Shown here piece by piece: positions 1-64,000 of a stretch of 64,000 bases of DNA. The translations under genes and the position numbers were made by a program. The notes under the pieces were generated by a model that saw only the letters and a list, made by a program, of their open reading frames with translations, was not told the origin of the DNA and did not search any database. Location: the NCBI GenBank assembly GCA_035573435.1, contig DATMZR010000006.1:124001-188000 (forward strand), read 5' to 3'. How positions within the stretch are numbered: the first letter of the stretch is position 1; each line of letters begins with the position of its first letter. Origin of the DNA: Solirubrobacterales bacterium (GTDB taxonomy: Bacteria; Actinomycetota; Thermoleophilia; Solirubrobacterales; 70-9).

Positions 1-1497
1 GGCAATCCGGTGTCGGGATTCCCGGTGTTGGTCGTCGATCCCAGCAAGGTGCAGGCGATCGATCCCCAGACCCACCAGGTCACGTTCAAGACCGACTCCG
101 GCTCCTTCCAGCAGGGTGCGATCGTCGACACGCCCGCGATCGCGGACCTGAACGGTGACGGAGACCGGGAGATCGTCGTCGGCACGAACGAGGAATACGA
201 CGCCGGCCAGGACGGCGGCTGGAACGCTGCTCCCGCGAACAGCGCCTCGTTCAACCTGCTCGACCAGCTCGGGCAGGGCATCGACCAGTTCAAGTCGGCG
301 TGCGGCAGCTCCTGCGACGACATCCCGGATCCGCCCATCAAGCCGGCCAACTCGCGCCTCTACGCCATCCACCCCGACGGCAACGCGCACCCCGGCGGCG
401 ACCCCTTCCTTTCGGGCTGGCCGGCCCGGGTCGCGATCGTCTCCGCCGAGCTCCTTCCGGTCGTGGGGGAAGGGGTCACGGGATATCCGATCGTGGGCAA
501 CGTCAACTGTGGCAGCGGGGCCGGCCCGAAGGTCGGCGTGATGGCCAACAACGGGCTCGCGTACGTCTTCGACACCGATGGGCAGTCGTGCTACGGCCAG
601 TCGGGCGGCGCCGACGTCCCGCTTCAGACCGATGGCTACGCCGGCCAGCCCGACCATCCCTTGGTCCCGGCTGTCGGCCTGCCGGCGTTCGCCAACCTCG
701 ACGGGACCGGGCTCAGCTTCATCGGTCCCGCCGCCGGTCTCGGCCGGGCCCTGGATGTCGCCTTGCCCGACTATCAGCCCACCGGCCAGGACTTCCTCGC
801 CGCGTGGAGCGTGCCAGGCGGGGGCCAGCTACGTCCGGGCTTCCCGCAGGCGGTGAACGACCTCCAGTTCCTCACCGGGCCATCGGTGGCCGATCTCGAC
901 GGCCTGCCGGGTCAGGAGATCGTCGCGGGTACTGCGAGCATGGACTTGAATGCGTTCAGCGCCGCCGGCAACGAGCTCCCCGGATGGCCGAAGCTGACCA
1001 CGGACTGGACCGTGGCCAACCCGACTGTCGGCTCGTTCGGGACGCTGGACACCGCCTCCTCCGCACGCAAGGTGGTGATCTCGGAGACTCGCTCCGGGTA
1101 TGTCGACGCCCACTCCACCGACGCGCCGGCGTGCTCGCCCTCCACCTGGCCCCGCTTCCATCACGACAACGCCAACTCAGGCGACTACGCGCGGGATGCG
1201 ATCTTGCCCGGCAAGCCTTTCGGGCTCAGCTCGACCCCCACGCGAATCAGCTTCAAGGCGCCGGGGGACGACCTGCTGTGCGGCTCCGCCGACCACTACC
1301 AGGTGGTGACCTCGAACAACCCGATCAACGAAGCCAACTTCGCGGCGGCCGATCCCTTGATCGGTGCCCCCGCGCCGGCCGCCCCGGGCGCGACCCAGAC
1401 CTATGTGTTGCCCGGCGCCGCGAAGCGCTACGTGGCGGTCCGCGCAGTCGACGAGCAGGGCAATGTCGGGCGCCCGGCCTCAGTGGACCTGGGCTAG
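1..1497 (+). CDS. FG-GAP/VCBS repeat surface protein, 5' end missing
   Basis: The frame is open from the first base of the window, so the N-terminus lies outside it. About 495 residues are visible. They contain calcium-binding-like FG-GAP blades: D-L-N-G-D-G-D followed by R-E-I-V-V-G near residue 45, a second F-A-N-L-D-G-T-G near 225, and a third A-D-L-D-G-L-P-G-Q-E-I-V near 295. The last ~90 residues look like a fibronectin III-type domain ending in V-A-V-R-A-V-D-E-Q-G-N-V. Families with this layout are usually secreted or cell-surface beta-propeller proteins, sometimes linked to subtilases. The signal peptide and any catalytic domain would be upstream. The specific role is unknown. Confidence 0.8.
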   Translation, partial: GNPVSGFPVLVVDPSKVQAIDPQTHQVTFKTDSGSFQQGAIVDTPAIADLNGDGDREIVVGTNEEYDAGQDGGWNAAPANSASFNLLDQLGQGIDQFKSACGSSCDDIPDPPIKPANSRLYAIHPDGNAHPGGDPFLSGWPARVAIVSAELLPVVGEGVTGYPIVGNVNCGSGAGPKVGVMANNGLAYVFDTDGQSCYGQSGGADVPLQTDGYAGQPDHPLVPAVGLPAFANLDGTGLSFIGPAAGLGRALDVALPDYQPTGQDFLAAWSVPGGGQLRPGFPQAVNDLQFLTGPSVADLDGLPGQEIVAGTASMDLNAFSAAGNELPGWPKLTTDWTVANPTVGSFGTLDTASSARKVVISETRSGYVDAHSTDAPACSPSTWPRFHHDNANSGDYARDAILPGKPFGLSSTPTRISFKAPGDDLLCGSADHYQVVTSNNPINEANFAAADPLIGAPAPAAPGATQTYVLPGAAKRYVAVRAVDEQGNVGRPASVDLG

Positions 1498-1561
1498 GGC
1501 CAGCCCGGAACACCTGAACACCCAAAGCCGCTTCGTACCGGTGGGCTGGCAGGATGAATCG

Positions 1562-2725
1562 ATGCGCCGCCTGCTCCTGCTCGGGTCGACCGTGGTCTTC
1601 CTCGACGTCGTCTTCTACGAGGCGATAATCCCGCTGCTGCCGGAGTACGTTGACGACCTGGGGCTCTCCAAGGCGGCGGCCGGCCTGCTGTCGGCGGCCT
1701 ATGCGGCCGGCACGCTGGTCGCTGCATTGCCTGCCGGATTGATGGCGGCACGTGTGGGTCCGCGGCGCACGCTGATCTCCGGGCTCGCGCTGCTCGGCGT
1801 CGCGAGCCTGGTATTCGGTTTCGGGAATCAGGTGGTCCTGCTGGACGCCGCCCGGTTCGTTCAGGGGGTGGGTGGCGCGCTGGCTTGGGCCGGGGCGCTG
1901 ACCTGGCTGATCCTGGCCACGCCCGAGAAGCGGCGCGGCTCGGTGATCGGGGACGTGCTCGGCGTTGCCATCGCGGGCGCGCTGCTGGGCCCGGCCGTCG
2001 GGGCGCTCGCCGGTGAGGTCGGCACCGAGCCTGTCTTCTCGTCGGTTCTGGTGCTGACCGCGGCGCTTTCGGTGGCCGCGCTCCGCATCCCGGAGCCGGA
2101 GCGCGGCCCTCAGCAGCAGCTGGGCGAGGTCTGGGAGGCGATCACCAGCCCTCCGGTGCTGCGCGCGACCTGGTACGTGGCGGCCCCGTCGGCGATGTTC
2201 GGCCTGATCGCCGTGCTGGTCCCGCTGCGGATCGACGAGCTTGGCGGCGGCGCCGGCCTGGTGGCGGGCGGCTTCATGCTTGGAGCCGGGCTCGAGGCGA
2301 TCATGGCTCCCCTGGTGGGTCGTCTCTCCGACCGTGTTGGCAGGCTTCGGCCGTACACGGTGGGGATGCTGATCTCAGCCGCCGCGATCGCCGTCGTCCC
2401 CGCCCCCGAGACGCTCGGCCTGATGCTGGCCGTCCTCATCGTCACCTCGTTGGGAGCGGGCATCTGCTTCGTGCCGGCGTTGGCGATGCTGAGCGACTCG
2501 GCCGAAGCCACCGATTTGCACCAGGGGCTCGCCGCCGGGCTGATCAACATCGCGTGGGCGTCCGGGCAGGTCTTCGGCGGTGTGGCTGGGGGTGTAGCGG
2601 CCGCTGGAGCCGGTGACGCCCTGCCGTGCCTGCTCGCAGCGGCACTCCTGCTGGCGACGATTGCCGCGGCTCGTCTGGCTACGGCTCCTGCAGCACCGAC
2701 AGGATATTCCCGGCCGGGTCCTTGA
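1562..2725 (+). CDS. MFS transporter (12-TM multidrug-type)
   Basis: A 387-residue integral membrane protein made of alternating hydrophobic segments. The N-terminal half contains the MFS loop 2-3 motif (A-A-R-V-G-P-R-R) near residue 60, and the second half repeats it as G-R-L-S-D-R-V-G-R. It probably exports a drug or metabolite by proton antiport; the substrate cannot be read from sequence. The ATG at 1562 is preferred over the longer open frame upstream because it follows a GGA-type ribosome site and begins directly with the first transmembrane helix. Its 3' end overlaps the convergent VOC gene by 47 bases. Confidence 0.9.
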   Translation: MRRLLLLGSTVVFLDVVFYEAIIPLLPEYVDDLGLSKAAAGLLSAAYAAGTLVAALPAGLMAARVGPRRTLISGLALLGVASLVFGFGNQVVLLDAARFVQGVGGALAWAGALTWLILATPEKRRGSVIGDVLGVAIAGALLGPAVGALAGEVGTEPVFSSVLVLTAALSVAALRIPEPERGPQQQLGEVWEAITSPPVLRATWYVAAPSAMFGLIAVLVPLRIDELGGGAGLVAGGFMLGAGLEAIMAPLVGRLSDRVGRLRPYTVGMLISAAAIAVVPAPETLGLMLAVLIVTSLGAGICFVPALAMLSDSAEATDLHQGLAAGLINIAWASGQVFGGVAGGVAAAGAGDALPCLLAAALLLATIAAARLATAPAAPTGYSRPGP

Positions 2726-3059
2726 ACCAGGCGATGGCCGGCCCCGGGCCGCGTGCGATGCCCTTCTCGTCCTGATCGAAGCTGTCGTAGCGCTCGAACT
2801 GGACCCCGCGCGAGGCCAGCTCGTCGACCGCCTGGTCGATGTCGTCCACGGGAAAGTTCAGGATCGTGTAGGTGGCTGGAGTGAAGTCAGGCTTCACATA
2901 GACGAGCGTCGTCCGGTCGCCGGCGAGGTCCAGCGACATGAGGCCGTTTTCCTGGGACATCACCGACGTCTTGATCCCGAGCGTCTCGCCGTAGAACTGC
3001 CGGGCCTTTCCGAGATCATCGACGGCGAAGCCGCTGTATGCCCTGGTGTTGGCGAACAT
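2679..3059 (-). CDS. VOC (glyoxalase/bleomycin-resistance fold) family protein
   Basis: A 126-residue single-domain VOC protein. It begins with the typical pattern of a strand then D-D-L-G-K-A-R-Q-F-Y-G-E-T-L-G and ends with W-F-K-D-P-A-G-N-I-L-S-V-L. This superfamily includes glyoxalase I, extradiol dioxygenases and drug-binding proteins; no specific substrate can be assigned. It has a good AGGAG site 6 bases before its ATG and lies 17 bases downstream of the ECF sigma gene on the same strand, so the two probably form an operon. Small VOC or DGPF proteins often accompany SnoaL-tailed ECF sigma factors. Confidence 0.88.
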   Translation of the reverse strand: MFANTRAYSGFAVDDLGKARQFYGETLGIKTSVMSQENGLMSLDLAGDRTTLVYVKPDFTPATYTILNFPVDDIDQAVDELASRGVQFERYDSFDQDEKGIARGPGPAIAWFKDPAGNILSVLQEP

Positions 3060-3076
3060 GGCTACTCCTCGCCGCG

Positions 3077-4192
3077 TCAGTCCACTCGGTCCGGCATGCC
3101 GAAGCGCTCGAAGAAGTCCACGAACCGCCCGGCGACGATCGGCTCCTCCGGCCAGCGCCGGTACGCATCGAGGTCGCGGGATTCCGTCGCCCTGCAGATG
3201 AACGCCGTGACGTCGCTGATCGACCGATCGCGCACGGTGAGCACGTTGAGCGCGAACGGGAGGTGGGTCCCCGCCGCCTCATCCCAGCAGTAGAAAGCCA
3301 GCGCCGGCTGACCGTTGGCGGGGACGTAGATGTGGCGCCACCGCCAGGCGCCCGAGAGAGGTCCGACATGCATGAACTCGGTGAGCTGCTCGTGACCCTT
3401 GTGCCAGCTCGGAGCGGGCGGCATCGAGAAGCACGCGTCCTCGGACAGCATCGCGACCACCGCGTCGATGTCACCGCGGTCCCACGCATCCAGATATCCC
3501 TGTACCACCTCGCGCACCCCGTCGTCGCCGAGGGAGCGCAGCGTCGCCTGCTGACTCTGCTCGGGCGTGCGCTCGTCGACCGCCTTGCGAGCTCGTTGGA
3601 GGGCGCTGTTCACGGATGCGGTGGTCGCATCTAGCATCTCCGCGACCTCCTTGGCTGAGAAGCCGAGTACCTCACGCAGGATCAAGACCGCGCGCTGCGT
3701 CGCCGGCAGATGCTGGAGCGCTGCGATGAAGGCGAGCTCCACCGCCTCTCGCTGCTCATAGCGCGCCTCGGGTGCCGCATACCCGTCCTCTAGTCCGAGC
3801 GTCTCGTCCGGGTAGGGCTCGACCCAAACCGATTCGGCGAGGGGCAGGTGGGGGCCGTCGTGGGGATCGATTGGCGGCCCGTAATCGACCGGCAGCATAC
3901 GCTTGGGCCGCTTCTCGATGGCGTCGAGCGAGGTGTTGGTCGCGATCCGGTAGAGCCAGGATCGAAGCGAGCTTCGGCCCTCGAACTTCGGCAAGGCGCG
4001 CCAGGCTCGCAGCAGCGCCTCCTGGAGCGCGTCCTCTGCATCGTGAACGGAGCCGAGCATGCGGTAGCAGTGGGCGTGGAGCTCGCCGCGATGCGGCTCG
4101 ACGAGGCGCTGGTATGCACCCTCGTCGCCACCCCGCGCCGCCTCGATCAGCTCAGCCTCCTGGGCGGTCGGGTTAGCGGGGCCGGCGCTCAT
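3077..4192 (-). CDS. ECF sigma-70 factor with C-terminal SnoaL-like domain
   Basis: A 371-residue sigma factor of the TIGR02960 (SigX5, ECF56-like) type. Region 2 lies at about residues 20-90 (H-C-Y-R-M-L-G-S then D-A-E-D-A-L-Q-E, and S-W-L-Y-R-I-A-T-N). A linker with W-V-E-P-Y-P-D follows. Region 4 is at about 165-220, with the helix-turn-helix L-G-F-S-A-K-E-V-A-E-M-L. Residues ~245-360 form a SnoaL/NTF2-like domain with no anti-sigma gene nearby. In related ECF41/ECF56 proteins that domain modulates activity in place of an anti-sigma factor. The ATG at 4192 is chosen; an upstream ATG at 4231 is possible. It precedes and probably drives the VOC gene. Confidence 0.92.
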   Translation of the reverse strand: MSAGPANPTAQEAELIEAARGGDEGAYQRLVEPHRGELHAHCYRMLGSVHDAEDALQEALLRAWRALPKFEGRSSLRSWLYRIATNTSLDAIEKRPKRMLPVDYGPPIDPHDGPHLPLAESVWVEPYPDETLGLEDGYAAPEARYEQREAVELAFIAALQHLPATQRAVLILREVLGFSAKEVAEMLDATTASVNSALQRARKAVDERTPEQSQQATLRSLGDDGVREVVQGYLDAWDRGDIDAVVAMLSEDACFSMPPAPSWHKGHEQLTEFMHVGPLSGAWRWRHIYVPANGQPALAFYCWDEAAGTHLPFALNVLTVRDRSISDVTAFICRATESRDLDAYRRWPEEPIVAGRFVDFFERFGMPDRVD

Positions 4193-4283
4193 CTCCAAGG
4201 AGGTTAGAGGGGCACCACGGGCCGGGGTCATCGGCCACCGATGAATCCGCGTCCCCGGGACGGTCAGAGTGTGCAGGGGCAGT

Positions 4284-4649
4284 ATGGGAGCGCCTTCAAA
4301 CGCCGTCGTCCATCTGGAGCTGCACACCGGCGATCTAGCCGAGGCCCGGGCGCTCTACGCACAGCTCTGCGGTTGGCGGGCGGAGCGAATCGAAACCGGC
4401 TGTGGCGCGTACAACGCGCTCGAACTGGGCGGGGGGCTTGGCGGGGGCATCGTCGAGTGCCAGACCAGCCGCCCGCTTTGGCTACCCTACGTGCAGGTCG
4501 CCGAGATCGCCGCGGCCACGGATCGGGCGCGCCGGCTCGGCGCCTTGGTTCTGTTGGAGCCCCGCGAGGGCCCGGCGGGCTGGCGCAGCGTCGTCACCAC
4601 CCCGGCCGGTGCGGAGATCGCCTTCTGGCAACCCAAGCAGCATCGCTGA
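4284..4649 (+). CDS. VOC family protein, glyoxalase-like
   Basis: A 121-residue VOC-fold protein: H-L-E-L-H-T-G-D-L-A-E-A-R-A-L-Y near the N-terminus and T-P-A-G-A-E-I-A-F-W near the C-terminus. It belongs to the branch whose members are annotated as lyase/dioxygenase-like enzymes or ligand binders of unknown substrate. The ATG at 4284 is preferred over the GTG at 4269 because an AGGGGC-type site sits before it. It is divergent from the ECF sigma gene; the ~90 bases between them must hold both promoters. Confidence 0.85.
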   Translation: MGAPSNAVVHLELHTGDLAEARALYAQLCGWRAERIETGCGAYNALELGGGLGGGIVECQTSRPLWLPYVQVAEIAAATDRARRLGALVLLEPREGPAGWRSVVTTPAGAEIAFWQPKQHR

Positions 4650-4731
4650 GGGTCGGGCGGTGCCGCCGATGAGTCCCGGTACCTCAGCCGGTCTCTCGTA
4701 GAGAGCCAACAACAGAGGAGGCAAGCACACG

Positions 4732-6216
4732 ATGACCGAGGCTCGGTCGCAAACCGATACGGACCGCTGGGTCGCCCTCTACGTGCTCTGCGTGGGGATG
4801 CTCATGATCGTGCTCGACGCGACGATCGTGAACGTCGCGCTGCCCACGATCAAGGACGACCTCGGCTTCTCGCAGTCGAACCTCGCCTGGATCGTGAACG
4901 CCTACCTGATCGCGTTCGGCGGTCTGCTCCTGCTCGCGGGGAGGATCGGCGATCTGGTCGGCCAGCGTCGCGTATTCCTGATTGGCCTCGCCGTCTTCTC
5001 CACGGCCTCCCTGGTTTGTGCCACGGCGCAGAGCCAGGGAATGCTGATCGGAGCACGGTTCATCCAGGGCGCAGGTGGCGCGGTCGCCTCGGCGGTGATC
5101 CTCGGGATGATCGTGACGATGTTCCCGGAGCCTCGCGAGCAGGCAAAGGCGATCGGCGTCTACAGCTTCGTCGCCTCGGCAGGGGCCTCGATCGGGCTGC
5201 TCGCGGGCGGCATCCTCACCGAGGCGATCAACTGGCACTGGATCTTCTTCATCAACGTCCCGATCGGCATCGCGACCGGGCTCCTGGCGGTGAAACTGGT
5301 CGAAGACCGCCCGGGAATCGGGCTCAAGGCGGGTGCCGACGTCCCCGGCGCCGCCCTCCTCACCGGCGGGCTGATGCTCGGCGTGTACACGCTGCTGGAA
5401 GCGGGAGAGCAGGGGTGGGGGTCGACCCAGACGCTCGGGCTCGGCGGGGCGTCGATCGCGCTGGTCGCCGCATTCATCGTGCGCCAGGCGCGGGTCGCGA
5501 ACCCCCTGATGCCGCTGCGCCTCTTCCGCTCACGGAACGTCACGGGCGCCAACCTGGCAATGGCGCTGCTCGTCGTCGGGTTCTTCGGGATGTTCTTCCT
5601 CGGCGCCCTCTACTTGCAGGGAATCCTCGGCTACAGCCCATTGGAGGTCGGGCTCGCCTTCCTGCCGGCCTGCCTCGTCATGGGGACCCTTTCGCTCGGC
5701 TACGCAGAGCGCCTGATCATGGGCATCGGTCCGCGGGCGGCGCTGATCGCCGGCCTCGTGTTCTCTGGCGCGGGGCTGCTGGTGTTTGCGCGGTCACCGG
5801 TCGACGGAAACTACGTCGTCGACCTCCTCCCGGTGATGCTGCTCCTGGGCGCCGGCGCAGGCACCTGCTTCCCGGCGCTGATGACTCTGGCGATGTCGGG
5901 CGCCACCCGGAGCGACTCCGGTCTCGCGTCGGGCCTCGTCAACACGACGGTGCAGGTGGGCGGCGCCATCGGGCTTGCGGTCCTGGCGACGCTCGCGTCC
6001 GAGCGCACGGACGCCCTGCGCGCCGACGGCGAATCGGCGGCTGCCGCGCTCAACGCCGGCTACCACCTCGCCTACCTGATCGGGGCGGCTGCCGTGGCGG
6101 TGGCGATCGTGGTCGCCGTGTTCGTGGTACGGCCGCAGGCCCGCGGTGCGGCCGCAGATGCCGGTGCTGAAGCTCAGCCGACCGGGACCGAGCCGATCTA
6201 CTCCGAAGCAGTCTGA
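4732..6216 (+). CDS. MFS transporter, DHA2 (EmrB/QacA, 14-TM) family
   Basis: A 494-residue membrane protein. Features include helix-1 motif L-D-A-T-I-V-N-V-A-L-P, the loop motif G-R-I-G-D-L-V-G-Q-R-R, and the antiporter motif C region (A-S-A-G-A-S-I-G-L-L-A-G-G) after helix 4. These define the drug:H+ antiporter-2 family, which exports lipophilic cations and antibiotics. A clear GAGGAGG site lies 10 bases before the ATG, in contrast with the leaderless starts common elsewhere in the window. It is monocistronic, with no adjacent TetR-type regulator. The drug is not predictable. Confidence 0.95.
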   Translation: MTEARSQTDTDRWVALYVLCVGMLMIVLDATIVNVALPTIKDDLGFSQSNLAWIVNAYLIAFGGLLLLAGRIGDLVGQRRVFLIGLAVFSTASLVCATAQSQGMLIGARFIQGAGGAVASAVILGMIVTMFPEPREQAKAIGVYSFVASAGASIGLLAGGILTEAINWHWIFFINVPIGIATGLLAVKLVEDRPGIGLKAGADVPGAALLTGGLMLGVYTLLEAGEQGWGSTQTLGLGGASIALVAAFIVRQARVANPLMPLRLFRSRNVTGANLAMALLVVGFFGMFFLGALYLQGILGYSPLEVGLAFLPACLVMGTLSLGYAERLIMGIGPRAALIAGLVFSGAGLLVFARSPVDGNYVVDLLPVMLLLGAGAGTCFPALMTLAMSGATRSDSGLASGLVNTTVQVGGAIGLAVLATLASERTDALRADGESAAAALNAGYHLAYLIGAAAVAVAIVVAVFVVRPQARGAAADAGAEAQPTGTEPIYSEAV

Positions 6217-6262
6217 GCGCCGCCGCGAGCGCCCGCGAGGTTGGCCACACCCTAAGATCACT

Positions 6263-7710
6263 GTGACCTCGCACACGGAGCGCGCCGCACGTCCTCCAAA
6301 ACCACGGACGCCTTCCCTGTAGACGCCACAGCATCGGCGGCTGAGCGCGCAGCCGCGGGCAAGACGGCGCGCGCGTCGGCTCCCCGATCGAGCCACGCGG
6401 CGTGGGAGCCACCGGTTGGTCGGCTCGATCCGGTTGACGTGCTCGAGGATCAGGCCCAGCACCGGATCCCCGAACTCGTCCCGATTCGGTATGGGCGCAT
6501 GCTGGCCTCCCCGTTCTCCTTCTATCGGGGGGCTGCGGCGATCATGGCCATGGACCTCGCGGACACTCCCACCACCGGCCTCCGGGCGCAGCTGTGCGGC
6601 GATGCCCATCTCTTGAACTTCGGCGTCTTCGCCGCCCCCGACCGCCGTCTGGTGTGGGACCTGAACGACTTCGACGAGACTCTTCCCGGGCCGTGGGAGT
6701 GGGACCTGAAGCGACTCGCGGCGAGCTTCGCCATCGCGGGGCGCGACCGCGGGTTCACGTCCAAGGACACACGTACCGCGGTGCTCTCGACGGCCCGCAC
6801 CTACCGCGAGGCGATGCGTGACTTCGCCGCGAGGCGCAACCTCGACGTCTGGTACGCGCGCCTCGACGTCGACCGCCTCCTCGCGGAATTGGCGAAGGTC
6901 GGCCGGTCCAGGGACATGAAGGCGGCGCGGAAGGACGTCGCGAAGGCCCAGAGGAAGAACAGCCTCAAGGCGTTCGATCGCTTGGTCCGGATGGATGACG
7001 GTGAGCCGCGGATCATCAGCGACCCACCGCTGCTCATTCCGGCTCGCGAGCTCGCCTCCGAGAGTCAGCGCCAGGACCTGGAGGAGCGGATGCGCGAGGT
7101 GCTGCGCCGCTATCGCGAGAGCCTCAAGGGAGACCGCCGGCATCTGTTCGACGGCTACCGATTCGTCGACATGGCCCGTAAGGTCGTGGGCGTCGGGAGC
7201 GTTGGGACGCAGGCCTGGGTGGTGCTGATGATGGGCCGCGACGGGCGGGACCCCTTGTTCATCCAAGCGAAGGAGGCCGAGCCTTCGGTGCTCGAGGCCC
7301 ACGCGGGGGCGAGTGTGTTCGCAAACCACGGTGAGCGGGTGGTGGAGGGGCAATGGCTGATGCAGGCAGCGAGCGATGTTCTCCTCGGCTGGCTTCCGGC
7401 CGTCGGGTACGACGGTCGGGAGCGAGACTTCTATGTCCGCCAGCTGTGGGACGGCAAGAGGTCGGTAGACGTCGAGACCCTGGTTCCGAAGGGCCTCGCG
7501 ATTTACGGACGAATCTGCGGCTGGACCCTGGCTCGCGCCCACGCGCGGTCCGGCGATCGGATCGCGATCGGCGCCTACCTCGGCAAGGGCAAGGCCTTCG
7601 ACCGGGCGGTCGCCGAATTCGCTGAGCGCTACGTGGATCAAAACGAAGCGGACTACGCCGCGCTGGCCGGTGCAGTCAAATCGGGGCGCGTTCGGGCGGA
7701 AACCGACTAG
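6263..7710 (+). CDS. DUF2252 family protein; start disrupted by probable 1-base indel
   Basis: The body matches the DUF2252 family: V-P-I-R-Y-G-R-M then S-P-F-S-F-Y-R-G-A, C-G-D-A-H-L-L-N-F-G and D-L-N-D-F-D-E-T, an arrangement resembling aminoglycoside-kinase-like folds; function unknown. The first start codon in frame is GTG 6439, yet homologous sequence (P-R-S-S-H-A-A-W) continues about 60 codons upstream with no ATG, GTG or TTG. A GTG at 6263 lies one frame away. One extra A in the AAAA run at 6298-6301 would join it to the body. I therefore give 6263 as the likely true start, with an indel (sequencing or real). TAAGAT at 6253 may be its -10 box. Confidence 0.82.
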
Positions 7711-7736
7711 TCCTTGGCGGCACACCTCGAGACCTG

Positions 7737-8030
7737 ATGATCGACTCCGCCCGCGCACGTGAGGTGTTGCGCCGTGCCCGCTCGATTCCCCCCGGCTTCG
7801 TTACGACCTATGGGGACCTGTGTCCGGGCGCGCCTCGGTTTGCCGGCGCGGTTATGGCGTCCTGCCACGACCCCAGCGTTCCATGGCAACGGATCGTGCG
7901 TGCCGATGGGTCCCTGGCCAAAGGGGCGCGCCAACGCCGGCTGCTCGAGGCCGAGGGAACGCCGTTTCGAGGCGCCCGGGTGGACATGGGAGTTGCTTGG
8001 TTCGCGATCGACGACGCCGACGCGGATTGA
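7737..8030 (+). CDS. Alkyltransferase-like (ATL) protein, MGMT family
   Basis: A 97-residue protein covering only the DNA-binding domain of O6-alkylguanine transferases: I-P-P-G-F-V-T-T-Y-G-D-L at residues 17-28 and V-P-W-Q-R-I-V-R-A-D-G at about 48-58. The catalytic P-C-H-R of true transferases is replaced by P-W-Q-R, so it cannot accept alkyl groups. ATL proteins bind O6-alkylguanine and hand the lesion to nucleotide excision repair (known from E. coli YbaZ and yeast Atl1). It lies 1 kb upstream of a true transferase gene, which supports a local alkylation-damage cluster. Confidence 0.9.
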   Translation: MIDSARAREVLRRARSIPPGFVTTYGDLCPGAPRFAGAVMASCHDPSVPWQRIVRADGSLAKGARQRRLLEAEGTPFRGARVDMGVAWFAIDDADAD

Positions 8031-8039
8031 GGGGACCGC

Positions 8040-8045
8040 TAGCCT
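8040..8045 (+). promoter_or_regulatory. -10 box (TAGCCT) of DUF2283 gene
   Basis: TAGCCT lies 8 bases before the GTG at 8054 and there is no Shine-Dalgarno sequence, so the transcript is probably leaderless. No clear -35 box. Confidence 0.5.
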
Positions 8046-8053
8046 GGCGATCC

Positions 8054-8338
8054 GTGAGCCTCAGGGCTGGACCGTACACCTTCTCCCACGTCACCTACGA
8101 CCCGCCCAGTGACGTGGTTTACGCCGCGATCGGCGCGCCGCGTCCGGGCACCCGGGAGGAGACGCCCGAGTCGCATTACCTGCGTTTCGACAGCAGGGGG
8201 CGATTCTCGGGGATCATCCTCATGAGCCCGCGGGCGCAGCTCGAGCGCGAGGGTGGCGTCTACGTCAGCCTCCCCGGGGGCGACCGGGTTCGGGTCCAGG
8301 GGATCGAGCCGCTCGTGGCAGGCGCGGGGGGGAACTAG
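8054..8338 (+). CDS. DUF2283-like small protein
   Basis: A 94-residue protein with the DUF2283 pattern: Y-D-P-P-S-D-V-V-Y-A-A-I near residue 15, then Y-L-R-F-D-S-R-G-R-F-S-G-I-I-L-M near residue 45. DUF2283 proteins are small beta proteins of unknown function. The GTG at 8054 is chosen because it follows a -10 box and because the longer upstream frame overlaps the ATL gene. The Gly/Arg-rich tail is not conserved in the family as I know it. Confidence 0.75.
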   Translation: MSLRAGPYTFSHVTYDPPSDVVYAAIGAPRPGTREETPESHYLRFDSRGRFSGIILMSPRAQLEREGGVYVSLPGGDRVRVQGIEPLVAGAGGN

Positions 8339-8459
8339 ACGGCCCCATGGGCCGGACCCGCAGCGAATGGAGGATTGGGTACCCATAGGGGCCCCAATCG
8401 TTCAGTCGAGATGCGGCGGCACCTCACGTTTCCCCGACGCGGTCCGTTTGTTTAGTTGG

Positions 8460-8996
8460 ATGAGCGCCATGGCAGAGGCATTGCCGCCGTTTCAGGCCTT
8501 CCTCGACGAGCATCTGGAGCCCGTCGGCGCGTTCCTTCGCGGGATGGTGGGCCCCAACGACGCCGAGGACTGTCTTCAGGAGACGTTCCTGGCGGCGCTA
8601 CGGGCCTATCCGCGAGCTGAGCCGCGCAACCTGCGGGCCTGGGTCTTGACCATCGCGCGCCGGAAGGCGGTCGATCACCACCGTTCCCGGGCGCGCCGGG
8701 CCAACCCCGTACCCGCGCCCGAGGAGATCATCGACCGCCAGGGGGACAGTCCGGGGGCGGGCTTGGCGGACGGGGCGCTTGGGATGAGCCCGCGTCACAG
8801 CGAGATCTGGGCGGCGGTGGCCGAGCTCCCCCCGGGTCAGCGGGCCGCCGTCGTGCTGCGGTTCGCCGTTGATCTGCGGTACCGGGACGTGGGCGCCGCC
8901 CTCGGGACGTCGGAGGACGCGGCGCGCCAGAGCGTCCACGAGGCGTTGAGCAAGCTGCGCGCGAGCGCGGCGGAGCTGAAGGAGATGACGAGATGA
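8460..8996 (+). CDS. ECF sigma-70 factor coupled to ogt
   Basis: A 178-residue ECF sigma factor with region 2 (N-D-A-E-D-C-L-Q-E-T-F near residue 35, and W-V-L-T-I-A-R-R-K-A-V-D-H-H near 65) and region 4 (L-P-P-G-Q-R-A-A-V-V-L-R-F and Y-R-D-V-G-A-A-L-G-T) at about 120-165. There is no extra C-terminal domain and no anti-sigma gene beside it. Its stop codon overlaps the ATG of ogt (ATGA), so the two are translationally coupled, which suggests that it controls or responds to DNA alkylation. A second ATG at 8469 is an alternative start. Confidence 0.93.
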   Translation: MSAMAEALPPFQAFLDEHLEPVGAFLRGMVGPNDAEDCLQETFLAALRAYPRAEPRNLRAWVLTIARRKAVDHHRSRARRANPVPAPEEIIDRQGDSPGAGLADGALGMSPRHSEIWAAVAELPPGQRAAVVLRFAVDLRYRDVGAALGTSEDAARQSVHEALSKLRASAAELKEMTR

Positions 8997-9547
8997 GCGA
9001 CTTCGCCGACCGGCTGGCCGCCAGGGCCAACCAGGAGGGCCTTGTGGACGTCGCCTACGCGACGGTGGACACGCCGCTGGGCACCGGGCTGGTTGCCTCG
9101 ACGCCGAAGGGCCTGGTGCGCTTGGCGCTTCCCAACGAGGAGATGGAGACGGTGCTCTCCCGCCTGGCCAGGGACGTCTCGCCGCGCGTCCTCGAGTTCC
9201 CCGCTCGCTTGGACGAGACGCGCCGGGAGCTGGACGAGTACTTCGAGGGCAAGCGGAACCGCTTCGAGCTGACGCTCGACTGGCGACTCAGCCACGCGGG
9301 CTTCTACCGGCGGGTGCTGCGGGCCACCGCCCGGGTGCCGTTTGGCGACGTGATCACCTACGCCGAAGCAGCCCAACGGGCCGGCAACCCCCGTGCGTTC
9401 CGGGCCGCAGGGACCGCACTGGGCTCAAACCCGATCCCGATCGTTGTTCCCTGCCACCGCGTGATTCGCGCCGGCGGCCAGATCGGCAACTACGGCGGGG
9501 GGCCGGAGATGAAGCGCTTCCTTCTGGAGCTGGAGGGTGCGGTGTAA
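8993..9547 (+). CDS. ogt: Methylated-DNA-[protein]-cysteine S-methyltransferase
   Basis: A 184-residue suicide enzyme that removes O6-alkyl groups from guanine by transferring them to its own cysteine. The active site P-C-H-R-V-I lies at residues 153-158 (Cys154). The helix-turn-helix part (V-P-F-G-D-V-I-T-Y-A-E-A-A) is at 115-127, with N-P-R-A-F-R-A-A-G after it. The N-terminal ~100 residues form the usual RNase H-like domain. It is the second gene of a two-gene unit with the ECF sigma factor. Confidence 0.96.
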   Translation: MSDFADRLAARANQEGLVDVAYATVDTPLGTGLVASTPKGLVRLALPNEEMETVLSRLARDVSPRVLEFPARLDETRRELDEYFEGKRNRFELTLDWRLSHAGFYRRVLRATARVPFGDVITYAEAAQRAGNPRAFRAAGTALGSNPIPIVVPCHRVIRAGGQIGNYGGGPEMKRFLLELEGAV

Positions 9548-9550
9548 GCT
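9545..9550 (+). promoter_or_regulatory. -10 box (TAAGCT) of lemA
   Basis: TAAGCT, overlapping the ogt stop codon, lies 7 bases before the ATG at 9558. No Shine-Dalgarno sequence is present, consistent with a leaderless start. Confidence 0.5.
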
Positions 9551-9557
9551 GCGGCCA

Positions 9558-10115
9558 ATGGTCGCAGTGATCATCATCGTCGCGATCCTGGTCGTTCTGG
9601 TCCTGATCTTCGTCGGGGTCAACAACTCGATGATCGGGGCGCGCAACCGTGTCGACGAGGCATGGTCCGGAATCGACGTGCAGCTGAAGCGGCGCCACGA
9701 CTTGGTGCCGAACCTGGTCGAGACCGTCAAGGGCTACGCGACCCACGAGCGCGAGACCTTCGAGAAGGTGACCGAGGCCCGTGCGGAGGCGATGAAGGCG
9801 CAGGGTCCGGCCCAGGCCGGCGCGGCCGAGGGCCGGTTGAGCGCCGTGCTCGGTGACCTGCGTGCGATCGCCGAGAACTACCCGGAGCTGCGCGCCACGG
9901 AGAACTTCCAGCAGCTCCAGCGCGAGCTGACCGAGCTCGAGGACGAGGTTCAGGCGGCGCGCCGCATCTACAACTCGAACGTGCAGACCTACAACACCAA
10001 GATCCAGGTGTTCCCCAACTCCGTGATCGCCTCGATGCGGAACTTCGAGGCCAGGGAGTTCTTCGAGATCACGGACGAGGCCGAGCGCGAGCCGGCCCGG
10101 GTCAGCTTCAGCTAG
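9558..10115 (+). CDS. lemA: LemA family membrane-anchored protein
   Basis: A 185-residue protein with one N-terminal transmembrane helix (residues 2-22) followed by the alpha-helical LemA domain. The domain carries the hallmark G-A-R-N-R-V-D-E-A-W-S-G-I-D-V-Q-L-K-R-R-close match near residues 27-46, then D-L-V-P-N-L-V-E-T-V-K-G-Y. The C-terminus ends with the conserved Y-N-T-K-I-Q-V-F-P-N-S motif. The function of the family is not settled; it often accompanies a TPM-domain (YgcG) gene, which is absent here. Confidence 0.95.
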   Translation: MVAVIIIVAILVVLVLIFVGVNNSMIGARNRVDEAWSGIDVQLKRRHDLVPNLVETVKGYATHERETFEKVTEARAEAMKAQGPAQAGAAEGRLSAVLGDLRAIAENYPELRATENFQQLQRELTELEDEVQAARRIYNSNVQTYNTKIQVFPNSVIASMRNFEAREFFEITDEAEREPARVSFS

Positions 10116-10145
10116 GCCTCCGGCGGACGACCCAGCGGGCGTTCG

Positions 10146-11156
10146 TCAGCAGGGTGTCCTGACGGGCGCCCGCGAGTCGATCACGGCGAAGGCCGTTCCC
10201 GGAACCGTCTTCAGATGGTTCAGGTCGCCGTCCCTCCAGCGCTTCGAGCTGGCGCCGGTGATGAACCAGTTCGAGCCGCTGCCGCCATTGTCGGCGGTTA
10301 TGGCCCCGTAGCGGTAGAGCGCCTTGAAGATCACCCGCGACTGGCTGCCGCGGCGGAAGCGGTGCAGGTTGCGCACGAAGTAGGAGCGCCTCAGGCGCAG
10401 GCGAAGCCCCATCGGCGGCAGGTTGGGATTGCATTGGCTCGAGGCGTAGTGGGTGGCGGGATGGACGTAAGCGCGTCGGGTCTCCGCGAAGGTGACCCGG
10501 ATCGCGTGCCGGACACGGCCCCGGCGGACCTCGCCGTAGCGCACCAGCCCGGGGAGGATCGGTAGCCCGGCCGCGTCGGCCGACGTCCAGCCGTCGGCGC
10601 GAAGCCGCCGCGACCCGAGGTCGAAGCGCGCTGTCGAGCTCGCCCGCCAGCGGTTGCCCGGGCCACCGGCGTAACGGGCGTCGAACATCTCGAACAGATC
10701 GCAGCGGTGACGTTGAAGGACGAGGACGTGCCGGTCGGAGCCGTTCTCGATCGGCGCGTTGGGGGGGACCGGGGCGAGCCCGAAGTCACTCTCGTTCGGG
10801 TAGCCGGTCACCGTCACTCGAACCCTGCGCTGGTCCCGGCGTACGGTGGTGTAGGGGATCCCGTAGCGGCCATTGCCTCCGAAATCGGGATGAACCACCT
10901 GGTTGCCTCCCAGGCCGCTGATCCGCGCCAGGTAATCCGCCGAGTTGGGGTCAATAGGGGCCCTGGAGACCCGCTGGTTCCAGGCCGACTGGTTTGCCGC
11001 CGAGCGGGCGGTGGGCGACCCCTTGAAAGCGGGAAAAACCCTGCAGCCGCGGACCCTGGGCGGCTTTGCGGCCTGAACAGGTCCGGCCCCAAGCGACCCC
11101 ACGAGCAGCACGACGCTCAACGCCGCGGACCATGAACTCCTTTGCCGAGCCCTCAC
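10146..11156 (-). CDS. Secreted protein of a conserved actinobacterial family, function unknown
   Basis: A 336-residue protein starting at GTG 11156 with a classic signal peptide (R-A-R-Q-R, then a hydrophobic stretch and a cleavage site near P-V-Q-A-A-K). The mature part carries W-N-Q-R-V-S then H-P-D-F-G-G-N-G-R-Y-G-I-P-Y, D-R-H-V-L-V-L, G-W-T-S-A-D-A-A-G-L-P-I-L-P-G-L, and A-D-N-G-G-S-G-S-N-W-F-I-T-G. I recognise these blocks from uncharacterised secreted proteins of Streptomyces and relatives. The pattern suggests an all-beta, possibly carbohydrate-related, domain. Convergent with lemA and divergent from corA. Confidence 0.82.
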   Translation of the reverse strand: MRARQRSSWSAALSVVLLVGSLGAGPVQAAKPPRVRGCRVFPAFKGSPTARSAANQSAWNQRVSRAPIDPNSADYLARISGLGGNQVVHPDFGGNGRYGIPYTTVRRDQRRVRVTVTGYPNESDFGLAPVPPNAPIENGSDRHVLVLQRHRCDLFEMFDARYAGGPGNRWRASSTARFDLGSRRLRADGWTSADAAGLPILPGLVRYGEVRRGRVRHAIRVTFAETRRAYVHPATHYASSQCNPNLPPMGLRLRLRRSYFVRNLHRFRRGSQSRVIFKALYRYGAITADNGGSGSNWFITGASSKRWRDGDLNHLKTVPGTAFAVIDSRAPVRTPC

Positions 11157-11225
11157 GCTCCGGTTATCGGCTCGCAGGGAGCGAAGGTGCAGCCCCAGCG
11201 GGAGGAACGGCGGATCGAGCGGTGA

Positions 11226-12239
11226 ATGCCCAAGCGACGCTCCTCTGCCAGAACCGTCCGCGCCATGATCGTCGACTGCGCCTACTACAAGGACCGAAAG
11301 CGCCAGCACGAGGACCCGATCGACCTGGACCGGGCCCTGGAGTGCCTGAGGAGCGATCAAGGATTCATCTGGCTGGGGATGCTGGACCCGACCGAGGAGG
11401 AGCTGGCCGCGGCCAGTCGCGCCTTCAACCTGCCCACCTTGGCCGTGGAGGACACGGTCCATGCGCATCAGCGTCCCAAGCTCGAGGAGTACGAGGGCCA
11501 TTTCTTCATCGTCCTGAAGACCGCCCGCTATGACGAGTCCGAGGAGCGGGTGCACTTCGGTGAGATCCACGTCTTCCTGGGGCGTGGCTATGCGATCACG
11601 GTCCGCCACGGTGAGGCGAGCGAGCTGAAGCCCGCTCGCCAGCGGCTCGAAGGCCAATACGCGGAGCTGCTCGACGCGGGGCCCGCCTCCGTCTCCTGGG
11701 CCGTTCTCGACCAGGTGGTCGACGACTACGAGCCCGTCACGTCGGGGATCGATGACGACATCGAGGAGGTGGAGGACGAGGTGTTCAAGGCCGCGGGCGA
11801 CTCGAGCCAGCGCATCTACTTCCTGAAGCGCGAGGTGATCGAGTTCCACCGCTCGGTCTTCCCCCTGCTCGCGCCGCTCGAGGCGCTCGAGCACGGGGCG
11901 TTTCCGGCGATCCCGGACAAGCTTCGCCGCTATTTTCGGGACGTGTCCGACCATGCTCGGCGGGTCGACGAGCAAATCCACTCGCAGCGAGAGCTGCTGA
12001 CCAGCATCCTCGAGGCGAACCTGTCGCTGATCGGGGTGCAGCAGAACAAGGCCGTGCAGGCGATCTCGGCCTGGGCGGCGATCATCGCCGTGCCGACCTT
12101 CCTGGCCAGCATCTGGGGGATGAACTTCGAGCACATGCCCGAGCTTGGGCTGACGGTCGGCTATCCGCTGGCGCTGCTGACGATGCTCGCCGGGACGCTG
12201 GTGCTCCACCGCTTCTTCAGGCGGATCGACTGGCTCTAA
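11226..12239 (+). CDS. corA: CorA family Mg2+/Co2+ channel
   Basis: A 337-residue protein. The long N-terminal cytoplasmic domain is followed by two C-terminal helices; the first ends in the diagnostic G-M-N motif (I-W-G-M-N-F, about residue 297) and the second ends in a basic tail R-R-I-D-W-L. CorA forms pentameric channels for magnesium. The acidic helix (D-D-D-I-E-E-V-E-D-E-V) near residue 180 fits the family's willow-helix region. Start: ATG 11226; a second ATG at 11265 (M-I-V-D-C-A-Y) is equally plausible. Confidence 0.94.
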   Translation: MPKRRSSARTVRAMIVDCAYYKDRKRQHEDPIDLDRALECLRSDQGFIWLGMLDPTEEELAAASRAFNLPTLAVEDTVHAHQRPKLEEYEGHFFIVLKTARYDESEERVHFGEIHVFLGRGYAITVRHGEASELKPARQRLEGQYAELLDAGPASVSWAVLDQVVDDYEPVTSGIDDDIEEVEDEVFKAAGDSSQRIYFLKREVIEFHRSVFPLLAPLEALEHGAFPAIPDKLRRYFRDVSDHARRVDEQIHSQRELLTSILEANLSLIGVQQNKAVQAISAWAAIIAVPTFLASIWGMNFEHMPELGLTVGYPLALLTMLAGTLVLHRFFRRIDWL

Positions 12240-12242
12240 CCT
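12237..12242 (+). promoter_or_regulatory. -10 box (TAACCT) of ctaG
   Basis: TAACCT overlaps the corA stop codon and lies 6 bases before the GTG at 12249. No ribosome-binding site; leaderless pattern. Confidence 0.5.
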
Positions 12243-12248
12243 GAGTGC

Positions 12249-13154
12249 GTGGAACTCCCGCTCGCCCACGTAGAAGGGGCGTTCGAGCCGCTGCAGATCG
12301 CGCCGGTGCTGGTGGTGGCGTCGCTGTACGCGATCCGCGCCCGCTCGCTGGCGCTGGCCGGCCGCCCGGTGCCCTTCTGGCGCCAGGCGAGCTTCGCCGC
12401 CGGAATGCTCCTGATCCTCGTCGCATTGGTCTCGCCGCTGGCGGCGCTCGACAGCGAGCTCGTCTGGGTGCACATGGCCCAGCACCTGCTGCTCGGCGAC
12501 CTGGGCGCGCTATTGATCGTGCTCGGGCTCACCGGCCCGCTGCTCCAGCCAGTGCTCGCCGCCCGTGGCCTCGGCTGGCTGCGCGTGCTGAGCCAGCCGG
12601 CCGTGGCGCTTCCGCTGTGGCTCGCCGACCTCTATCTGTGGCATGTCCCCGCCCTCTACCAGGCGGCGAACTCGAGCCAGGCGGTGCACGCGTTGGAGCA
12701 TTTGTGCTTCGTCGGCTTCGGCATCGCGATGTGGATGGCATTGCTGGGCCCGCTGCCGAAGCCCGCGTGGTTCGGGAACGGGGCTCGCCTGGTGTACGTG
12801 ATCGTGGTCCGGTTTGGTGGCGCCGCGCTCGCCAACGTGTTGCTGTGGGCTGGAACTCCGCTGTATCCGGACTATGCGCCTGGGGAGGCCGCGCACGGGA
12901 TCTCTGCACTCGCGGACCAGGGAGCGGCCGGCGTCCTGATGATGGTGGAGCAGGGTCTGGTGACGCTGGGCCTCTTCACCTGGCTGTTCTTCCGCGCTGC
13001 GCAGCAGAGCGAGGAGCGCCAAGCGCTGCTGGACCTGGCCGCGGAGCGCGGCGTGCAGCTCGACGCGGCGCGCGCTGCACGGGCGGTGGCGGCCGGCCAG
13101 GGTGAGCGGCTCCGGGCGCGGATCGCCGCCGGGGGGACCGGCTCCGAGCACTGA
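12249..13154 (+). CDS. ctaG: CtaG-like (caa3-type) cytochrome c oxidase assembly membrane protein
   Basis: A 301-residue protein with about seven transmembrane segments of the caa3_CtaG family. Conserved histidines fall at the expected places: H-M-A-Q-H-L-L-L-G-D near residue 75, L-W-H-V-P-A-L-Y near 133, and A-L-E-H near 148. The family is needed for copper delivery to the CuB site of cytochrome oxidase in Bacillus and is common in Actinobacteria. No cox genes are beside it here. The last ~45 residues are a charged, probably cytoplasmic, Ala/Arg-rich helix. Confidence 0.9.
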   Translation: MELPLAHVEGAFEPLQIAPVLVVASLYAIRARSLALAGRPVPFWRQASFAAGMLLILVALVSPLAALDSELVWVHMAQHLLLGDLGALLIVLGLTGPLLQPVLAARGLGWLRVLSQPAVALPLWLADLYLWHVPALYQAANSSQAVHALEHLCFVGFGIAMWMALLGPLPKPAWFGNGARLVYVIVVRFGGAALANVLLWAGTPLYPDYAPGEAAHGISALADQGAAGVLMMVEQGLVTLGLFTWLFFRAAQQSEERQALLDLAAERGVQLDAARAARAVAAGQGERLRARIAAGGTGSEH

Positions 13155-13185
13155 GTGCTCGCGGCTGCACGGGGCGACCGCTGAG

Positions 13186-13191
13186 TAGGGT
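13186..13191 (+). promoter_or_regulatory. -10 box (TAGGGT) of the small gene upstream of tig
   Basis: TAGGGT lies 8 bases before the TTG at 13200. It is probably the promoter of the small gene plus tig. Confidence 0.5.
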
Positions 13192-13199
13192 GGGGCGCC

Positions 13200-13325
13200 T
13201 TGGCGGCTCGGGATCGCTTTCTCGCCTGGCTCGTGACGGGACCGGTGGGTCGCCTTGTCGCCTTCTTCATCGACCTCGCGGCCGTCCTGGGCCGGGGGGT
13301 GAGCAATAAGCTCAGGCGGCGATGA
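13200..13325 (+). CDS. 41-residue small basic/amphipathic protein overlapping tig
   Basis: A TTG-started frame of 41 codons, beginning M-A-A-R-D-R-F-L-A-W-L and containing a hydrophobic stretch R-L-V-A-F-F-I-D-L-A-A-V-L-G, then a basic end N-K-L-R-R-R. Its TGA overlaps the tig ATG (ATGA at 13322-13325), the same coupling seen for real operon genes in this window, and it follows a well-spaced -10 box. It may be a small membrane-associated protein or a translational leader for trigger factor. I do not know a named family. Confidence 0.6.
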   Translation: MAARDRFLAWLVTGPVGRLVAFFIDLAAVLGRGVSNKLRRR

Positions 13326-14704
13326 GGACCTCCGTCACCGAGCTGGAAGACTCGCGCGTTCGCGTCGAGGTGGAAGTCGAGGCCGACGCCGTCCAGGATC
13401 GGCTGGACCGCGCCGCGCATGTGCTTGCCCGCGATATGCGCATGCCGGGCTTTCGCAAGGGCAAGGTCCCCCCGCAGCTCGTGATCCAGCGCGTCGGACG
13501 GGAGGCCGTCATGGAGCAGGCGCTCCGCGACTCGCTGCCGGAGTGGTACGAGCGGGCGTTGCTCGACACCGGGATCACGCCGGTAGGTGAGCCGGAGTTG
13601 GACGTTCCAGCGCTTCCCGACGCGGGTGAAGAGCTCTCCTTCACGATCGAGGTCTCGGTGCGGCCCACCGCGAAGCTCGGGGAGTACAAGGGGCTGGAGG
13701 TGGGCAGGGCCGAGGCCGAGGTCCCGGAAGAGGCGATCCAGGCCGAGCTCGATCGGCTGCGCGAGGGGTTCGCCAGCCTCGACCCCGTGGATCGTCCCGC
13801 GGCCAGCGGGGATCTGGCCGTGATCGATTACTCGGGGACCGTCGACGGGGAGGCGTTCGACGGCTCGCAGGCCACGGACCTGATGGTGGAGCTTGGAGCG
13901 GAGAGCCTGCTCCCCGAGTTCGACCATGCCCTTATGGGCGCCACGGCCGGAGACGAAGTGACCGTGGAGATGCAGTTCCCTGCCGACCACCGACCCGAGA
14001 GCCTGGCCGGCAAGCAGGCGAGCTTCACGGTGAACGTCAAGGAGGTGAGGGAGAAGAAGCTCCCGGAGCTGAACGACGAGTTCGCCGCGGAGGCATCGGA
14101 GTTCGAGACTCTCGCCGAGCTTCGTGACGAGCTCCGCCGGCGGATCGCCGCCGCGCTCGAGGCCCGGATCGAGGCGGAGTTCCGCGAGGCGGCGGTCGAC
14201 GTCGCGGCCGAGGCCGCCCAGATCGAGCTGCCGAGCGAGCTGGTCCACGCGCGCGCCCACGAGATGTGGGACCGCCTTGTGCGAGCGCTGTCCTCTCGAG
14301 GCGCCAGCGCCGAGGCCTACCTGCGTATGCAGGGCAAGACGCGCGAGCAGATGGTCACCGACATGGAATCCGACGCCGAGCGAGCCTTGCGCCGCGAAGC
14401 CACTCTGGCGGCGGTCGCCGATTCCGAGGAAATCGATGTCTCGGACGAGGAGCTGCTGGAGGCGCTGCAACAAGGGGGGGAGGACGAGGCCCCGGGCCAG
14501 TTGCTGGAGCGCCTGCGCGCGAATGGCCGCGACGCGCTGCTTCGCGAGGACCTTCGGATGCGCAAGGCGGCCGAGCTCATCGCCGGTTCGGCGACGCCGA
14601 TCCCCCAGGGGCAGGCGGCGGCTCGCGAGAAACTCTGGACGCCCGAGAAGGAGAGGGCGGAGGGCGGCGAATCCAGCCTCTGGACTCCGGGCGAGGACCG
14701 CTAG
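13322..14704 (+). CDS. tig: Trigger factor, ribosome-associated chaperone/PPIase
   Basis: A 460-residue protein with the three trigger-factor parts: N-terminal ribosome-binding domain (residues 1-110, with the signature G-F-R-K-G-K-V-P at 43-50, whose phenylalanine-arginine-lysine loop docks on L23), FKBP-type PPIase domain (about 150-240), and the long helical C-terminal domain. The tail (about 425-460) adds two copies of an L-W-T-P element separated by a Glu/Lys/Gly-rich stretch, which is beyond the usual end of the protein. It is followed by clpP and clpX, the order seen in many bacteria. Confidence 0.97.
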   Translation: MRTSVTELEDSRVRVEVEVEADAVQDRLDRAAHVLARDMRMPGFRKGKVPPQLVIQRVGREAVMEQALRDSLPEWYERALLDTGITPVGEPELDVPALPDAGEELSFTIEVSVRPTAKLGEYKGLEVGRAEAEVPEEAIQAELDRLREGFASLDPVDRPAASGDLAVIDYSGTVDGEAFDGSQATDLMVELGAESLLPEFDHALMGATAGDEVTVEMQFPADHRPESLAGKQASFTVNVKEVREKKLPELNDEFAAEASEFETLAELRDELRRRIAAALEARIEAEFREAAVDVAAEAAQIELPSELVHARAHEMWDRLVRALSSRGASAEAYLRMQGKTREQMVTDMESDAERALRREATLAAVADSEEIDVSDEELLEALQQGGEDEAPGQLLERLRANGRDALLREDLRMRKAAELIAGSATPIPQGQAAAREKLWTPEKERAEGGESSLWTPGEDR

Positions 14705-14713
14705 CCGCTTTTA

Positions 14714-14719
14714 TAGACT
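14714..14719 (+). promoter_or_regulatory. -10 box (TAGACT) of clpP
   Basis: Within TTTTATAGACTG; TAGACT lies 9 bases before the ATG at 14729 and no Shine-Dalgarno sequence is present. Confidence 0.5.
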
Positions 14720-14728
14720 GCTCGCCCC

Positions 14729-15313
<585 letters not shown>

Positions 15314-15503
15314 CCATCACGCGCGCGCCAGCGCCGCGCGCTGCCAGGCTTGGAGCTGTGCTTTCGGATCCGCCGTGGCCACGGGGCCAGGGGAGGAGCG
15401 CCTGGGCGGGTTCCTGCCGGTATCCGACAACAACCCGCCACCCAAGAGGTCTCGCTTTGCATTGGAAGCGACACGTTCAGCACCGCGAGATACTGCGCGG
15501 GCG

Positions 15504-15902
15504 ATGTCGCAGGAGAACGTGGAGATGGTCCGAGACGTCATTGACGCAGGCAATCGCGCCGATCTTGACGCGGCGTTGAAGCACTTCGACCCCTACGTGG
15601 TGATCCGCCCCGATGCCAATTGGCCAGAGAATCGCCCGAGCCTGGGACACGATGGCGCCCGCTCGTTGTTTGACGACCTCACGGCGGCGCTGGGACCGGG
15701 GCAAACCGTCATCGAAGAGCAGATCGACGCTGGCGATCGGGTCGTCACCCTGGTTCGCTTTCGCGGGCATGGGCAGCTGAGCGGCCTTCAGGACGAATAC
15801 CAGTTGACCCAGGTCTACACATTCCGTCGTGGGAAGGTCGTCATGCTCGAATACTTCCTGGACCACCGGGAAGCCCTCGAAGCCGCCGGGCTGCGGGAGT
15901 AG
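15504..15902 (+). CDS. SnoaL-like/NTF2-fold protein
   Basis: A 132-residue single-domain protein. It begins with the typical S-Q-E-N-V-E-M-V-R-D-V-I-D-A-G-N-R-A-D helix and has a C-terminal strand pair Y-Q-L-T-Q-V-Y-T-F-R-R-G-K-V-V. SnoaL-like proteins are small cone-shaped enzymes or binding proteins; the substrate cannot be assigned. The ATG at 15504 fits the family start, and GATACT at 15489-15494 could be its -10 box. It interrupts the usual clpP-clpX order together with the next gene. Confidence 0.85.
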   Translation: MSQENVEMVRDVIDAGNRADLDAALKHFDPYVVIRPDANWPENRPSLGHDGARSLFDDLTAALGPGQTVIEEQIDAGDRVVTLVRFRGHGQLSGLQDEYQLTQVYTFRRGKVVMLEYFLDHREALEAAGLRE

Positions 15903-15913
15903 CGCTTGCGGGT

Positions 15914-15950
15914 TGGCGAGTTTGTGGCGCATACCGCCACAAACTCGCCA
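15914..15950. repeat. Palindromic intergenic repeat, copy 1 (16-bp perfect stem)
   Basis: Arms TGGCGAGTTTGTGGCG (15914-15929) and its exact reverse complement (15935-15950) enclose a 5-base loop CATAC. It sits between two convergent genes, 12 bases after the SnoaL stop. A second copy of the same sequence occurs at 35571-35609. It could act as a bidirectional terminator, or be a REP/MITE-like element; there is no T tract. Confidence 0.8.
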
Positions 15951-16014
15951 TTGCGTGGATTCTTAGCTGGCGCCAGTTCTAGCGCGGGCGTCGATCAGGC
16001 ACTGTGAGAAGGAC

Positions 16015-16452
16015 TCAGCCGCCGTGCTTCGCCCGCCAGTGCGTCTTGCCGGTGTGGCAGTTGGTCGCGCCGCCGCCGAAATTGCCGTTGACCCGCAGGA
16101 TGCCCCGGGCCTTCTGGTCGTCATCCGTGAGCCTGCCGCGGATGTTGAAGTGCTTCTTGCCGCTTGGGGAGGTGAACTTGCCGTGGAACCTGTTCTCGTC
16201 GTTCACCTTCATCGCCGGCGGAGGATTGCCGGCGTCTCCGACCGTCGAGCCGCCGTCGTCGCATTGCATGGGGACGCGGTTGAAGACGAACCTCCGCACC
16301 TTGGTCGCCTCTCCGTCGCCGCGTACCTTGGTCACGAACCGGACCTTGCCGCCCCCCTCGGTGTGGCCGTGGTAGTGGCGGATGTTGGCGAGTGCGGCCG
16401 CTGCGAACGCCAGCGTGACGATCAGGCCTGCACCGATGGCTACGCGCTTCAC
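16015..16452 (-). CDS. Small secreted protein, function unknown
   Basis: A 145-residue protein starting at GTG 16452, preceded by a strong AAGGGAGGA site. It has a signal peptide (K-R-V then a hydrophobic core ending A-A-A-L-A-N). The mature part is rich in Lys, Gly and His, with two cysteines (Q-C-D-D near residue 64 and T-N-C-H-T near 132) that may form a disulfide, and strands such as G-K-V-R-F-V-T-K-V and H-F-N-I-R-G-R-L. No family is recognised; it is likely a small beta-sandwich exported protein. Confidence 0.78.
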   Translation of the reverse strand: MKRVAIGAGLIVTLAFAAAALANIRHYHGHTEGGGKVRFVTKVRGDGEATKVRRFVFNRVPMQCDDGGSTVGDAGNPPPAMKVNDENRFHGKFTSPSGKKHFNIRGRLTDDDQKARGILRVNGNFGGGATNCHTGKTHWRAKHGG

Positions 16453-16602
16453 TCGTCCTCCCTTTGCCCCGGTTCGAGCCTCCCCCGAACCTCTTGGGCG
16501 CGCACCTTATAGGGCAGCCGGGCTGCAAGCCCGCCCCCGCGTGCAGGGACAGAAGCCTCTGCCTAGTAACAACCAGGATCCAAGCCGGCGCCGCCCGTGT
16601 CG

Positions 16603-16608
16603 TAACCT
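16603..16608 (+). promoter_or_regulatory. Candidate -10 box (TAACCT) of clpX
   Basis: TAACCT lies 43 bases before the clpX start, leaving room for a short leader that carries the AAGGGAGA ribosome site. On the other strand TATAAG at 16511-16506 may serve the divergent secreted-protein gene. Confidence 0.4.
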
Positions 16609-16651
16609 GCGTGGGTGACGGTCCGGCGCAGTCGTTGAAGGGAGACCAACG

Positions 16652-17935
16652 GTGGCACGCCCAACCGACTCGAACGAGCAGCTTCTCTGCAGCTTCTGCG
16701 GGAAGTCTCAGCGCCAGGTCAAGAAGCTGATCGCCGGCCCCGGCGTCTACATCTGCGACGAGTGCATCGATCTCTGCAACGAGATCATCGACGAGGAGCT
16801 CGCCTCCCCGCCCAGCTTCGAGCTCGAGAGCCTGCCGAAGCCCAAGGAGATCCACGCCGTCCTCAACGAGTACGTGGTGGGCCAGGAGACCGCCAAGCGG
16901 GCGCTCTCCGTTGCCGTCTACAACCACTACAAGCGCGTCCAGATGATGCAGAGCGGCGACGAGGGCGTCGAGCTCCAGAAGTCCAACATCCTCTTGCTCG
17001 GCCCGACCGGCTGCGGCAAGACGCTGCTCGCCCAGACGCTCGCCCGGATCCTGAACGTTCCCTTCGCGATCGCCGACGCCACGGCGCTCACGGAGGCAGG
17101 CTACGTCGGCGAGGACGTCGAGAACATCCTTCTGAAGCTGATCCAGGCAGCCGACTTCGATGTCAAGAAGGCCGAGACGGGGATCATCTACATCGACGAG
17201 GTGGACAAGATCGCCCGGAAGGCGGACAACCCCTCGATCACGCGTGACGTCTCCGGCGAGGGAGTGCAGCAGGCGCTGCTGAAGATTCTCGAGGGGACCA
17301 CCGCCTCGGTGCCGCCGCAGGGCGGGCGCAAGCATCCGCACCAGGAGTTCCTGACCATCGACACCACGAACATCCTGTTCGTCTGCGGCGGCTCGTTCGC
17401 GAACCTGGACAAGCTGATCGAGCGGCGGATCGGACACAAGGGCGTGGGCTTCGGCGCCTCCATCCGCTCCCGCGACCAAAAGGACACCGGGGAGCTGTTC
17501 GAGCAGGTCCTCCCGGAGGACCTGATGGAGTACGGCCTGATCCCGGAGTTCATCGGCCGTCTGCCGGTGGTCGCGGCGATCCACCAGCTGACCCGCGACG
17601 ACCTGATCACGATCCTCACCGAGCCGCGCAACGCGCTGACGCGACAATTCGAGCGCTTCTTCGAGTTCGACGAGATCGAGCTCGTCTTCGCGCAGGACTC
17701 GCTCGGTGCGATCTCCGACAAGGCGCTCGAGCGCGAGGTCGGCGCCCGCGGTCTGCGGTCGATCCTCGAGGAGACGCTGCTGGACGTGCAGTTCGAGCTT
17801 CCCTCACGCCGCGACGTGCGCAAGTGCGTCATCACGAAGGAGACGATCCAGAAGGGGCTGAAGCCCACGCTGGTCACCGAGGCCACCCCGAGCGCTCCGA
17901 CTGAGGTGGACGAGTTGGAGGAAGAGTCTGCCTGA
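16652..17935 (+). CDS. clpX: ATP-dependent Clp protease ATPase subunit ClpX
   Basis: A 427-residue AAA+ unfoldase that feeds substrates to ClpP. The N-terminal zinc-binding domain has four cysteines (Cys13, Cys16, Cys35, Cys38). Walker A G-P-T-G-C-G-K-T lies at 117-124 and Walker [10 protein letters not shown] near 178. Pore-loop and sensor regions are intact. GTG start with an AAGGGAGA ribosome site. It is separated from clpP by the SnoaL and secreted-protein genes, and its stop is followed almost directly by the valS promoter. Confidence 0.98.
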
Positions 17936-17936
17936 C

Positions 17937-17942
17937 TAAGAT
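17937..17942 (+). promoter_or_regulatory. -10 box (TAAGAT) of valS
   Basis: TAAGAT overlaps the end of clpX and lies 10 bases before the valS ATG; near-leaderless. Confidence 0.4.
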
Positions 17943-17952
17943 CGGCGCCCGG

Positions 17953-20561
<2,609 letters not shown>

Positions 20562-20565
<4 letters not shown>

Positions 20566-21800
20566 GCCCCAGCTTCGACGTCGAGGCCTATCTGGTCTCG
20601 CTGGAGCCCTTCGGCTGGCGCTTGGGCCTGGAGCGCATCCGGCGGTTGGTATCGCTGCTGGGCATGCCGCAGCACCGCTTCGCCTCGATCCATGTCGTCG
20701 GCACAAACGGCAAGTCGTCGGTGGCGGAGATGACGGGGGCGCTGCTGCGAGCCCACGGGAAGGCCGTCGGCGTCTATCTCTCCCCGCACACAGAGCGCTG
20801 GTCCGAGCGGGTTCGGATCGGTGGCGCCGAGATCGCTCCCGGCGAGTTCGCGGCGGCGGCCGAGCGGGTCGCGCAGTCGATCGAGACTGTCAACCGGACC
20901 CTGGCCGAGGATGAGTCCGTGACCCAGTTCGAGGCGGTCACAGCAATCGCCTTCGTCGCTCTCGCGTCCGCGGGGGTCGAGTTCGGCGTGATCGAAGCCG
21001 GGCTGGGGGGCCGGCTGGACGCCACCAACGTGTTGCCCTCGGGGGCCACGGTGCTGACCTCGGTCGGCCTGGAGCACACGGAGTGGCTGGGCGACACGCA
21101 GGAGGCGATCGCCGCCGAGAAGCTCGCCGTACTGCGCGACCACACGACGCTCGTGATCGGGCGGCTCGACGAAGGGGCTCGCGAGCTGGCGATACGAACA
21201 GCTGCCGAGCGAAACGCCCGCCTGATCGCGGCCGGCGAGCTCGATCCCGGTGTGCGACTCGCCGTCCCGGGCGCCTACCAGCGGCGAAACTTCGCCGTGG
21301 CCACGGCCGTCGCCGGCGCCACCCTCGGAGCCCTCGACCACGACCGGGTGCAAACCGTCGCCGAGGGACTCGAGCTGCCGGGGCGCGTCCAGCTCTTGGA
21401 GGGGGACCCGCCCGTGATTCTCGATGCGGCGCACAACCCCGACGGTGCCCGCGCGCTGGCGGAGGCGCTGCCTGAGGCGGTGGGCCAGGCGCCGGTTGTG
21501 GCCTGCCTCGCGAGCCTGGCGGACAAGGACGCCGCCGGGGTGCTGGCGGCGCTCGCGCCGCGTCTCGCGGCCGCCATATGCACGGAGCTCCCAGGCGAAC
21601 GTCTGGCGCGAGCCGGTCGACCCGGCGCCGCGGCTACGGACGCGGCGCGACTGGCGGAATTGGCCCGCGACGCGGGCCTGACCGCGGTCGACGCGGTCCC
21701 CGAGCCGGCGGCGGCCGTTGAGCGAGCTCGCGAGCTCGCGCGCGGGCAGGGCGGAGTCGCGCTGGTCACGGGGTCTCACTATCTCTTGTCCTACGCGTGA
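20562..21800 (+). CDS. folC: Bifunctional folylpolyglutamate/dihydrofolate synthase, probable CTG start
   Basis: An ATP-dependent Mur-ligase-family enzyme that adds glutamate to folates. The P-loop is G-T-N-G-K-S-S (near residue 47), followed by S-P-H-T-E-R-W-S-E-R and the D-A-A-H-N-P-D-G-A motif of the C-terminal half. The family N-terminus (A-Y-L-V-S-L-E-P-F-G-W-R-L-G-L-E-R-I) is present, but the only ATG/GTG/TTG in frame is TTG 20622, which would cut it away. A CTG at 20562 overlaps the valS stop (CTGA), mimicking the ATGA couplings elsewhere, so I place the start there (412 residues). The gene identity is certain; the start is not. Confidence 0.93.
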
Positions 21801-21805
21801 CGCGC

Positions 21806-21811
21806 TAACCT
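21806..21811 (+). promoter_or_regulatory. -10 box (TAACCT) of the 41-residue membrane protein gene
   Basis: TAACCT, 7 bases before the GTG at 21819; leaderless pattern without a ribosome site. Confidence 0.5.
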
Positions 21812-21818
21812 CGGCCCG

Positions 21819-21944
21819 GTGCGCATGGACCGCGAGGCGCGCTCTGAGCTCCTCCAGATGATGGGGTTGGTCGCCACCGTCGTGGCGATCGTGATCCTGG
21901 TCTTCTTCGGGCTCGGCTACGTGTTCGGAAGGCTCTTCCTGTAG
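21819..21944 (+). CDS. 41-residue single-span membrane protein
   Basis: A short frame from GTG 21819 (alternative ATG 21825) to TAG 21944. A charged N-terminus (M-D-R-E-A-R-S-E-L-L-Q) precedes one long hydrophobic helix (M-G-L-V-A-T-V-V-A-I-V-I-L-V-F-F) and a G-Y-V-F-G-R-L tail. The hydrophobicity is typical of a real single-span protein, and the -10 box spacing is the same as for established leaderless genes nearby. Function unknown. Confidence 0.6.
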   Translation: MRMDREARSELLQMMGLVATVVAIVILVFFGLGYVFGRLFL

Positions 21945-21997
21945 CCGAGGTCTAGGTCAGCCCCGGAGAACCAGGGTTTGTCCCGCTCTTAACGAAG

Positions 21998-22003
21998 TAC
22001 ACT
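21998..22003 (+). promoter_or_regulatory. Candidate -10 box (TACACT) of the zinc-ribbon gene
   Basis: TACACT lies 27 bases before the ATG at 22031, which would give a short leader of about 20 bases. Confidence 0.35.
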
Positions 22004-22030
22004 CCGCCCTCAGCTCATGCGGGGCTCACC

Positions 22031-22756
22031 ATGCTCGTAGCGCTTTTCGGCATCACGGACGAGGGCCTCAACCTGTTCGTCAACCTCGTCGTGGTGTTCG
22101 CTGTCGTCATCTGGCTTGCCCTCGTAGCGTGGACCTTCCTGGACGCCCGCCGCCGGATCACGGACCCGTTCCTGGTGGCATGCGCCACCGGCGCCTCGCT
22201 GTTTCCGTTCGTCGGGACGATCGTCTACACGATCCTTCGTCCACCGGAGTTTCTGGAGGATGCCCGGGAGCGCGAGCTCGAGATCCGGGCCGCGGAGCTT
22301 CGCGTCCGGCAGCTGGAGGAACAGTCCTGCCCCAACTGCGGCTACCCCATCGAGCGCACCTATCTCCGGTGTCCGGACTGCAGCGCTCGGGTGAAGGATC
22401 CGTGCGAGGCCTGCAAGAAGCCGATCGACCCACGCTGGACGGTCTGTCCGTACTGCGAGACGCCGCAGCGCCGCGCGGCTCCGCCGCCGCGGCGCGCCGA
22501 GCCCGCCCGGCGCGCTTCGGAGGATGAGCTGCCGTCGCGAGGCGCCCGCCAGAAGCGCACCCCGCGACCGAAGACCCGGCGTACCCCCGCCCAGCAGGGT
22601 CGCGCCGCCAAGCCGCGTTCGGTGCGGCCCGCCAGCGCGCGCCAGGCTGACCGCGCCGCCAAGCGCCAGCCGGGGTCCGGGCGCTCCCCCGCAGCCTCTC
22701 CGCCAACTCGGGAGGCGCCCGGGGAGGATCGGCCCAGGCCGGCCACCGCCTCGTAG
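22031..22756 (+). CDS. Membrane-anchored double zinc-ribbon protein
   Basis: A 241-residue protein with two N-terminal hydrophobic helices (about residues 10-35 and 50-70) in the style of phospholipase-D N-terminal anchors. A coiled-coil-like stretch follows, then four C-x-x-C pairs (C-P-N-C, C-P-D-C, C-E-A-C, C-P-Y-C at about 99-148) forming two zinc ribbons. The last ~90 residues are a low-complexity Arg/Pro/Ala/Lys tail. Double zinc ribbons often mediate nucleic-acid or protein contacts. The function is unknown, but anchoring and a basic tail suggest a membrane-tethered nucleic-acid-binding protein. Confidence 0.85.
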   Translation: MLVALFGITDEGLNLFVNLVVVFAVVIWLALVAWTFLDARRRITDPFLVACATGASLFPFVGTIVYTILRPPEFLEDARERELEIRAAELRVRQLEEQSCPNCGYPIERTYLRCPDCSARVKDPCEACKKPIDPRWTVCPYCETPQRRAAPPPRRAEPARRASEDELPSRGARQKRTPRPKTRRTPAQQGRAAKPRSVRPASARQADRAAKRQPGSGRSPAASPPTREAPGEDRPRPATAS

Positions 22757-22773
22757 CCGCCCGCGCACACCGG

Positions 22774-22779
22774 TAGCCT
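22774..22779 (+). promoter_or_regulatory. -10 box (TAGCCT) of ndk
   Basis: TAGCCT, 9 bases before the GTG at 22789. No Shine-Dalgarno sequence. Confidence 0.5.
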
Positions 22780-22788
22780 TCCCGCCCC

Positions 22789-23214
22789 GTGAGCGCCGAG
22801 CTCAAGAAGGCCAGGACACTGGTCCTGATCAAGCCCGACGCCTTCGAGCGCGGCCTCACCGGCGAGGTGCTGGCGCGATTCGAGCGAAAGGGCCTGCGCA
22901 TCGCCGCCCTGCGACAGCTTCACATCGACGATGCCTTCGCCGGCCGTCATTACGCGGAGCACGCCGAGAAGCCGTTCTTCGGCGAGCTGGTCGAGTTCAT
23001 CACCAGCGGGCCATTGGTCGCGGCGGTGCTCGAGGGGCCCGGGGCGGTCGCCGCCGCTCGACAGGTGATCGGGGCGACGAATCCGCTCGAGGCGGGACCC
23101 GGCTCGATCCGTGGCGACTTCGCCGTGGAGGTGACGTTCAACCTGGTCCACGGCTCCGACTCAGACGAGTCGGCAGCGCGCGAGATCGCGCTCTGGTTTC
23201 CAGATCTCGATTGA
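22789..23214 (+). CDS. ndk: Nucleoside diphosphate kinase
   Basis: A 141-residue enzyme that transfers the gamma-phosphate from ATP to nucleoside diphosphates through a phosphohistidine. The active-site motif N-L-V-H-G-S-D-S carries His121. The N-terminal [10 protein letters not shown] motif is intact. Its TGA overlaps the TTG start of maf, so both nucleotide-metabolism genes are translated together. Confidence 0.97.
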
Positions 23215-23816
23215 CGCTGATCCTCGCTTCCGCGTCACCGAGGCGGCGCGAGATCCTGGGCGTGCTCGGGATCCCCTTCGAGCTGGTGGTCCCTGAGGTC
23301 GACGAGCTGGCGGAAGGAGTTCCGGAGGTGGTCGTGGTCGAAAACGCTCGCCGCAAGGCGGCCGCCGGGCTGAGAGAAGCGGACCATGCGGGCAAGAGCG
23401 CGATCGCGCTGGGGGTGGATACCGAGGTGGTCATCGACGGGCACCTGCTCGGCAAGGCCGGCACGCGAGACGAGGCCCGCGAGCGCCTCCAGATGCTCGC
23501 CGGCCGCACCCATACAGTGCTCAGCGGCCTCGTCCTGCAGCCCGCCGACCCTTCGGATGAGGAACCACGCGAGCGCTCGGGCGTGGCCGGGACGGACGTC
23601 ACCTTCCGCGAGCTGGACCGAGCCACCCTTGATGCCTACCTCGCCTCCGGGGAATGGCAGGACCGCGCCGGCGCCTATGCGATCCAGGGCCTGGGCTCCC
23701 TCCTGGTAGAGCGCGTTGAGGGTGACTTCTCGAATGTCGTCGGCCTGCCGCTGAGGCTGCTCTTCGATTTGGCGCCAGAGCTGCTCGCCGCCGTTACCCC
23801 GGTACAAGGGCCCTGA
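23211..23816 (+). CDS. maf: Maf-family nucleotide pyrophosphatase
   Basis: A 201-residue Maf/YhdE-type house-cleaning enzyme that hydrolyses non-canonical or modified nucleoside triphosphates to monophosphates. The signature [10 protein letters not shown] lies at residues 6-15, followed by [10 protein letters not shown], and by the Y-A-I-Q-G-L-G and N-V-V-G-L-P elements near the C-terminus. TTG 23211 (TTGA overlap with the ndk stop) is chosen; there is no better start near the conserved N-terminus. Confidence 0.95.
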
Positions 23817-23916
23817 CATGGGGACGAATCGAGCATCGATGAGGGGGCCAAAACGATCCCCAGAGACTAACCCTCAGGTCGATCGTGAATGTTGGCACCG
23901 GGGGGTCATCCTGCAA

Positions 23917-23944
23917 TTGAGGCTGCTTTGGCGTTCGCTACACT
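23917..23944 (+). promoter_or_regulatory. Sigma-70-type promoter of the mre operon (TTGAGG-16-TACACT)
   Basis: TTGAGG at 23917-23922 and TACACT at 23939-23944 are 16 bases apart, the best -35/-10 pair seen in the window. Transcription would start about 85 bases before the mreB ATG, leaving a real leader. I see no other gene in the 219 bases between maf and mreB. Confidence 0.55.
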
Positions 23945-24035
23945 CCGCGCGCGGCGCGGCCTCCGACGGCCGCCTCTAGGTGTGTGCGAGCTGCCGCTCG
24001 CGCCGACCGCTTCCCTCGACCCAACCCCCCAACTG

Positions 24036-25091
24036 ATGGGCCTGTTCAGCAACCTAGGTGGTTTCGGTGGCCGCGACATGGCCGTCGACCTCGGCACCGC
24101 GAATACCCTCGTCTACGTTCGGGGGCGCGGGATCGTGCTCTCGGAGCCCTCCGTGGTGGCCGTGGATGCCCGCACCGGCGAGGTGCACGCCGTGGGTGTG
24201 GAAGCGAAGCGGATGCTCGGTCGCACGCCGGGCACGATCCGCGCCATTCGACCCCTCAAGGATGGTGTGATCGCCGACTTCGACGTCACAGAGGAGATGC
24301 TGCGCCACTTCATCCAGCGCGTCCACCAGAACCGGTTCGCGCATCCCCGGGTGGTGGTCTGCGTTCCCTCGGGTGTCACCGGCGTCGAGAAGCGCGCCGT
24401 CGAGGAGGCTTGCCTGTCGGCTGGTGCCCGCCAGGCCTACCTGATCGAGGAGCCGATGGCGGCGGCGATCGGGGCGGGGCTGCCGGTCGGCGAACCGACA
24501 GGGAGCATGGTCCTGGACGTCGGCGGCGGCACCAGCGAGGTCGCGGTGATCTCGCTCGGCGGGATCGTGGTGTCGGAGTCGATCCGGATCGGCGGTGACG
24601 AGCAGGACGACGCGATCGTCAACTACTGCAAGCACGAGCACAAGCTGTTGATCGGCCAGCAGACTGCCGAGGAGGTGAAGCTCGAGATCGGCTCGGCTGC
24701 GCCGCTGCCGGAAGAGGTGACCACGGAGATCCGGGGGCGGGACATGGTCACCGGGTTGCCCAAGACGATCATGCTCACCTCGACCGAGGTGCGCTCGGCC
24801 CTCGAGGAGCCGATCAACCAGATCGTGGTGGCGGTGAAGGACACCCTGGACCGCACCCCGCCCGAGCTGGCTGGAGACATCATGGACCGGGGCATCACCC
24901 TGGCTGGAGGCGGCGCCCTGCTTCAGGGCATGGACCATCGCCTGCGCGAGGAGTGCCAGATGCCGGCCCAGCTGACCGAGTCGCCGCTCACCTGCGTGGC
25001 GGTTGGCTCGGGCCGCTCGCTGGAGGAGTTCGAGGCCATCCACCGGATGAGCAGAAACTCCCACCGCCGCGGCTTGATCGGCTCGGGATAG
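24036..25091 (+). CDS. mreB: Rod shape-determining protein MreB
   Basis: A 351-residue actin homologue that forms membrane-associated filaments directing lateral cell-wall synthesis. Phosphate-1 motif D-L-G-T-A-N-T lies near residues 19-25, phosphate-2 D-V-G-G-G-T-S-E-V near 160, and the adenosine motif L-A-G-G-G-A-L-L near 290. The ATG at 24036 gives the normal length. First gene of mreB-mreC-mreD-mrdA-rodA, which shows that the organism is likely rod-shaped, or is at least equipped for elongation-type growth. Confidence 0.98.
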
Positions 25092-25106
25092 GCGGCGCCG
25101 GGCGCT

Positions 25107-25979
25107 GTGTACCGGAAGCAGGTCAGAAGGCGCCGCGCGATCCTCGTACTTTTGGTCGTCGCGGCTTTGGTTTTGCTCTCGACTCAGTTCTCGGAGGCCG
25201 AGGGCGGCCCGCTGCACTCGATGCAACGGGCCGTGGCGTCGGTCTTCGGCCCGCTCGAGGAGGGGGCCACCCGCGCCCTGAAGCCGGCCCGCGACCTGGT
25301 CAACTGGGTCGACGAGACCTTCAGCGCCAGGGGCGAGAACGACGACTTGCGCAGCGAGGTCGAGCAGCTGCGGTCACAGCTTGCCGAGGCGCAGTCGGCC
25401 GAGGGCGAGAACGAGCAGCTTCGCGGGCTGCTCGGCCTCGACCGGCAGGGCACGCTGGCAGGTTATGAGCCGGTGACTGCGCGCGTCATCGCGCGCTCCC
25501 CGACCGTCTGGTACTCGACTGTGACCATCGACAAGGGCTCCAGCGCCGGGGTGAAGGTGGACGACCCGGTGGTCACCGGCGACGGGCTCGCCGGCCGGAT
25601 CACGGACGTCACCCACGGGACGGCGGTGGTCACCCTGATCACCGACGACCGCAGCTCCGTCTCGGCCCGGGTGTTGCCCAACGGCCCCCAGGGCGTGGCC
25701 GAGCCGGAGGTGGGTGATCCAGATCAATTGCTGTTGGACTTCATCGATCCCAATCAGCCGATCCAACGGGGTCAGATACTCGTCACGGCGGGGTGGAGCA
25801 ACGGCACGATCTCCTCCGCCTTCCCGCCGGGGATCCCGATCGGCAAGGTGAGCGACGCGTCCGTGGGGGAACAGCAGCCCTACCAGCGGGTGCACGTGAC
25901 TCCGTATACCGACATGCGCGAGCTCGACTACGTGCAGGTCGCCACCGGCGGGCCGACACGGCCGGGGGTGCCTGGATGA
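25107..25979 (+). CDS. mreC: Rod shape-determining protein MreC
   Basis: A 290-residue protein with a short basic cytoplasmic N-terminus, one transmembrane helix (residues 11-28), a coiled coil (about 75-115, E-N-D-D-L-R-S-E-V-E-Q-L-R), and the two beta-barrel domains of MreC (A-R-V-I-A-R-S-P-T-V-W-Y, then K-G-S-S-A-G-V-K-V-D-D-P-V). It links MreB filaments to PBP2 in the periplasm-side space. GTG start 15 bases after mreB; its stop overlaps the mreD start. Confidence 0.96.
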   Translation: MYRKQVRRRRAILVLLVVAALVLLSTQFSEAEGGPLHSMQRAVASVFGPLEEGATRALKPARDLVNWVDETFSARGENDDLRSEVEQLRSQLAEAQSAEGENEQLRGLLGLDRQGTLAGYEPVTARVIARSPTVWYSTVTIDKGSSAGVKVDDPVVTGDGLAGRITDVTHGTAVVTLITDDRSSVSARVLPNGPQGVAEPEVGDPDQLLLDFIDPNQPIQRGQILVTAGWSNGTISSAFPPGIPIGKVSDASVGEQQPYQRVHVTPYTDMRELDYVQVATGGPTRPGVPG

Positions 25980-26578
25980 TCGTCACCTGGCGGATAGCCC
26001 TCCGGATCGCGCTGATCGTGGTGGTCACAATCGTGCTCCAGATCTCGTTCTTCTCCTACCTGACCCTTTTCGGGACGACGCCGAACGTGGTTCCGCTGAT
26101 GGTCGTCTCGCTCGGCCTGCTGGGCGGCGTGATGGTCGGGGCCGTGTGCGGCTTCGCCGCCGGGTTGCTGCTCGATTCGGCGCTGCTCCAAACGCTTGGA
26201 GTCTCATCGCTGGTCCTGCTCGGCGCCGGGTACCTCGCCGGCCGCTTCCGCGAGGGGGCGGAGGTATCCAACTCGCTTATCCCCCCGCTCTTGGCGGGGG
26301 CGTTGACGACTGCCGCCGCGGCCGGGTTCGCGGCGATCCAGCTGATGCTTGGCGTCCACACGACGGTCAGCCTCCTGGTTCTGAGGGAGATCTTCATTCA
26401 GGGCCTGCTGGCCGTGCTGCTCACGATCCCGATCTATCCGCTGATCCGCCGGGCCCTGCGGCCGGCCCTGATCGACGACCTCGCCGTGCTCGGGGCAAGG
26501 AGCCCGATCACGCGCGGCCTGGCACGGGCCGGCAGGGCGCGAGGGCGACGCATCAGGCGGGCCGCGGGTTACTCGTGA
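25976..26578 (+). CDS. mreD: Rod shape-determining membrane protein MreD
   Basis: A 200-residue protein with five predicted transmembrane helices and the family's small Gly-rich loop (G-F-A-A-G-L-L-L-D-S near residue 60). The basic C-terminal tail is R/A-rich. ATGA overlap with mreC and an overlap with the PBP2 start make it an internal operon gene. It is part of the elongasome with MreB, MreC, RodA and PBP2. Confidence 0.94.
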   Translation: MIVTWRIALRIALIVVVTIVLQISFFSYLTLFGTTPNVVPLMVVSLGLLGGVMVGAVCGFAAGLLLDSALLQTLGVSSLVLLGAGYLAGRFREGAEVSNSLIPPLLAGALTTAAAAGFAAIQLMLGVHTTVSLLVLREIFIQGLLAVLLTIPIYPLIRRALRPALIDDLAVLGARSPITRGLARAGRARGRRIRRAAGYS

Positions 26579-28488
26579 TGTTCAACGAGCGGGAGCGACC
26601 GCTGATGCCGGCCCAGTTCGCGGTTCGCGTGGCCATTCTCAGCGGCCTTGCGCTGATCATGTTCTCGCTCGTGTTCTTCCGCCTCTGGTACCTCCAGGTG
26701 CTGTCGGGAGACAAGTACCTGAGGGCGGCCCAGAACAACCAGGTTCGCGAGATCACGGTGCGGGCACCGCGCGGAGAGATCGTGGACCGAAACGGACATG
26801 TCCTCGTCTCCAACCGGGCGGCCCTGGCCCTCCAGCTCCAGCCGACCGAGCTGCCGCGCTCGCACCGCAAGCGCCAGCAGGAATTCGCCCGCCTGGGCCA
26901 GGCGATTGGCATGTCTCCCGACCAGATCCAGGAGCAGCTGCGCAAGCAGACGAAGGAGCTGCCCGCGAACCCGGTGACCCTGAAGCGCGACGTGAACTAC
27001 GACCTCGTCTACTACCTGCGCGAGAATCAGGCGCAGTACCCGGGAGTGAGCGTGCAGCACGTGTACGTGCGCAACTACCCGAACGGCAGCCTGGCGGCCC
27101 AGATCTTCGGCTACGTGCGCGAGGTCACCGAGGATCAGCTCAAGGAGGCCCGCTACCAGGGGTTGGTGCCCGGCGACCAGGTGGGCCAGTCGGGCGTCGA
27201 GAACACGTACGACAACGTCCTGCGAGGCACGAACGGCATGACGCGAGTTCAGGTCGACGCACAAGGCCAACCGACGGGCGGCGTGCTCAGCCAGACGGAG
27301 CCTCGAGCGGGAGACAACCTGCTGTTGACGATCGACAGCCGCGTGCAGGCGGCCGGCGAGGCAGCCTTGGGAAGCTTCAGCACCCCCGGCGCTTTCGTGG
27401 TCATGAACGTGCGGGACGGCGCGATCCTGGGACTCGGCTCGTCGCCCACCTACGACCCCTCGGTGTTCACCAAGCCGGTGATCCCTCAGTCGACCATCGA
27501 CCAGATCTTCTCCGACAACGCCGGGTCCCCATATACCGATCGCGCCATCCAGGGCCTGTATCCAACGGGCTCCACCTTCAAGCCGATTACGTCTATCGCC
27601 GCGCTGGAGAGCGGTGTGCTGACGCCGAGCACCACGATCGTCGACGGGGGCACGTTCACGATCGGCGGCCTCTCGTTCCACAACGCGGGGGGCGCTTCGT
27701 ACGGCGCACTCCAGCTACCCGAGGCCCTCCAGGTCTCCTCCGACGTCTTCTTCTACAACGTCGGGGCCGACCTCTACGAGCACGGGGGGGACGCGCAGCA
27801 GCACTGGGCGACGGAGCTCGGGATCGGCCACACGACCGGGATCGACATCCCGGGCGAGGGAACCGGCCTGCTACCGAGCCCGGAGTGGCGCGACGAGCTC
27901 TATAAGGAGGGAGAGACGGACCGGCCATGGACCGTGGGCGACAACGTCAACCTTGCCGTGGGCCAGGGAGACCTGCAGACGAACCCACTGCAGATGGCGG
28001 TCGCCTACTCCACGATCGCCAACGGAGGCGATGTAGTCAGGCCCCACGTCGGGATGTCGGTCGATGACGCGAGCGGTCGGGTGGTGCAGGAGATCGATCC
28101 GGCGCCCCAGCGCCACCTGGATATCGCCCCGCAGTACCGACAGGCGATCCTCGAGGGCATTCACATGGCGGCCCAGTCGCCTGGCGGCACCTCCTACTCG
28201 GTGTTCGGCAATTTCCCGATCCCGATGGCCGGCAAGACCGGGACCGCGGAGCGCATCGGCCAGGCGGATCAGTCCTGGTACGTCGCGCTTGCCCCCTATC
28301 CCAACCCTGACATCGTGGTCGCCGCGACGATCGAGCAGGGGGGCTTCGGAGTCGACGCGGCAGCGCCCGTGGCCTGCAAGATCCTCGAGTCCTACTACAG
28401 CGCGGCGACCGCCGGCAAGAAGAAGGCGGCCAAGAAGTTACGGGGGGGATCCTGCGCCGGTGCGTCGACGGGGGGCGGCTACGAATGA
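26578..28488 (+). CDS. mrdA: Penicillin-binding protein 2 (elongasome transpeptidase)
   Basis: A 636-residue class B PBP that cross-links peptidoglycan for elongation. One N-terminal membrane helix (about 20-40) is followed by the PBP dimer domain (R-A-P-R-G-E-I-V-D-R-N-G), then the transpeptidase domain with the active-site S-T-F-K (Ser332), the S-S-D motif, and K-T-G-T (Lys553). The C-terminus ends in a Lys-rich segment and a Gly-rich tail. The start is ATG 26578; GTG 26575 (GTGA overlap) is also possible. Partner of RodA encoded directly downstream. Confidence 0.97.
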   Translation: MFNERERPLMPAQFAVRVAILSGLALIMFSLVFFRLWYLQVLSGDKYLRAAQNNQVREITVRAPRGEIVDRNGHVLVSNRAALALQLQPTELPRSHRKRQQEFARLGQAIGMSPDQIQEQLRKQTKELPANPVTLKRDVNYDLVYYLRENQAQYPGVSVQHVYVRNYPNGSLAAQIFGYVREVTEDQLKEARYQGLVPGDQVGQSGVENTYDNVLRGTNGMTRVQVDAQGQPTGGVLSQTEPRAGDNLLLTIDSRVQAAGEAALGSFSTPGAFVVMNVRDGAILGLGSSPTYDPSVFTKPVIPQSTIDQIFSDNAGSPYTDRAIQGLYPTGSTFKPITSIAALESGVLTPSTTIVDGGTFTIGGLSFHNAGGASYGALQLPEALQVSSDVFFYNVGADLYEHGGDAQQHWATELGIGHTTGIDIPGEGTGLLPSPEWRDELYKEGETDRPWTVGDNVNLAVGQGDLQTNPLQMAVAYSTIANGGDVVRPHVGMSVDDASGRVVQEIDPAPQRHLDIAPQYRQAILEGIHMAAQSPGGTSYSVFGNFPIPMAGKTGTAERIGQADQSWYVALAPYPNPDIVVAATIEQGGFGVDAAAPVACKILESYYSAATAGKKKAAKKLRGGSCAGASTGGGYE

Positions 28489-29684
28489 CGGTGTCCGACG
28501 CCTATCCGCGCCCATTCGACGAGCACCGTGCGGCGGGCGCCGCCGAGCGCGGCGGGGTGCTCGGCCTCGACCCGCTGCTCCTGTTCGCCTCCCTCGGGCT
28601 GATCGGCTTCGGGCTCTTCACGCTGGGCGCGGTGACCGGCGGCGACGTTCCCCACGAGCCGTACTACTACGTCATTCGCCAGGCGATCTACGCGGTGATC
28701 GGTATCGCCTTGATGCTCGCGCTGGCCCGAGTCGACTACTCTCGTTTCAGGGAGCTGCGCGTCGGCCTCTACACGGTGATGATCAGCAGCATCGTCTTGG
28801 TGCTGCTTCTGGGCCAGGCCACGCGGGGCTCGAAGCGATGGATAGAGCTTCCTTTCTTCACATTCCAACCGTCGGAGCTGGCCAAGGTGCTGCTGATCGC
28901 AGCCCTGGCCGGGTTCGCGATCGATCGCGGCCGCCGAGTCAAGGAGAGCCAGCAAACGGCGCGTCTGTTGCTGCTGGGCTTCGTGCCGGCACTGATCGTG
29001 TTCATGCAGCCGGACCTCGGGACCGCCGTCACCTACGTCGTGATCACGCTTGCGATCCTGTTCGTGGCCGGGGTGCGCTGGACGCACTTCGCGCTGCTCG
29101 GGACGCTCTTGGCCGCCGCCGTTTCGGCGGTGCTCGTGATCGCGCCGGCGGTCGGTCATCCGGTGCTCAAGGACTACCAGCAGGAGCGATTGACTTCGTT
29201 CCTGAGTCCGAGCCAGGATCCCCGCGACGCTACGTATCAGATCAATCAGTCTCTGATCGCCGTCGGATCCGGCGGCAAGACGGGACGTGGAGACGACTCG
29301 ACCCAAACCGAGAACGGCTTCGTCCCCGATCGCACCACGGACTTCATCTTCTCCGTCGTCGGAGAACGATTCGGCTTCGTCGGTGCCGCCTTCGTCCTAT
29401 CCCTCTACGCCCTGCTGATTTGGAGGGCGCTGCGCATCATGACGCTTTCGAAGAACTTATACGGGAGCCTGATAGCAGGCGCGTTAGCCGCGATGTTCAT
29501 GTGCCAGGTGTTCGTGAACGTCGGCGTTGCCATCGGCATCATGCCCGTGACCGGCATCACGCTCCCGTTGATGAGCTTCGGAGGATCGTCCGTCGTCGTG
29601 ACCTTCATGGCGCTCGGACTCCTGCAAAGCATCTACGTCCAGGCGCGGCTCACCTCCAAGAGCAGGGCGGATCTGCTCCGCTGA
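28485..29684 (+). CDS. rodA: SEDS peptidoglycan glycosyltransferase RodA
   Basis: A 399-residue polytopic SEDS protein that polymerises lipid II and pairs with PBP2. Recognisable stretches are G-S-K-R-W-I-E-L-P-F-F-T-F-Q-P-S-E-L-A-K, M-Q-P-D-L-G-T-A, the extracellular loop around T-D-F-I-F-S-V-V-G-E-R-F-G-F, and P-V-T-G-I-T-L-P-L-M-S-F-G-G-S-S. It is classed as RodA rather than FtsW from its place in the mre operon. ATGA overlap with mrdA. Confidence 0.96.
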   Translation: MTVSDAYPRPFDEHRAAGAAERGGVLGLDPLLLFASLGLIGFGLFTLGAVTGGDVPHEPYYYVIRQAIYAVIGIALMLALARVDYSRFRELRVGLYTVMISSIVLVLLLGQATRGSKRWIELPFFTFQPSELAKVLLIAALAGFAIDRGRRVKESQQTARLLLLGFVPALIVFMQPDLGTAVTYVVITLAILFVAGVRWTHFALLGTLLAAAVSAVLVIAPAVGHPVLKDYQQERLTSFLSPSQDPRDATYQINQSLIAVGSGGKTGRGDDSTQTENGFVPDRTTDFIFSVVGERFGFVGAAFVLSLYALLIWRALRIMTLSKNLYGSLIAGALAAMFMCQVFVNVGVAIGIMPVTGITLPLMSFGGSSVVVTFMALGLLQSIYVQARLTSKSRADLLR

Positions 29685-29716
29685 GCGGATCTCGACCCAA
29701 CTCTTGAGGTGAGTAA

Positions 29717-31672
29717 TTGAAAAAACGCATACTGGTTTCAGTTGACGCTGGCGAGACCCGCGTAGCGGTGCTCGAGAGCAAGGGCGCTGCCCGGCCAAGC
29801 GGCCGCCAGCGCGGGCGTCGTCCTACGCGCGACCGCGAAGAGCCTGCCGGCGCATCCAAGGACGCTCCGCGCGAGAGGAACGGCGACTGGAAGGTCGCCG
29901 AGCTCTACGTCGAGCGCCGAGGTCAGCGGTCGATCGTCGGCAACATCTACAAGGGGGTGGTCGACAACGTCCTCCCCGGCATGGAGGCCGCCTTCGTGGA
30001 CATCGGCCTGGAGCGAAACGGCTTCCTGCACGTGGACGAGATCGTCCTTCCGGGCGGGGAGGCCGCCCCCCGGCGCGGCCGGGGCCAGGGGCGCCGGATC
30101 GATGAGCTGATCAAGCCGGGCCAGGAGGTCCTGGTCCAGGTCGTCAAGGACCCGCTCAAGACCAAGGGAGCGCGACTCTCGATGCAGCTGTCGATCGCGG
30201 GCCGCTACCTCGTCTACATGCCCCAGGGCGCCGGGGTGGGGGCCAGCCGCCGGCTTTCGGACTCGGAGCGCGAGCGGCAGCGCAAGCTGCTCCAGAACAT
30301 CCACGAGGGCCAGGGCGGCGTGATCGTGCGGACCGCCGCCCAGGGCGCTCGGAAGGCCGACTTCGAGCGCGACATCGCCTACCTGCGGAAGCTTTACGAG
30401 GTCGTCGAGCGCCGCGCCGCCGAGGTCAAGGCGCCCGACATGGTGTTCCAGGAGGCCGACCTTTCGATCCGCGTCCTGCGCGACGTGCTGAGCAAGGAGT
30501 TCGACGGGGCGATCATCGACGACGAGAAGCAGCACCATCGGGTGACGAGCTTCTTCCAGCGCACGGCACCGGAGCTGGTTACCTTCGTCGAGCTCTACAC
30601 GGACCCCGAGCCGCTGTTCGAGCGCGAAGGCGTCGAGGAGGCGTACCGATCAGTGCTCTCCCGTCGGGTTGACCTGAACTCGGGCGGCTACCTGATGATC
30701 GACTACGCCGAGGCCCTGACGGTGATCGACGTGAACACGGGCAGCTTCACCGGGCGCGGAAAGGGGCGGCTCGAGGACACGATCACGAGGGTCAACGTGG
30801 AGGCGGCGGAAGAGGTCGTGCGCCAGCTGCGCCTCCGCGACATCGGCGGCATCATCGTGATCGACTTCATCGACATGGCCCGGGCGCGAAATCGCGACCA
30901 GGTCCTGAAGACGCTGCGCCGTTCGCTGGACGCCGACAAGACGAAGAGCTACGTGATGGACGTCTCGCCGCTCGGCCTGGTCGAGATGACACGCCAGAAC
31001 GTCACCGACGGGGTGCGGGAGATCCTCACCAAGCGCTGCCCCACATGCGACGGCGAGGGCGTCGTCGAGTCGGAGGAAACGGTCGCGATCCAGGTGGTGC
31101 GGAGTCTGCGCGACGTCGTGGACGCCGGCTCCAAGCGCGGCGGGCCCGAGGCGTTCCTGGTGCGAGTGCACCCGCGGGTGGCGGCTCAGCTCCTGCGTGC
31201 GGACAGCCCTCTGCACGAGCTCGAAGAGAAGTCCGGCAAGCACTTCCACTTCGAGGGCGGCGAGGCGCTGCCGCTCGACACCTTCGAGGTGGTCGAGAGC
31301 GGCACCCGGGCCAAGATCGAGGAGCGTGCGCTGCCGTTCCAGGTCGGCGACGAGGTCCTGGTGCGGATCGAGGAGCCGCACATGTACAACGTCGACGACG
31401 CCGTGGCCCGTGTGGACTCCTACATCATCAGCGTCAACGGAGGTGGGCGGTTCGTCGGCGATCGGCGCCTGGTGCGGATCGAGAGCGTCGAGCGCTCGGC
31501 GGCGAAGGCCTCGCTGATCGATGGGGCGGGCGACGGCTCTGACGCCGCCCCCGATGCCCCTGACGGTGGTTCCGTAGAATCGCCGACCTCCCGACGGCGC
31601 CGCGGCCGGCGAGGCGGCAGGCGCCGTTCCCGCGCCAGGGCGTCCAACGGCACGAACTCCGATGGCGACTAG
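29717..31672 (+). CDS. rng: RNase E/G family endoribonuclease
   Basis: A 651-residue endonuclease that cleaves single-stranded AU-rich RNA and matures rRNA. It starts at TTG 29717 after a GAGGTGAG site. The S1 domain begins K-K-R-I-L-V-S-V-D-A-G-E-T-R-V-A-V-L-E but is then split by a ~37-residue Arg/Lys/Glu-rich insert (about 21-57) before resuming at W-K-V-A-E-L-Y-V-E-R. Zn-link C-P-T-C is present near residue 442. The C-terminal extension is Arg-rich and may bind RNA. Its last 11 bases overlap rplU. It could equally be named rne. Confidence 0.94.
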   Translation: MKKRILVSVDAGETRVAVLESKGAARPSGRQRGRRPTRDREEPAGASKDAPRERNGDWKVAELYVERRGQRSIVGNIYKGVVDNVLPGMEAAFVDIGLERNGFLHVDEIVLPGGEAAPRRGRGQGRRIDELIKPGQEVLVQVVKDPLKTKGARLSMQLSIAGRYLVYMPQGAGVGASRRLSDSERERQRKLLQNIHEGQGGVIVRTAAQGARKADFERDIAYLRKLYEVVERRAAEVKAPDMVFQEADLSIRVLRDVLSKEFDGAIIDDEKQHHRVTSFFQRTAPELVTFVELYTDPEPLFEREGVEEAYRSVLSRRVDLNSGGYLMIDYAEALTVIDVNTGSFTGRGKGRLEDTITRVNVEAAEEVVRQLRLRDIGGIIVIDFIDMARARNRDQVLKTLRRSLDADKTKSYVMDVSPLGLVEMTRQNVTDGVREILTKRCPTCDGEGVVESEETVAIQVVRSLRDVVDAGSKRGGPEAFLVRVHPRVAAQLLRADSPLHELEEKSGKHFHFEGGEALPLDTFEVVESGTRAKIEERALPFQVGDEVLVRIEEPHMYNVDDAVARVDSYIISVNGGGRFVGDRRLVRIESVERSAAKASLIDGAGDGSDAAPDAPDGGSVESPTSRRRRGRRGGRRRSRARASNGTNSDGD

Positions 31673-32204
31673 CTACGCGATAGTCGAATCCGGCGGCAAG
31701 CAGTACCGCGTCGAGAAGGGCACCAGCCTGGTGGTCGAGCACCTGCCTGCCAAAGAGGGGGCGAAGGTCAGTCTGCGAGCGGTTATGTATCGCGGCAACG
31801 GCGAGGTGGTGCTCGACGGTGGGGCGCTCGAGAAGGTGAAGGTCGAGGCCGTGGTCGCAGAGCACCTGCGCGGCCCCAAGCTGCGCGTCGTCAAATACAA
31901 GCCCAAGAAGGGCTACCGTCGCCGCGCCGGCCACCGGCAGGAGTTGACCCGGCTCGAGGTGACGGAGGTGAGCCTGCTGTCCCGTAAGCCGGCGGCCAAG
32001 AAGCCGGCGGCCGAGAAGCCCGCCGCTGAAAAGCCCGCTGCCGAAAAGCCGCCGGCGAAGAAGCCGGCGGCGAGGAAGCCCGCCGCCAAGAAGCCCGCCA
32101 CCAAGGCGAAGCCGGCGGCGAAGAAGCCCGCGAGTGGCGGCAAGGCGCGGACCACGCGCACGACTTCGACGACCAGGCGGTCGTCGTCTGCTAAGAAGGA
32201 CTGA
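31662..32204 (+). CDS. rplU: 50S ribosomal protein L21 with long Lys/Ala/Pro tail
   Basis: Residues 1-107 are a normal L21 ([13 protein letters not shown] near the start; [10 protein letters not shown] near 84-93, the tail of the RNA-binding region). Residues 108-180 are an extra tail of K-P-A-A-E / K-K-P-A-A repeats ending in a Thr/Ser/Arg stretch. The tail resembles histone H1 or HU-type basic repeats. It is the first of the rplU-rpmA pair. ATG at 31662 overlaps the end of the RNase gene by 11 bases. Confidence 0.97.
31983..32132 (+). repeat. Degenerate tandem repeat encoding the L21 tail
   Basis: Roughly ten copies of a 12-15-base unit (AAGCCCGCCGCC/GAG variants) encoding K-P-A-A-E/K. Such tracts change length easily. 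Confidence 0.75.
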
Positions 32205-32206
32205 CG

Positions 32207-32455
32207 ATGGCGCACAAGAAGGGACTTGGCTCAAGCCGCAACGGGCGCGACTCCAACCCCAAGTACCTGGGGGTGAAGATCTTCGCCGGTCAGACGGTAG
32301 GCGGAGGCGAGATCATCGTGCGCCAGCGCGGCACCCGCTTCCGCCCGGGCGACGGCACCGGCCTGGGCCGGGACCATACGATCTTCGCGACCCGCCCCGG
32401 CGTGGTCGAGTTCAAGGCGGGCCACAAGGGCCGCGTGGTCTCCGTCAGGGAGTAA
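32207..32455 (+). CDS. rpmA: 50S ribosomal protein L27
   Basis: An 82-residue L27, a normal length, whose N-terminus reaches the peptidyl-transferase centre. It begins [15 protein letters not shown] and contains the [16 protein letters not shown] signature. There is no N-terminal cleavage extension of the Firmicutes type. AAGGA site, two bases after the rplU stop. The 3' end overlaps the convergent cupin gene by 11 bases. Confidence 0.98.
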
Positions 32456-33107
32456 CTCGCCGCATCACCTGATCCGGGAGGCGGCCGAGGCCCGCCTCGA
32501 CGCTGGGATGGGTGGCAGGATCGAGGTAACGCTCGATGGTTTTTTCCAGGCCCCGCAGCCGCGCGAACGCGGCGAGCGGCGGGAACAGGATCCTCTGCAG
32601 TAGATCGGGCGGCTTGCGGTAGCGCATCTCACGGCGATACCGGGTGGCCAGGAGGGCTCCGAGCAGCGGAGTGGGAACTCCGTCGCTGTTCGTGTGCCCG
32701 TCGGCGCACAGGCCCCAGACCACGGCTATTGCCTCCTCGAAGCGCATCGCCGGCTCAACCCGGGTGCGGATCTGGACCTCGCCGTCCCCGGCGTTCCACC
32801 ACCGGTGCCAGGTCCCGGGCACCACGGTCGCTTGCTCGCCGGGCGAAATCGTGCGCTCTTCTCCGTCCATTACGAAGGTGATCTGCCCCGCCCTGACCTC
32901 GAAGTGCTCGGCGCAGTGGTCGTGGACATGCTCGCCACCTGGGACGAATCCGCCCGCCTCGACGGCGAAGTCGCAGACGATCCGGGCGCCGCCGCTCTCC
33001 TCGGCCGATTCGACGAGCAGCGCCTTCTCACCGGTCAACGGGTTCCACAGTGCGTCGCCTGCGCGCACGACCGGAAGACTAAGGGTCCCACCCATCGGGC
33101 CGGCCAT
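32445..33107 (-). CDS. Cupin-domain protein
   Basis: A 220-residue protein. The cupin barrel (about residues 45-120) carries metal-ligand-type residues [13 protein letters not shown] and a second motif P-G-T-W-H-R-W-W-N. The following ~100 residues are helical ([14 protein letters not shown] and F-A-R-L-R-G-L-E), similar to conserved actinobacterial and bacteroidal proteins of unknown function. Divergent from obg, with only 35 bases between the two starts, so promoters must overlap. Confidence 0.85.
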
Positions 33108-33142
33108 CCCGCGGGCCGACTGGCGCCTGCGATAGTCACGTC

Positions 33143-34468
33143 GTGCTCTACGACCGAGCGAAGATCTACGTCGAGGGAGGGCGTGGGGGCGACGGCTGCG
33201 TGAGCTTTCGCCGCGAGGCCCATGTGCCGCGCGGTGGCCCCGACGGGGGTGACGGGGGCCGGGGCGGAGATGTCGTCGTGGTGTGCGACCCGTCCAAGCG
33301 CGATCTGGCCGCGCTTCACCGCGCGCGGCATTTCCGTGCGGCGCGGGGCGCTCACGGTCGCGGCAAGCAGCAGCACGGGGCGCGGGGGAAGGACCGGGAG
33401 ATCCCGGTGCCGCCCGGGACGCAGGTCGAGGGCCTGGAGGACGGGCGGTACGACCTCGTCCAGCCCGGCCAGCGAGCCGTGGTGGCGGCCGGAGGCCTGG
33501 GGGGGCATGGCAATAAGCGCTTCGCCAGCTCGACTCGTCAGGCACCGCGTTTTGCCGAGCGGGGATTGGACGGCGATTCCGGCTGGATCGAGATGCGGCT
33601 CAAGCTGCTCGCCGACGCCGGCCTGGTGGGCCAGCCGAACGCCGGGAAGTCGTCGCTTCTGCGGCGGCTGACGCGGGCGGCGCCGAAGGTTGCCGCGTAC
33701 CCGTTCACGACCGTCGAGCCGGTGCTGGGCACGCTGGAATCCGACGAGCGGCAGCTCGTCCTCGCCGACATCCCCGGCTTGATCGAGGGCGCCGCCGGTG
33801 GCGCCGGACTGGGCCACGAGTTCCTCGCCCACCTGGAGCGCTGCGGCGTGCTGATCCACCTGGTCGACATCGCGGGCGAGGATCCCGCCGCCGCGCACGA
33901 GGCGGTGCGACGGGAGCTGCGCGAGTTTGGGGCGGGACTGGAGCTGTTGCCCGAGCTGGTGGTGCTCTCGAAGCGGGACCTGGTGACCGCCGAGCGAGCG
34001 GACGAAGTGGTGGCGGAGTGGAGCGATCGCTTCGAGGGCAGGGCCCTCGGGGTGCTCGCCGTCTCCTCGGTGGATGGCGCTGGAATCGAGCAGCTTCGGC
34101 GGGCGATACTCGAGGCGGTGCCCGAGGGAGGGGCGGAGGGCACCCCGGCGGCGCCGGCCGCGGAGCCCGGTTTCGAGGCGGAGCACATCGTCTACCGACC
34201 CCAGGGGGACCAGGGCTTCGACGTCGAGCAGGTCGCGGAAGGGGCGTTCCAGGTCCGCGGGCGCGGAATCGAGCTGCTCGTCGCCCGCCACGATCTCGAG
34301 AATGCCGAAGCGCTCGCATACCTCGAGCAGCGCCTGCGCGAGATCGGCGTGCTCACTGCCCTTCGCTCGGCGGGATTCGAGCCCGGCGACGAGGTGCGGA
34401 TCGGCGAGCTGGCCTTCGAGCTTCTGCCGGATCAGCCGTCGCCCCGCGTGCTAAGAAGAGCCCGATGA
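33143..34468 (+). CDS. obg: GTPase Obg/CgtA, 50S assembly
   Basis: A 441-residue GTPase for large-subunit maturation and stress signalling. The glycine-rich Obg fold (G-G-R-G-G-D-G-C-V-S-F and G-P-D-G-G-D-G-G-R-G-G) occupies about 1-155. The G domain has P-loop G-Q-P-N-A-G-K-S-S (near 167-175), D-I-P-G-L-I-E-G and S-K-R-D. The C-terminal OCT domain (about 350-430) is present. GATAGT lies 6 bases before the GTG. Followed by proB with ATGA overlap, in the usual rplU-rpmA-obg-proB order. Confidence 0.97.
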   Translation: MLYDRAKIYVEGGRGGDGCVSFRREAHVPRGGPDGGDGGRGGDVVVVCDPSKRDLAALHRARHFRAARGAHGRGKQQHGARGKDREIPVPPGTQVEGLEDGRYDLVQPGQRAVVAAGGLGGHGNKRFASSTRQAPRFAERGLDGDSGWIEMRLKLLADAGLVGQPNAGKSSLLRRLTRAAPKVAAYPFTTVEPVLGTLESDERQLVLADIPGLIEGAAGGAGLGHEFLAHLERCGVLIHLVDIAGEDPAAAHEAVRRELREFGAGLELLPELVVLSKRDLVTAERADEVVAEWSDRFEGRALGVLAVSSVDGAGIEQLRRAILEAVPEGGAEGTPAAPAAEPGFEAEHIVYRPQGDQGFDVEQVAEGAFQVRGRGIELLVARHDLENAEALAYLEQRLREIGVLTALRSAGFEPGDEVRIGELAFELLPDQPSPRVLRRAR

Positions 34469-35553
34469 CCGTCGTCGCCAAGCTCGGGTCCTCGATCGTC
34501 GCCGACGACGACGGCGCGCTCCGCTCCTCGGTGCTCGACACCGTCTGCGCCCAGGTCGCCGAGCTCCACGGAGGCGGCGAGAACGTGGTTCTGGTCACAT
34601 CCGGGGCGATCGCGCGGGGGATGCGCCTGTTGGAGCTGCACCGGCGCCCCAGCGCGATCGACGAGATGCAGGCGGCTTCGGCAGTTGGTCAGGGGTCGCT
34701 TTTCAGCGCCTATGAGGAGCGGCTCGGCGCGGCCGGCGTGCACGCTGCTCAAGTCCTGCTGACGTCGTTCGACATGTCGGCGCGCATGCACTACCTGAAT
34801 GCGCGCCAGACGCTGCGGCGGCTGCTCGACTGGCGGGTCGTCCCGGTGGTGAACGAGAACGACACCACGGCCACCGATGAGATCACCTTCGGCGACAACG
34901 ACTTCCTCTCGGCCCAGGTTTCGATCCTGCTCGAGGCGCGCCTGCTGGTCCTCCTCACGGACACTCCGGGGCTCCATACGGCCGACCCGCGCGCGAACGC
35001 GGACGCGAGGTTGGTCGAGGAAGTGAAGGACTTCTCCGAGTTGCGCGACTACCGGATCGGCGACCGGACGTCAGCGTTTGGCTCGGGGGGGATGCGGAGC
35101 AAGGTGGCGGCGGCGGAGATGGCGAGCGCGGCCGGGATCCCGGTGGTCGTCTGCGACGGCACGGAGGAGGGAAGCCTCACGGCTGCCGCCGGTGGGGAGC
35201 GAGTGGGCACGCGGTTCGCCGCGCACCCGGAGCGCACACCGAGCTTCAAGCTTTGGCTTCGCTATGCGAAGCCGAGCCGGGGGCGCGTCGTCATCGACGA
35301 CGGCGCCGCGCGGGTGCTGCGCGAGCGCGGTTCGAGCCTGCTCCCCGTCGGGATCACCGGCGTCGAGGGAGAGTTCGCGGCCGGCGACGCCGTCGAGGTG
35401 GTCTGCGACTCCGACGTGGTCGGCAAGGGCATCGTCAACTACTCCGCCACCGAGCTCGCTCGCATCAAGGGGCTGCAGTCCACGCAGGTGAAGGAGCAGA
35501 TCCCGAACGCCTCCGAGGAGGCGGTGCACAGGGACTACTTCGTGCTGACGTAG
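34465..35553 (+). CDS. proB: Glutamate 5-kinase
   Basis: A 362-residue enzyme for the first step of proline synthesis: an amino-acid kinase domain (V-V-A-K-L-G-S-S-I-V, then V-T-S-G-A-I-A-R-G, N-E-N-D-T-T-A-T-D and G-S-G-G-M-R-S-K) and a C-terminal PUA domain (about 275-355). ATG overlaps the obg stop. proA lies 445 bases downstream, separated by a repeat and a truncated thioesterase gene on the opposite strand, so the proB-proA pairing has been interrupted. Confidence 0.97.
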   Translation: MTVVAKLGSSIVADDDGALRSSVLDTVCAQVAELHGGGENVVLVTSGAIARGMRLLELHRRPSAIDEMQAASAVGQGSLFSAYEERLGAAGVHAAQVLLTSFDMSARMHYLNARQTLRRLLDWRVVPVVNENDTTATDEITFGDNDFLSAQVSILLEARLLVLLTDTPGLHTADPRANADARLVEEVKDFSELRDYRIGDRTSAFGSGGMRSKVAAAEMASAAGIPVVVCDGTEEGSLTAAAGGERVGTRFAAHPERTPSFKLWLRYAKPSRGRVVIDDGAARVLRERGSSLLPVGITGVEGEFAAGDAVEVVCDSDVVGKGIVNYSATELARIKGLQSTQVKEQIPNASEEAVHRDYFVLT

Positions 35554-35965
35554 CCCCGGGTACTGAGGAGTTGGCGTTTTTGTGGCGGTATCCGCCACAA
35601 AGTCGCCAATACCGGCTGCCCTGGGCCTCGGCGGTCACGCCCTGGGCGCGGGCCGGGGCCAGGAAGTCGACGGTGAGGCCGACGGTCGAGGCTCGCGGCT
35701 GCTCGGGCACTGGGGCGCCGAACCACGCGGCGGCCGCGGCTGCGGTGTCGATCAGCGAGCTGATCGCGCCGCCGTGGACGACGTCGCCCGTGGTGGGCAG
35801 CGAGTCGCTGAACGGCATCGCCAGGCGGGCGCGATCGGGCTCCATCTCCTCGAGCCGGATGCCGAGCTTGGCGACGAACGGCGAGTTCTCCAGCCAGCCG
35901 CGGGCGAGGGCAGCGCCGTCGGGACGGGCCGCATGCTCGTCCGAGGGGTGTTCTGTGTCCGCCAC
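35465..35965 (-). pseudogene. PaaI-type hotdog thioesterase, 3'-truncated at a palindromic repeat
   Basis: Reads from GTG 35965: a PaaI/hotdog domain with the family motif G-D-V-V-H-G-G-A-I-S-S-L-I-D (residues 60-73) and T-V-G-L-T-V-D-F-L-A-P-A (94-105). Homology stops after residue ~114 (35624), at the edge of the palindrome at 35571-35609; the final ~35 residues expected of the family (last two strands) are missing. The frame then runs through the repeat and antisense through the end of proB to a stop at 35465. Only 70 bases separate the break from proB, too few for the lost part, so this is a real truncation. It is probably non-functional. Confidence 0.72.
35571..35609. repeat. Palindromic intergenic repeat, copy 2
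   Basis: Arms TTGGCGTTTTTGTGGCGG (35571-35588) and CCGCCACAAAGTCGCCAA (35592-35609) pair over 18 positions with two mismatches, around a 3-base loop TAT. It shares the core TTGGCG..TTTGTGGCGG with copy 1 at 15914-15950. It lies 17 bases after the proB stop and at the break point of the thioesterase gene. Confidence 0.8.
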
Positions 35966-35985
35966 GATCGTGGAGACCCGCAAGC

Positions 35986-35991
35986 TACCCT
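35986..35991 (+). promoter_or_regulatory. -10 box (TACCCT) of proA
   Basis: TACCCT, 6 bases before the ATG at 35998; no ribosome site. This gives proA its own leaderless promoter, consistent with its separation from proB. Confidence 0.5.
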
Positions 35992-35997
35992 GTCCGC

Positions 35998-37263
35998 ATG
36001 GCCACAGCCACCAGGCCCGTCGCCGAGGTTTGCGCATCGGCCAAGGAGGCCTCGCGCGAGCTGGCGACTGTCACCGGCCAGACCAAGAACGCAGCGCTGA
36101 TGCGACTCGCCGAGCTGCTCGGGGAGCGCAGCGCGGAGATCCTCGAGGCCAACGGAGCGGACCTCGCGGACGACCGCGCGGCACGGCTCACGCACGCGCT
36201 ACGCGATCGGCTGGCGCTCGACGAGGGGCGGGTGGCCGCGATGGCGGACGGCGTGCGGGCGATCGCCGCGCTGCCGGACCCGGTCGGCGAGGTGCTCGAC
36301 GAGCGACGTCTGGCTAGCGGCCTGCTGATGATGAAGGTGCGGGTGCCGCTCGGCGTGATCGCGGTCGTCTACGAGGCGCGGCCGAATGTGACCGTGGATT
36401 GCGCGGCGCTGACCTTGAAGAGCGGCAACGCGATCGTGCTGCGGGGATCGAGCTTCGCCGCGCGATCAAACGGAGCGCTGGCAGCGGTGGTGCGGGAGGC
36501 TGTGGTCGAGTCCGGGCTGCCCGAGGGGTCGGTCGAAGTTCTCGACGGCGCGGACCGCGCCGAGCTCGCGGAGCTCGCCACCGCTGACGGGCTCGTGGAC
36601 CTGGTCATCCCGCGGGGTGGGGAGGGCTTGAAGGAAGCGCTCAAGTCGGTTGCCACGGTGCCGGTGATGTACGCGGCGGCGGGGAATTGTCACGTCTACG
36701 TGCACGAGGACGCCGACCTGGAGATGGCCCGCGCGATTGCGTACAACGCGAAGGTGCAGCGGCCGGGAGTGTGCAACGCGGCCGAGACGCTGCTGGTCCA
36801 TGCCGGTGTTGCCGACCGATTCCTGCCGGGGGTGCTTGCGGATCTGAGCGACGGCGGGGTCGAGTTGGTGGGCGACGAGCGGGCGCGCCACGCTGCGGGT
36901 GGGACGCCTGTCGGTGTTGCGGCGGGCGCCGACTGGGACACCGAGTACCTGGGGATGAAGATGGCCGTCGGCGTGGTCGACTCTCTCTCGGATGCGATCG
37001 CGCACATCAACCGGCACGGCACCGGTCACTCGGAGGCCATCGTGACGTCCTCCGACGCGGCCGCCCAGGGGTTCACCGAGGCGGTGGACGCCGCGGTCGT
37101 CTACGTCAACGCCTCGACGAGGTTCACGGACGGGTTTGAGTTCGGGATGGGGGCCGAGATTGGGAACTCGACGCAGAAGCTGCACGCCCGCGGCCCGATC
37201 GGTCTGCGCGAGCTGACCACGTTCAAGTACGTCGTCCACGGCGACGGCCAGGTTCGGGCTTGA
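35998..37263 (+). CDS. proA: Glutamate-5-semialdehyde dehydrogenase (gamma-glutamyl phosphate reductase)
   Basis: A 421-residue NADPH-dependent enzyme for the second step of proline synthesis. Catalytic cysteine lies in Q-R-P-G-V-C-N-A-A-E-T (near residue 258). P-L-G-V-I-A-V-V-Y-E-A-R-P-N-V-T-V-D and the C-terminal G-P-I-G-L-R-E-L-T-T-F-K-Y motif are intact. Length is normal. It starts an apparent run into nadD and rsfS. Confidence 0.97.
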   Translation: MATATRPVAEVCASAKEASRELATVTGQTKNAALMRLAELLGERSAEILEANGADLADDRAARLTHALRDRLALDEGRVAAMADGVRAIAALPDPVGEVLDERRLASGLLMMKVRVPLGVIAVVYEARPNVTVDCAALTLKSGNAIVLRGSSFAARSNGALAAVVREAVVESGLPEGSVEVLDGADRAELAELATADGLVDLVIPRGGEGLKEALKSVATVPVMYAAAGNCHVYVHEDADLEMARAIAYNAKVQRPGVCNAAETLLVHAGVADRFLPGVLADLSDGGVELVGDERARHAAGGTPVGVAAGADWDTEYLGMKMAVGVVDSLSDAIAHINRHGTGHSEAIVTSSDAAAQGFTEAVDAAVVYVNASTRFTDGFEFGMGAEIGNSTQKLHARGPIGLRELTTFKYVVHGDGQVRA

Positions 37264-37294
37264 GCCGGCAGCACGAACGGGAGTAGGAGGGGCG

Positions 37295-37894
37295 GTCGCC
37301 GCCATCGGCGTTCTCGGGGGTGCATTCAACCCGCCGCACATCGGGCACCTGGTGCTCGGGCAGGAGGCGGCGTTCCAGCTCGGGTTGAGGGAGGTCCTGC
37401 TGGTGCCGACCGGCGAAGCGCCGCACAAGAGGATCGATCCCGAGCCCGGCAGGGCGCTGCGACTCGAGATGGCGCGGCTGGCGGCGGAGACAGACCCTGG
37501 GCTCGAGGCCTCTGACGTCGAGACGAGCCGTGAGGGGCCGTCGTTCTCTGTTCGGACGCTGGAGCTGTTGAGCGAGGCGCGGCCTCGGGACGAGTTCGTC
37601 TTCCTGATGGGGGCCGATGTGGCGGCGAGCTTTGAGGCTTGGCGCGACCCGCAGCGGATCCTGGAGCTGGCGCGTCTCGGGATCGCCTCGCGACCGGGGG
37701 CGGTGCTGGACGAGGCGAAGGCCGCGCTCGAGCGCCTGGGGGACCCCGGCCGGGCCGATGTCGTTGAGATGCCCGAGATCGGCGTGTCCTCGAGCGATGT
37801 TCGCCAGCGGGTGGCCGCGGGACGGCCGATCCGCCACCTGGTTCCCGACGCGGTAATGGAGCTGATCGTCGAGCGGGGCCTGTATCGGGCGTGA
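37295..37894 (+). CDS. nadD: Nicotinate-nucleotide adenylyltransferase, no canonical start codon
   Basis: An enzyme that adenylates nicotinate mononucleotide on the way to NAD. The nucleotidyltransferase motif G-G-A-F-N-P-P-H-I-G-H-L is intact at 37316-37351, and S-S-S-D-V-R-Q-R (the ISST-like motif) lies near the C-terminus. The first ATG/GTG/TTG in frame is GTG 37352, which is inside the family and would delete the active-site motif. Upstream a strong AGGAGG (37285-37290) precedes GTC 37295 and ATC 37304. I give 37295 as a working start. A near-cognate start or a sequence error are both possible. Confidence 0.9.
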   Translation, partial: VAAIGVLGGAFNPPHIGHLVLGQEAAFQLGLREVLLVPTGEAPHKRIDPEPGRALRLEMARLAAETDPGLEASDVETSREGPSFSVRTLELLSEARPRDEFVFLMGADVAASFEAWRDPQRILELARLGIASRPGAVLDEAKAALERLGDPGRADVVEMPEIGVSSSDVRQRVAAGRPIRHLVPDAVMELIVERGLYRA

Positions 37895-38337
37895 GCGCGG
37901 TGCCGGACACGGACCGGGATCAGCTCTCCTCCGAGGCGCTGGCAAGACGTCTGGCCGCGGTGGCCGACGCGAAGCAGGCGGAGGATGTGGTGGCGCTCGA
38001 CATGCGGCGCCTGGTCTCGTACACGGACTTTTTGGTGATCTGCACGGCGCGCAACGAACGCCTGGCGAAGGCGATCCACGAAGAGGTCCATCAGCGGTTG
38101 AAGCAGGACTACGGCGTGCTGCCCGCCACGGTGGAGGGGGAGCGAACAGCGCACTGGGTGCTGATGGACTACCTGGACTGCGTCTTGCATGTGTTCGTGC
38201 CGGAGCTGCGAGAGCGCTACCGCTTGGATGTCCTGTGGGGGGAGGCGCCGCGGCTCGAGCTCGAGGCCGAGACGGGCGCGAGCGGTCGCGCTGCTTCGGC
38301 TGACAGGTTGGGGGGTGCCGTCCGCCAGGCTCCCTAG
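37891..38337 (+). CDS. rsfS: Ribosomal silencing factor RsfS
   Basis: A 148-residue Iojap-family protein that binds L14 on the 50S subunit and blocks joining under starvation. It contains A-E-D-V-V-A-L-D-M-R, Y-T-D-F-L-V-I-C-T-A-R-N near residue 45, and W-V-L-M-D-Y-L-D-C-V-L-H-V-F near 90. GTG start overlaps the nadD stop (GTGA). nadD-rsfS is the common order. The last ~25 residues are a non-conserved tail. Confidence 0.95.
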   Translation: MSAVPDTDRDQLSSEALARRLAAVADAKQAEDVVALDMRRLVSYTDFLVICTARNERLAKAIHEEVHQRLKQDYGVLPATVEGERTAHWVLMDYLDCVLHVFVPELRERYRLDVLWGEAPRLELEAETGASGRAASADRLGGAVRQAP

Positions 38338-38352
38338 CGTTGCGCCTCGTGG

Positions 38353-39111
38353 GTGCGCGACGCCGAGTGCACGATGGGCGCTAGGGCTCGCTTCTCCAGA
38401 TCGCTCGTCGGCTACCGCTGCAGCGAGGTGGATGAGGCGATCGGCGCTCGCGAGCAACGGATCGGTGAGCTGGACCGGGTGGTCGCATGGCTCGCGGAGC
38501 GGGTGGTGGAGCGGGAGAGGGAGTTGCGCGAGGTTCGGGTGGAGCTCGGGCAGGCGCGCGAGCGCGGCGACGAGGCTCTGCGGGCGCTGAGCACCCTGGC
38601 GGACGACCTGGCCGGCGTAAGACGGCAGGCACGCGGCCAGGCGACGCGGATCCGGATGCGGGCGCTGGGGGAGGCGGCCGTGCTGCTCGGTCGGGTCGCC
38701 GAGTTGGACGGCGGTCGCAGCGAGCTGCGCGAGGGGTTGATCGAGTCGCTCCGGGAGGCGCTCGAACGAGTCGGCGCGGACGCTGAAGAAGAGTCTGACG
38801 GGCTGGCGCCGATCGCGGGCGCTAACGGTTTCGGCCGGTCAGGGCCGGGCGAGCTGTTCGATGGGCTGGTGGAAGTGGAGGTGGGCCCGTTCAGCGATTT
38901 CTCGCAGCTGGTCGGGTTCGAGGACGCGGCGGGCGGGATCGGCGCGACGTCGGAGGTCTCGGTGAAGCGGTTCACACAGGGACGCGCGACGCTGACGATG
39001 AGGTTCAAGCATCCGGTGGAGCTGTTGCGGGAGCTCGAGGAGCGGGCGCCGTTCGAGTTCCAGGTCCGCGACACGCGCGCGGACCGGATCGTTCTCGACG
39101 TCGACGGTTAG
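38353..39111 (+). CDS. DivIVA-like coiled-coil protein, function unknown
   Basis: A 252-residue protein. Its N-terminus (S-R-S-L-V-G-Y-R-C-S-E-V-D-E-A-I) resembles the lipid-binding DivIVA/GpsB start (F-x-x-x-x-x-G-Y-x-x-x-E-V-D). A coiled coil follows (about 25-110, many Glu/Arg). The C-terminal half (V-E-V-G-P-F-S-D-F-S-Q-L then V-K-R-F-T-Q-G-R-A-T-L-T-M) looks like a compact alpha/beta domain found in other actinobacterial coiled-coil proteins. It may be a polar scaffold protein. GTG 38353 or ATG 38374 is the start. Confidence 0.78.
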   Translation: MRDAECTMGARARFSRSLVGYRCSEVDEAIGAREQRIGELDRVVAWLAERVVERERELREVRVELGQARERGDEALRALSTLADDLAGVRRQARGQATRIRMRALGEAAVLLGRVAELDGGRSELREGLIESLREALERVGADAEEESDGLAPIAGANGFGRSGPGELFDGLVEVEVGPFSDFSQLVGFEDAAGGIGATSEVSVKRFTQGRATLTMRFKHPVELLRELEERAPFEFQVRDTRADRIVLDVDG

Positions 39112-39139
39112 TCGTATGGCCTAGCGGGTGGTCGGCCGG

Positions 39140-39145
39140 TAGGGT
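39140..39145 (+). promoter_or_regulatory. -10 box (TAGGGT) of the hydrolase gene
   Basis: TAGGGT, 6 bases before the ATG at 39152; leaderless pattern. Confidence 0.5.
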
Positions 39146-39151
39146 CCGGCC

Positions 39152-40045
39152 ATGGAGCTGATCGCTCCGGCGAATGGGATCGAGCTCACCTACGAGTCGT
39201 TTGGCGATTCCGCCGATCCGACGATGCTCATGATCATGGGCCTGGGAGTGCAGATGATCGGCTGGGACGCGGAGTTCTGCGAGTTCCTGGCCGGGCGGGG
39301 GTTTCGCGTGGTGCGGTTCGACAACCGGGACGTGGGGCGGTCGACGAAGATCGAGGGCGGGCCCCGGCCGGATGTGATGGCGGTGGCGATGGGCGACACG
39401 AGCTCGGCCAGCTACACGTTGGAGGAGATGTCGGAGGACTGCGCCGGGCTGCTCGATCACCTGGGCGTGGAGGCGGCGCATGTCGTGGGCGCCTCGCAGG
39501 GCGGGATGATCGCCCAGACGCTGGCGATCCGGCATCCGGGGCGCGTGATGTCGCTGGTCTCGATCATGTCGACCACCGGCGATCGGGCGGTCGGGCAGCC
39601 GCACCCGGAGGCCATGCCGGCGCTGCTCACGACTCCGCCGGCGGATCGGGACGGGTACGCGGAGCAGGTGGTGCTGGCGTTCCGGGCGATCGGCTCGCCT
39701 GGGTTCGAAGCGGACGAGGAGAGGCTCAGGCAGCGGGCGCGTGAGAGCTTCGATCGGGGCTACTACCCGGAGGGGACGGCGCGGCAACTCGTGGCGATCC
39801 TGGCGTCCGGTGATCGGACCGAGGCGCTCCGGCGCCTGGATGTGCCCACGGTGGTGATCCACGGGACGGACGACGCCCTGATCGACGTCTCGGGAGGGAC
39901 GGCCACCGCCGCGGCGATACCGGGAGCGGAGCTGGAGCTGATCGAGGGGATGGGGCACGACCTGCCGCGCGAACTGTGGCCGCGCTTCGTGGACCTGATC
40001 GTGGCGAACGCCGAGCGGGCCCACTCTCTCGACTCGATCTCGTAG
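39152..40045 (+). CDS. Alpha/beta hydrolase
   Basis: A 297-residue alpha/beta-hydrolase. Nucleophile elbow G-A-S-Q-G-G (Ser at about 111), oxyanion region I-M-G-L-G-V-Q-M near 27, the acid D-D-A-L near 240, and His in G-M-G-H-D-L near 266 complete the triad. It belongs to the branch with aclacinomycin methyl-esterase-like proteins (R-F-D-N-R-D-V-G-R-S). It probably cleaves an ester, but the substrate is unknown. Confidence 0.93.
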   Translation: MELIAPANGIELTYESFGDSADPTMLMIMGLGVQMIGWDAEFCEFLAGRGFRVVRFDNRDVGRSTKIEGGPRPDVMAVAMGDTSSASYTLEEMSEDCAGLLDHLGVEAAHVVGASQGGMIAQTLAIRHPGRVMSLVSIMSTTGDRAVGQPHPEAMPALLTTPPADRDGYAEQVVLAFRAIGSPGFEADEERLRQRARESFDRGYYPEGTARQLVAILASGDRTEALRRLDVPTVVIHGTDDALIDVSGGTATAAAIPGAELELIEGMGHDLPRELWPRFVDLIVANAERAHSLDSIS

Positions 40046-40101
40046 CGCTTTCGGCACGACCTGCGAACCACTGGCGACGGCTCGTCGGCGAACATACGTT
40101 C

Positions 40102-40510
40102 GTGATCAATCCCAACCACCGCGGCGCGATCGCCGAGACAGCGATAGCGCTCGAAGCGATCAAGGAGGGAGTCGAGGTCTACAAACCGCTCTCAGAGCAT
40201 GCTCGAGCCGATCTGGTCTTCGGAATTCAGGAGCGGCTCTTTCGCGTCCAGTGCAAAGTCGGCAGTCAGAAAGGGCGATGTCGTGATCGTCAGGTTGGTC
40301 AGCAACTGGCATTCGCCGCACGGCTACGTCCGCACCCGCTACTCGGCCGACGAGATCGATCCGGTGGCCGTTTATTGCCACGAGCTCGATCACTGCTATC
40401 TCCTACCCATCGAGCTCGTGGCCGGCCAGACCGGCGTGCAGCTGCGGCTCGCGCCGCCCAGGAATGGCCAGAGGGCGGCGCTAAACTGGGCGGCCGATCA
40501 CCAGCTTTCT
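40102..40510 (+). pseudogene. PD-(D/E)XK endonuclease of the I-Ssp6803I type, frameshifted, abutting tRNA-Ala
   Basis: From GTG 40102 the first ~57 codons (N-P-N-H-R-G-A-I-A-E near the start; A-D-L-V-F, then R-V-Q-C-K with Asp37, Gln50 and Lys52 as metal/catalytic residues) match PDDEXK_5 (PF11645). The rest (K-G-D-V-V-I-V-R-L through Y-C-H-E-L-D-H-C-Y-L-L-P and N-G-Q-R-A-A-L-N-W-A-A-D) is in the next frame. Dropping one base from AAAGGG at 40270-40275 restores a full-length protein. The second frame has no stop and runs straight into the tRNA gene at 40511. I-Ssp6803I is the group I intron-encoded endonuclease of a cyanobacterial tRNA gene. Confidence 0.78.
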
Positions 40511-40583
40511 GGGGCTGTAGCTCAGCTGGGAGAGCGTCGGAGTGGCACTCCGAAGGCCACGGGTTCGAGTCCCGTCAGCTCCA
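40511..40583 (+). tRNA. tRNA-Ala (anticodon GGC)
   Basis: A 73-base cloverleaf: acceptor GGGGCTG pairs with CAGCTCC (one G-U), D arm GCTC/GAGC, anticodon stem TCGGA/TCCGA with loop GTGGCAC giving anticodon GGC, T arm ACGGG/CCCGT with loop TTCGAGT, and discriminator A at 40583. CCA is not encoded. It is intronless. Confidence 0.97.
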
Positions 40584-40600
40584 CTCCCTCCGAGCCCGCG

Positions 40601-40735
40601 TCACATACCGTCGGCGCCCACAAGTTCCGCAACCACTTCGGTTGTTACATGGAGCGCACAGTGGCCGGCGAGGAGTTCCTCGTCACTCGCCGCGGCAAGC
40701 CCTGCGTCCGCCTCGCCCGCGCAACCCAAGCTACG
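40601..40735 (+). pseudogene. Phd/YefM-type antitoxin remnant
   Basis: In the same frame that leaves the tRNA gene, H-T-V-G-A-H-K-F-R-N-H-F-G then G-E-E-F-L-V-T-R-R-G-K-P-C-V-R-L matches the prevent-host-death (Phd/YefM) antitoxin fold almost to its end. There is no start codon in front and no stop after it, and no toxin gene is present. It is best read as a decayed type II antitoxin left just downstream of a tRNA. Confidence 0.6.
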
Positions 40736-40752
40736 CATCCCCGAAGGCGACG

Positions 40753-40758
40753 TATCAT
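40753..40758 (+). promoter_or_regulatory. -10 box (TATCAT) of the ABC ATPase gene
   Basis: TATCAT, 7 bases before the GTG at 40766; it supports that start over the longer frame that extends back through the tRNA. Confidence 0.55.
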
Positions 40759-40765
40759 CGACGGC

Positions 40766-41554
40766 GTGACGGGCGACCGACAGTCCGCCCCCGCGATCGA
40801 GCTCGTGGACGTGGTCAAGAACTTCGGTTCCAAGCGCGTCCTCGACGGAGTCGACCTCGCCGTGCCCGCCGGCGCGATCACCGTGCTCCTCGGCCCCTCC
40901 GGGGCGGGAAAGACCGTCACGATCAAGCACATCGTCGGCCTCATCACGCCCACCGCGGGGAGTGTGGTCATCGAAGGCGAGGACCTCGTCGACCTCTCCG
41001 AGACGCAGCTGTACGAGCTTCGGCGAGGGATGAGCGTCGTCCTCCAGGGCACCCTGCCGTTCACCTGCGGCCTCTTCTACTCGCTCAACGTGTACGAGAA
41101 CGTCGCCTTCGCGCTGCGCGCGCGGACCAACTGGTCACCCGAACGGATCGACGAGGTCACCCTCGCTCACCTCGGAATGGTGGGGCTGCGTGACCGCGCC
41201 CACGACATGCCCTCCCAACTGTCGGCGGGGATGTGCAAGCGAACAGCACTGGCGCGCGCGCTCGCGCTTGAGTCGCGCATCGTCATCATCGACGACTTCG
41301 ACAGCGGCATCGACGGCGTTCGCCTCGCCCTCCTCTGCGAGCTGATCCGCGACCTGCAGCGCAGCAGCGACACGACCTTCCTCGTCTCGACCCACGACAT
41401 GACGGCGGCGCGCAAGCTCGCCGATCACGTGGCCGTCATCCGGCAGGGCCGCATCGTCGCCAGCGGCGACGCCGAGTCACTGCTCGGCGCGGACAAGCCC
41501 CTGGTGCACCAGCTCCTCTCCGGCGAGCTGGCCGCCCTGCCGGTGTCCGCCTAG
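40766..41554 (+). CDS. ABC transporter ATP-binding protein, MlaF-like
   Basis: A 262-residue ATPase. Walker A G-P-S-G-A-G-K-T is at 43-50, signature L-S-A-G-M at 152-156, Walker B R-I-V-I-I-D-D at 171-177, and H-loop S-T-H-D at 208-211. The catalytic glutamate after Walker B is Asp177 and the following P-T is F-D. It is most similar to the MlaF/Ttg2A (Mce-linked lipid transport) branch, but no permease (MlaE/YrbE) or Mce gene is near. It overlaps the convergent DUF385 gene by 4 bases. Confidence 0.88.
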   Translation: MTGDRQSAPAIELVDVVKNFGSKRVLDGVDLAVPAGAITVLLGPSGAGKTVTIKHIVGLITPTAGSVVIEGEDLVDLSETQLYELRRGMSVVLQGTLPFTCGLFYSLNVYENVAFALRARTNWSPERIDEVTLAHLGMVGLRDRAHDMPSQLSAGMCKRTALARALALESRIVIIDDFDSGIDGVRLALLCELIRDLQRSSDTTFLVSTHDMTAARKLADHVAVIRQGRIVASGDAESLLGADKPLVHQLLSGELAALPVSA

Positions 41555-42003
41555 GCTCGCGTCCCTTCGATCCGAAAGACAGGGTGCTCGGGCGCGATTC
41601 GCGTCAACTCCTCGCCGGTGGAGTCCGGTCCAACGCCCCCAAAGAAGGCCCCGACCTCCCATTTCCATCTCTTCAGGTAGGCGCGGAGCACCGGCTCCTT
41701 CTCCTCGTCCGGTATCTCCACCGCGGCGAAGGGCTCCGTTCGCCGTCCGACGAGCAGGCGTCCCTCCGGGTTCGCCCGCAGGTTCCTCACCCACTGCGTC
41801 TCTCCACGCGGCGCCACCAGGTATCGAGCGCCCTCGAAATCGAGCGGATTCACGGGCGTCCTGCGCCACTCTCCACTCTTTCGCCCGCGCACCTCGAGGA
41901 CGCGAGAGCCCGCGAGGCTGATCCCGAGCCGAGTCAGCCTCCCGACGAGCGGGTTGAAAACGCGCCTATTGAGCCATCCCGGTGCCTGGTAGTGCTCCGG
42001 CAT
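41551..42003 (-). CDS. Deazaflavin (F420)-dependent nitroreductase family protein (DUF385)
   Basis: A 150-residue split-barrel protein of the F420H2-dependent family that includes mycobacterial Ddn. It has V-L-E-V-R-G-R-K-S-G-E-W-R-R-T-P-V (residues ~35-51), Y-L-V-A-P-R-G-E-T-Q-W-V-R-N-L-R and G-R-L-L-V-G-R-R. Members reduce nitro compounds, quinones or biliverdin with F420; the substrate here is unknown. Its presence implies that the organism makes coenzyme F420. Divergent from the metallo-beta-lactamase gene. Confidence 0.92.
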   Translation of the reverse strand: MPEHYQAPGWLNRRVFNPLVGRLTRLGISLAGSRVLEVRGRKSGEWRRTPVNPLDFEGARYLVAPRGETQWVRNLRANPEGRLLVGRRTEPFAAVEIPDEEKEPVLRAYLKRWKWEVGAFFGGVGPDSTGEELTRIAPEHPVFRIEGTRA

Positions 42004-42042
42004 CCGAGGCCCATCCTCTCACGACGCGGGCCCGCGCTCGGA

Positions 42043-42048
42043 TACGCT
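42043..42048 (+). promoter_or_regulatory. -10 box (TACGCT) of the MBL-fold gene
   Basis: TACGCT, 8 bases before the ATG at 42057. Leaderless pattern. Confidence 0.5.
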
Positions 42049-42056
42049 GGCGCGCC

Positions 42057-42728
42057 ATGGAGCGGCTCGCCGACGGCGTCTGGCACTTGAACACGATGTT
42101 CGTGCCGAACACCGTCAACGCCTATCTGCTGGAGGACGTCCTGATCGACGCGGGCACCCGCCAGTCCCGCACGAAGATTCTCCGCCAGCTCCGCGGCTAC
42201 GACGTGCGTGCCCACGCCCTCACCCACGCTCACCCCGACCACCAGGGCTCGAGCCACGCTGTGTGCGAGGAACTCGACATCCCCTTCTGGGTGCCCGATC
42301 GCGACGCCGACGCCGCGGAGAACCCCGACCTGATCCGCGAGCGCCAGCCCACACACCCGATGGCCCGCTTCTTCGTCAAGATCTTCACGGGCCCCGGCCA
42401 CCCCGTCGATCGCAAGCTCAACGAGGGCGACGAGATCGCGGGCTTCAAGGTCCTCGACGTTCCCGGTCACTCGGCCGGCCATGTGGCCTTCTGGCGGGAG
42501 TCCGACGGCGTCCTGGTGCTCGGCGACGTGCTCACCAACATGGACCAGCTCACGCTGCTCCCGGGGCTCCACGAGCCCAAGCCCTACCTGACGCCGGACC
42601 CCGCCGAGAACCGCCGCTCCGCGCAGAGGCTTCGCTCCCTGGAGCCGAAGCTCGTCCTCTTCGGCCACGGCGCCCCCGTGCGTGACACGAAGAAGTTCGT
42701 CGACTTCATCGACGCCCTGCCCGCCTAG
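42057..42728 (+). CDS. Metallo-beta-lactamase fold hydrolase
   Basis: A 223-residue MBL-fold protein. Zinc ligands are visible: T-H-A-H-P-D-H-Q-G-S (H-x-H-x-D-H), P-G-H-S-A-G-H-V (His), G-D-V-L-T-N (Asp) and G-H-G-A-P-V (His). The single-domain layout resembles glyoxalase II-like and quorum-lactonase-like hydrolases, but without a substrate clue. Tail-to-tail overlap of 4 bases with the next gene on the minus strand. Confidence 0.93.
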   Translation: MERLADGVWHLNTMFVPNTVNAYLLEDVLIDAGTRQSRTKILRQLRGYDVRAHALTHAHPDHQGSSHAVCEELDIPFWVPDRDADAAENPDLIRERQPTHPMARFFVKIFTGPGHPVDRKLNEGDEIAGFKVLDVPGHSAGHVAFWRESDGVLVLGDVLTNMDQLTLLPGLHEPKPYLTPDPAENRRSAQRLRSLEPKLVLFGHGAPVRDTKKFVDFIDALPA

Positions 42729-43432
42729 CCGGCCCTTTTGCAGTCACCAGCGCCCGTTCGACCACGCGCCACTCCGCGCGCCGCGTCGAGGGCCGCACAC
42801 GACCGCTCCGGCAGCCCGCGCCGAACCCGCCACGCCGCCCCCGAGAAGCCGAGGTTCGCCACCTTGGCGAAGCCGCGCTCGTCTTCGCGAAGCGCCAGCA
42901 GCAGGTGCGCGACCCGATCGCCGCTCGGCAGCCCGTCCTGATCGGCCACCCCGACACACCAGCAATCCACCCGGCGCCCTCCCGGCCGGACCATGAGCGC
43001 TCCCCGCTCCCCGACCAGCCACGTGCCCAGCTCGCCACGCTCGAGGGCCAGGCCGGACCGCGTCAGCAGCTCGCGCCCGCCCTGCCCGACCAGATCGCCG
43101 AGCAGCCCGAGCGCAACCCCATCAGCGCCCGGATCGCCGGCGCCCTGCCGGCGCACGGCCCGCTTGTCGCCGAGCGGGACAACAGAACGTGCTCCCCGGC
43201 GTGCCTGGAGCCGAGGCACGAACCAGGCATGCGCGAAGCAGCCGAGCGCCACCGGAAGGGTCAGCGGCGAGAGAAGCAGCAGCACGACGCCAGGGGCCGT
43301 GAACGCGACCACGATCCACATCGTCCATGCGGTCCACCGCCGCCCGTCGCGGCGCAGAGTCCGCTCGCTGGTTTCCTCGCGCCACCAAAGCGCGGCCGCC
43401 TCCGCGAGGCTCGGCCGCCCTGCCGCCTCCAT
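42725..43432 (-). CDS. Membrane protein, function unknown
   Basis: A 235-residue protein starting at ATG 43432. The N-terminal third is soluble and charged (A-A-A-L-W-W-R-E-E-T). Two hydrophobic helices follow (about 37-58 and 60-78), with A-H-A-W-F-V-P-R-L at the end of the second. The C-terminal half is a soluble domain rich in Arg/Gly with L-G-L-L-G-D-L-V-G and T-W-L-V-G-E-R-G-A. No family is named. It lies 5 bases after the 74-residue gene on the same strand, so they form a two-gene unit. Confidence 0.72.
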   Translation of the reverse strand: MEAAGRPSLAEAAALWWREETSERTLRRDGRRWTAWTMWIVVAFTAPGVVLLLLSPLTLPVALGCFAHAWFVPRLQARRGARSVVPLGDKRAVRRQGAGDPGADGVALGLLGDLVGQGGRELLTRSGLALERGELGTWLVGERGALMVRPGGRRVDCWCVGVADQDGLPSGDRVAHLLLALREDERGFAKVANLGFSGAAWRVRRGLPERSCAALDAARGVARGRTGAGDCKRAG

Positions 43433-43437
43433 GACCG

Positions 43438-43662
43438 CTAGCCGCCGGCGATCGGACGGCGCAGGACCACCAGGTCGGCGTCGAGCGGTAGCTCCCTGAC
43501 GACCTCGGCGCTCCCGTCGGCGCGAGGGACGCTCGCCAGCATGCCCTGGTCCAACTCGCGTCTGAACGCCTTGACGGCGGACTCCCTGGAGACCAGGTCC
43601 CCTTCCGTCCATTCCGCGAGCGTGGTGTGTCCCGTGCGATCCAGCCTGATCAAGCGCGCCAT
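43438..43662 (-). CDS. 74-residue conserved hypothetical protein
   Basis: A small acidic/hydrophobic protein (M-A-R-L-I-R-L-D-R-T-G-H-T-T-L-A-E-W near the start, V-R-E-L-P-L-D-A-D-L-V-V-L-R-R-P-I-A-G-G at the end). A strong AAGGAGG site lies 5 bases before the ATG, so this is a true translated gene rather than a shadow. It pairs with the downstream membrane protein. Function unknown; the shape suggests a small single-domain regulator or partner. Confidence 0.8.
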   Translation of the reverse strand: MARLIRLDRTGHTTLAEWTEGDLVSRESAVKAFRRELDQGMLASVPRADGSAEVVRELPLDADLVVLRRPIAGG

Positions 43663-43714
43663 CTGTCCTCCTTGGAGGTTGCTCGCGCTCCAATATACGC
43701 GCGCCGGTGACTCG

Positions 43715-43720
43715 TAAACT
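43715..43720 (+). promoter_or_regulatory. -10 box (TAAACT) of leuS
   Basis: TAAACT, 8 bases before the GTG at 43729; leaderless pattern. Confidence 0.5.
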
Positions 43721-43728
43721 CAGCCCCG

Positions 43729-46254
43729 GTGGAGCCCTACGACCCGCAGGAGATCGAGCGACGCTGGCAAGCGGTGTGGGAGGACGAAGGCACCTGGGAG
43801 GTGCCCAACCCCGGCCAGCCGGCGTTCGACGAGACAAAGCCGAAGAGCTACGTGCTGGTCATGCTTCCTTACCCGTCGGGAGAGCCGCACATCGGCCATC
43901 TCAAGGTCTACGCGATCGGCGACGCCATCGCCCACTACAAGCGGCGAAACGGCTACCGGGTCATGCAGCCGATGGGCTACGACGCCTTTGGCCTCCCGGC
44001 CGAGAACAACGCGATCAAGACCGGCGTCCACCCGCGCGACGCCACCAGCAAGTCGATCGCCTCGTACCGGCACTGGTTCCGCCGCTGGGGTATCTCGATC
44101 GACTGGACGCGCGAGCTCTCCACCAGCGACCCGTCCTACTACCGCTGGACGCAGTGGATCTTCCTGAGGCTCTTGGAGCGCGGCCTCGCCTACCGCAAGG
44201 AGGCGGCGGTCAAGTGGTGCCCCAAGGACGCCACGGTGCTCGCCAACGAGCAGGTGATCGACGGGCGCTGCGAGCGGTGCGGCACCCCCGTCGAGGTTCG
44301 CCAGCTCGAGCAGTGGTTCTTCCGCATCACCGAGTACGCCGATCGCCTGCTGGACGACCTGGAGAAGATCGACTGGCCGGAATACGTGAAGACGATGCAG
44401 CGCAACTGGATCGGGCGCTCGGAGGGCGCCGAGGTCACCTTCCGTTGCGAGGAGCTGGGAATCGACTATCCCGTGTTCACCACCCGCCCCGACACGCTGT
44501 TCGGCGCCACCTTCTTCGTGCTCGCCCCCGAACACCCCGACGTCTTCCGGCTTGCTTCCGGCACGGGGGAGGCCGAGCGCGTGCACGAGTACGTCAACCG
44601 CGCCATCGCCGAGTCCGCCGAGGACCGCGCGTCCGAGGAGCGCCCCAAGACCGGTGTCCCATTGGGCCGCACCGTCACCAACCCCGTCAACGGCGAGCAG
44701 ATCCCGATGTTCGTCGCCGACTACGTGCTGATGGAGTACGGGACCGGCGCAATCATGGCCGTGCCCGCGCACGACAGGCGCGACTACGACTTCGCCCGCG
44801 CGTTCGACCTCGAGATCCGCCAGGTCGTCGCCCCCACCGACGGGGATCAGATGGAAGCGGAGGAGGCGGCCGGCATTGATGACGAGCCGTTCCTGGGCCA
44901 CTCGGAGATCGAGCGGCTCGTCAACTCGGGGGACTTCACCGGCATGAGCTCGCCCGAGGCGGCTCAGGCGATCACCGAATGGCTGGCGAAGGACGGCCGC
45001 GGCCATGCTTCCGTCAACTACCGCCTCCGCGACTGGCTCCTCTCCCGCCAGCGTTACTGGGGCTGCCCCATACCGGTCCTCTACTGCGACGACTGCGGGC
45101 TCGTCCCCGTCCCCGACGACCAGCTCCCGGTGCTGCTCCCGGACATCGAGGACTACGCGCCGAAGGGCAAGAGCCCGCTCGCCAGCGCCGAGGACTGGGT
45201 CACAACCGACTGCCCGCGGTGCGGCGGGCCCGCCCGCCGGGAGACCGACACCATGGACACCTTCGTCGACTCCTCCTGGTACTTCCTGCGCTACTGCGAC
45301 GCCCGCAATGATGAGGCCGCCTGGGACCGCGAGGTGGTGCGCAGCTGGATGCCGGTCGACCAGTACATCGGCGGCGTCGAGCACGCGATCCTGCATCTGC
45401 TGTACGCCCGCTTCTTCGTGAAGGCCCTCGCCGACATGAGCCTGCTCGACGTCCAGGAGCCCTTCGAAGCCCTGTTCACGATCGGCATGATCACCCGCGA
45501 GGGCGCCAAGATGTCGAGCTCCAAGGGGAACGTGGTGGACCCGGCCGAGTACGTCGAGCGCTACGGCGCCGACACCGCCCGCAGCTACGTGCTCTTCATC
45601 GGCGCTCCCGACCAGGACGCCGACTGGACCGACAAGGGTGTCGAGGGCGTCCACCGCTTCCTGGCGCGGCTCTGGCGGCTCAAGGAGGAGGTCGTCGAGC
45701 GGACCGAGCCCGTTGCGAGCAACGATGGACCAGACTCCACTGAGCAGGCGACCGCGGTCCGCGCCCTGCTTGCGAAATCCCACTGGGCGATCGACAAGGT
45801 GACCCGTGACATCGAGCGGGGCTTTGCGTTCAACACGGCGATAGCGGCCGTCATGGAGCTCGTCAACGAGGCATACCGGCTGAAGGACGGCCTCTACGGC
45901 GATCCCGCCGGCGACGCCGCGCTGCGCTTCGCCACCGCCACCGCCGGCTCACTCATATTCCCCTTCGCGCCCCACCTCGGAGCCGAGGTCTACGAGGCGC
46001 TGGAGGGCAGCCGAGTGTGGGAGGTGCCATGGCCCAAGCCCGATCCGGGCATGCTCCAGAGCGACACGTTCACGCTCGTCGTCCAGGTGAACGGCAAGCT
46101 CCGCGCCCGGGTCGAAGCCGCGGTGGACGCCCCTGAGGAGGAGCTTGTGCGGCTGGCGCGCAGCACCGACGCCGTGCAGCGCCAGCTCGACGGCAAGGAG
46201 ATCGTCAAGGAGGTCGTGGTCCCGGGGAAGCTCGTGAACCTGGTGGTTCGCTGA
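43729..46254 (+). CDS. leuS: Leucyl-tRNA synthetase
   Basis: An 841-residue class I synthetase that charges tRNA-Leu. HIGH motif H-I-G-H (P-Y-P-S-G-E-P-H-I-G-H-L near residue 50), KMSKS motif K-M-S-S-S-K-G near 594, and the CP1 editing domain with T-R-P-D-T-L-F-G-A-T near 250. A zinc-ribbon-like C-P-K-D...C-E-R-C pair follows the first half. Length and domain order are those of bacterial LeuS. No T-box or other leader is visible. Confidence 0.98.
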   Translation: MEPYDPQEIERRWQAVWEDEGTWEVPNPGQPAFDETKPKSYVLVMLPYPSGEPHIGHLKVYAIGDAIAHYKRRNGYRVMQPMGYDAFGLPAENNAIKTGVHPRDATSKSIASYRHWFRRWGISIDWTRELSTSDPSYYRWTQWIFLRLLERGLAYRKEAAVKWCPKDATVLANEQVIDGRCERCGTPVEVRQLEQWFFRITEYADRLLDDLEKIDWPEYVKTMQRNWIGRSEGAEVTFRCEELGIDYPVFTTRPDTLFGATFFVLAPEHPDVFRLASGTGEAERVHEYVNRAIAESAEDRASEERPKTGVPLGRTVTNPVNGEQIPMFVADYVLMEYGTGAIMAVPAHDRRDYDFARAFDLEIRQVVAPTDGDQMEAEEAAGIDDEPFLGHSEIERLVNSGDFTGMSSPEAAQAITEWLAKDGRGHASVNYRLRDWLLSRQRYWGCPIPVLYCDDCGLVPVPDDQLPVLLPDIEDYAPKGKSPLASAEDWVTTDCPRCGGPARRETDTMDTFVDSSWYFLRYCDARNDEAAWDREVVRSWMPVDQYIGGVEHAILHLLYARFFVKALADMSLLDVQEPFEALFTIGMITREGAKMSSSKGNVVDPAEYVERYGADTARSYVLFIGAPDQDADWTDKGVEGVHRFLARLWRLKEEVVERTEPVASNDGPDSTEQATAVRALLAKSHWAIDKVTRDIERGFAFNTAIAAVMELVNEAYRLKDGLYGDPAGDAALRFATATAGSLIFPFAPHLGAEVYEALEGSRVWEVPWPKPDPGMLQSDTFTLVVQVNGKLRARVEAAVDAPEEELVRLARSTDAVQRQLDGKEIVKEVVVPGKLVNLVVR

Positions 46255-46298
46255 GCGATAACACGCGCCCGCCTCCGGTCTGCTACAAAGCCCGGCGC

Positions 46299-46706
46299 AT
46301 GCTTGTCAGGCGGTTCTCGGACGCGGCCGTCACCGAATGGCACCAGCTCCGGCCCCACATCCTCATGGACGCGGGCGAGCTCGGCGCGCGAACCATGTCG
46401 GTCAACTGGCTGGAGGTCCCGGCGGGCGCCTCGGAGGAGCTTCGCTCTCACGAGGAGGCCGAGCAGGTCTACGTCGTGGTCCACGGCAGCGGCTCGATGT
46501 CAGCGACCGGCGACACGCAGCGACTCGACGTCGGCGACCTGGTCCTGATCCCACCCGCGACTGATCATGGCGTCGCCAACGACGGGACCGAGATGCTGGC
46601 GTTGGTCTCGGTGCAATCACCGGCCGTCTCTGCCGACGAGCTGTACAGCCGCCGCCTCGCGGCGCAGGCCGCCAACTACGACGACTACGAAGACGACGAC
46701 CAGTAG
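46299..46706 (+). CDS. Cupin-domain protein
   Basis: A 135-residue single cupin. Metal-site motif is E-E-L-R-S-H-E-E-A-E-Q-V-Y-V-V-V-H-G-S-G (about 48-67) and the second motif is P-P-A-T-D-H-G-V-A-N near 90. The acidic tail (Y-D-D-Y-E-D-D-D) is unstructured. Such proteins are sensors or small-molecule enzymes of unknown substrate. A hairpin follows its stop. Confidence 0.85.
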   Translation: MLVRRFSDAAVTEWHQLRPHILMDAGELGARTMSVNWLEVPAGASEELRSHEEAEQVYVVVHGSGSMSATGDTQRLDVGDLVLIPPATDHGVANDGTEMLALVSVQSPAVSADELYSRRLAAQAANYDDYEDDDQ

Positions 46707-46722
46707 TCAACCGGCGGCAGCC

Positions 46723-46753
46723 TCGCCTTCGGCTATCAGGGAGCCGAAGGCGA
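46723..46753 (+). terminator. Hairpin after cupin gene (12-bp stem)
   Basis: TCGCCTTCGGCT (46723-46734) pairs perfectly with 46742-46753 around a 7-base loop. There is no T tract, so it would be a weak or Rho-assisted terminator. The same ~145-base gap holds nothing else I can identify. Confidence 0.5.
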
Positions 46754-46851
46754 CCGGTCATCCGGCGGAGCCGGCTGCGCCGGGCTAGGGTTCCAACCTG
46801 ACCCGGCAGGTCCACACGCAGCTACCGCGACTTCGTCGCTAGCGCCATCGA

Positions 46852-47121
46852 ATGGTGATCCGTAAGCGGGTCGTGGTTCACGGGCGGGTGCAGGGGGTTT
46901 TCTTCCGCGACACCGCGCGGCGAATGGCGCAGTCCCGCAACGTCAGCGGCTGGGTGCGCAACACGCCCGAAGGCACGGTAGAGGCCGTCTTCGAGGGCGA
47001 GGCAGAGGCCGTCGAGTCGATGGTCCGCTGGTGTGAGCAGGGACCACGCGGCGCCGTGGTCGAGCGGATGGAGGTCACGGACGAGGAACCCGAGGGAGTG
47101 ACCGACTTCCGGATCCGGTAG
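46852..47121 (+). CDS. acyP: Acylphosphatase
   Basis: An 89-residue enzyme that hydrolyses carboxyl-phosphate bonds. The signature G-R-V-Q-G-V-F-F-R (catalytic Arg at about 20) and G-W-V-R-N-T-P-E-G (Asn) are both present. ATG 46852 is given; GTG 46855 is equally close. It has no obvious operon partner. Confidence 0.95.
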   Translation: MVIRKRVVVHGRVQGVFFRDTARRMAQSRNVSGWVRNTPEGTVEAVFEGEAEAVESMVRWCEQGPRGAVVERMEVTDEEPEGVTDFRIR

Positions 47122-47206
47122 GCCCGGGCGTCCATGATCGAGTTGCGTTCGTCAATCGAGCGCTATTCGACCATCGGCGTGGGGCACGTGTGACGCGCGT
47201 TGGCAC

Positions 47207-47833
47207 ATGCTCGGAGCGATGGGCTCGCTCAGCCGCTCTCAGCTCCTCGTCTACGGCGCGGTGGCGGTCACGCTGCTGCTGGTCGGGGCGCGCTGGATCC
47301 GCTCCGCCGACGAAGCGGGTTCGGACGCCGGCAGCGTGAGCTTCGCATCGGCGTCCGACTCCTCCGGTTCCGCCGCCGGCTCGTTCGGCGTCGAAACGCA
47401 GGGCGGGGAGGACGTCGTCGTCCACGTTGCCGGAGCCGTGCGGGAGCCCGACGTCTACAGGCTGCCCGCGGGATCGCGGGTCAACGACGCAGTGGAGCGT
47501 GCCGGCGGGCCCACAGCGCAGGCCGAGCTCGAGGGGCTGAACCTTGCGGCGCGGCTCACCGACGGCCAGCAAGTCGTCATGCCGGCAAAGGTCGCCGGCG
47601 GCGGGGCCGCGACGGGCTCGAGCGCTGCGAGCACGCCAAGTGGCCCCATCTCGCTCGGCACGGCCTCCGTGGAGGAGCTCGACACGATCGAGGGGATCGG
47701 GCCGGTCACCGCCCAGAAGATCATCGACTTCCGCGCCCAGGAGGGCGGGGTCTCGTCGGTCGACCAACTCGACCAGATCGACGGCATCGGCCCGGCGACC
47801 ATGGACGCGCTCCGATCCCGGCTTCAGCCCTAG
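47207..47833 (+). CDS. comEA: DNA-uptake protein ComEA
   Basis: A 208-residue membrane-anchored DNA receptor. One transmembrane helix (about 15-32), a Ser/Ala/Gly linker, a SLBB domain (V-V-V-H-V-A-G-A-V-R-E-P-D-V-Y near 70), then two helix-hairpin-helix motifs (L-D-T-I-E-G-I-G-P-V-T-A-Q-K-I and L-D-Q-I-D-G-I-G-P-A-T) at the C-terminus. These bind double-stranded DNA at the cell surface. comEC follows 47 bases on. ATG 47207 or 47219. Confidence 0.96.
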   Translation: MLGAMGSLSRSQLLVYGAVAVTLLLVGARWIRSADEAGSDAGSVSFASASDSSGSAAGSFGVETQGGEDVVVHVAGAVREPDVYRLPAGSRVNDAVERAGGPTAQAELEGLNLAARLTDGQQVVMPAKVAGGGAATGSSAASTPSGPISLGTASVEELDTIEGIGPVTAQKIIDFRAQEGGVSSVDQLDQIDGIGPATMDALRSRLQP

Positions 47834-47880
47834 TGGACCGTCCCGCCGGTCACCCGCCAGCGGGCCGCTAGGGATCGGAC

Positions 47881-50232
47881 GTGGCATCGATCGGGGGCGG
47901 GATCGCCTGGCGCTTCGCCGTGCTCGGCGGCGCCACCGCCGGGCTCGCTCTGTCACCGGCGCTCTCCGGTGGGAGCCCTGGGCTCGCCAGGCCGATGCTC
48001 GCGCTCGGGCTGGCGGCGGGGCTGGGTCTCTTCGCCACTCGCCCGGTCGACGGCCGAGTGGCCCAGGGCGGCTGGCTGGCGCTCCTGTCCCTGGCCGCGG
48101 CGGCCACCGGGTTGGCCTTGGGCGCGCTCCGGTTGGCGGCGATCGACGACGGGGCCTTCCGGGGACCGGTGGGTCGCTCGACGATCGCGCAGGGATTCGT
48201 GACCGCGGTGCCGCGCCGGTCGCAGGGCCGCGTGAGGGTCCGAGTTCAGACCGACGACGGCCGCCTCGCCATCGAATCGCCGGAACCCGTAGGGGATCTG
48301 CCGATTGGCCGCGAGGTGAGCGCCACCGGGACGCTCCGAGATCCCGAACCGTGGGAGGCCAGCTATCTGGCGCGCTATGGCATCCGCCAGGTGCTCGCCG
48401 CCGACCGGCTCCGGCCAACCGGGCGGCGGCGCGGCGGCCCGCTCGCGTTCATCGACCGCATCCGCGATCGCGCCGAGACGGCCCTCGAAAGCGGCACTCC
48501 GGAGGCGGAGGCGGCCCTCCTCCGGGGTTTCGTCCTGGGCGAAGACGACAAGATCGAGGAGGGCACCGTGGACGACTTCAAGCGCTCGGGGCTCGCCCAC
48601 CTGCTTGCAGTCTCCGGCGAGAACGTGATCCTCCTGGCCCTCCTGGCGGTTCCAATGCTGGCGCTCCTGGGCATCCCGGTTCGAGCCCGTCTCCTCTGTG
48701 TCCTGGCGCTGATTGCGATCTACGTGCCCGTCACGGGCGCCGGTCCCTCGATCCAGCGCGCCGGCGTGATGGGTGCGGCCGGAATCGTCGCCGCCCTCGC
48801 CGGACGGCCGCGCTCGCGCTGGTACGCGATCCTGCTCGCCGCCTTCGTCACTCTGGCGATCAGCCCGCGGGCCAGCGGCGACGTCGGCTGGCGGCTGAGC
48901 TTCGCCGCGGTCATCGGGATCCTGCTCTGGGCCGGACCGCTTCGCGACTCCCTCCTGGGGCCGCCTGCACATGACGACGATCCCGGACGCACCGCCGGAT
49001 GGCGGCGCGCCCTCGCGGAGGGGGCAGGGGTGACGATCGCCGCCACGCTTTCGACGGCCCCCTTGATGGCGCACGACTTCGGGACCGTGTCGCTCGCCTC
49101 CCTGCCCGCGAACCTCCTCGCACTCCCCGCGGTGGCGCCGGTCATGTGGCTGGGGATGCTGGCCTCGCTCGCCGGTCAGCTGCCTTGGTTCCCGGTGGAG
49201 CCGCTGACCGGTCTTGCGGGGGTGCTCGCCGCCTACGTAGCCCAGATCGCTCACTGGCTCGGCTCGCCCGGATGGGCCTCGGCGAGCGTCTCGCTTGCGG
49301 CGCCGGCGGGCGTGCTGCTCGCCTATGCCGTGCTCGCCCTGGCCCTCTGGGTGCTGCTGAGCTGGGCCCGCCGCCGTCGCGCCTTGAGAGGGTCGCCGGC
49401 CCGCCTCAAGCCCCTGCTCCTGACGACCTGCCTCGTGGCCTCGAGCCTCGTTCTCGCCGGCCCGGGCCGGTCCGGCGGGATGGACACCGAGCCCGCCGCC
49501 GGCCTCCGCGTCGCCGTCCTCGACGTCGGCCAGGGCGACGCGATCCTGCTCGACCCGGCCGACGGCGCGCCGGTGCTCGTCGACGGCGGGCCACCCGGCG
49601 CCGACCTTCGCGGCACGCTCGAGGACCAGGGAGTTGCGGACCTCGCGGCCGCGATCGTCACTCACGACCAGTGGGACCATTCTGGTGGGATCCGGGAGCT
49701 CATCGGCGCGTTCCCGGTACGCCGCCTGCTCTATGCGGAGCCGAGCCGGGACCTGATCGGCGACGCCCGATCCGCGGGAGTGCGGGCGATGGCGATCGCA
49801 GAGGGGTCGGAGGTGGATTCGGGCAGCCTGCGGATCGAGGTGCTGTGGCCGCCGCGACCCCTGCTGGAAGGGTCTCCGCCGGACGATCCCAACCAGACGT
49901 CGCTGGTCCTCCTCGCGCGATGGCGGCGCTTCGAGATGCTGCTGACCGCCGACGCCGAGGCCGAATCAGTGCCGATCGACCCCGGACCCGTCGACGTGCT
50001 CAAGGTGGCACACCATGGCTCGGAGGACGCCGGGCTCGACCGGCTGCTCGACCGCAGCGCGCCGCGTGTCGCCGTGATTTCCGTCGGAGAGGACAACACC
50101 TACGGCCATCCGAGCGCCACCACCCTCACCACGCTGGCCGACCATGAGATCCCCGCCCTACGGACGGACGAGCGAGGCGCGGTGACGATCTGGGTCAGCC
50201 GCCGCGGCTGGGAGATCGAGACCAGGGACTGA
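47881..50232 (+). CDS. comEC: ComEC/Rec2 DNA-uptake channel
   Basis: A 783-residue protein with DUF4131 and a multi-helix competence core (E-A-A-L-L-R-G-F-V-L-G, then F-K-R-S-G-L-A-H-L-L-A-V-S-G-E-N near 240). The C-terminal metallo-beta-lactamase-like domain has L-D-V-G-Q-G-D-A-I-L-L near 546 and T-H-D-Q-W-D-H-S-G-G in place of the usual H-x-D-x-D-H. It moves single-stranded DNA across the membrane, and the domain probably degrades one strand. With comEA it suggests natural competence, but no ComF or pilus genes are in the window. Confidence 0.96.
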   Translation: MASIGGGIAWRFAVLGGATAGLALSPALSGGSPGLARPMLALGLAAGLGLFATRPVDGRVAQGGWLALLSLAAAATGLALGALRLAAIDDGAFRGPVGRSTIAQGFVTAVPRRSQGRVRVRVQTDDGRLAIESPEPVGDLPIGREVSATGTLRDPEPWEASYLARYGIRQVLAADRLRPTGRRRGGPLAFIDRIRDRAETALESGTPEAEAALLRGFVLGEDDKIEEGTVDDFKRSGLAHLLAVSGENVILLALLAVPMLALLGIPVRARLLCVLALIAIYVPVTGAGPSIQRAGVMGAAGIVAALAGRPRSRWYAILLAAFVTLAISPRASGDVGWRLSFAAVIGILLWAGPLRDSLLGPPAHDDDPGRTAGWRRALAEGAGVTIAATLSTAPLMAHDFGTVSLASLPANLLALPAVAPVMWLGMLASLAGQLPWFPVEPLTGLAGVLAAYVAQIAHWLGSPGWASASVSLAAPAGVLLAYAVLALALWVLLSWARRRRALRGSPARLKPLLLTTCLVASSLVLAGPGRSGGMDTEPAAGLRVAVLDVGQGDAILLDPADGAPVLVDGGPPGADLRGTLEDQGVADLAAAIVTHDQWDHSGGIRELIGAFPVRRLLYAEPSRDLIGDARSAGVRAMAIAEGSEVDSGSLRIEVLWPPRPLLEGSPPDDPNQTSLVLLARWRRFEMLLTADAEAESVPIDPGPVDVLKVAHHGSEDAGLDRLLDRSAPRVAVISVGEDNTYGHPSATTLTTLADHEIPALRTDERGAVTIWVSRRGWEIETRD

Positions 50233-50263
50233 TCACCGCGTGGCGTGCGGGATTTGGTCCCGT

Positions 50264-50269
50264 TAGCTT
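50264..50269 (+). promoter_or_regulatory. -10 box (TAGCTT) of the 121-residue gene
   Basis: TAGCTT, 9 bases before the TTG at 50279; no ribosome site. Confidence 0.45.
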
Positions 50270-50278
50270 GCTGACAAC

Positions 50279-50644
50279 TTGGAAGCCTCGCCATTGGGCC
50301 AAGGAAGGACCCGACCCGGCTGGCGCCTGGGAGGAGTGCTGCTTGCGCCGGTGCTCGCCTTCGGGTGCGCGGTGATGATCGTCGCGATGAGCGACATCGG
50401 CGGCACACCGACCTGCGACGACCCGGCACTCGACCTGGGGGCCCAGGGGGAGTGCTTCAGTGGCTCCGCGCTACAGAAGGCGATCACGCTCGTCCTCGGT
50501 TGGTCGGGGGGCGTGATCGCGGGTTTCGCGGCGCTGGCTGCCCTCGGCTTCGTGATCACCGGACGGCGTGGTCGGCTGGCCGCGCAGCTGGCCACCCTCG
50601 CGGTCCTCATGGCCGGGCTCAGCATTCTGATCGGAAGCCTCTGA
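50279..50644 (+). CDS. Small membrane protein, function unknown
   Basis: A 121-residue protein with three hydrophobic helices (about 20-38, 70-92, 100-118) and two cysteines in the extracytoplasmic loop (T-C-D-D and E-C-F-S), which may form a disulfide. The TTG start is supported by a -10 box 9 bases upstream. It lies between comEC and holA but is not known to belong to either system. Confidence 0.68.
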   Translation: MEASPLGQGRTRPGWRLGGVLLAPVLAFGCAVMIVAMSDIGGTPTCDDPALDLGAQGECFSGSALQKAITLVLGWSGGVIAGFAALAALGFVITGRRGRLAAQLATLAVLMAGLSILIGSL

Positions 50645-50680
50645 CCGGCGATGCACGCCTAGAGCGGCCGCGCCTGTGAA

Positions 50681-50686
50681 TACACT
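50681..50686 (+). promoter_or_regulatory. -10 box (TACACT) of holA
   Basis: TACACT, 8 bases before the ATG at 50695; leaderless pattern. Confidence 0.55.
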
Positions 50687-50694
50687 CGGCGGCC

Positions 50695-51714
50695 ATGTCG
50701 AACGGCTCGTCCGCCATCAAGCCCGCCTACCTGATCGCCGGCAGCGACGAAGGCAAGATCGAAGCGGCGCTGTCGCGTCTGCGGGGGCGGGCGGAGCGCG
50801 AGAGCGGACCAGGGGCCCTTGAGAGCTTCACCCCCGCGGCCGGCTCTCAGGCGCCGGACGCGGATGCGCTGGTCGCAGCCATCCCGTCGATGTCGCTGAT
50901 GGCGTCGCGCCGCTACCTGCTGGCGGACGGCGTCGAACGGTGGACGGCCAAGCAGGCCGAGTCGGTGGCCGCCGCGCTCCGCTCCCTGCCGCCCGACGTC
51001 ACGGTGGTGTTGGTGGCGCGGGAGCTGGCGTCCAAGGCCAAGCCGCCCAAGGGCATCGCCGAGGCCGTCGAGGCGGCCGGTGGCGAGGTGCTGCGCTATC
51101 AGGCGCCGAAGGCGCGCGAGCTGCCTGCCAGGCTGGTCGCCGAGGCGAGCAAGCATGGCTTCCGGCTCGAGCCGGCTGCGGCACAGCTGTTGGTCGAGCG
51201 GCTCGGGGACAGCACGCTGCGCCTGGCAAACGAGCTCAGGCGGCTGGCGGCCTGGGCGGAGCCGGGGGAGGAGGTGACGGCCGGCGATCTCGAGGCGATG
51301 GTGGCTGACACCTCCGAGGAGGCTGCTTGGGCCCTGTCGGATGCGATCGTCGCCCGTGATTCGGACACAGCCGTTCGATCCGCCGAGCGCCTGGTCGCCC
51401 AGGGCGAGGCCGTCACCGGACTCGTCTACCAGGCGGCGCGACGGCTGCGTGAAGCCCACGGCGCGCTTTTGGAGCTGGAGGCGGGGAGCTCGCAGAAGGA
51501 CGTCGAAGCAAGGCTCAAGATGCACCCCTACGCCGCCAAGATGCTCTTGCGACGCCTGCGGGGCGCCTCCCCGGCGGACCTCCGCGCCGCCACCGGCGCG
51601 ATCGCGGATCTGGAGTGGTGGACCCGGGGCGGCTCGGAGTATCCGGACGACGTGGCGCTAACGCTCGTGGTGCGCCGAGCGGCCGGCGTCGGCGCCGGTG
51701 CTGACGGACTCTGA
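50695..51714 (+). CDS. holA: DNA polymerase III delta subunit
   Basis: A 339-residue AAA+-like clamp-loader subunit that opens the beta clamp. Y-L-I-A-G-S-D-E-G-K-I near residue 10, the characteristic V-L-V-A-R-E-L segment near 105, and the helical collar domain (L-V-Y-Q-A-A-R-R-L-R-E-A) in the last third fit HolA. Typical position between comEC and rpsT. It converges with rpsT over 48 bases. Confidence 0.95.
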   Translation: MSNGSSAIKPAYLIAGSDEGKIEAALSRLRGRAERESGPGALESFTPAAGSQAPDADALVAAIPSMSLMASRRYLLADGVERWTAKQAESVAAALRSLPPDVTVVLVARELASKAKPPKGIAEAVEAAGGEVLRYQAPKARELPARLVAEASKHGFRLEPAAAQLLVERLGDSTLRLANELRRLAAWAEPGEEVTAGDLEAMVADTSEEAAWALSDAIVARDSDTAVRSAERLVAQGEAVTGLVYQAARRLREAHGALLELEAGSSQKDVEARLKMHPYAAKMLLRRLRGASPADLRAATGAIADLEWWTRGGSEYPDDVALTLVVRRAAGVGAGADGL

Positions 51715-51762
51715 GCCTCGGCGCGCCGCACCGAGCCAGCGGCGGTCCCGCGCGCGTCCGTG

Positions 51763-52029
51763 CTATCCGGAGGCGCGACCCAAAAGGCGCGCGGCGCGGG
51801 TCTTCTTGCGGGCGCCGTTGTTCGAGTGCAGGGCGCCCGTTTGGACCGCCTTGTCGATCCGCGAGACGAGTTCGCGGTGCTCCTCGGCGATCGCGGAGTC
51901 GTCGCCCGAGTCCAGCGTCCGCTCGAAGCGCCGGAAGTGCGTCTTGACGGCGCTTTGCAGGCGGCGGTTCTCGATCCGCTCCCGTTCGGACCGGGCGATG
52001 CGCTTGCGCTGTGAGGCGATGTTGGCCAT
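51763..52029 (-). CDS. rpsT: 30S ribosomal protein S20
   Basis: An 88-residue S20: A-N-I-A-S-Q-R-K-R-I-A-R-S-E-R near the start, then a basic helix bundle and G-A-L-H-S-N-N-G-A-R-K-K-T-R near the end. ATG 52029. The upstream frame on this strand is not part of it. TATAGT on the minus strand, 13 bases before the ATG, could be its -10 box. It is divergent from murJ. Confidence 0.97.
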   Translation of the reverse strand: MANIASQRKRIARSERERIENRRLQSAVKTHFRRFERTLDSGDDSAIAEEHRELVSRIDKAVQTGALHSNNGARKKTRAARLLGRASG

Positions 52030-52062
52030 CAGGCGACGGCTGACTATAGCGACGGCCGCTTG

Positions 52063-53751
52063 ATGGAACGCGAGGACCGCCGGCTGGACTCGGGCCCGGT
52101 GGACATCGTCGCCGCGGAGGAGCCGGGCACCGAGGCGATCACCGCGGCGCGGGAGTCGTCGCACACCCGGGCGGGTCGCCTGGCGCGCTCGACCGCCTTC
52201 TTCTCCTTCGCCACCGGCCTCTCACGGATAGCTGGGCTGGTTCGGGAGATCGTCGCCGCGAGCTACTTCGGCGTCAGCGGGGCCATGTCCGCCTTCACGA
52301 TCGCCTTCCAGGTCCCGAACCTGGTCCGGAGCCTGTTTGCCGACGCGGCGATTCAGGCCGCATTCGTGCCCGTCTTCACCGAGCAGCTCGAGAAAGGGAA
52401 CAAGCGAGAGGCCTTTCGGCTTGCCTCCACGCTGATCTTCCTCGTTGCCCTGGTCCTCGGCGCGATCACCGCCGTGCTCATCCTCGTGGCGCCGGTGTTG
52501 ATGCCGTTGTTCGTGCCCGACTCCAACGAGACGGTCACCGACCTCACCGTCGGCCTCTCACGGGTCCTGTTTCCCATCCTCGTCTTGCTCGGCGTCACCG
52601 GGATGGTGGTCGGCATCCTGAACAGCTACGACCGCTTCGGGGTGTTCGCGATCTCCCCGTTCTTCTGGAACGTGGCGATCATCGCCGTGCTCGTCGGGCT
52701 CGCGCCGGCGTTTCCCGACGACAAGGAGATCTACGCCTACGCGATCGGGGTGCTCGTCGGGACCGTGATCCAGCTGGCGATGCCGGTCATCGATCTACGC
52801 AACACGCCATTCGGCTTGCGGCGTGCCCTGACCGCGCCGTTTCGCGTCCGGCGGGCAGATTTGCGCGATTCGAACGTGCGCCGTGTGCTGCTGCTGATGC
52901 TGCCGGTGACGCTGAGCCTCGGCCTGATCAATTTCAACCTGCTGATCAACAGTACGGTGGGGTTCCTGGTCTCCGAGAACGCTCCCGCCGCAATCGACAA
53001 GGCGTTCCGGATCTACATGCTGCCGCAGGGCATCTTCTCGGTGGCCGTGACAACGGTGCTCTTTCCCACCATGGCTCGACTCGCGGCGCGCCGCGAGTTC
53101 GAGAATCTCCGGGCGACGATGGCCAACGGCATGCGGCAGATCGTCCTTTTGCTGATTCCGGCCGCGGCGGCGATCCTCGTCCTCTCGGAGCCCATGGTCC
53201 GGCTCGTCTACCAGCGCGGCGAGTTCGACGCCGCGTCCACGGACCTCGTGGCAACGGCGCTGTTCTGGTTCGCCTTGTCGCTCCCGTTCAACGGCCTCTT
53301 CCTGCTCTTGAGCCGGACCTTCTTCAGCCTCCAGCGGCCCTGGGTCCCGACCGCTATCGCGGGGGGCAACCTCTTGATCACGGCGATCGCCGCCCTGTCG
53401 CTGTATGGGCCGTTCGGGGTCGGCGGGATCGTCGCCGCGACGGTGATCGCGACCGGCGCCAGCGTGCTCGCGCAGACGATTGTCCTGCGCCGCCAGCTTG
53501 GCCGCCTCGAGCTGGGTCGCCTGATCTGGACCACGCTTCGCGTCAGCGCCGCCGCTGTGGTCCTGGCAGGCGCGAGCTATGGCATCTGGTACGTACTCGA
53601 TCAGGCGCTCGGCCGAGGTCTCGGGGGCCAGATCGTCTCGCTCGGGGCCGGCCTGGCAGCGGGGGCCGCGGTGTACGCCGCGGCGATCACCCTGCTTCGG
53701 ATCCCCGAGGCGCAGCAGATCTGGCGGCTGGTCCGCCGCCGCGACAGCTGA
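52063..53751 (+). CDS. murJ: Lipid II flippase MurJ (MviN)
   Basis: A 562-residue polytopic membrane protein with about 14 helices of the MOP superfamily. It contains S-R-I-A-G-L-V-R-E-I-V-A-A-S-Y-F-G, F-Q-V-P-N-L-V-R-S-L-F-A-D-A-A-I-Q-A-A-F-V-P-V-F, and V-Y-Q-R-G-E-F-D. It flips lipid II for peptidoglycan synthesis. The extra N-terminal ~40 residues are charged and non-conserved. ATG 52063 or TTG 52060. Confidence 0.95.
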   Translation: MEREDRRLDSGPVDIVAAEEPGTEAITAARESSHTRAGRLARSTAFFSFATGLSRIAGLVREIVAASYFGVSGAMSAFTIAFQVPNLVRSLFADAAIQAAFVPVFTEQLEKGNKREAFRLASTLIFLVALVLGAITAVLILVAPVLMPLFVPDSNETVTDLTVGLSRVLFPILVLLGVTGMVVGILNSYDRFGVFAISPFFWNVAIIAVLVGLAPAFPDDKEIYAYAIGVLVGTVIQLAMPVIDLRNTPFGLRRALTAPFRVRRADLRDSNVRRVLLLMLPVTLSLGLINFNLLINSTVGFLVSENAPAAIDKAFRIYMLPQGIFSVAVTTVLFPTMARLAARREFENLRATMANGMRQIVLLLIPAAAAILVLSEPMVRLVYQRGEFDAASTDLVATALFWFALSLPFNGLFLLLSRTFFSLQRPWVPTAIAGGNLLITAIAALSLYGPFGVGGIVAATVIATGASVLAQTIVLRRQLGRLELGRLIWTTLRVSAAAVVLAGASYGIWYVLDQALGRGLGGQIVSLGAGLAAGAAVYAAAITLLRIPEAQQIWRLVRRRDS

Positions 53752-53793
53752 GCGATCTCGAAGCCGCCGCTCGCCATACTGACCGCCTCGACG

Positions 53794-55576
<1,783 letters not shown>

Positions 55577-55584
<8 letters not shown>

Positions 55585-56005
55585 TACCGAGGATTTCCGG
55601 CGCACGAACCTTGAGCTCGTCCGTCGGGCTGTGGACGCGTTTCAGCGTGGGGACCTCGAGGGAGTCCTGGCCGAGGCGCGGGAGGACTTCGAGATCTTTC
55701 TCCCCTCGAACCTGCCCAACTCGGGCAGGTTCGTCGGGCTCGATGGCTACTCCACCTGGCTGGGCCAGTGGCTCGATGCCTGGGAGGACTTCACCGTGGA
55801 GATCGTGGAGATGCAGCCCGTGGGTGATCGGCACGTGATCGCCACCGTGCGCCAGTCCGGTTTGGGCAAGGGCAGCGGCATCCCCGTGGAGATGGAGATC
55901 GCCTACATGTGGGACGTTCGCGACGGCAGGCTGGCCGCGCTGCACCTCTACCCGAGCCGCGAGGAGGCCGTGCAGGTGGCCGAGCGGCGCGAGCGCGCCG
56001 AATAG
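55577..56005 (+). CDS. SnoaL-like/NTF2-fold protein
   Basis: A 142-residue SnoaL-like protein ([20 protein letters not shown]-like start; [14 protein letters not shown] near the end). The ATG overlaps lepA by 8 bases, so translation is coupled. Its partner or substrate is unknown. The end is 1 base from the end of the convergent membrane protein gene. Confidence 0.85.
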
Positions 56006-56006
56006 C

Positions 56007-56759
56007 TCAAACGCGCTCCTGTGACTCGGCCTGGGAGGGGGCACCGCCGATCCGGTCTTGCCAGCGGCGATATCGCGCGCGACTGCGCTCGGCTCTGGCC
56101 GTGGCCCGGCTCAGCTTGTCCCCGCCCTCGTGGTATCGGCGCCGCGCCCAGGGAGACCCGGGCTTTGCCAGTCGGATCGCCGCGACGAGACTCACCGGGG
56201 GGATCAGGATGCCGATCATCGCCGGGGTGTATTTGCCTTTCAGGGCCGCGATCACCGAGAGGCCGATGTCCACGACGAGAAGGGTGGCGATCCCGACAAG
56301 GGAGCCGGTGTCACCACCCTCCAACGGGGTGAAGCCGAGCACCAGCGCGCCCCCCAGGAGGGTCGCCACGACCACGGCATCCACCGACTTGCGCCCTTCC
56401 TCGGCCCAGTAGACGTCTTCGAGGTAAAGCCAGAGCGCGAACTCATCCAGGGTCAGGCCCATTCCCACGCCGAAGGCGGCGGCCAGGATCTCGAACCAGG
56501 GGCTGTCGGGCTGGAGCGCGAACTCGGCGAACCCGGCGAGCATCAGCAGCACGATCCCGAACACGAGGTGGTGCACGTGGATACCGCCGGTCTTGACGCT
56601 CCCCGGCCACCACGGCACCCTGGGGCTGCGCATCAGCCGCGTGCTCATGCGGATGAACCCGAACGAGAGCAGGAGCGCCGCCAGCAGCAGGAACCCCGCG
56701 AGCTGACCTCCCCCTTCAGGGAACTCCACCCCCACGCTGACCTCGGCTGCCAACACCAC
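56007..56759 (-). CDS. Conserved integral membrane protein, function unknown
   Basis: A 250-residue protein with about six helices. The strongest motif is G-G-I-H-V-H-H-L-V-F-G-I near residue 47, with L-D-E-F-A-L-W-L-Y-L-E-D-V-Y-W near 110, which I recognise from uncharacterised actinobacterial membrane proteins. The conserved His pair and acidic helix suggest a metal site. The C-terminal ~45 residues are highly basic. GTG 56759 is chosen; it is divergent from the dehydratase pair with only 19 bases between the starts. Confidence 0.82.
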   Translation of the reverse strand: MVLAAEVSVGVEFPEGGGQLAGFLLLAALLLSFGFIRMSTRLMRSPRVPWWPGSVKTGGIHVHHLVFGIVLLMLAGFAEFALQPDSPWFEILAAAFGVGMGLTLDEFALWLYLEDVYWAEEGRKSVDAVVVATLLGGALVLGFTPLEGGDTGSLVGIATLLVVDIGLSVIAALKGKYTPAMIGILIPPVSLVAAIRLAKPGSPWARRRYHEGGDKLSRATARAERSRARYRRWQDRIGGAPSQAESQERV

Positions 56760-56764
56760 GCCGA

Positions 56765-56770
56765 TATTCT
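56765..56770 (+). promoter_or_regulatory. -10 box (TATTCT) of the dehydratase pair
   Basis: TATTCT, 8 bases before the ATG at 56779. Leaderless pattern in the 19-base divergent region. Confidence 0.55.
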
Positions 56771-56778
56771 GACCGGCG

Positions 56779-57219
56779 ATGGCCGTCAGTACCGAAGCCG
56801 TCGGCAAGCAGTGGCCGCCCGCCTCATTCGAGGTCGAGGCGCCGAGGGTCACCCAGTACGCGAACGCCGTCGGCGAGACGAACCCCGTCTACCACGACGC
56901 CAAGGCCGCAAAGGCCGCGGGCTTTCGCGATCTCGTGGCGCCGCCGATGTTCTGCGTCGTGTACAGCGCCCCCGCGTTGGGCCCCGCCATCCTCGATCCG
57001 GAGGTCGGGATCAACATTCCGGCGATGGTCCACGGCGGGCAGGAGTTCGAGTGGGGGGAGCCGGTTTGCGCGGGTGATGTGATCACCACCACCGCGACCT
57101 GCAAGGAGATCTACGAGCAGGACGGCAAGGCCTTCTACGTGTTCGAGTCCGTATCCGTCAACCAGGAGGACCAGGAGACGGTCCGCGCGACCTGGACCGA
57201 CATCGTCCGCGGAGCCTGA
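56779..57219 (+). CDS. MaoC-like dehydratase, HadA-type subunit
   Basis: A 146-residue hotdog protein of the FAS1-like/MaoC_dehydrat_N family: Q-Y-A-N-A-V-G-E-T-N-P-V-Y-H-D near residue 30 and M-V-H-G-G-Q-E-F-E-W near 90. In mycobacteria HadA pairs with HadB as a (3R)-hydroxyacyl-ACP dehydratase of fatty-acid (mycolate) elongation. The second gene 12 bases downstream is HadB-like, so a heterodimeric hydratase/dehydratase is likely; the substrate is not fixed by sequence. Confidence 0.9.
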   Translation: MAVSTEAVGKQWPPASFEVEAPRVTQYANAVGETNPVYHDAKAAKAAGFRDLVAPPMFCVVYSAPALGPAILDPEVGINIPAMVHGGQEFEWGEPVCAGDVITTTATCKEIYEQDGKAFYVFESVSVNQEDQETVRATWTDIVRGA

Positions 57220-57231
57220 TCGGAGGCGTCG

Positions 57232-57627
57232 ATGAGTGATTTCAACCAAGGTGATTCTTTGCCGGAGCTCAGGGTCACCCCCGACGCCGGCCTGACCAAG
57301 CGCTACGCCGAGGCATCCGGCGACCCGAATCCGATTCACACGGATCCCGAGTTCGCCAAATCGGTCGGGCTGCCCGGGGTGATCCTTCACGGCCTGTACT
57401 CGATGGCGCAGGTGGCCCGCGCCCACACCGAGGCCGCTGGAGGCGACCCCCGCGCCCTGAAGCGGCTCTCCGTCCAGTTCCGAGGCATGGGGCTCCCGGA
57501 GCAGGAGATCGTCGTCACCTCGACGGTGAAGGAGAGCGATGACGGGCGGATCGTCACCGACACGGTGGCGGCCCAGGGAGACAACCGGATCATCCGCAAC
57601 GCCGAGGCCGAGCTGGAGCTGAGCTAG
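57232..57627 (+). CDS. MaoC-like dehydratase, HadB-type subunit
   Basis: A 131-residue MaoC hydratase carrying the catalytic hydratase-2 pattern Y-A-E-A-S-G-D-P-N-P-I-H-T-D (Asp and His near 31-37) and G-L-P-G-V-I-L-H-G-L-Y-S-M near 45. The HadA-like partner upstream lacks the full catalytic set. GGAGG site before its ATG, in contrast with the leaderless first gene of the pair. Confidence 0.92.
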   Translation: MSDFNQGDSLPELRVTPDAGLTKRYAEASGDPNPIHTDPEFAKSVGLPGVILHGLYSMAQVARAHTEAAGGDPRALKRLSVQFRGMGLPEQEIVVTSTVKESDDGRIVTDTVAAQGDNRIIRNAEAELELS

Positions 57628-57667
57628 AACCGGCACGCGAGGTGCCGGGCCCACCGGATCGCGGGCC

Positions 57668-57673
57668 TAAAAT
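57668..57673 (+). promoter_or_regulatory. -10 box (TAAAAT) of hrcA
   Basis: TAAAAT, 10 bases before the ATG at 57684; near-leaderless. No CIRCE operator is visible beside it. Confidence 0.45.
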
Positions 57674-57683
57674 CGACCTGACC

Positions 57684-58712
57684 ATGCTCTCCGCACGCCA
57701 GCAGCTGATCCTCAACCTGGTCGTCGACGCCTATCTCGAGTCCGGGAAGCCGGTCGGATCGAAGTCGATCGCCGGGCGCCCGGAAATCGACTGGGGCCCC
57801 TCCACGGTGCGCGCTGAGCTCGGAGAGCTCGAGCGGGCCGGCTATCTGACCCACCCGCACACGTCGGCGGGACGCCTGCCCACGGATGCGGGGTATCGCT
57901 TCCATGCGGACTCGCTCCTTGCCTCGGGACGCCGGCTGCAGGCGTCGCCCTCACCTAGTCTCGATCTCACGCAGATGCGCCGCCAGGTCGACGAGGCGAT
58001 GCGGGAGACGACCGCCGAGCTCTCGCGGATCACGGACCTGCTTGCCGTCGCGACCGCCCCTCCCGCGGGCACTGCCCGCATCCATCGCGTCGAGGTGCTT
58101 CTGCTCCAGCCGCGCGTGGTGATGGTCGTCGCGATCGCCTCCAACGGGGCGGTGACGAAGCGCGTCTTCACCTTCGAGACGCCTGTTGACCTCGGGCTGG
58201 TCGAATGGGCGTCGAGCTACCTGAACGAGCGGCTGGCGGGGCTGGGCCTCGGCGCGAGAATGATCGCCGACCGCCTCGCCGATCCGGAGCTGAACGAGGC
58301 CGAGGCAGCGTTCGTCGACGAGATCGCAGCGGCATTCACCGGCCTTGAGGAACGTGCCGAGGCGGACCTCTATGTGGACGGCGCGGCGCGGTTGCTCTCC
58401 GAGGACCATGCCAATGACCTGCCACACGTGGACGCCCTGATGCGTGCGCTGGAACGCCGGGCGGGACTGCTCGGCATGTTGCGTTCGGCGCTCGAGGAGC
58501 GCTCCGTGTTCCTGTGGATCGGCGATGAGAATCCCGCTCCGGAGCTGCGCTCGGTGAGCGTTGTGGGCGCCAACTACGGGCTCGGCTACCGGAACCTGGG
58601 CGCGGTCGGCGTGGTGGGGCCGCTGCGCATGGACTACGCGACGGCGATCGTCTCGGTTCGTGACGCGGCCGGCCAGCTATCTCGATTCTTCGAGACGGTC
58701 TACGAGGGGTGA
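57684..58712 (+). CDS. hrcA: Heat-inducible transcription repressor HrcA
   Basis: A 342-residue repressor of chaperone genes. Winged-helix DNA-binding part at 1-75 ([17 protein letters not shown] then [12 protein letters not shown]), followed by the GAF-like and dimerisation domains ([16 protein letters not shown] near the end). dnaJ overlaps its stop codon, the usual gene pair. Confidence 0.96.
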
Positions 58713-59845
58713 AGCGCGACTACTACGAGGTCCTCGGCGTGGACCGGGGCGCCGGCGAGGGCGAGATCAAGAAGGCGTTTCGCAAGCTGGCGCGCGAGCT
58801 GCACCCGGACGTCAACAAACACGATCCGGAGGCGGAGGAGAAGTTCAAGGAGGCGGCCGAGGCCTACGAGGTCCTCTCCGACCCCGACCGCCGCGGCACA
58901 TATGACGCCTTCGGCCACGACGGCCTGCGCTCCGGCGGCTGGGCACCGCGAACGGACGCCTTCGGGAGCTTCGAGGACGTGCTCTCTGCCTTCTTTGGCC
59001 GCGGCGACCCGCTGTTCAGCGAGCTGTTCGGGTTCGCCAGGCCCGGGCCGGCGAGCGGCGGCGACCTTGCGGCGCAGGTGGAAGTGAGCCTCGCCGAGGT
59101 TCTCACCGGAGCCGCCCGGGAGGTCTCGGTCGAGGCGGCCTCGACCTGCGAGCGGTGCCGGGGCAACGGTGCCGAGCCGGGAACCCCGATTCGGACCTGC
59201 GAGACGTGCGGCGGCAGCGGCGAGGTGCGCGAGGTCACGAGGGTCGCGTTCGGCCAGGTGGTGCGGGCCGGCGCCTGTCCCGCCTGCGGCGGCCAGGGCC
59301 GGCTGCCGGAGACGCCCTGCAAGGAGTGTGGCGGGCAGGGACGAACCGTCCGCGCCCGCACCTGGGAGGTCGATGTTCCACCGGGGATCGAGTCCGGGCA
59401 GCGGATCCGGATCTCGGGCGCCGGGCATGCCGGAGAGGTCCCTGGGAGGCCGGGAGACCTCTATGTGCAGGTGTTGGTCACGGAGGACGAGCGTTTCGAG
59501 CGACACGGCCAGGAGCTCGTCACCGTCGTCGAGCTCCCGGCCACTCGGGCGATGCTCGGTGGCACGGTGACCGTCCCGACTCTCGACGGCGAGCGCGAGG
59601 TCGAGGTCCCGGCTGGGGCCCAGCCCGGCGAGCACATCGTGATTCGAGGCTTGGGCCTGCCCTCGCTGCGCGGCGCGGCGCGCGGCGATCAGCACGTCGT
59701 GCTCGACGTCTACGTGCCCGCCGACTTGAGTAAGGAGCAGCGGCAGCTGGCCGAGCGGCTGGACGAGTCGCTTCCCTCGGCAAACTCGCGTCGGGATGGA
59801 AGGCGGGGCACGCGGCGCCGTGCCCGAGCCAGGCGCGGCAGGTGA
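58709..59845 (+). CDS. dnaJ: Chaperone DnaJ
   Basis: A 378-residue type I J-protein that stimulates DnaK. J domain at 1-70 with H-P-D at 32-34, a Gly/Phe-rich linker (about 75-110), and four C-x-x-C-x-G-x-G zinc repeats (C-E-R-C, C-E-T-C, C-P-A-C, C-K-E-C) near 149-210. The C-terminal domain is complete but ends in a short Arg-rich tail. GTG overlap with hrcA and GTGA overlap with prmA. Confidence 0.97.
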
Positions 59846-60666
59846 TCCGCCTCGCCATTCGCTGCCATCCGAAGCTCGCCGAGCAGGTGCTCGCCGACCT
59901 CGTCGAGCTGGCCCCGGGTGGGGTCGAGGAGGAGCGGGGCCGGGACTACGTCGAGTATGCGATCTACGGTCCCGCCGGCGAGTTGCCGGCGCTGCCGGAT
60001 CTCGAGGCGATCGCGGGGGAAGGGCTGGTCGCCGTCAGCTCGGCCGAGATACCCGACGACTGGGCGGATCGCTGGCAGGACTTCCACCAGCCCCTCGCGG
60101 TGGGCGGACGCCTGTGGGTAAGGCCCTCGTGGGCCGAAGCCCGCGCGGACACCATCGACATCGTCGTCGATCCCGGCCAGGCGTTCGGCACCGGCGCCCA
60201 CCCGACCACCAGGATGTGCCTCGAGCTGCTCCTGGAGCTCGCCGATGCGGGACTCGCCGACGGCCCCCTCGCCGACTGGGGCACCGGCTCCGGGGTGCTC
60301 GCGATCGCCGGCGCGAAGCTGGGTTTCACGCCGGTCATCGCCTGCGACCACGAGCCGGCAGCGCTCGAATCGGCAGGCGCCAACGCTCGCGCGAACGGCG
60401 TCGAGCTCGAGCTTCGTCGCGCGAACCTGCGGCTCGAGCCGCCGCCCCAGGCGCCGACGGTTGTCGCCAACCTGACGGCGCCGCTCCTGCGCGAGGTCGC
60501 CCGTCACCTGGAACGCCCGCCGAAGCATCTCGTCTGCTCCGGGCTCTTGGCGGCGGAGGCCGACGACGTTCGCGAGTCGTTCGCCGTGCACGGCCTGACC
60601 GAGCGGCTGAGCCGCGACGATGGGGAATGGGTCGCGATCTCGTTCGCAACCGAGCCGACGCCCTGA
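59842..60666 (+). CDS. prmA: Ribosomal protein L11 methyltransferase
   Basis: A 274-residue SAM-dependent enzyme that trimethylates L11. Motif [12 protein letters not shown] near residue 115, SAM pocket [12 protein letters not shown] near 145, and N-L-T-A near 210 fit PrmA. It follows dnaJ, where many actinobacteria carry rsmE instead. Coupled by overlap. Confidence 0.92.
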
Positions 60667-60694
60667 CAACCGCTCACGACGGCACAATCCGGGT

Positions 60695-61519
60695 ATGAGC
60701 GAGCCGCGCGCGTCACTGCCGATCGCCGTCTTCGACTCGGGGATCGGCGGGCTCACCGTCCTTCACGAGCTGCTCGTCTCGTTACCACACGAGAGCTACG
60801 TGTATCTGGGCGACACCGCTGGATTCCCCTACGGCACCAAACCTCTGGATTGGCTCCGGCCGCGGATCGCGACCTCGGCCCGCTTCCTGCTTGACCGGGG
60901 CTCGAAGCTGCTGGTGGTGGCCTGCAACTCGGCGACCTCGGCGGGGCGGGATGTGGTGCGGCAGGTCGCCGAGAAGCGGGGGGTGGAGGTCCTGACCGTG
61001 GTCGACCCTGAGGCCGAGATCGCGGCGGCGATCAGCGACAGCGGCCGGATCGGAGTGCTCGCCACGCCCACCACCGTGCAGGGGGGCGCGTACCGTCGCG
61101 CCCTCGATGCGCAGGGGCGTGAGCTGGAGGTGACAGAGGTGGCCGCGCCAGACCTCGCCCCGATCATCCAGAACGGGTTCCCGTTCGACCAACGAGTCAT
61201 GGACACGGTGCGCGCCTACTGCGCACCGCTCAAGCGCGCCGATGTCGACACGCTGATCCTGGGCTGCACTCATTACCCCCTGGTCGCCCCGATGCTGCAG
61301 CGGATGCTCGGTCGCGACGTGCGCCTGGTCACCGCCGGCCACGCCGTGGCCGCGGCCGCCCAGCGAGCGCTCGAGGCCCGGGCCCTGGAGGCGGAGAGCG
61401 AGGGCGAGGGCGAATACCGGTTCCTCTGCACCGGCGACGTGGAAGGCTTTCGCGAGCTCGGCACCCGGTTCCTCCAGATGCCGCTGGGTCAGATCGAGCA
61501 CGTCGAGCTGGGCGACTGA
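60695..61519 (+). CDS. murI: Glutamate racemase
   Basis: A 274-residue enzyme that makes D-glutamate for peptidoglycan. The two catalytic cysteines lie in V-A-C-N-S-A-T-S (near residue 74) and G-C-T-H-Y-P-L (near 190), and F-D-S-G-I-G-G-L is near the start. CACAAT, 6 bases before the ATG, is a possible -10 box. The last ~40 residues contain a Glu-rich loop not seen in all members. Confidence 0.96.
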   Translation: MSEPRASLPIAVFDSGIGGLTVLHELLVSLPHESYVYLGDTAGFPYGTKPLDWLRPRIATSARFLLDRGSKLLVVACNSATSAGRDVVRQVAEKRGVEVLTVVDPEAEIAAAISDSGRIGVLATPTTVQGGAYRRALDAQGRELEVTEVAAPDLAPIIQNGFPFDQRVMDTVRAYCAPLKRADVDTLILGCTHYPLVAPMLQRMLGRDVRLVTAGHAVAAAAQRALEARALEAESEGEGEYRFLCTGDVEGFRELGTRFLQMPLGQIEHVELGD

Positions 61520-61554
61520 CGCGGTCGCGCCCAAGCGAGCCTCCCCGCGCCCAC

Positions 61555-61560
61555 TACGCT
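61555..61560 (+). promoter_or_regulatory. -10 box (TACGCT) of yqeY
   Basis: TACGCT, 6 bases before the GTG at 61567; leaderless pattern. It decides the start against TTG 61561, which lies immediately after it. Confidence 0.5.
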
Positions 61561-61566
61561 TTGAGT

Positions 61567-62001
61567 GTGGACATCCTCGAGCGAGTCCAAGTCGACACTC
61601 GGGCGGCGATGAAGGCCGGCGACCGTGATCGGGTGGCCGCGCTGCGCCTGCTCACCAACGCCCTCCAGCAGGAGGCGAAGCTCGGAGGCGACGACGAGGT
61701 CGGGGTGCTGCAGCGGGAGCGCAAGAAGCGCCTCGAGGCAGCGGAGGCGTTCCGCAAGGGCGGGAGCGAGGATCGAGCCGCCGCGGAGGAAGCCGAATCG
61801 GAGCTGATCGAGGGGTACCTGCCGGAGCAGCTCTCCGACGAGGAGCTCGGTGAGCTGGTGAACGCGGCGATCGAGGAGGCCGGTGTGTCCGAGGCACGCG
61901 AGATGGGCAAGGTCATGTCCCTGGTGATGCCGCGCGTCCAGGGGCGAGCCGACGGCAAGCGGGTCAGCGGGGCGGTCCGGGAGCGCCTCGGGAGCGGCTA
62001 G
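61567..62001 (+). CDS. yqeY: GatB/YqeY domain protein
   Basis: A 144-residue helical protein homologous to the C-terminal tRNA-binding domain of GatB. It has A-M-K-A-G-D-R-D-R-V-A-A-L-R-L-L near residue 14, E-L-I-E-G-Y-L-P-E-Q-L near 80, and G-R-A-D-G-K-R-V near 125. It is thought to be a free tRNA-amidotransferase-like or tRNA-binding protein; its role is not settled. Confidence 0.93.
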   Translation: MDILERVQVDTRAAMKAGDRDRVAALRLLTNALQQEAKLGGDDEVGVLQRERKKRLEAAEAFRKGGSEDRAAAEEAESELIEGYLPEQLSDEELGELVNAAIEEAGVSEAREMGKVMSLVMPRVQGRADGKRVSGAVRERLGSG

Positions 62002-62009
62002 GCAAGGGC

Positions 62010-62966
62010 TTGGCGCGCAAGCAGCTCACGCTCGACAACACCGTCGCCGCCGAGCTCGCGGGATCCGAGGACGCTGTGCTCAGGGAGCTCGAGGGCAGGA
62101 TCGGTTGCGACCTGCATCTGCGCGGCAACGTGCTGACCCTGGACGGCGAGGAAGGGGAGGTCCGGGACGCCGCCGCGGTCGTCGAGGAGCTGGTGGGCCT
62201 GATCGAACGTGGGCACGACGTGGCGCCGGCGACGATCGACACGGTCGCAGGCGCGATGGATGCCAGCCAGCGACCGGCGGAGATCCTCGAGGACGTGATC
62301 TGGCGCCACCGGAGCATGAGGGTGGCACCGAAGACGGTCAACCAGAAGCGCTACGTGGACTCGATCCGTGACCACACCGTGACCTTCGGGATCGGCCCCG
62401 CCGGAACCGGGAAGACCTTTCTCGCGGTCGCGATGGCGGTCGCCGCACTCGACGCCCGGGAGGTGAACCGGATCATTCTCACCCGTCCTGCGGTCGAGGC
62501 TGGAGAGCGCCTCGGGTTCCTGCCGGGAGACATCCAGGCCAAGGTGGACCCGTACCTGCGACCGCTGTTCGATGCCCTGTACGACATGCTCGACCCGGAG
62601 CGGGTCAGCACCTACTTCGACCGCGGGATCATCGAGGTGGCACCGCTCGCGTTCATGCGGGGCCGGACCCTCAACGACTCGTTCGTGATCCTGGACGAGG
62701 CTCAGAACACGAGCCCCGAGCAGATGAAGATGTTCCTGACCCGGCTGGGCTTCGGCTCCAAGATGGTGGTCACCGGCGACATCACCCAGATCGACCTGCC
62801 ACAGGACCAGCGCTCCGGCCTGGTGGTGATCGGGGAGATCCTCGCGAAGGTCGACGACATCTCCTTCGTGCGCTTCGGTGGCGAGGACGTGGTCCGCCAC
62901 CAGCTCGTGCAGAGCATCGTCGCCGCCTACGGCGAGTACGAGCGGGACAGCCGCGAGAGGACTTGA
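62010..62966 (+). CDS. phoH: PhoH family ATPase (PhoL)
   Basis: A 318-residue P-loop ATPase. Walker A G-P-A-G-T-G-K-T is near 129-136, Walker B F-V-I-L-D-E-A-Q-N near 227, and the KH-like N-terminal part is present. PhoH proteins adjacent to ybeY are linked to RNA processing and ribosome maturation. TTG start. Its stop overlaps the ybeY start. Confidence 0.96.
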   Translation: MARKQLTLDNTVAAELAGSEDAVLRELEGRIGCDLHLRGNVLTLDGEEGEVRDAAAVVEELVGLIERGHDVAPATIDTVAGAMDASQRPAEILEDVIWRHRSMRVAPKTVNQKRYVDSIRDHTVTFGIGPAGTGKTFLAVAMAVAALDAREVNRIILTRPAVEAGERLGFLPGDIQAKVDPYLRPLFDALYDMLDPERVSTYFDRGIIEVAPLAFMRGRTLNDSFVILDEAQNTSPEQMKMFLTRLGFGSKMVVTGDITQIDLPQDQRSGLVVIGEILAKVDDISFVRFGGEDVVRHQLVQSIVAAYGEYERDSRERT

Positions 62967-63343
62967 TCCCGGCCCCCCTGGATCTTGCGGACGTCCCCGG
63001 GAAGCTCCGGCCCGCCGCCAGCGCGGCCCTGCGGGCCGCGGGAATCGCCGAGGGGCACCTCTCGGTGGAGCTGGTGCCGTCAGAACGGATCCACGAGCTG
63101 AACCGGGAGCATCGGGGGCGCGACGAGCCCACCGACGTGCTCTCGTTTCCGATCGACGGGGCCGAACGCGTGGCTGGCCCAAGGGAGCTCGGCGATGTCG
63201 TCATCTGCCCGGAACACGCCGGCGACCTCAATCGGGCGACCGTCCACGGCGTTCTCCATCTGTGCGGCTACGACCACGAGGCCGATGCTGGGGAGATGCT
63301 GGCTCTCGAGGCCGAGCTGATGCAGGCGCTCGGGCGACCGTGA
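62963..63343 (+). CDS. ybeY: Endoribonuclease YbeY
   Basis: A 126-residue zinc endoribonuclease for 16S rRNA 3'-end maturation and ribosome quality control. The metal motif H-G-V-L-H-L-C-G-Y-D-H (H-x3-H-x5-H) is near 93-103. R-G-R-D-E-P-T-D-V-L-S-F-P is near 50. TTGA overlap with phoH and GTGA overlap with era. Confidence 0.95.
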   Translation: MIPAPLDLADVPGKLRPAASAALRAAGIAEGHLSVELVPSERIHELNREHRGRDEPTDVLSFPIDGAERVAGPRELGDVVICPEHAGDLNRATVHGVLHLCGYDHEADAGEMLALEAELMQALGRP

Positions 63344-64000
63344 CTCGCTCCGGCTTCGTCGGCCTCGCCGGGCGCCCCAATGTCGGCAAGTCGACGCTGG
63401 TCAACGCGATCGTGGGCGCCAAGGTGGCGATCGTCTCCGACCGTCCCCAAACCACCCGTCGAGCAATTCGCGGAATCGCCACGGATGAGTCCGCGGGTTG
63501 GCAGATGGTCCTCGTGGACCTGCCCGGCGTGCAGCGGCCACGCGATTCGCTCACCAAGCGAATGCAGCGCCGGGTGGAGCGCGAGCTGCGCGACGCCGAC
63601 GCCGCGCTGCTCGTCGTCGACGGGCATCAGGGAGTCGGTCCCGGCGACAGGTTCATCGCCAGGGCGCTCTTGGGCGCGAAGCAGGGCACGCCGATCGTCT
63701 GCGCCGTCAACAAGTGCGATCGCCTCCGCAGCCCGCAGACCGCTGCCGCGCTGGCCGCGGCCGCCGAGCTCGAGGCTGTGGACGAGCTGTTTCCCATCAG
63801 CGCGCGGACGGGAGCGGGACTGGAACCGCTGACCGCCCAGCTCGCCTCGCTGCTCCCGGAGGGGCCGTTCCTCTATCCGCCAGAGGACCGGTCAGACCTG
63901 CGGAGCGAGGTCCATCTCGCCGAGCTGGTGCGGGAGCAGGTGCTGCGCCGCACTCGCGAGGAGATCCCGCACGCGGTCGAGGTGGAGGTCGGCGAGCTCC
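63340..64000 (+). CDS. era: GTPase Era, 3' end outside the window
   Basis: The first 220 codons of Era, a GTPase that binds 16S rRNA and helps 30S assembly. G1 G-R-P-N-V-G-K-S lies at residues 11-18, G2 region R-P-Q-T-T-R-R near 36, G3 appears as D-L-P-G (the usual Era sequence is D-T-P-G), and G4 N-K-C-D near 126. The KH domain is only beginning at the window edge. GTG overlaps the ybeY stop. Confidence 0.95.
   Translation, partial: MTRSGFVGLAGRPNVGKSTLVNAIVGAKVAIVSDRPQTTRRAIRGIATDESAGWQMVLVDLPGVQRPRDSLTKRMQRRVERELRDADAALLVVDGHQGVGPGDRFIARALLGAKQGTPIVCAVNKCDRLRSPQTAAALAAAAELEAVDELFPISARTGAGLEPLTAQLASLLPEGPFLYPPEDRSDLRSEVHLAELVREQVLRRTREEIPHAVEVEVGEL

Follow-up and report, generated by a model that had tools for sequence, protein, structure and literature searches.

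A frameshifted, intronless I-Ssp6803I-family nuclease gene that runs into tRNA-Ala(GGC) is probably a decayed homing endonuclease specialised on tRNA genes

The window, a stretch of 64,000 nucleotides from a Solirubrobacterales genome, contains a frameshifted member of the PF11645 (PDDEXK_5) nuclease family, the family of I-Ssp6803I, which has no group I intron and abuts a tRNA gene that is followed in frame by a Phd/YefM-like segment. The features of the locus are as follows, in window coordinates.

40089–40102, no strand assigned: predicted LexA-type SOS box CGAACATACGTTCG, a palindrome directly 5′ of the nuclease start codon (sequence match)
40095–40100, + strand: −10-like hexamer TACGTT within the SOS box, a possible nuclease promoter at an unusually short distance from the start codon (sequence and relatives)
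40102–40272, + strand: first part of the PF11645 nuclease, from a GTG start to the frameshift (Pfam, genome search)
40270–40275, + strand: single +1 frameshift that breaks the window copy (frames compared with relatives)
40271–40510, + strand: second part of the PF11645 nuclease, flush at the tRNA and in tRNA frame 1
40482–40487, + strand: predicted −10 box for the tRNA, TAAACT, which falls within the nuclease frame and is kept in G770 and G361 (alignment)
40511–40584, + strand: intronless tRNA-Ala(GGC), read in frame as a linker (ARAGORN, Rfam)
40537–40553, + strand: anticodon arm TCGGAGTGGCACTCCGA, its stem a perfect palindrome; the suspected target region of the nuclease, in a variant allele (carriers compared with non-carriers)
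40604–40714, + strand: Phd/YefM-like DNA-binding domain in the frame of nuclease and tRNA (Pfam, 1.8e-6)
40766–41554, + strand: ABC transporter ATPase of the host flank, entered by the Phd frame without a stop in the window copy

An earlier, sequence-only reading had described a PDDEXK_5 frame with one +1 frameshift at 40270–40275 that runs flush into tRNA-Ala(GGC) at 40511, and both Pfam and ARAGORN confirm this arrangement. PF11645 is matched in two frames, with 40108–40272 covering profile positions 2–56 and 40271–40507 covering positions 58–137; each half exceeds the Pfam cut-off, and the nuclease joined across the shift reaches 112.5 bits, where the cut-off is 26.1. The frame after the shift was likewise correctly said to stay open: neither the stretch ahead of the tRNA nor the tRNA itself contains a stop, and the frame passes through the Phd/YefM-like segment and into the ABC ATPase gene, ending at 41554. 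The ABC ATPase itself (40766–41554) has the signature LSAGM, not LSGGM. A tRNA pattern search found a single copy of tRNA-Ala(GGC) in the window's genome, and a genome search found no further PF11645 match there. Rfam detected no group I intron in the window, which led us to reject a hidden intron at the locus; the open reading frame does not lie within a group I intron in the manner of intron-encoded homing endonucleases.

Many relatives of the window gene are broken, including all three nuclease copies found in the window's genus (the window copy, G770 and G361). Intact relatives exist as well, among them L011 and L022. Because the break points differ among the broken copies, we regard the frameshift in the window as local decay, and for the same reason a programmed frameshift was rejected.

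The assignment to the I-Ssp6803I family rests on sequence and on predicted structure. A profile built from the relatives matches the I-Ssp6803I structure 2OST at 1.7e-17, and the nuclease part of the predicted structure matches it at 3.9e-11. A D and a Q-C-K (Q-x-K) motif, which we take to be the catalytic residues of 2OST, are conserved in the relatives and in the window and align with that structure. Within the window's class, PF11645 members occur in 106 of 399 genomes. Searches returned two weak matches among phages and none among plasmids, and a single-protein search of genome contigs returned two records. The literature within our reach, to which most subscription journals do not belong, contained no account of free-standing PF11645 genes at tRNAs, nor of a tRNA within such a reading frame.

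We measured linkage to tRNA genes over most PF11645 loci of the class together with further loci from the whole order, counting 143 distinct loci with enough flanking sequence and using a threshold of ≤300 nt; random 400-bp intervals within the same loci (n = 756) served as the control. A tRNA gene lies within this distance of 141 of the 143 loci, compared with 6 of the 756 control intervals, and the two loci beyond 300 nt are the second copy of a tandem and a fragment. The sequence-only reading had held that homologs scattered without tRNA linkage would speak against its idea; the homologs are instead tied to tRNA genes, and we consider the linkage, together with the anatomy of the locus, very nearly certain. 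The linked tRNAs are led by Ala(GGC), with 82 cases, followed by Tyr(GTA), Thr(TGT), Ala(TGC), Arg(CCG) and Ser(TGA), in several orientations. Nearly every PF11645 match in a sample from the rest of the phylum, taken as stretches of about 3 kb, also has a tRNA in its stretch (Arg(TCT), Ala(GGC), Thr(CGT), Tyr(GTA) or Thr(TGT)). Some lie at a greater distance, L191–L193 several hundred bases from tRNA-Pro and L195 further away, and the sole locus without a tRNA in its stretch, L170, adjoins a group I intron.

A tree of 89 nucleases sorts by tRNA target, with well-supported Ala(GGC) and Ala(TGC) groups and further Thr and Arg groups. In genome G369 a nuclease is found at each of three tRNAs, and every one of these nucleases clusters by its own target. 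The tree also shows that nuclease types cluster largely by host family. Tandem nuclease pairs occur at tRNA-Ala(TGC) in G258 (L083) and G246 (L085). Two genomes have two tRNA-Ala(GGC) genes, each with its own broken nuclease (L135 and L138 in G165; L255 and L257 in G191), and the anticodon stems of the G165 copies are mismatched. By analogy with what has been reported for phage SegB, the doubled tRNA-Ala(GGC) of G165 and G191 may possibly have arisen by nuclease-driven tRNA duplication.

The junction was compared at 77 loci in which the nuclease ends ≤40 nt 5′ of tRNA-Ala(GGC). None of the 77 has a stop codon before the tRNA, and the frames either pass through the tRNA or stop inside it; homologs that end well before the tRNA, the other outcome named against the idea, are thus not what these junctions show. 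All 42 flush genes (0–9 nt) enter in tRNA frame 1, and 41 of them read through the tRNA. Among the 35 genes at 10–40 nt, 18 read through, 14 stop at the TAG of tRNA positions 8–10 and 3 stop elsewhere in the tRNA. One genus has a third arrangement, in which the nuclease has its own stop and is followed by a spacer of 80–92 nt.

A TANNNT hexamer lies 15–33 nt before the tRNA, within the nuclease frame, in nearly all of 65 carrier loci, and the same hexamer is present in the short tRNA leader of nuclease-free genomes. In flush genes it is encoded in a conserved nuclease motif, and in genes at 10–40 nt in a short extra tail. In G361, from the window's genus, a large internal deletion has removed the middle of the nuclease, and the end with the −10 box is kept. 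We infer from this that the −10 box of the tRNA promoter sits inside the nuclease gene. At L104, scored as nuclease-free, the tRNA-Ala(GGC) leader resembles the 3′ end of a nuclease gene and is perhaps a relic that holds the promoter.

The same tRNA also exists in related genomes without the nuclease. In genus g10, where the flanks are colinear, we compared carriers (G369, G368 and G220) with non-carriers such as G286, G262 and G194. Upstream homology breaks off about 480–510 nt ahead of the tRNA in carriers but about 20–40 nt ahead of it in most non-carriers, so that carriers have about 475 bp inserted directly 5′ of the tRNA. On the 3′ side, G369 and G368 have a further stretch of about 140 bp immediately after the tRNA, and this extra sequence is the Phd-like segment. 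The segment was found only at carrier loci: when 77 tRNA loci were searched for it, all clear matches belonged to known carriers. The Phd-like domain is inserted together with the nuclease and conserved in its frame. The nuclease gene is free-standing, patchily present within genera and matched by clean empty sites.

Of the 38 flush nuclease genes at tRNA-Ala(GGC), 32 have the box GAAC-N4-GTTC no more than 75 nt ahead of them, as do 8 of the 20 at tRNA-Tyr, compared with 0 of 746 control windows. The window's genome has seven other LexA palindromes; no recognisable SOS gene lies beside those inspected, and lexA itself was therefore taken as the test. The same box precedes all 11 lexA genes located in the 12 genomes tested, so that by sequence match these nuclease genes carry the putative operator found at lexA of the same group, the mark of the SOS (LexA) regulon. 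The best reading is that the nuclease of the window's group is SOS-controlled through a putative LexA site; in the window, the box overlaps the presumed start codon of the nuclease. Many nucleases of family f7 have no GAAC-N4-GTTC and instead a conserved upstream GTCCG-N10-TANNNT (for example, L009, L014 and L053), which we take to resemble the PafBC/RecA-NDp DNA-damage promoter of actinobacteria.

Carriers and non-carriers also differ in the anticodon arm, which is the part of the tRNA that I-Ssp6803I recognises. In family f7, the stem TCTGGC/GCCAGA is found in 29 of the 49 tRNA-Ala(GGC) genes that lack a nuclease and in 4 of the 38 that have an intact or decayed one (Fisher, 2.4e-6; weaker by within-genus permutation, p = 0.013), an association that is confounded by relatedness, which was controlled only in part, and that uses a carrier classification made partly by hand. 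The 38 carriers have 26 different anticodon stems, compared with about 11 expected, and a single resistant anticodon allele was rejected because the stems are so many; some carriers keep the common stem. In genus g29, a changed 32–38 pair is present in all six carriers of the genus's own nuclease type (one of them partial) and in 2 of 14 non-carriers, and the usual pair is found with a broken copy (G318) and with a copy of a different type (G387). The unusual stems of carriers suggest a target-resistant allele. As an association, the variant arms fit a nuclease that would target the anticodon arm and carriers that would be protected from it.

The segment downstream of the tRNA scores 28.1 bits in the window, just below Pfam's 29.8, and among 14 relatives 12 match the Phd domain in Pfam and 13 in NCBIfam. 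The window's clade (n = 17, support 95) is the Phd clade, and one member, L051, has no Phd domain. In each of the 21 loci whose 3′ part is free of deletions, the nuclease frame is the Phd frame; the distance from the tRNA start to the Phd segment ranges from 90 to 111 nt and is divisible by three throughout. A tree of 16 members implies at least 9 changes in linker length and at least 4 gains or losses of an extra D-loop base, with the frame kept. Changes in the Phd segment favour the third codon position (0.33/0.30/0.53). In a structure model of one fused protein, the nuclease and Phd parts fold with good confidence and the centre of the linker with poor confidence, and the Phd part matches the N-terminal domains of VapB46 and Phd. 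We consider it likely that the full product is a fusion protein of the nuclease, about 25 residues from the tRNA gene and then the Phd-like domain. With slightly less assurance, we favour the view that an essential tRNA gene is nested on the sense strand of a protein-coding gene, where it would yield a mature tRNA and would also be translated into the nuclease–Phd linker. RNase P should cut the transcripts at the tRNA 5′ end and would therefore limit the yield of fusion protein.

The alternative is that the nuclease and the Phd-like domain are separate genes, with a tRNA processed normally between them and a shared frame that is merely ancestral. The Phd-bearing loci do form a single clade; at a few of them an ATG or GTG follows the tRNA, and at some a possible start lies inside it. 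However, there is no ATG, GTG or TTG between tRNA and Phd in most loci, several have none anywhere from the tRNA start to the Phd segment, and the frame has survived in 21 of 21 loci despite all the changes in linker and D-loop. We therefore think two separate genes rather unlikely and retain the fusion protein as the preferred product.

We propose the following homing cycle. DNA damage would lead to cleavage of LexA, and the nuclease would be made. It would then cut the tRNA gene on incoming DNA or on a chromosome that lacks the nuclease, probably at the palindromic anticodon arm, and the break would be repaired from the nuclease-bearing copy, so that nuclease, tRNA and any 3′ part would be inherited together. 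Carriers would escape cutting because the anticodon arm of their own tRNA is unlike the target. An insert between the host promoter and the tRNA would be tolerated because the 3′ end of the nuclease supplies a replacement −10 box, and loss of the whole insert would consequently shut off an essential tRNA. The unit of the window's clade would have been extended past the tRNA, with the frame passing through to the Phd-like DNA-binding domain.

The strongest competitor to this cycle is a gene that no longer homes and has been domesticated by the host, for example as a damage-induced defence nuclease against invading DNA with tRNA genes, inherited with the tRNA. SOS control would suit such a role, as would the clustering of nuclease types largely by host family, and phages and integrative elements often carry tRNA genes. 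Yet presence within genera is patchy and the empty sites are clean, many copies are broken, a member is found in only 106 of the 399 genomes, and the tree is sorted by target. All of these are typical of the gain–loss cycle of a homing endonuclease, and we judge domestication unlikely. Far less probable still is site-specific integration, in which the gene would mark the end of an integrative element with a tRNA attachment site: tRNA genes are classic attachment sites, but the inserts measure merely about 475 bp and about 140 bp, which leaves no room for an integrase, and they flank both sides of one tRNA. Moreover, the junction falls at the 5′ end of the tRNA, and the loci use several different tRNAs in several orientations. 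An integrative element was rejected because the inserts are too small. Frames through tRNA genes are often open and mis-annotated as proteins, and one could suppose a chance neighbourhood combined with the known lack of stops in one tRNA frame; against the linkage of 141 of 143 loci compared with 6 of 756 controls, the several different tRNAs involved and a frame conserved as far as a folded Phd domain, the chance of this is negligible.

Taken together, these data favour, with a probability of about 0.68 that includes the proposed mechanism, the reading that the window gene is the decayed remnant of an intronless homing endonuclease, one that belongs to the I-Ssp6803I (PF11645) family and is specialised on tRNA genes. 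The homing mechanism taken by itself we hold to be somewhat favoured. The sequence-only reading had raised a free-standing, intronless homing endonuclease that uses the tRNA locus and borrows the tRNA gene as its 3′ end; the linkage of 141 of 143 loci and the absence of stops at 77 of 77 junctions support it, and the enzyme would cut the tRNA gene. The embedded tRNA promoter, the SOS box, the Phd-like domain that is kept in frame and inserted with the nuclease, and the changed anticodon arms go beyond what that reading had seen. If true, this shows how a selfish gene that lacks a self-splicing intron can persist at the gene of an essential RNA: it carries the promoter of that RNA and, in one clade, also reads through it. 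Homing would be tied to the SOS response in bacterial chromosomes, and many natural PD-(D/E)XK meganucleases with predictable tRNA targets would become available. It would also explain the odd tRNA-containing open reading frames in this bacterial group, and it poses the testable question of how one transcript serves as both mRNA and tRNA precursor.

Among the closest known systems is I-Ssp6803I (PMC1995217, PDB 2OST), a PD-(D/E)XK homing endonuclease from the group I intron in Synechocystis tRNA-fMet. The genes described here share with it the domain, the conserved D and Q-x-K residues and the association with a tRNA gene, but they have no intron, abut the tRNA instead of interrupting it, occupy other tRNAs and carry an SOS box, and the window's clade adds the Phd-like domain. 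In their free-standing way of life they resemble SegB and SegG of phage T4, which are intronless homing endonucleases of the GIY-YIG type; segB sits in a tRNA cluster and its product cuts in the tRNA region (PMC2988022, PMC13096335). The homing of SegB in a tRNA region is one parallel. Another is segG, which carries in its coding region the promoter of the essential downstream gene 32, an arrangement argued to favour retention (PMC2988022). Unlike these phage enzymes, the nucleases here are PD-(D/E)XK proteins of bacterial chromosomes, at single tRNA genes and with a frame that runs into the tRNA. The 3′ segment, finally, is like the N-terminal domain of Phd/YefM antitoxins (PF02604, TIGR01552; VapB46 and Phd structures) in sequence and predicted fold, whereas at most loci it differs from them in having no start codon of its own and in lying in the nuclease frame through the tRNA.
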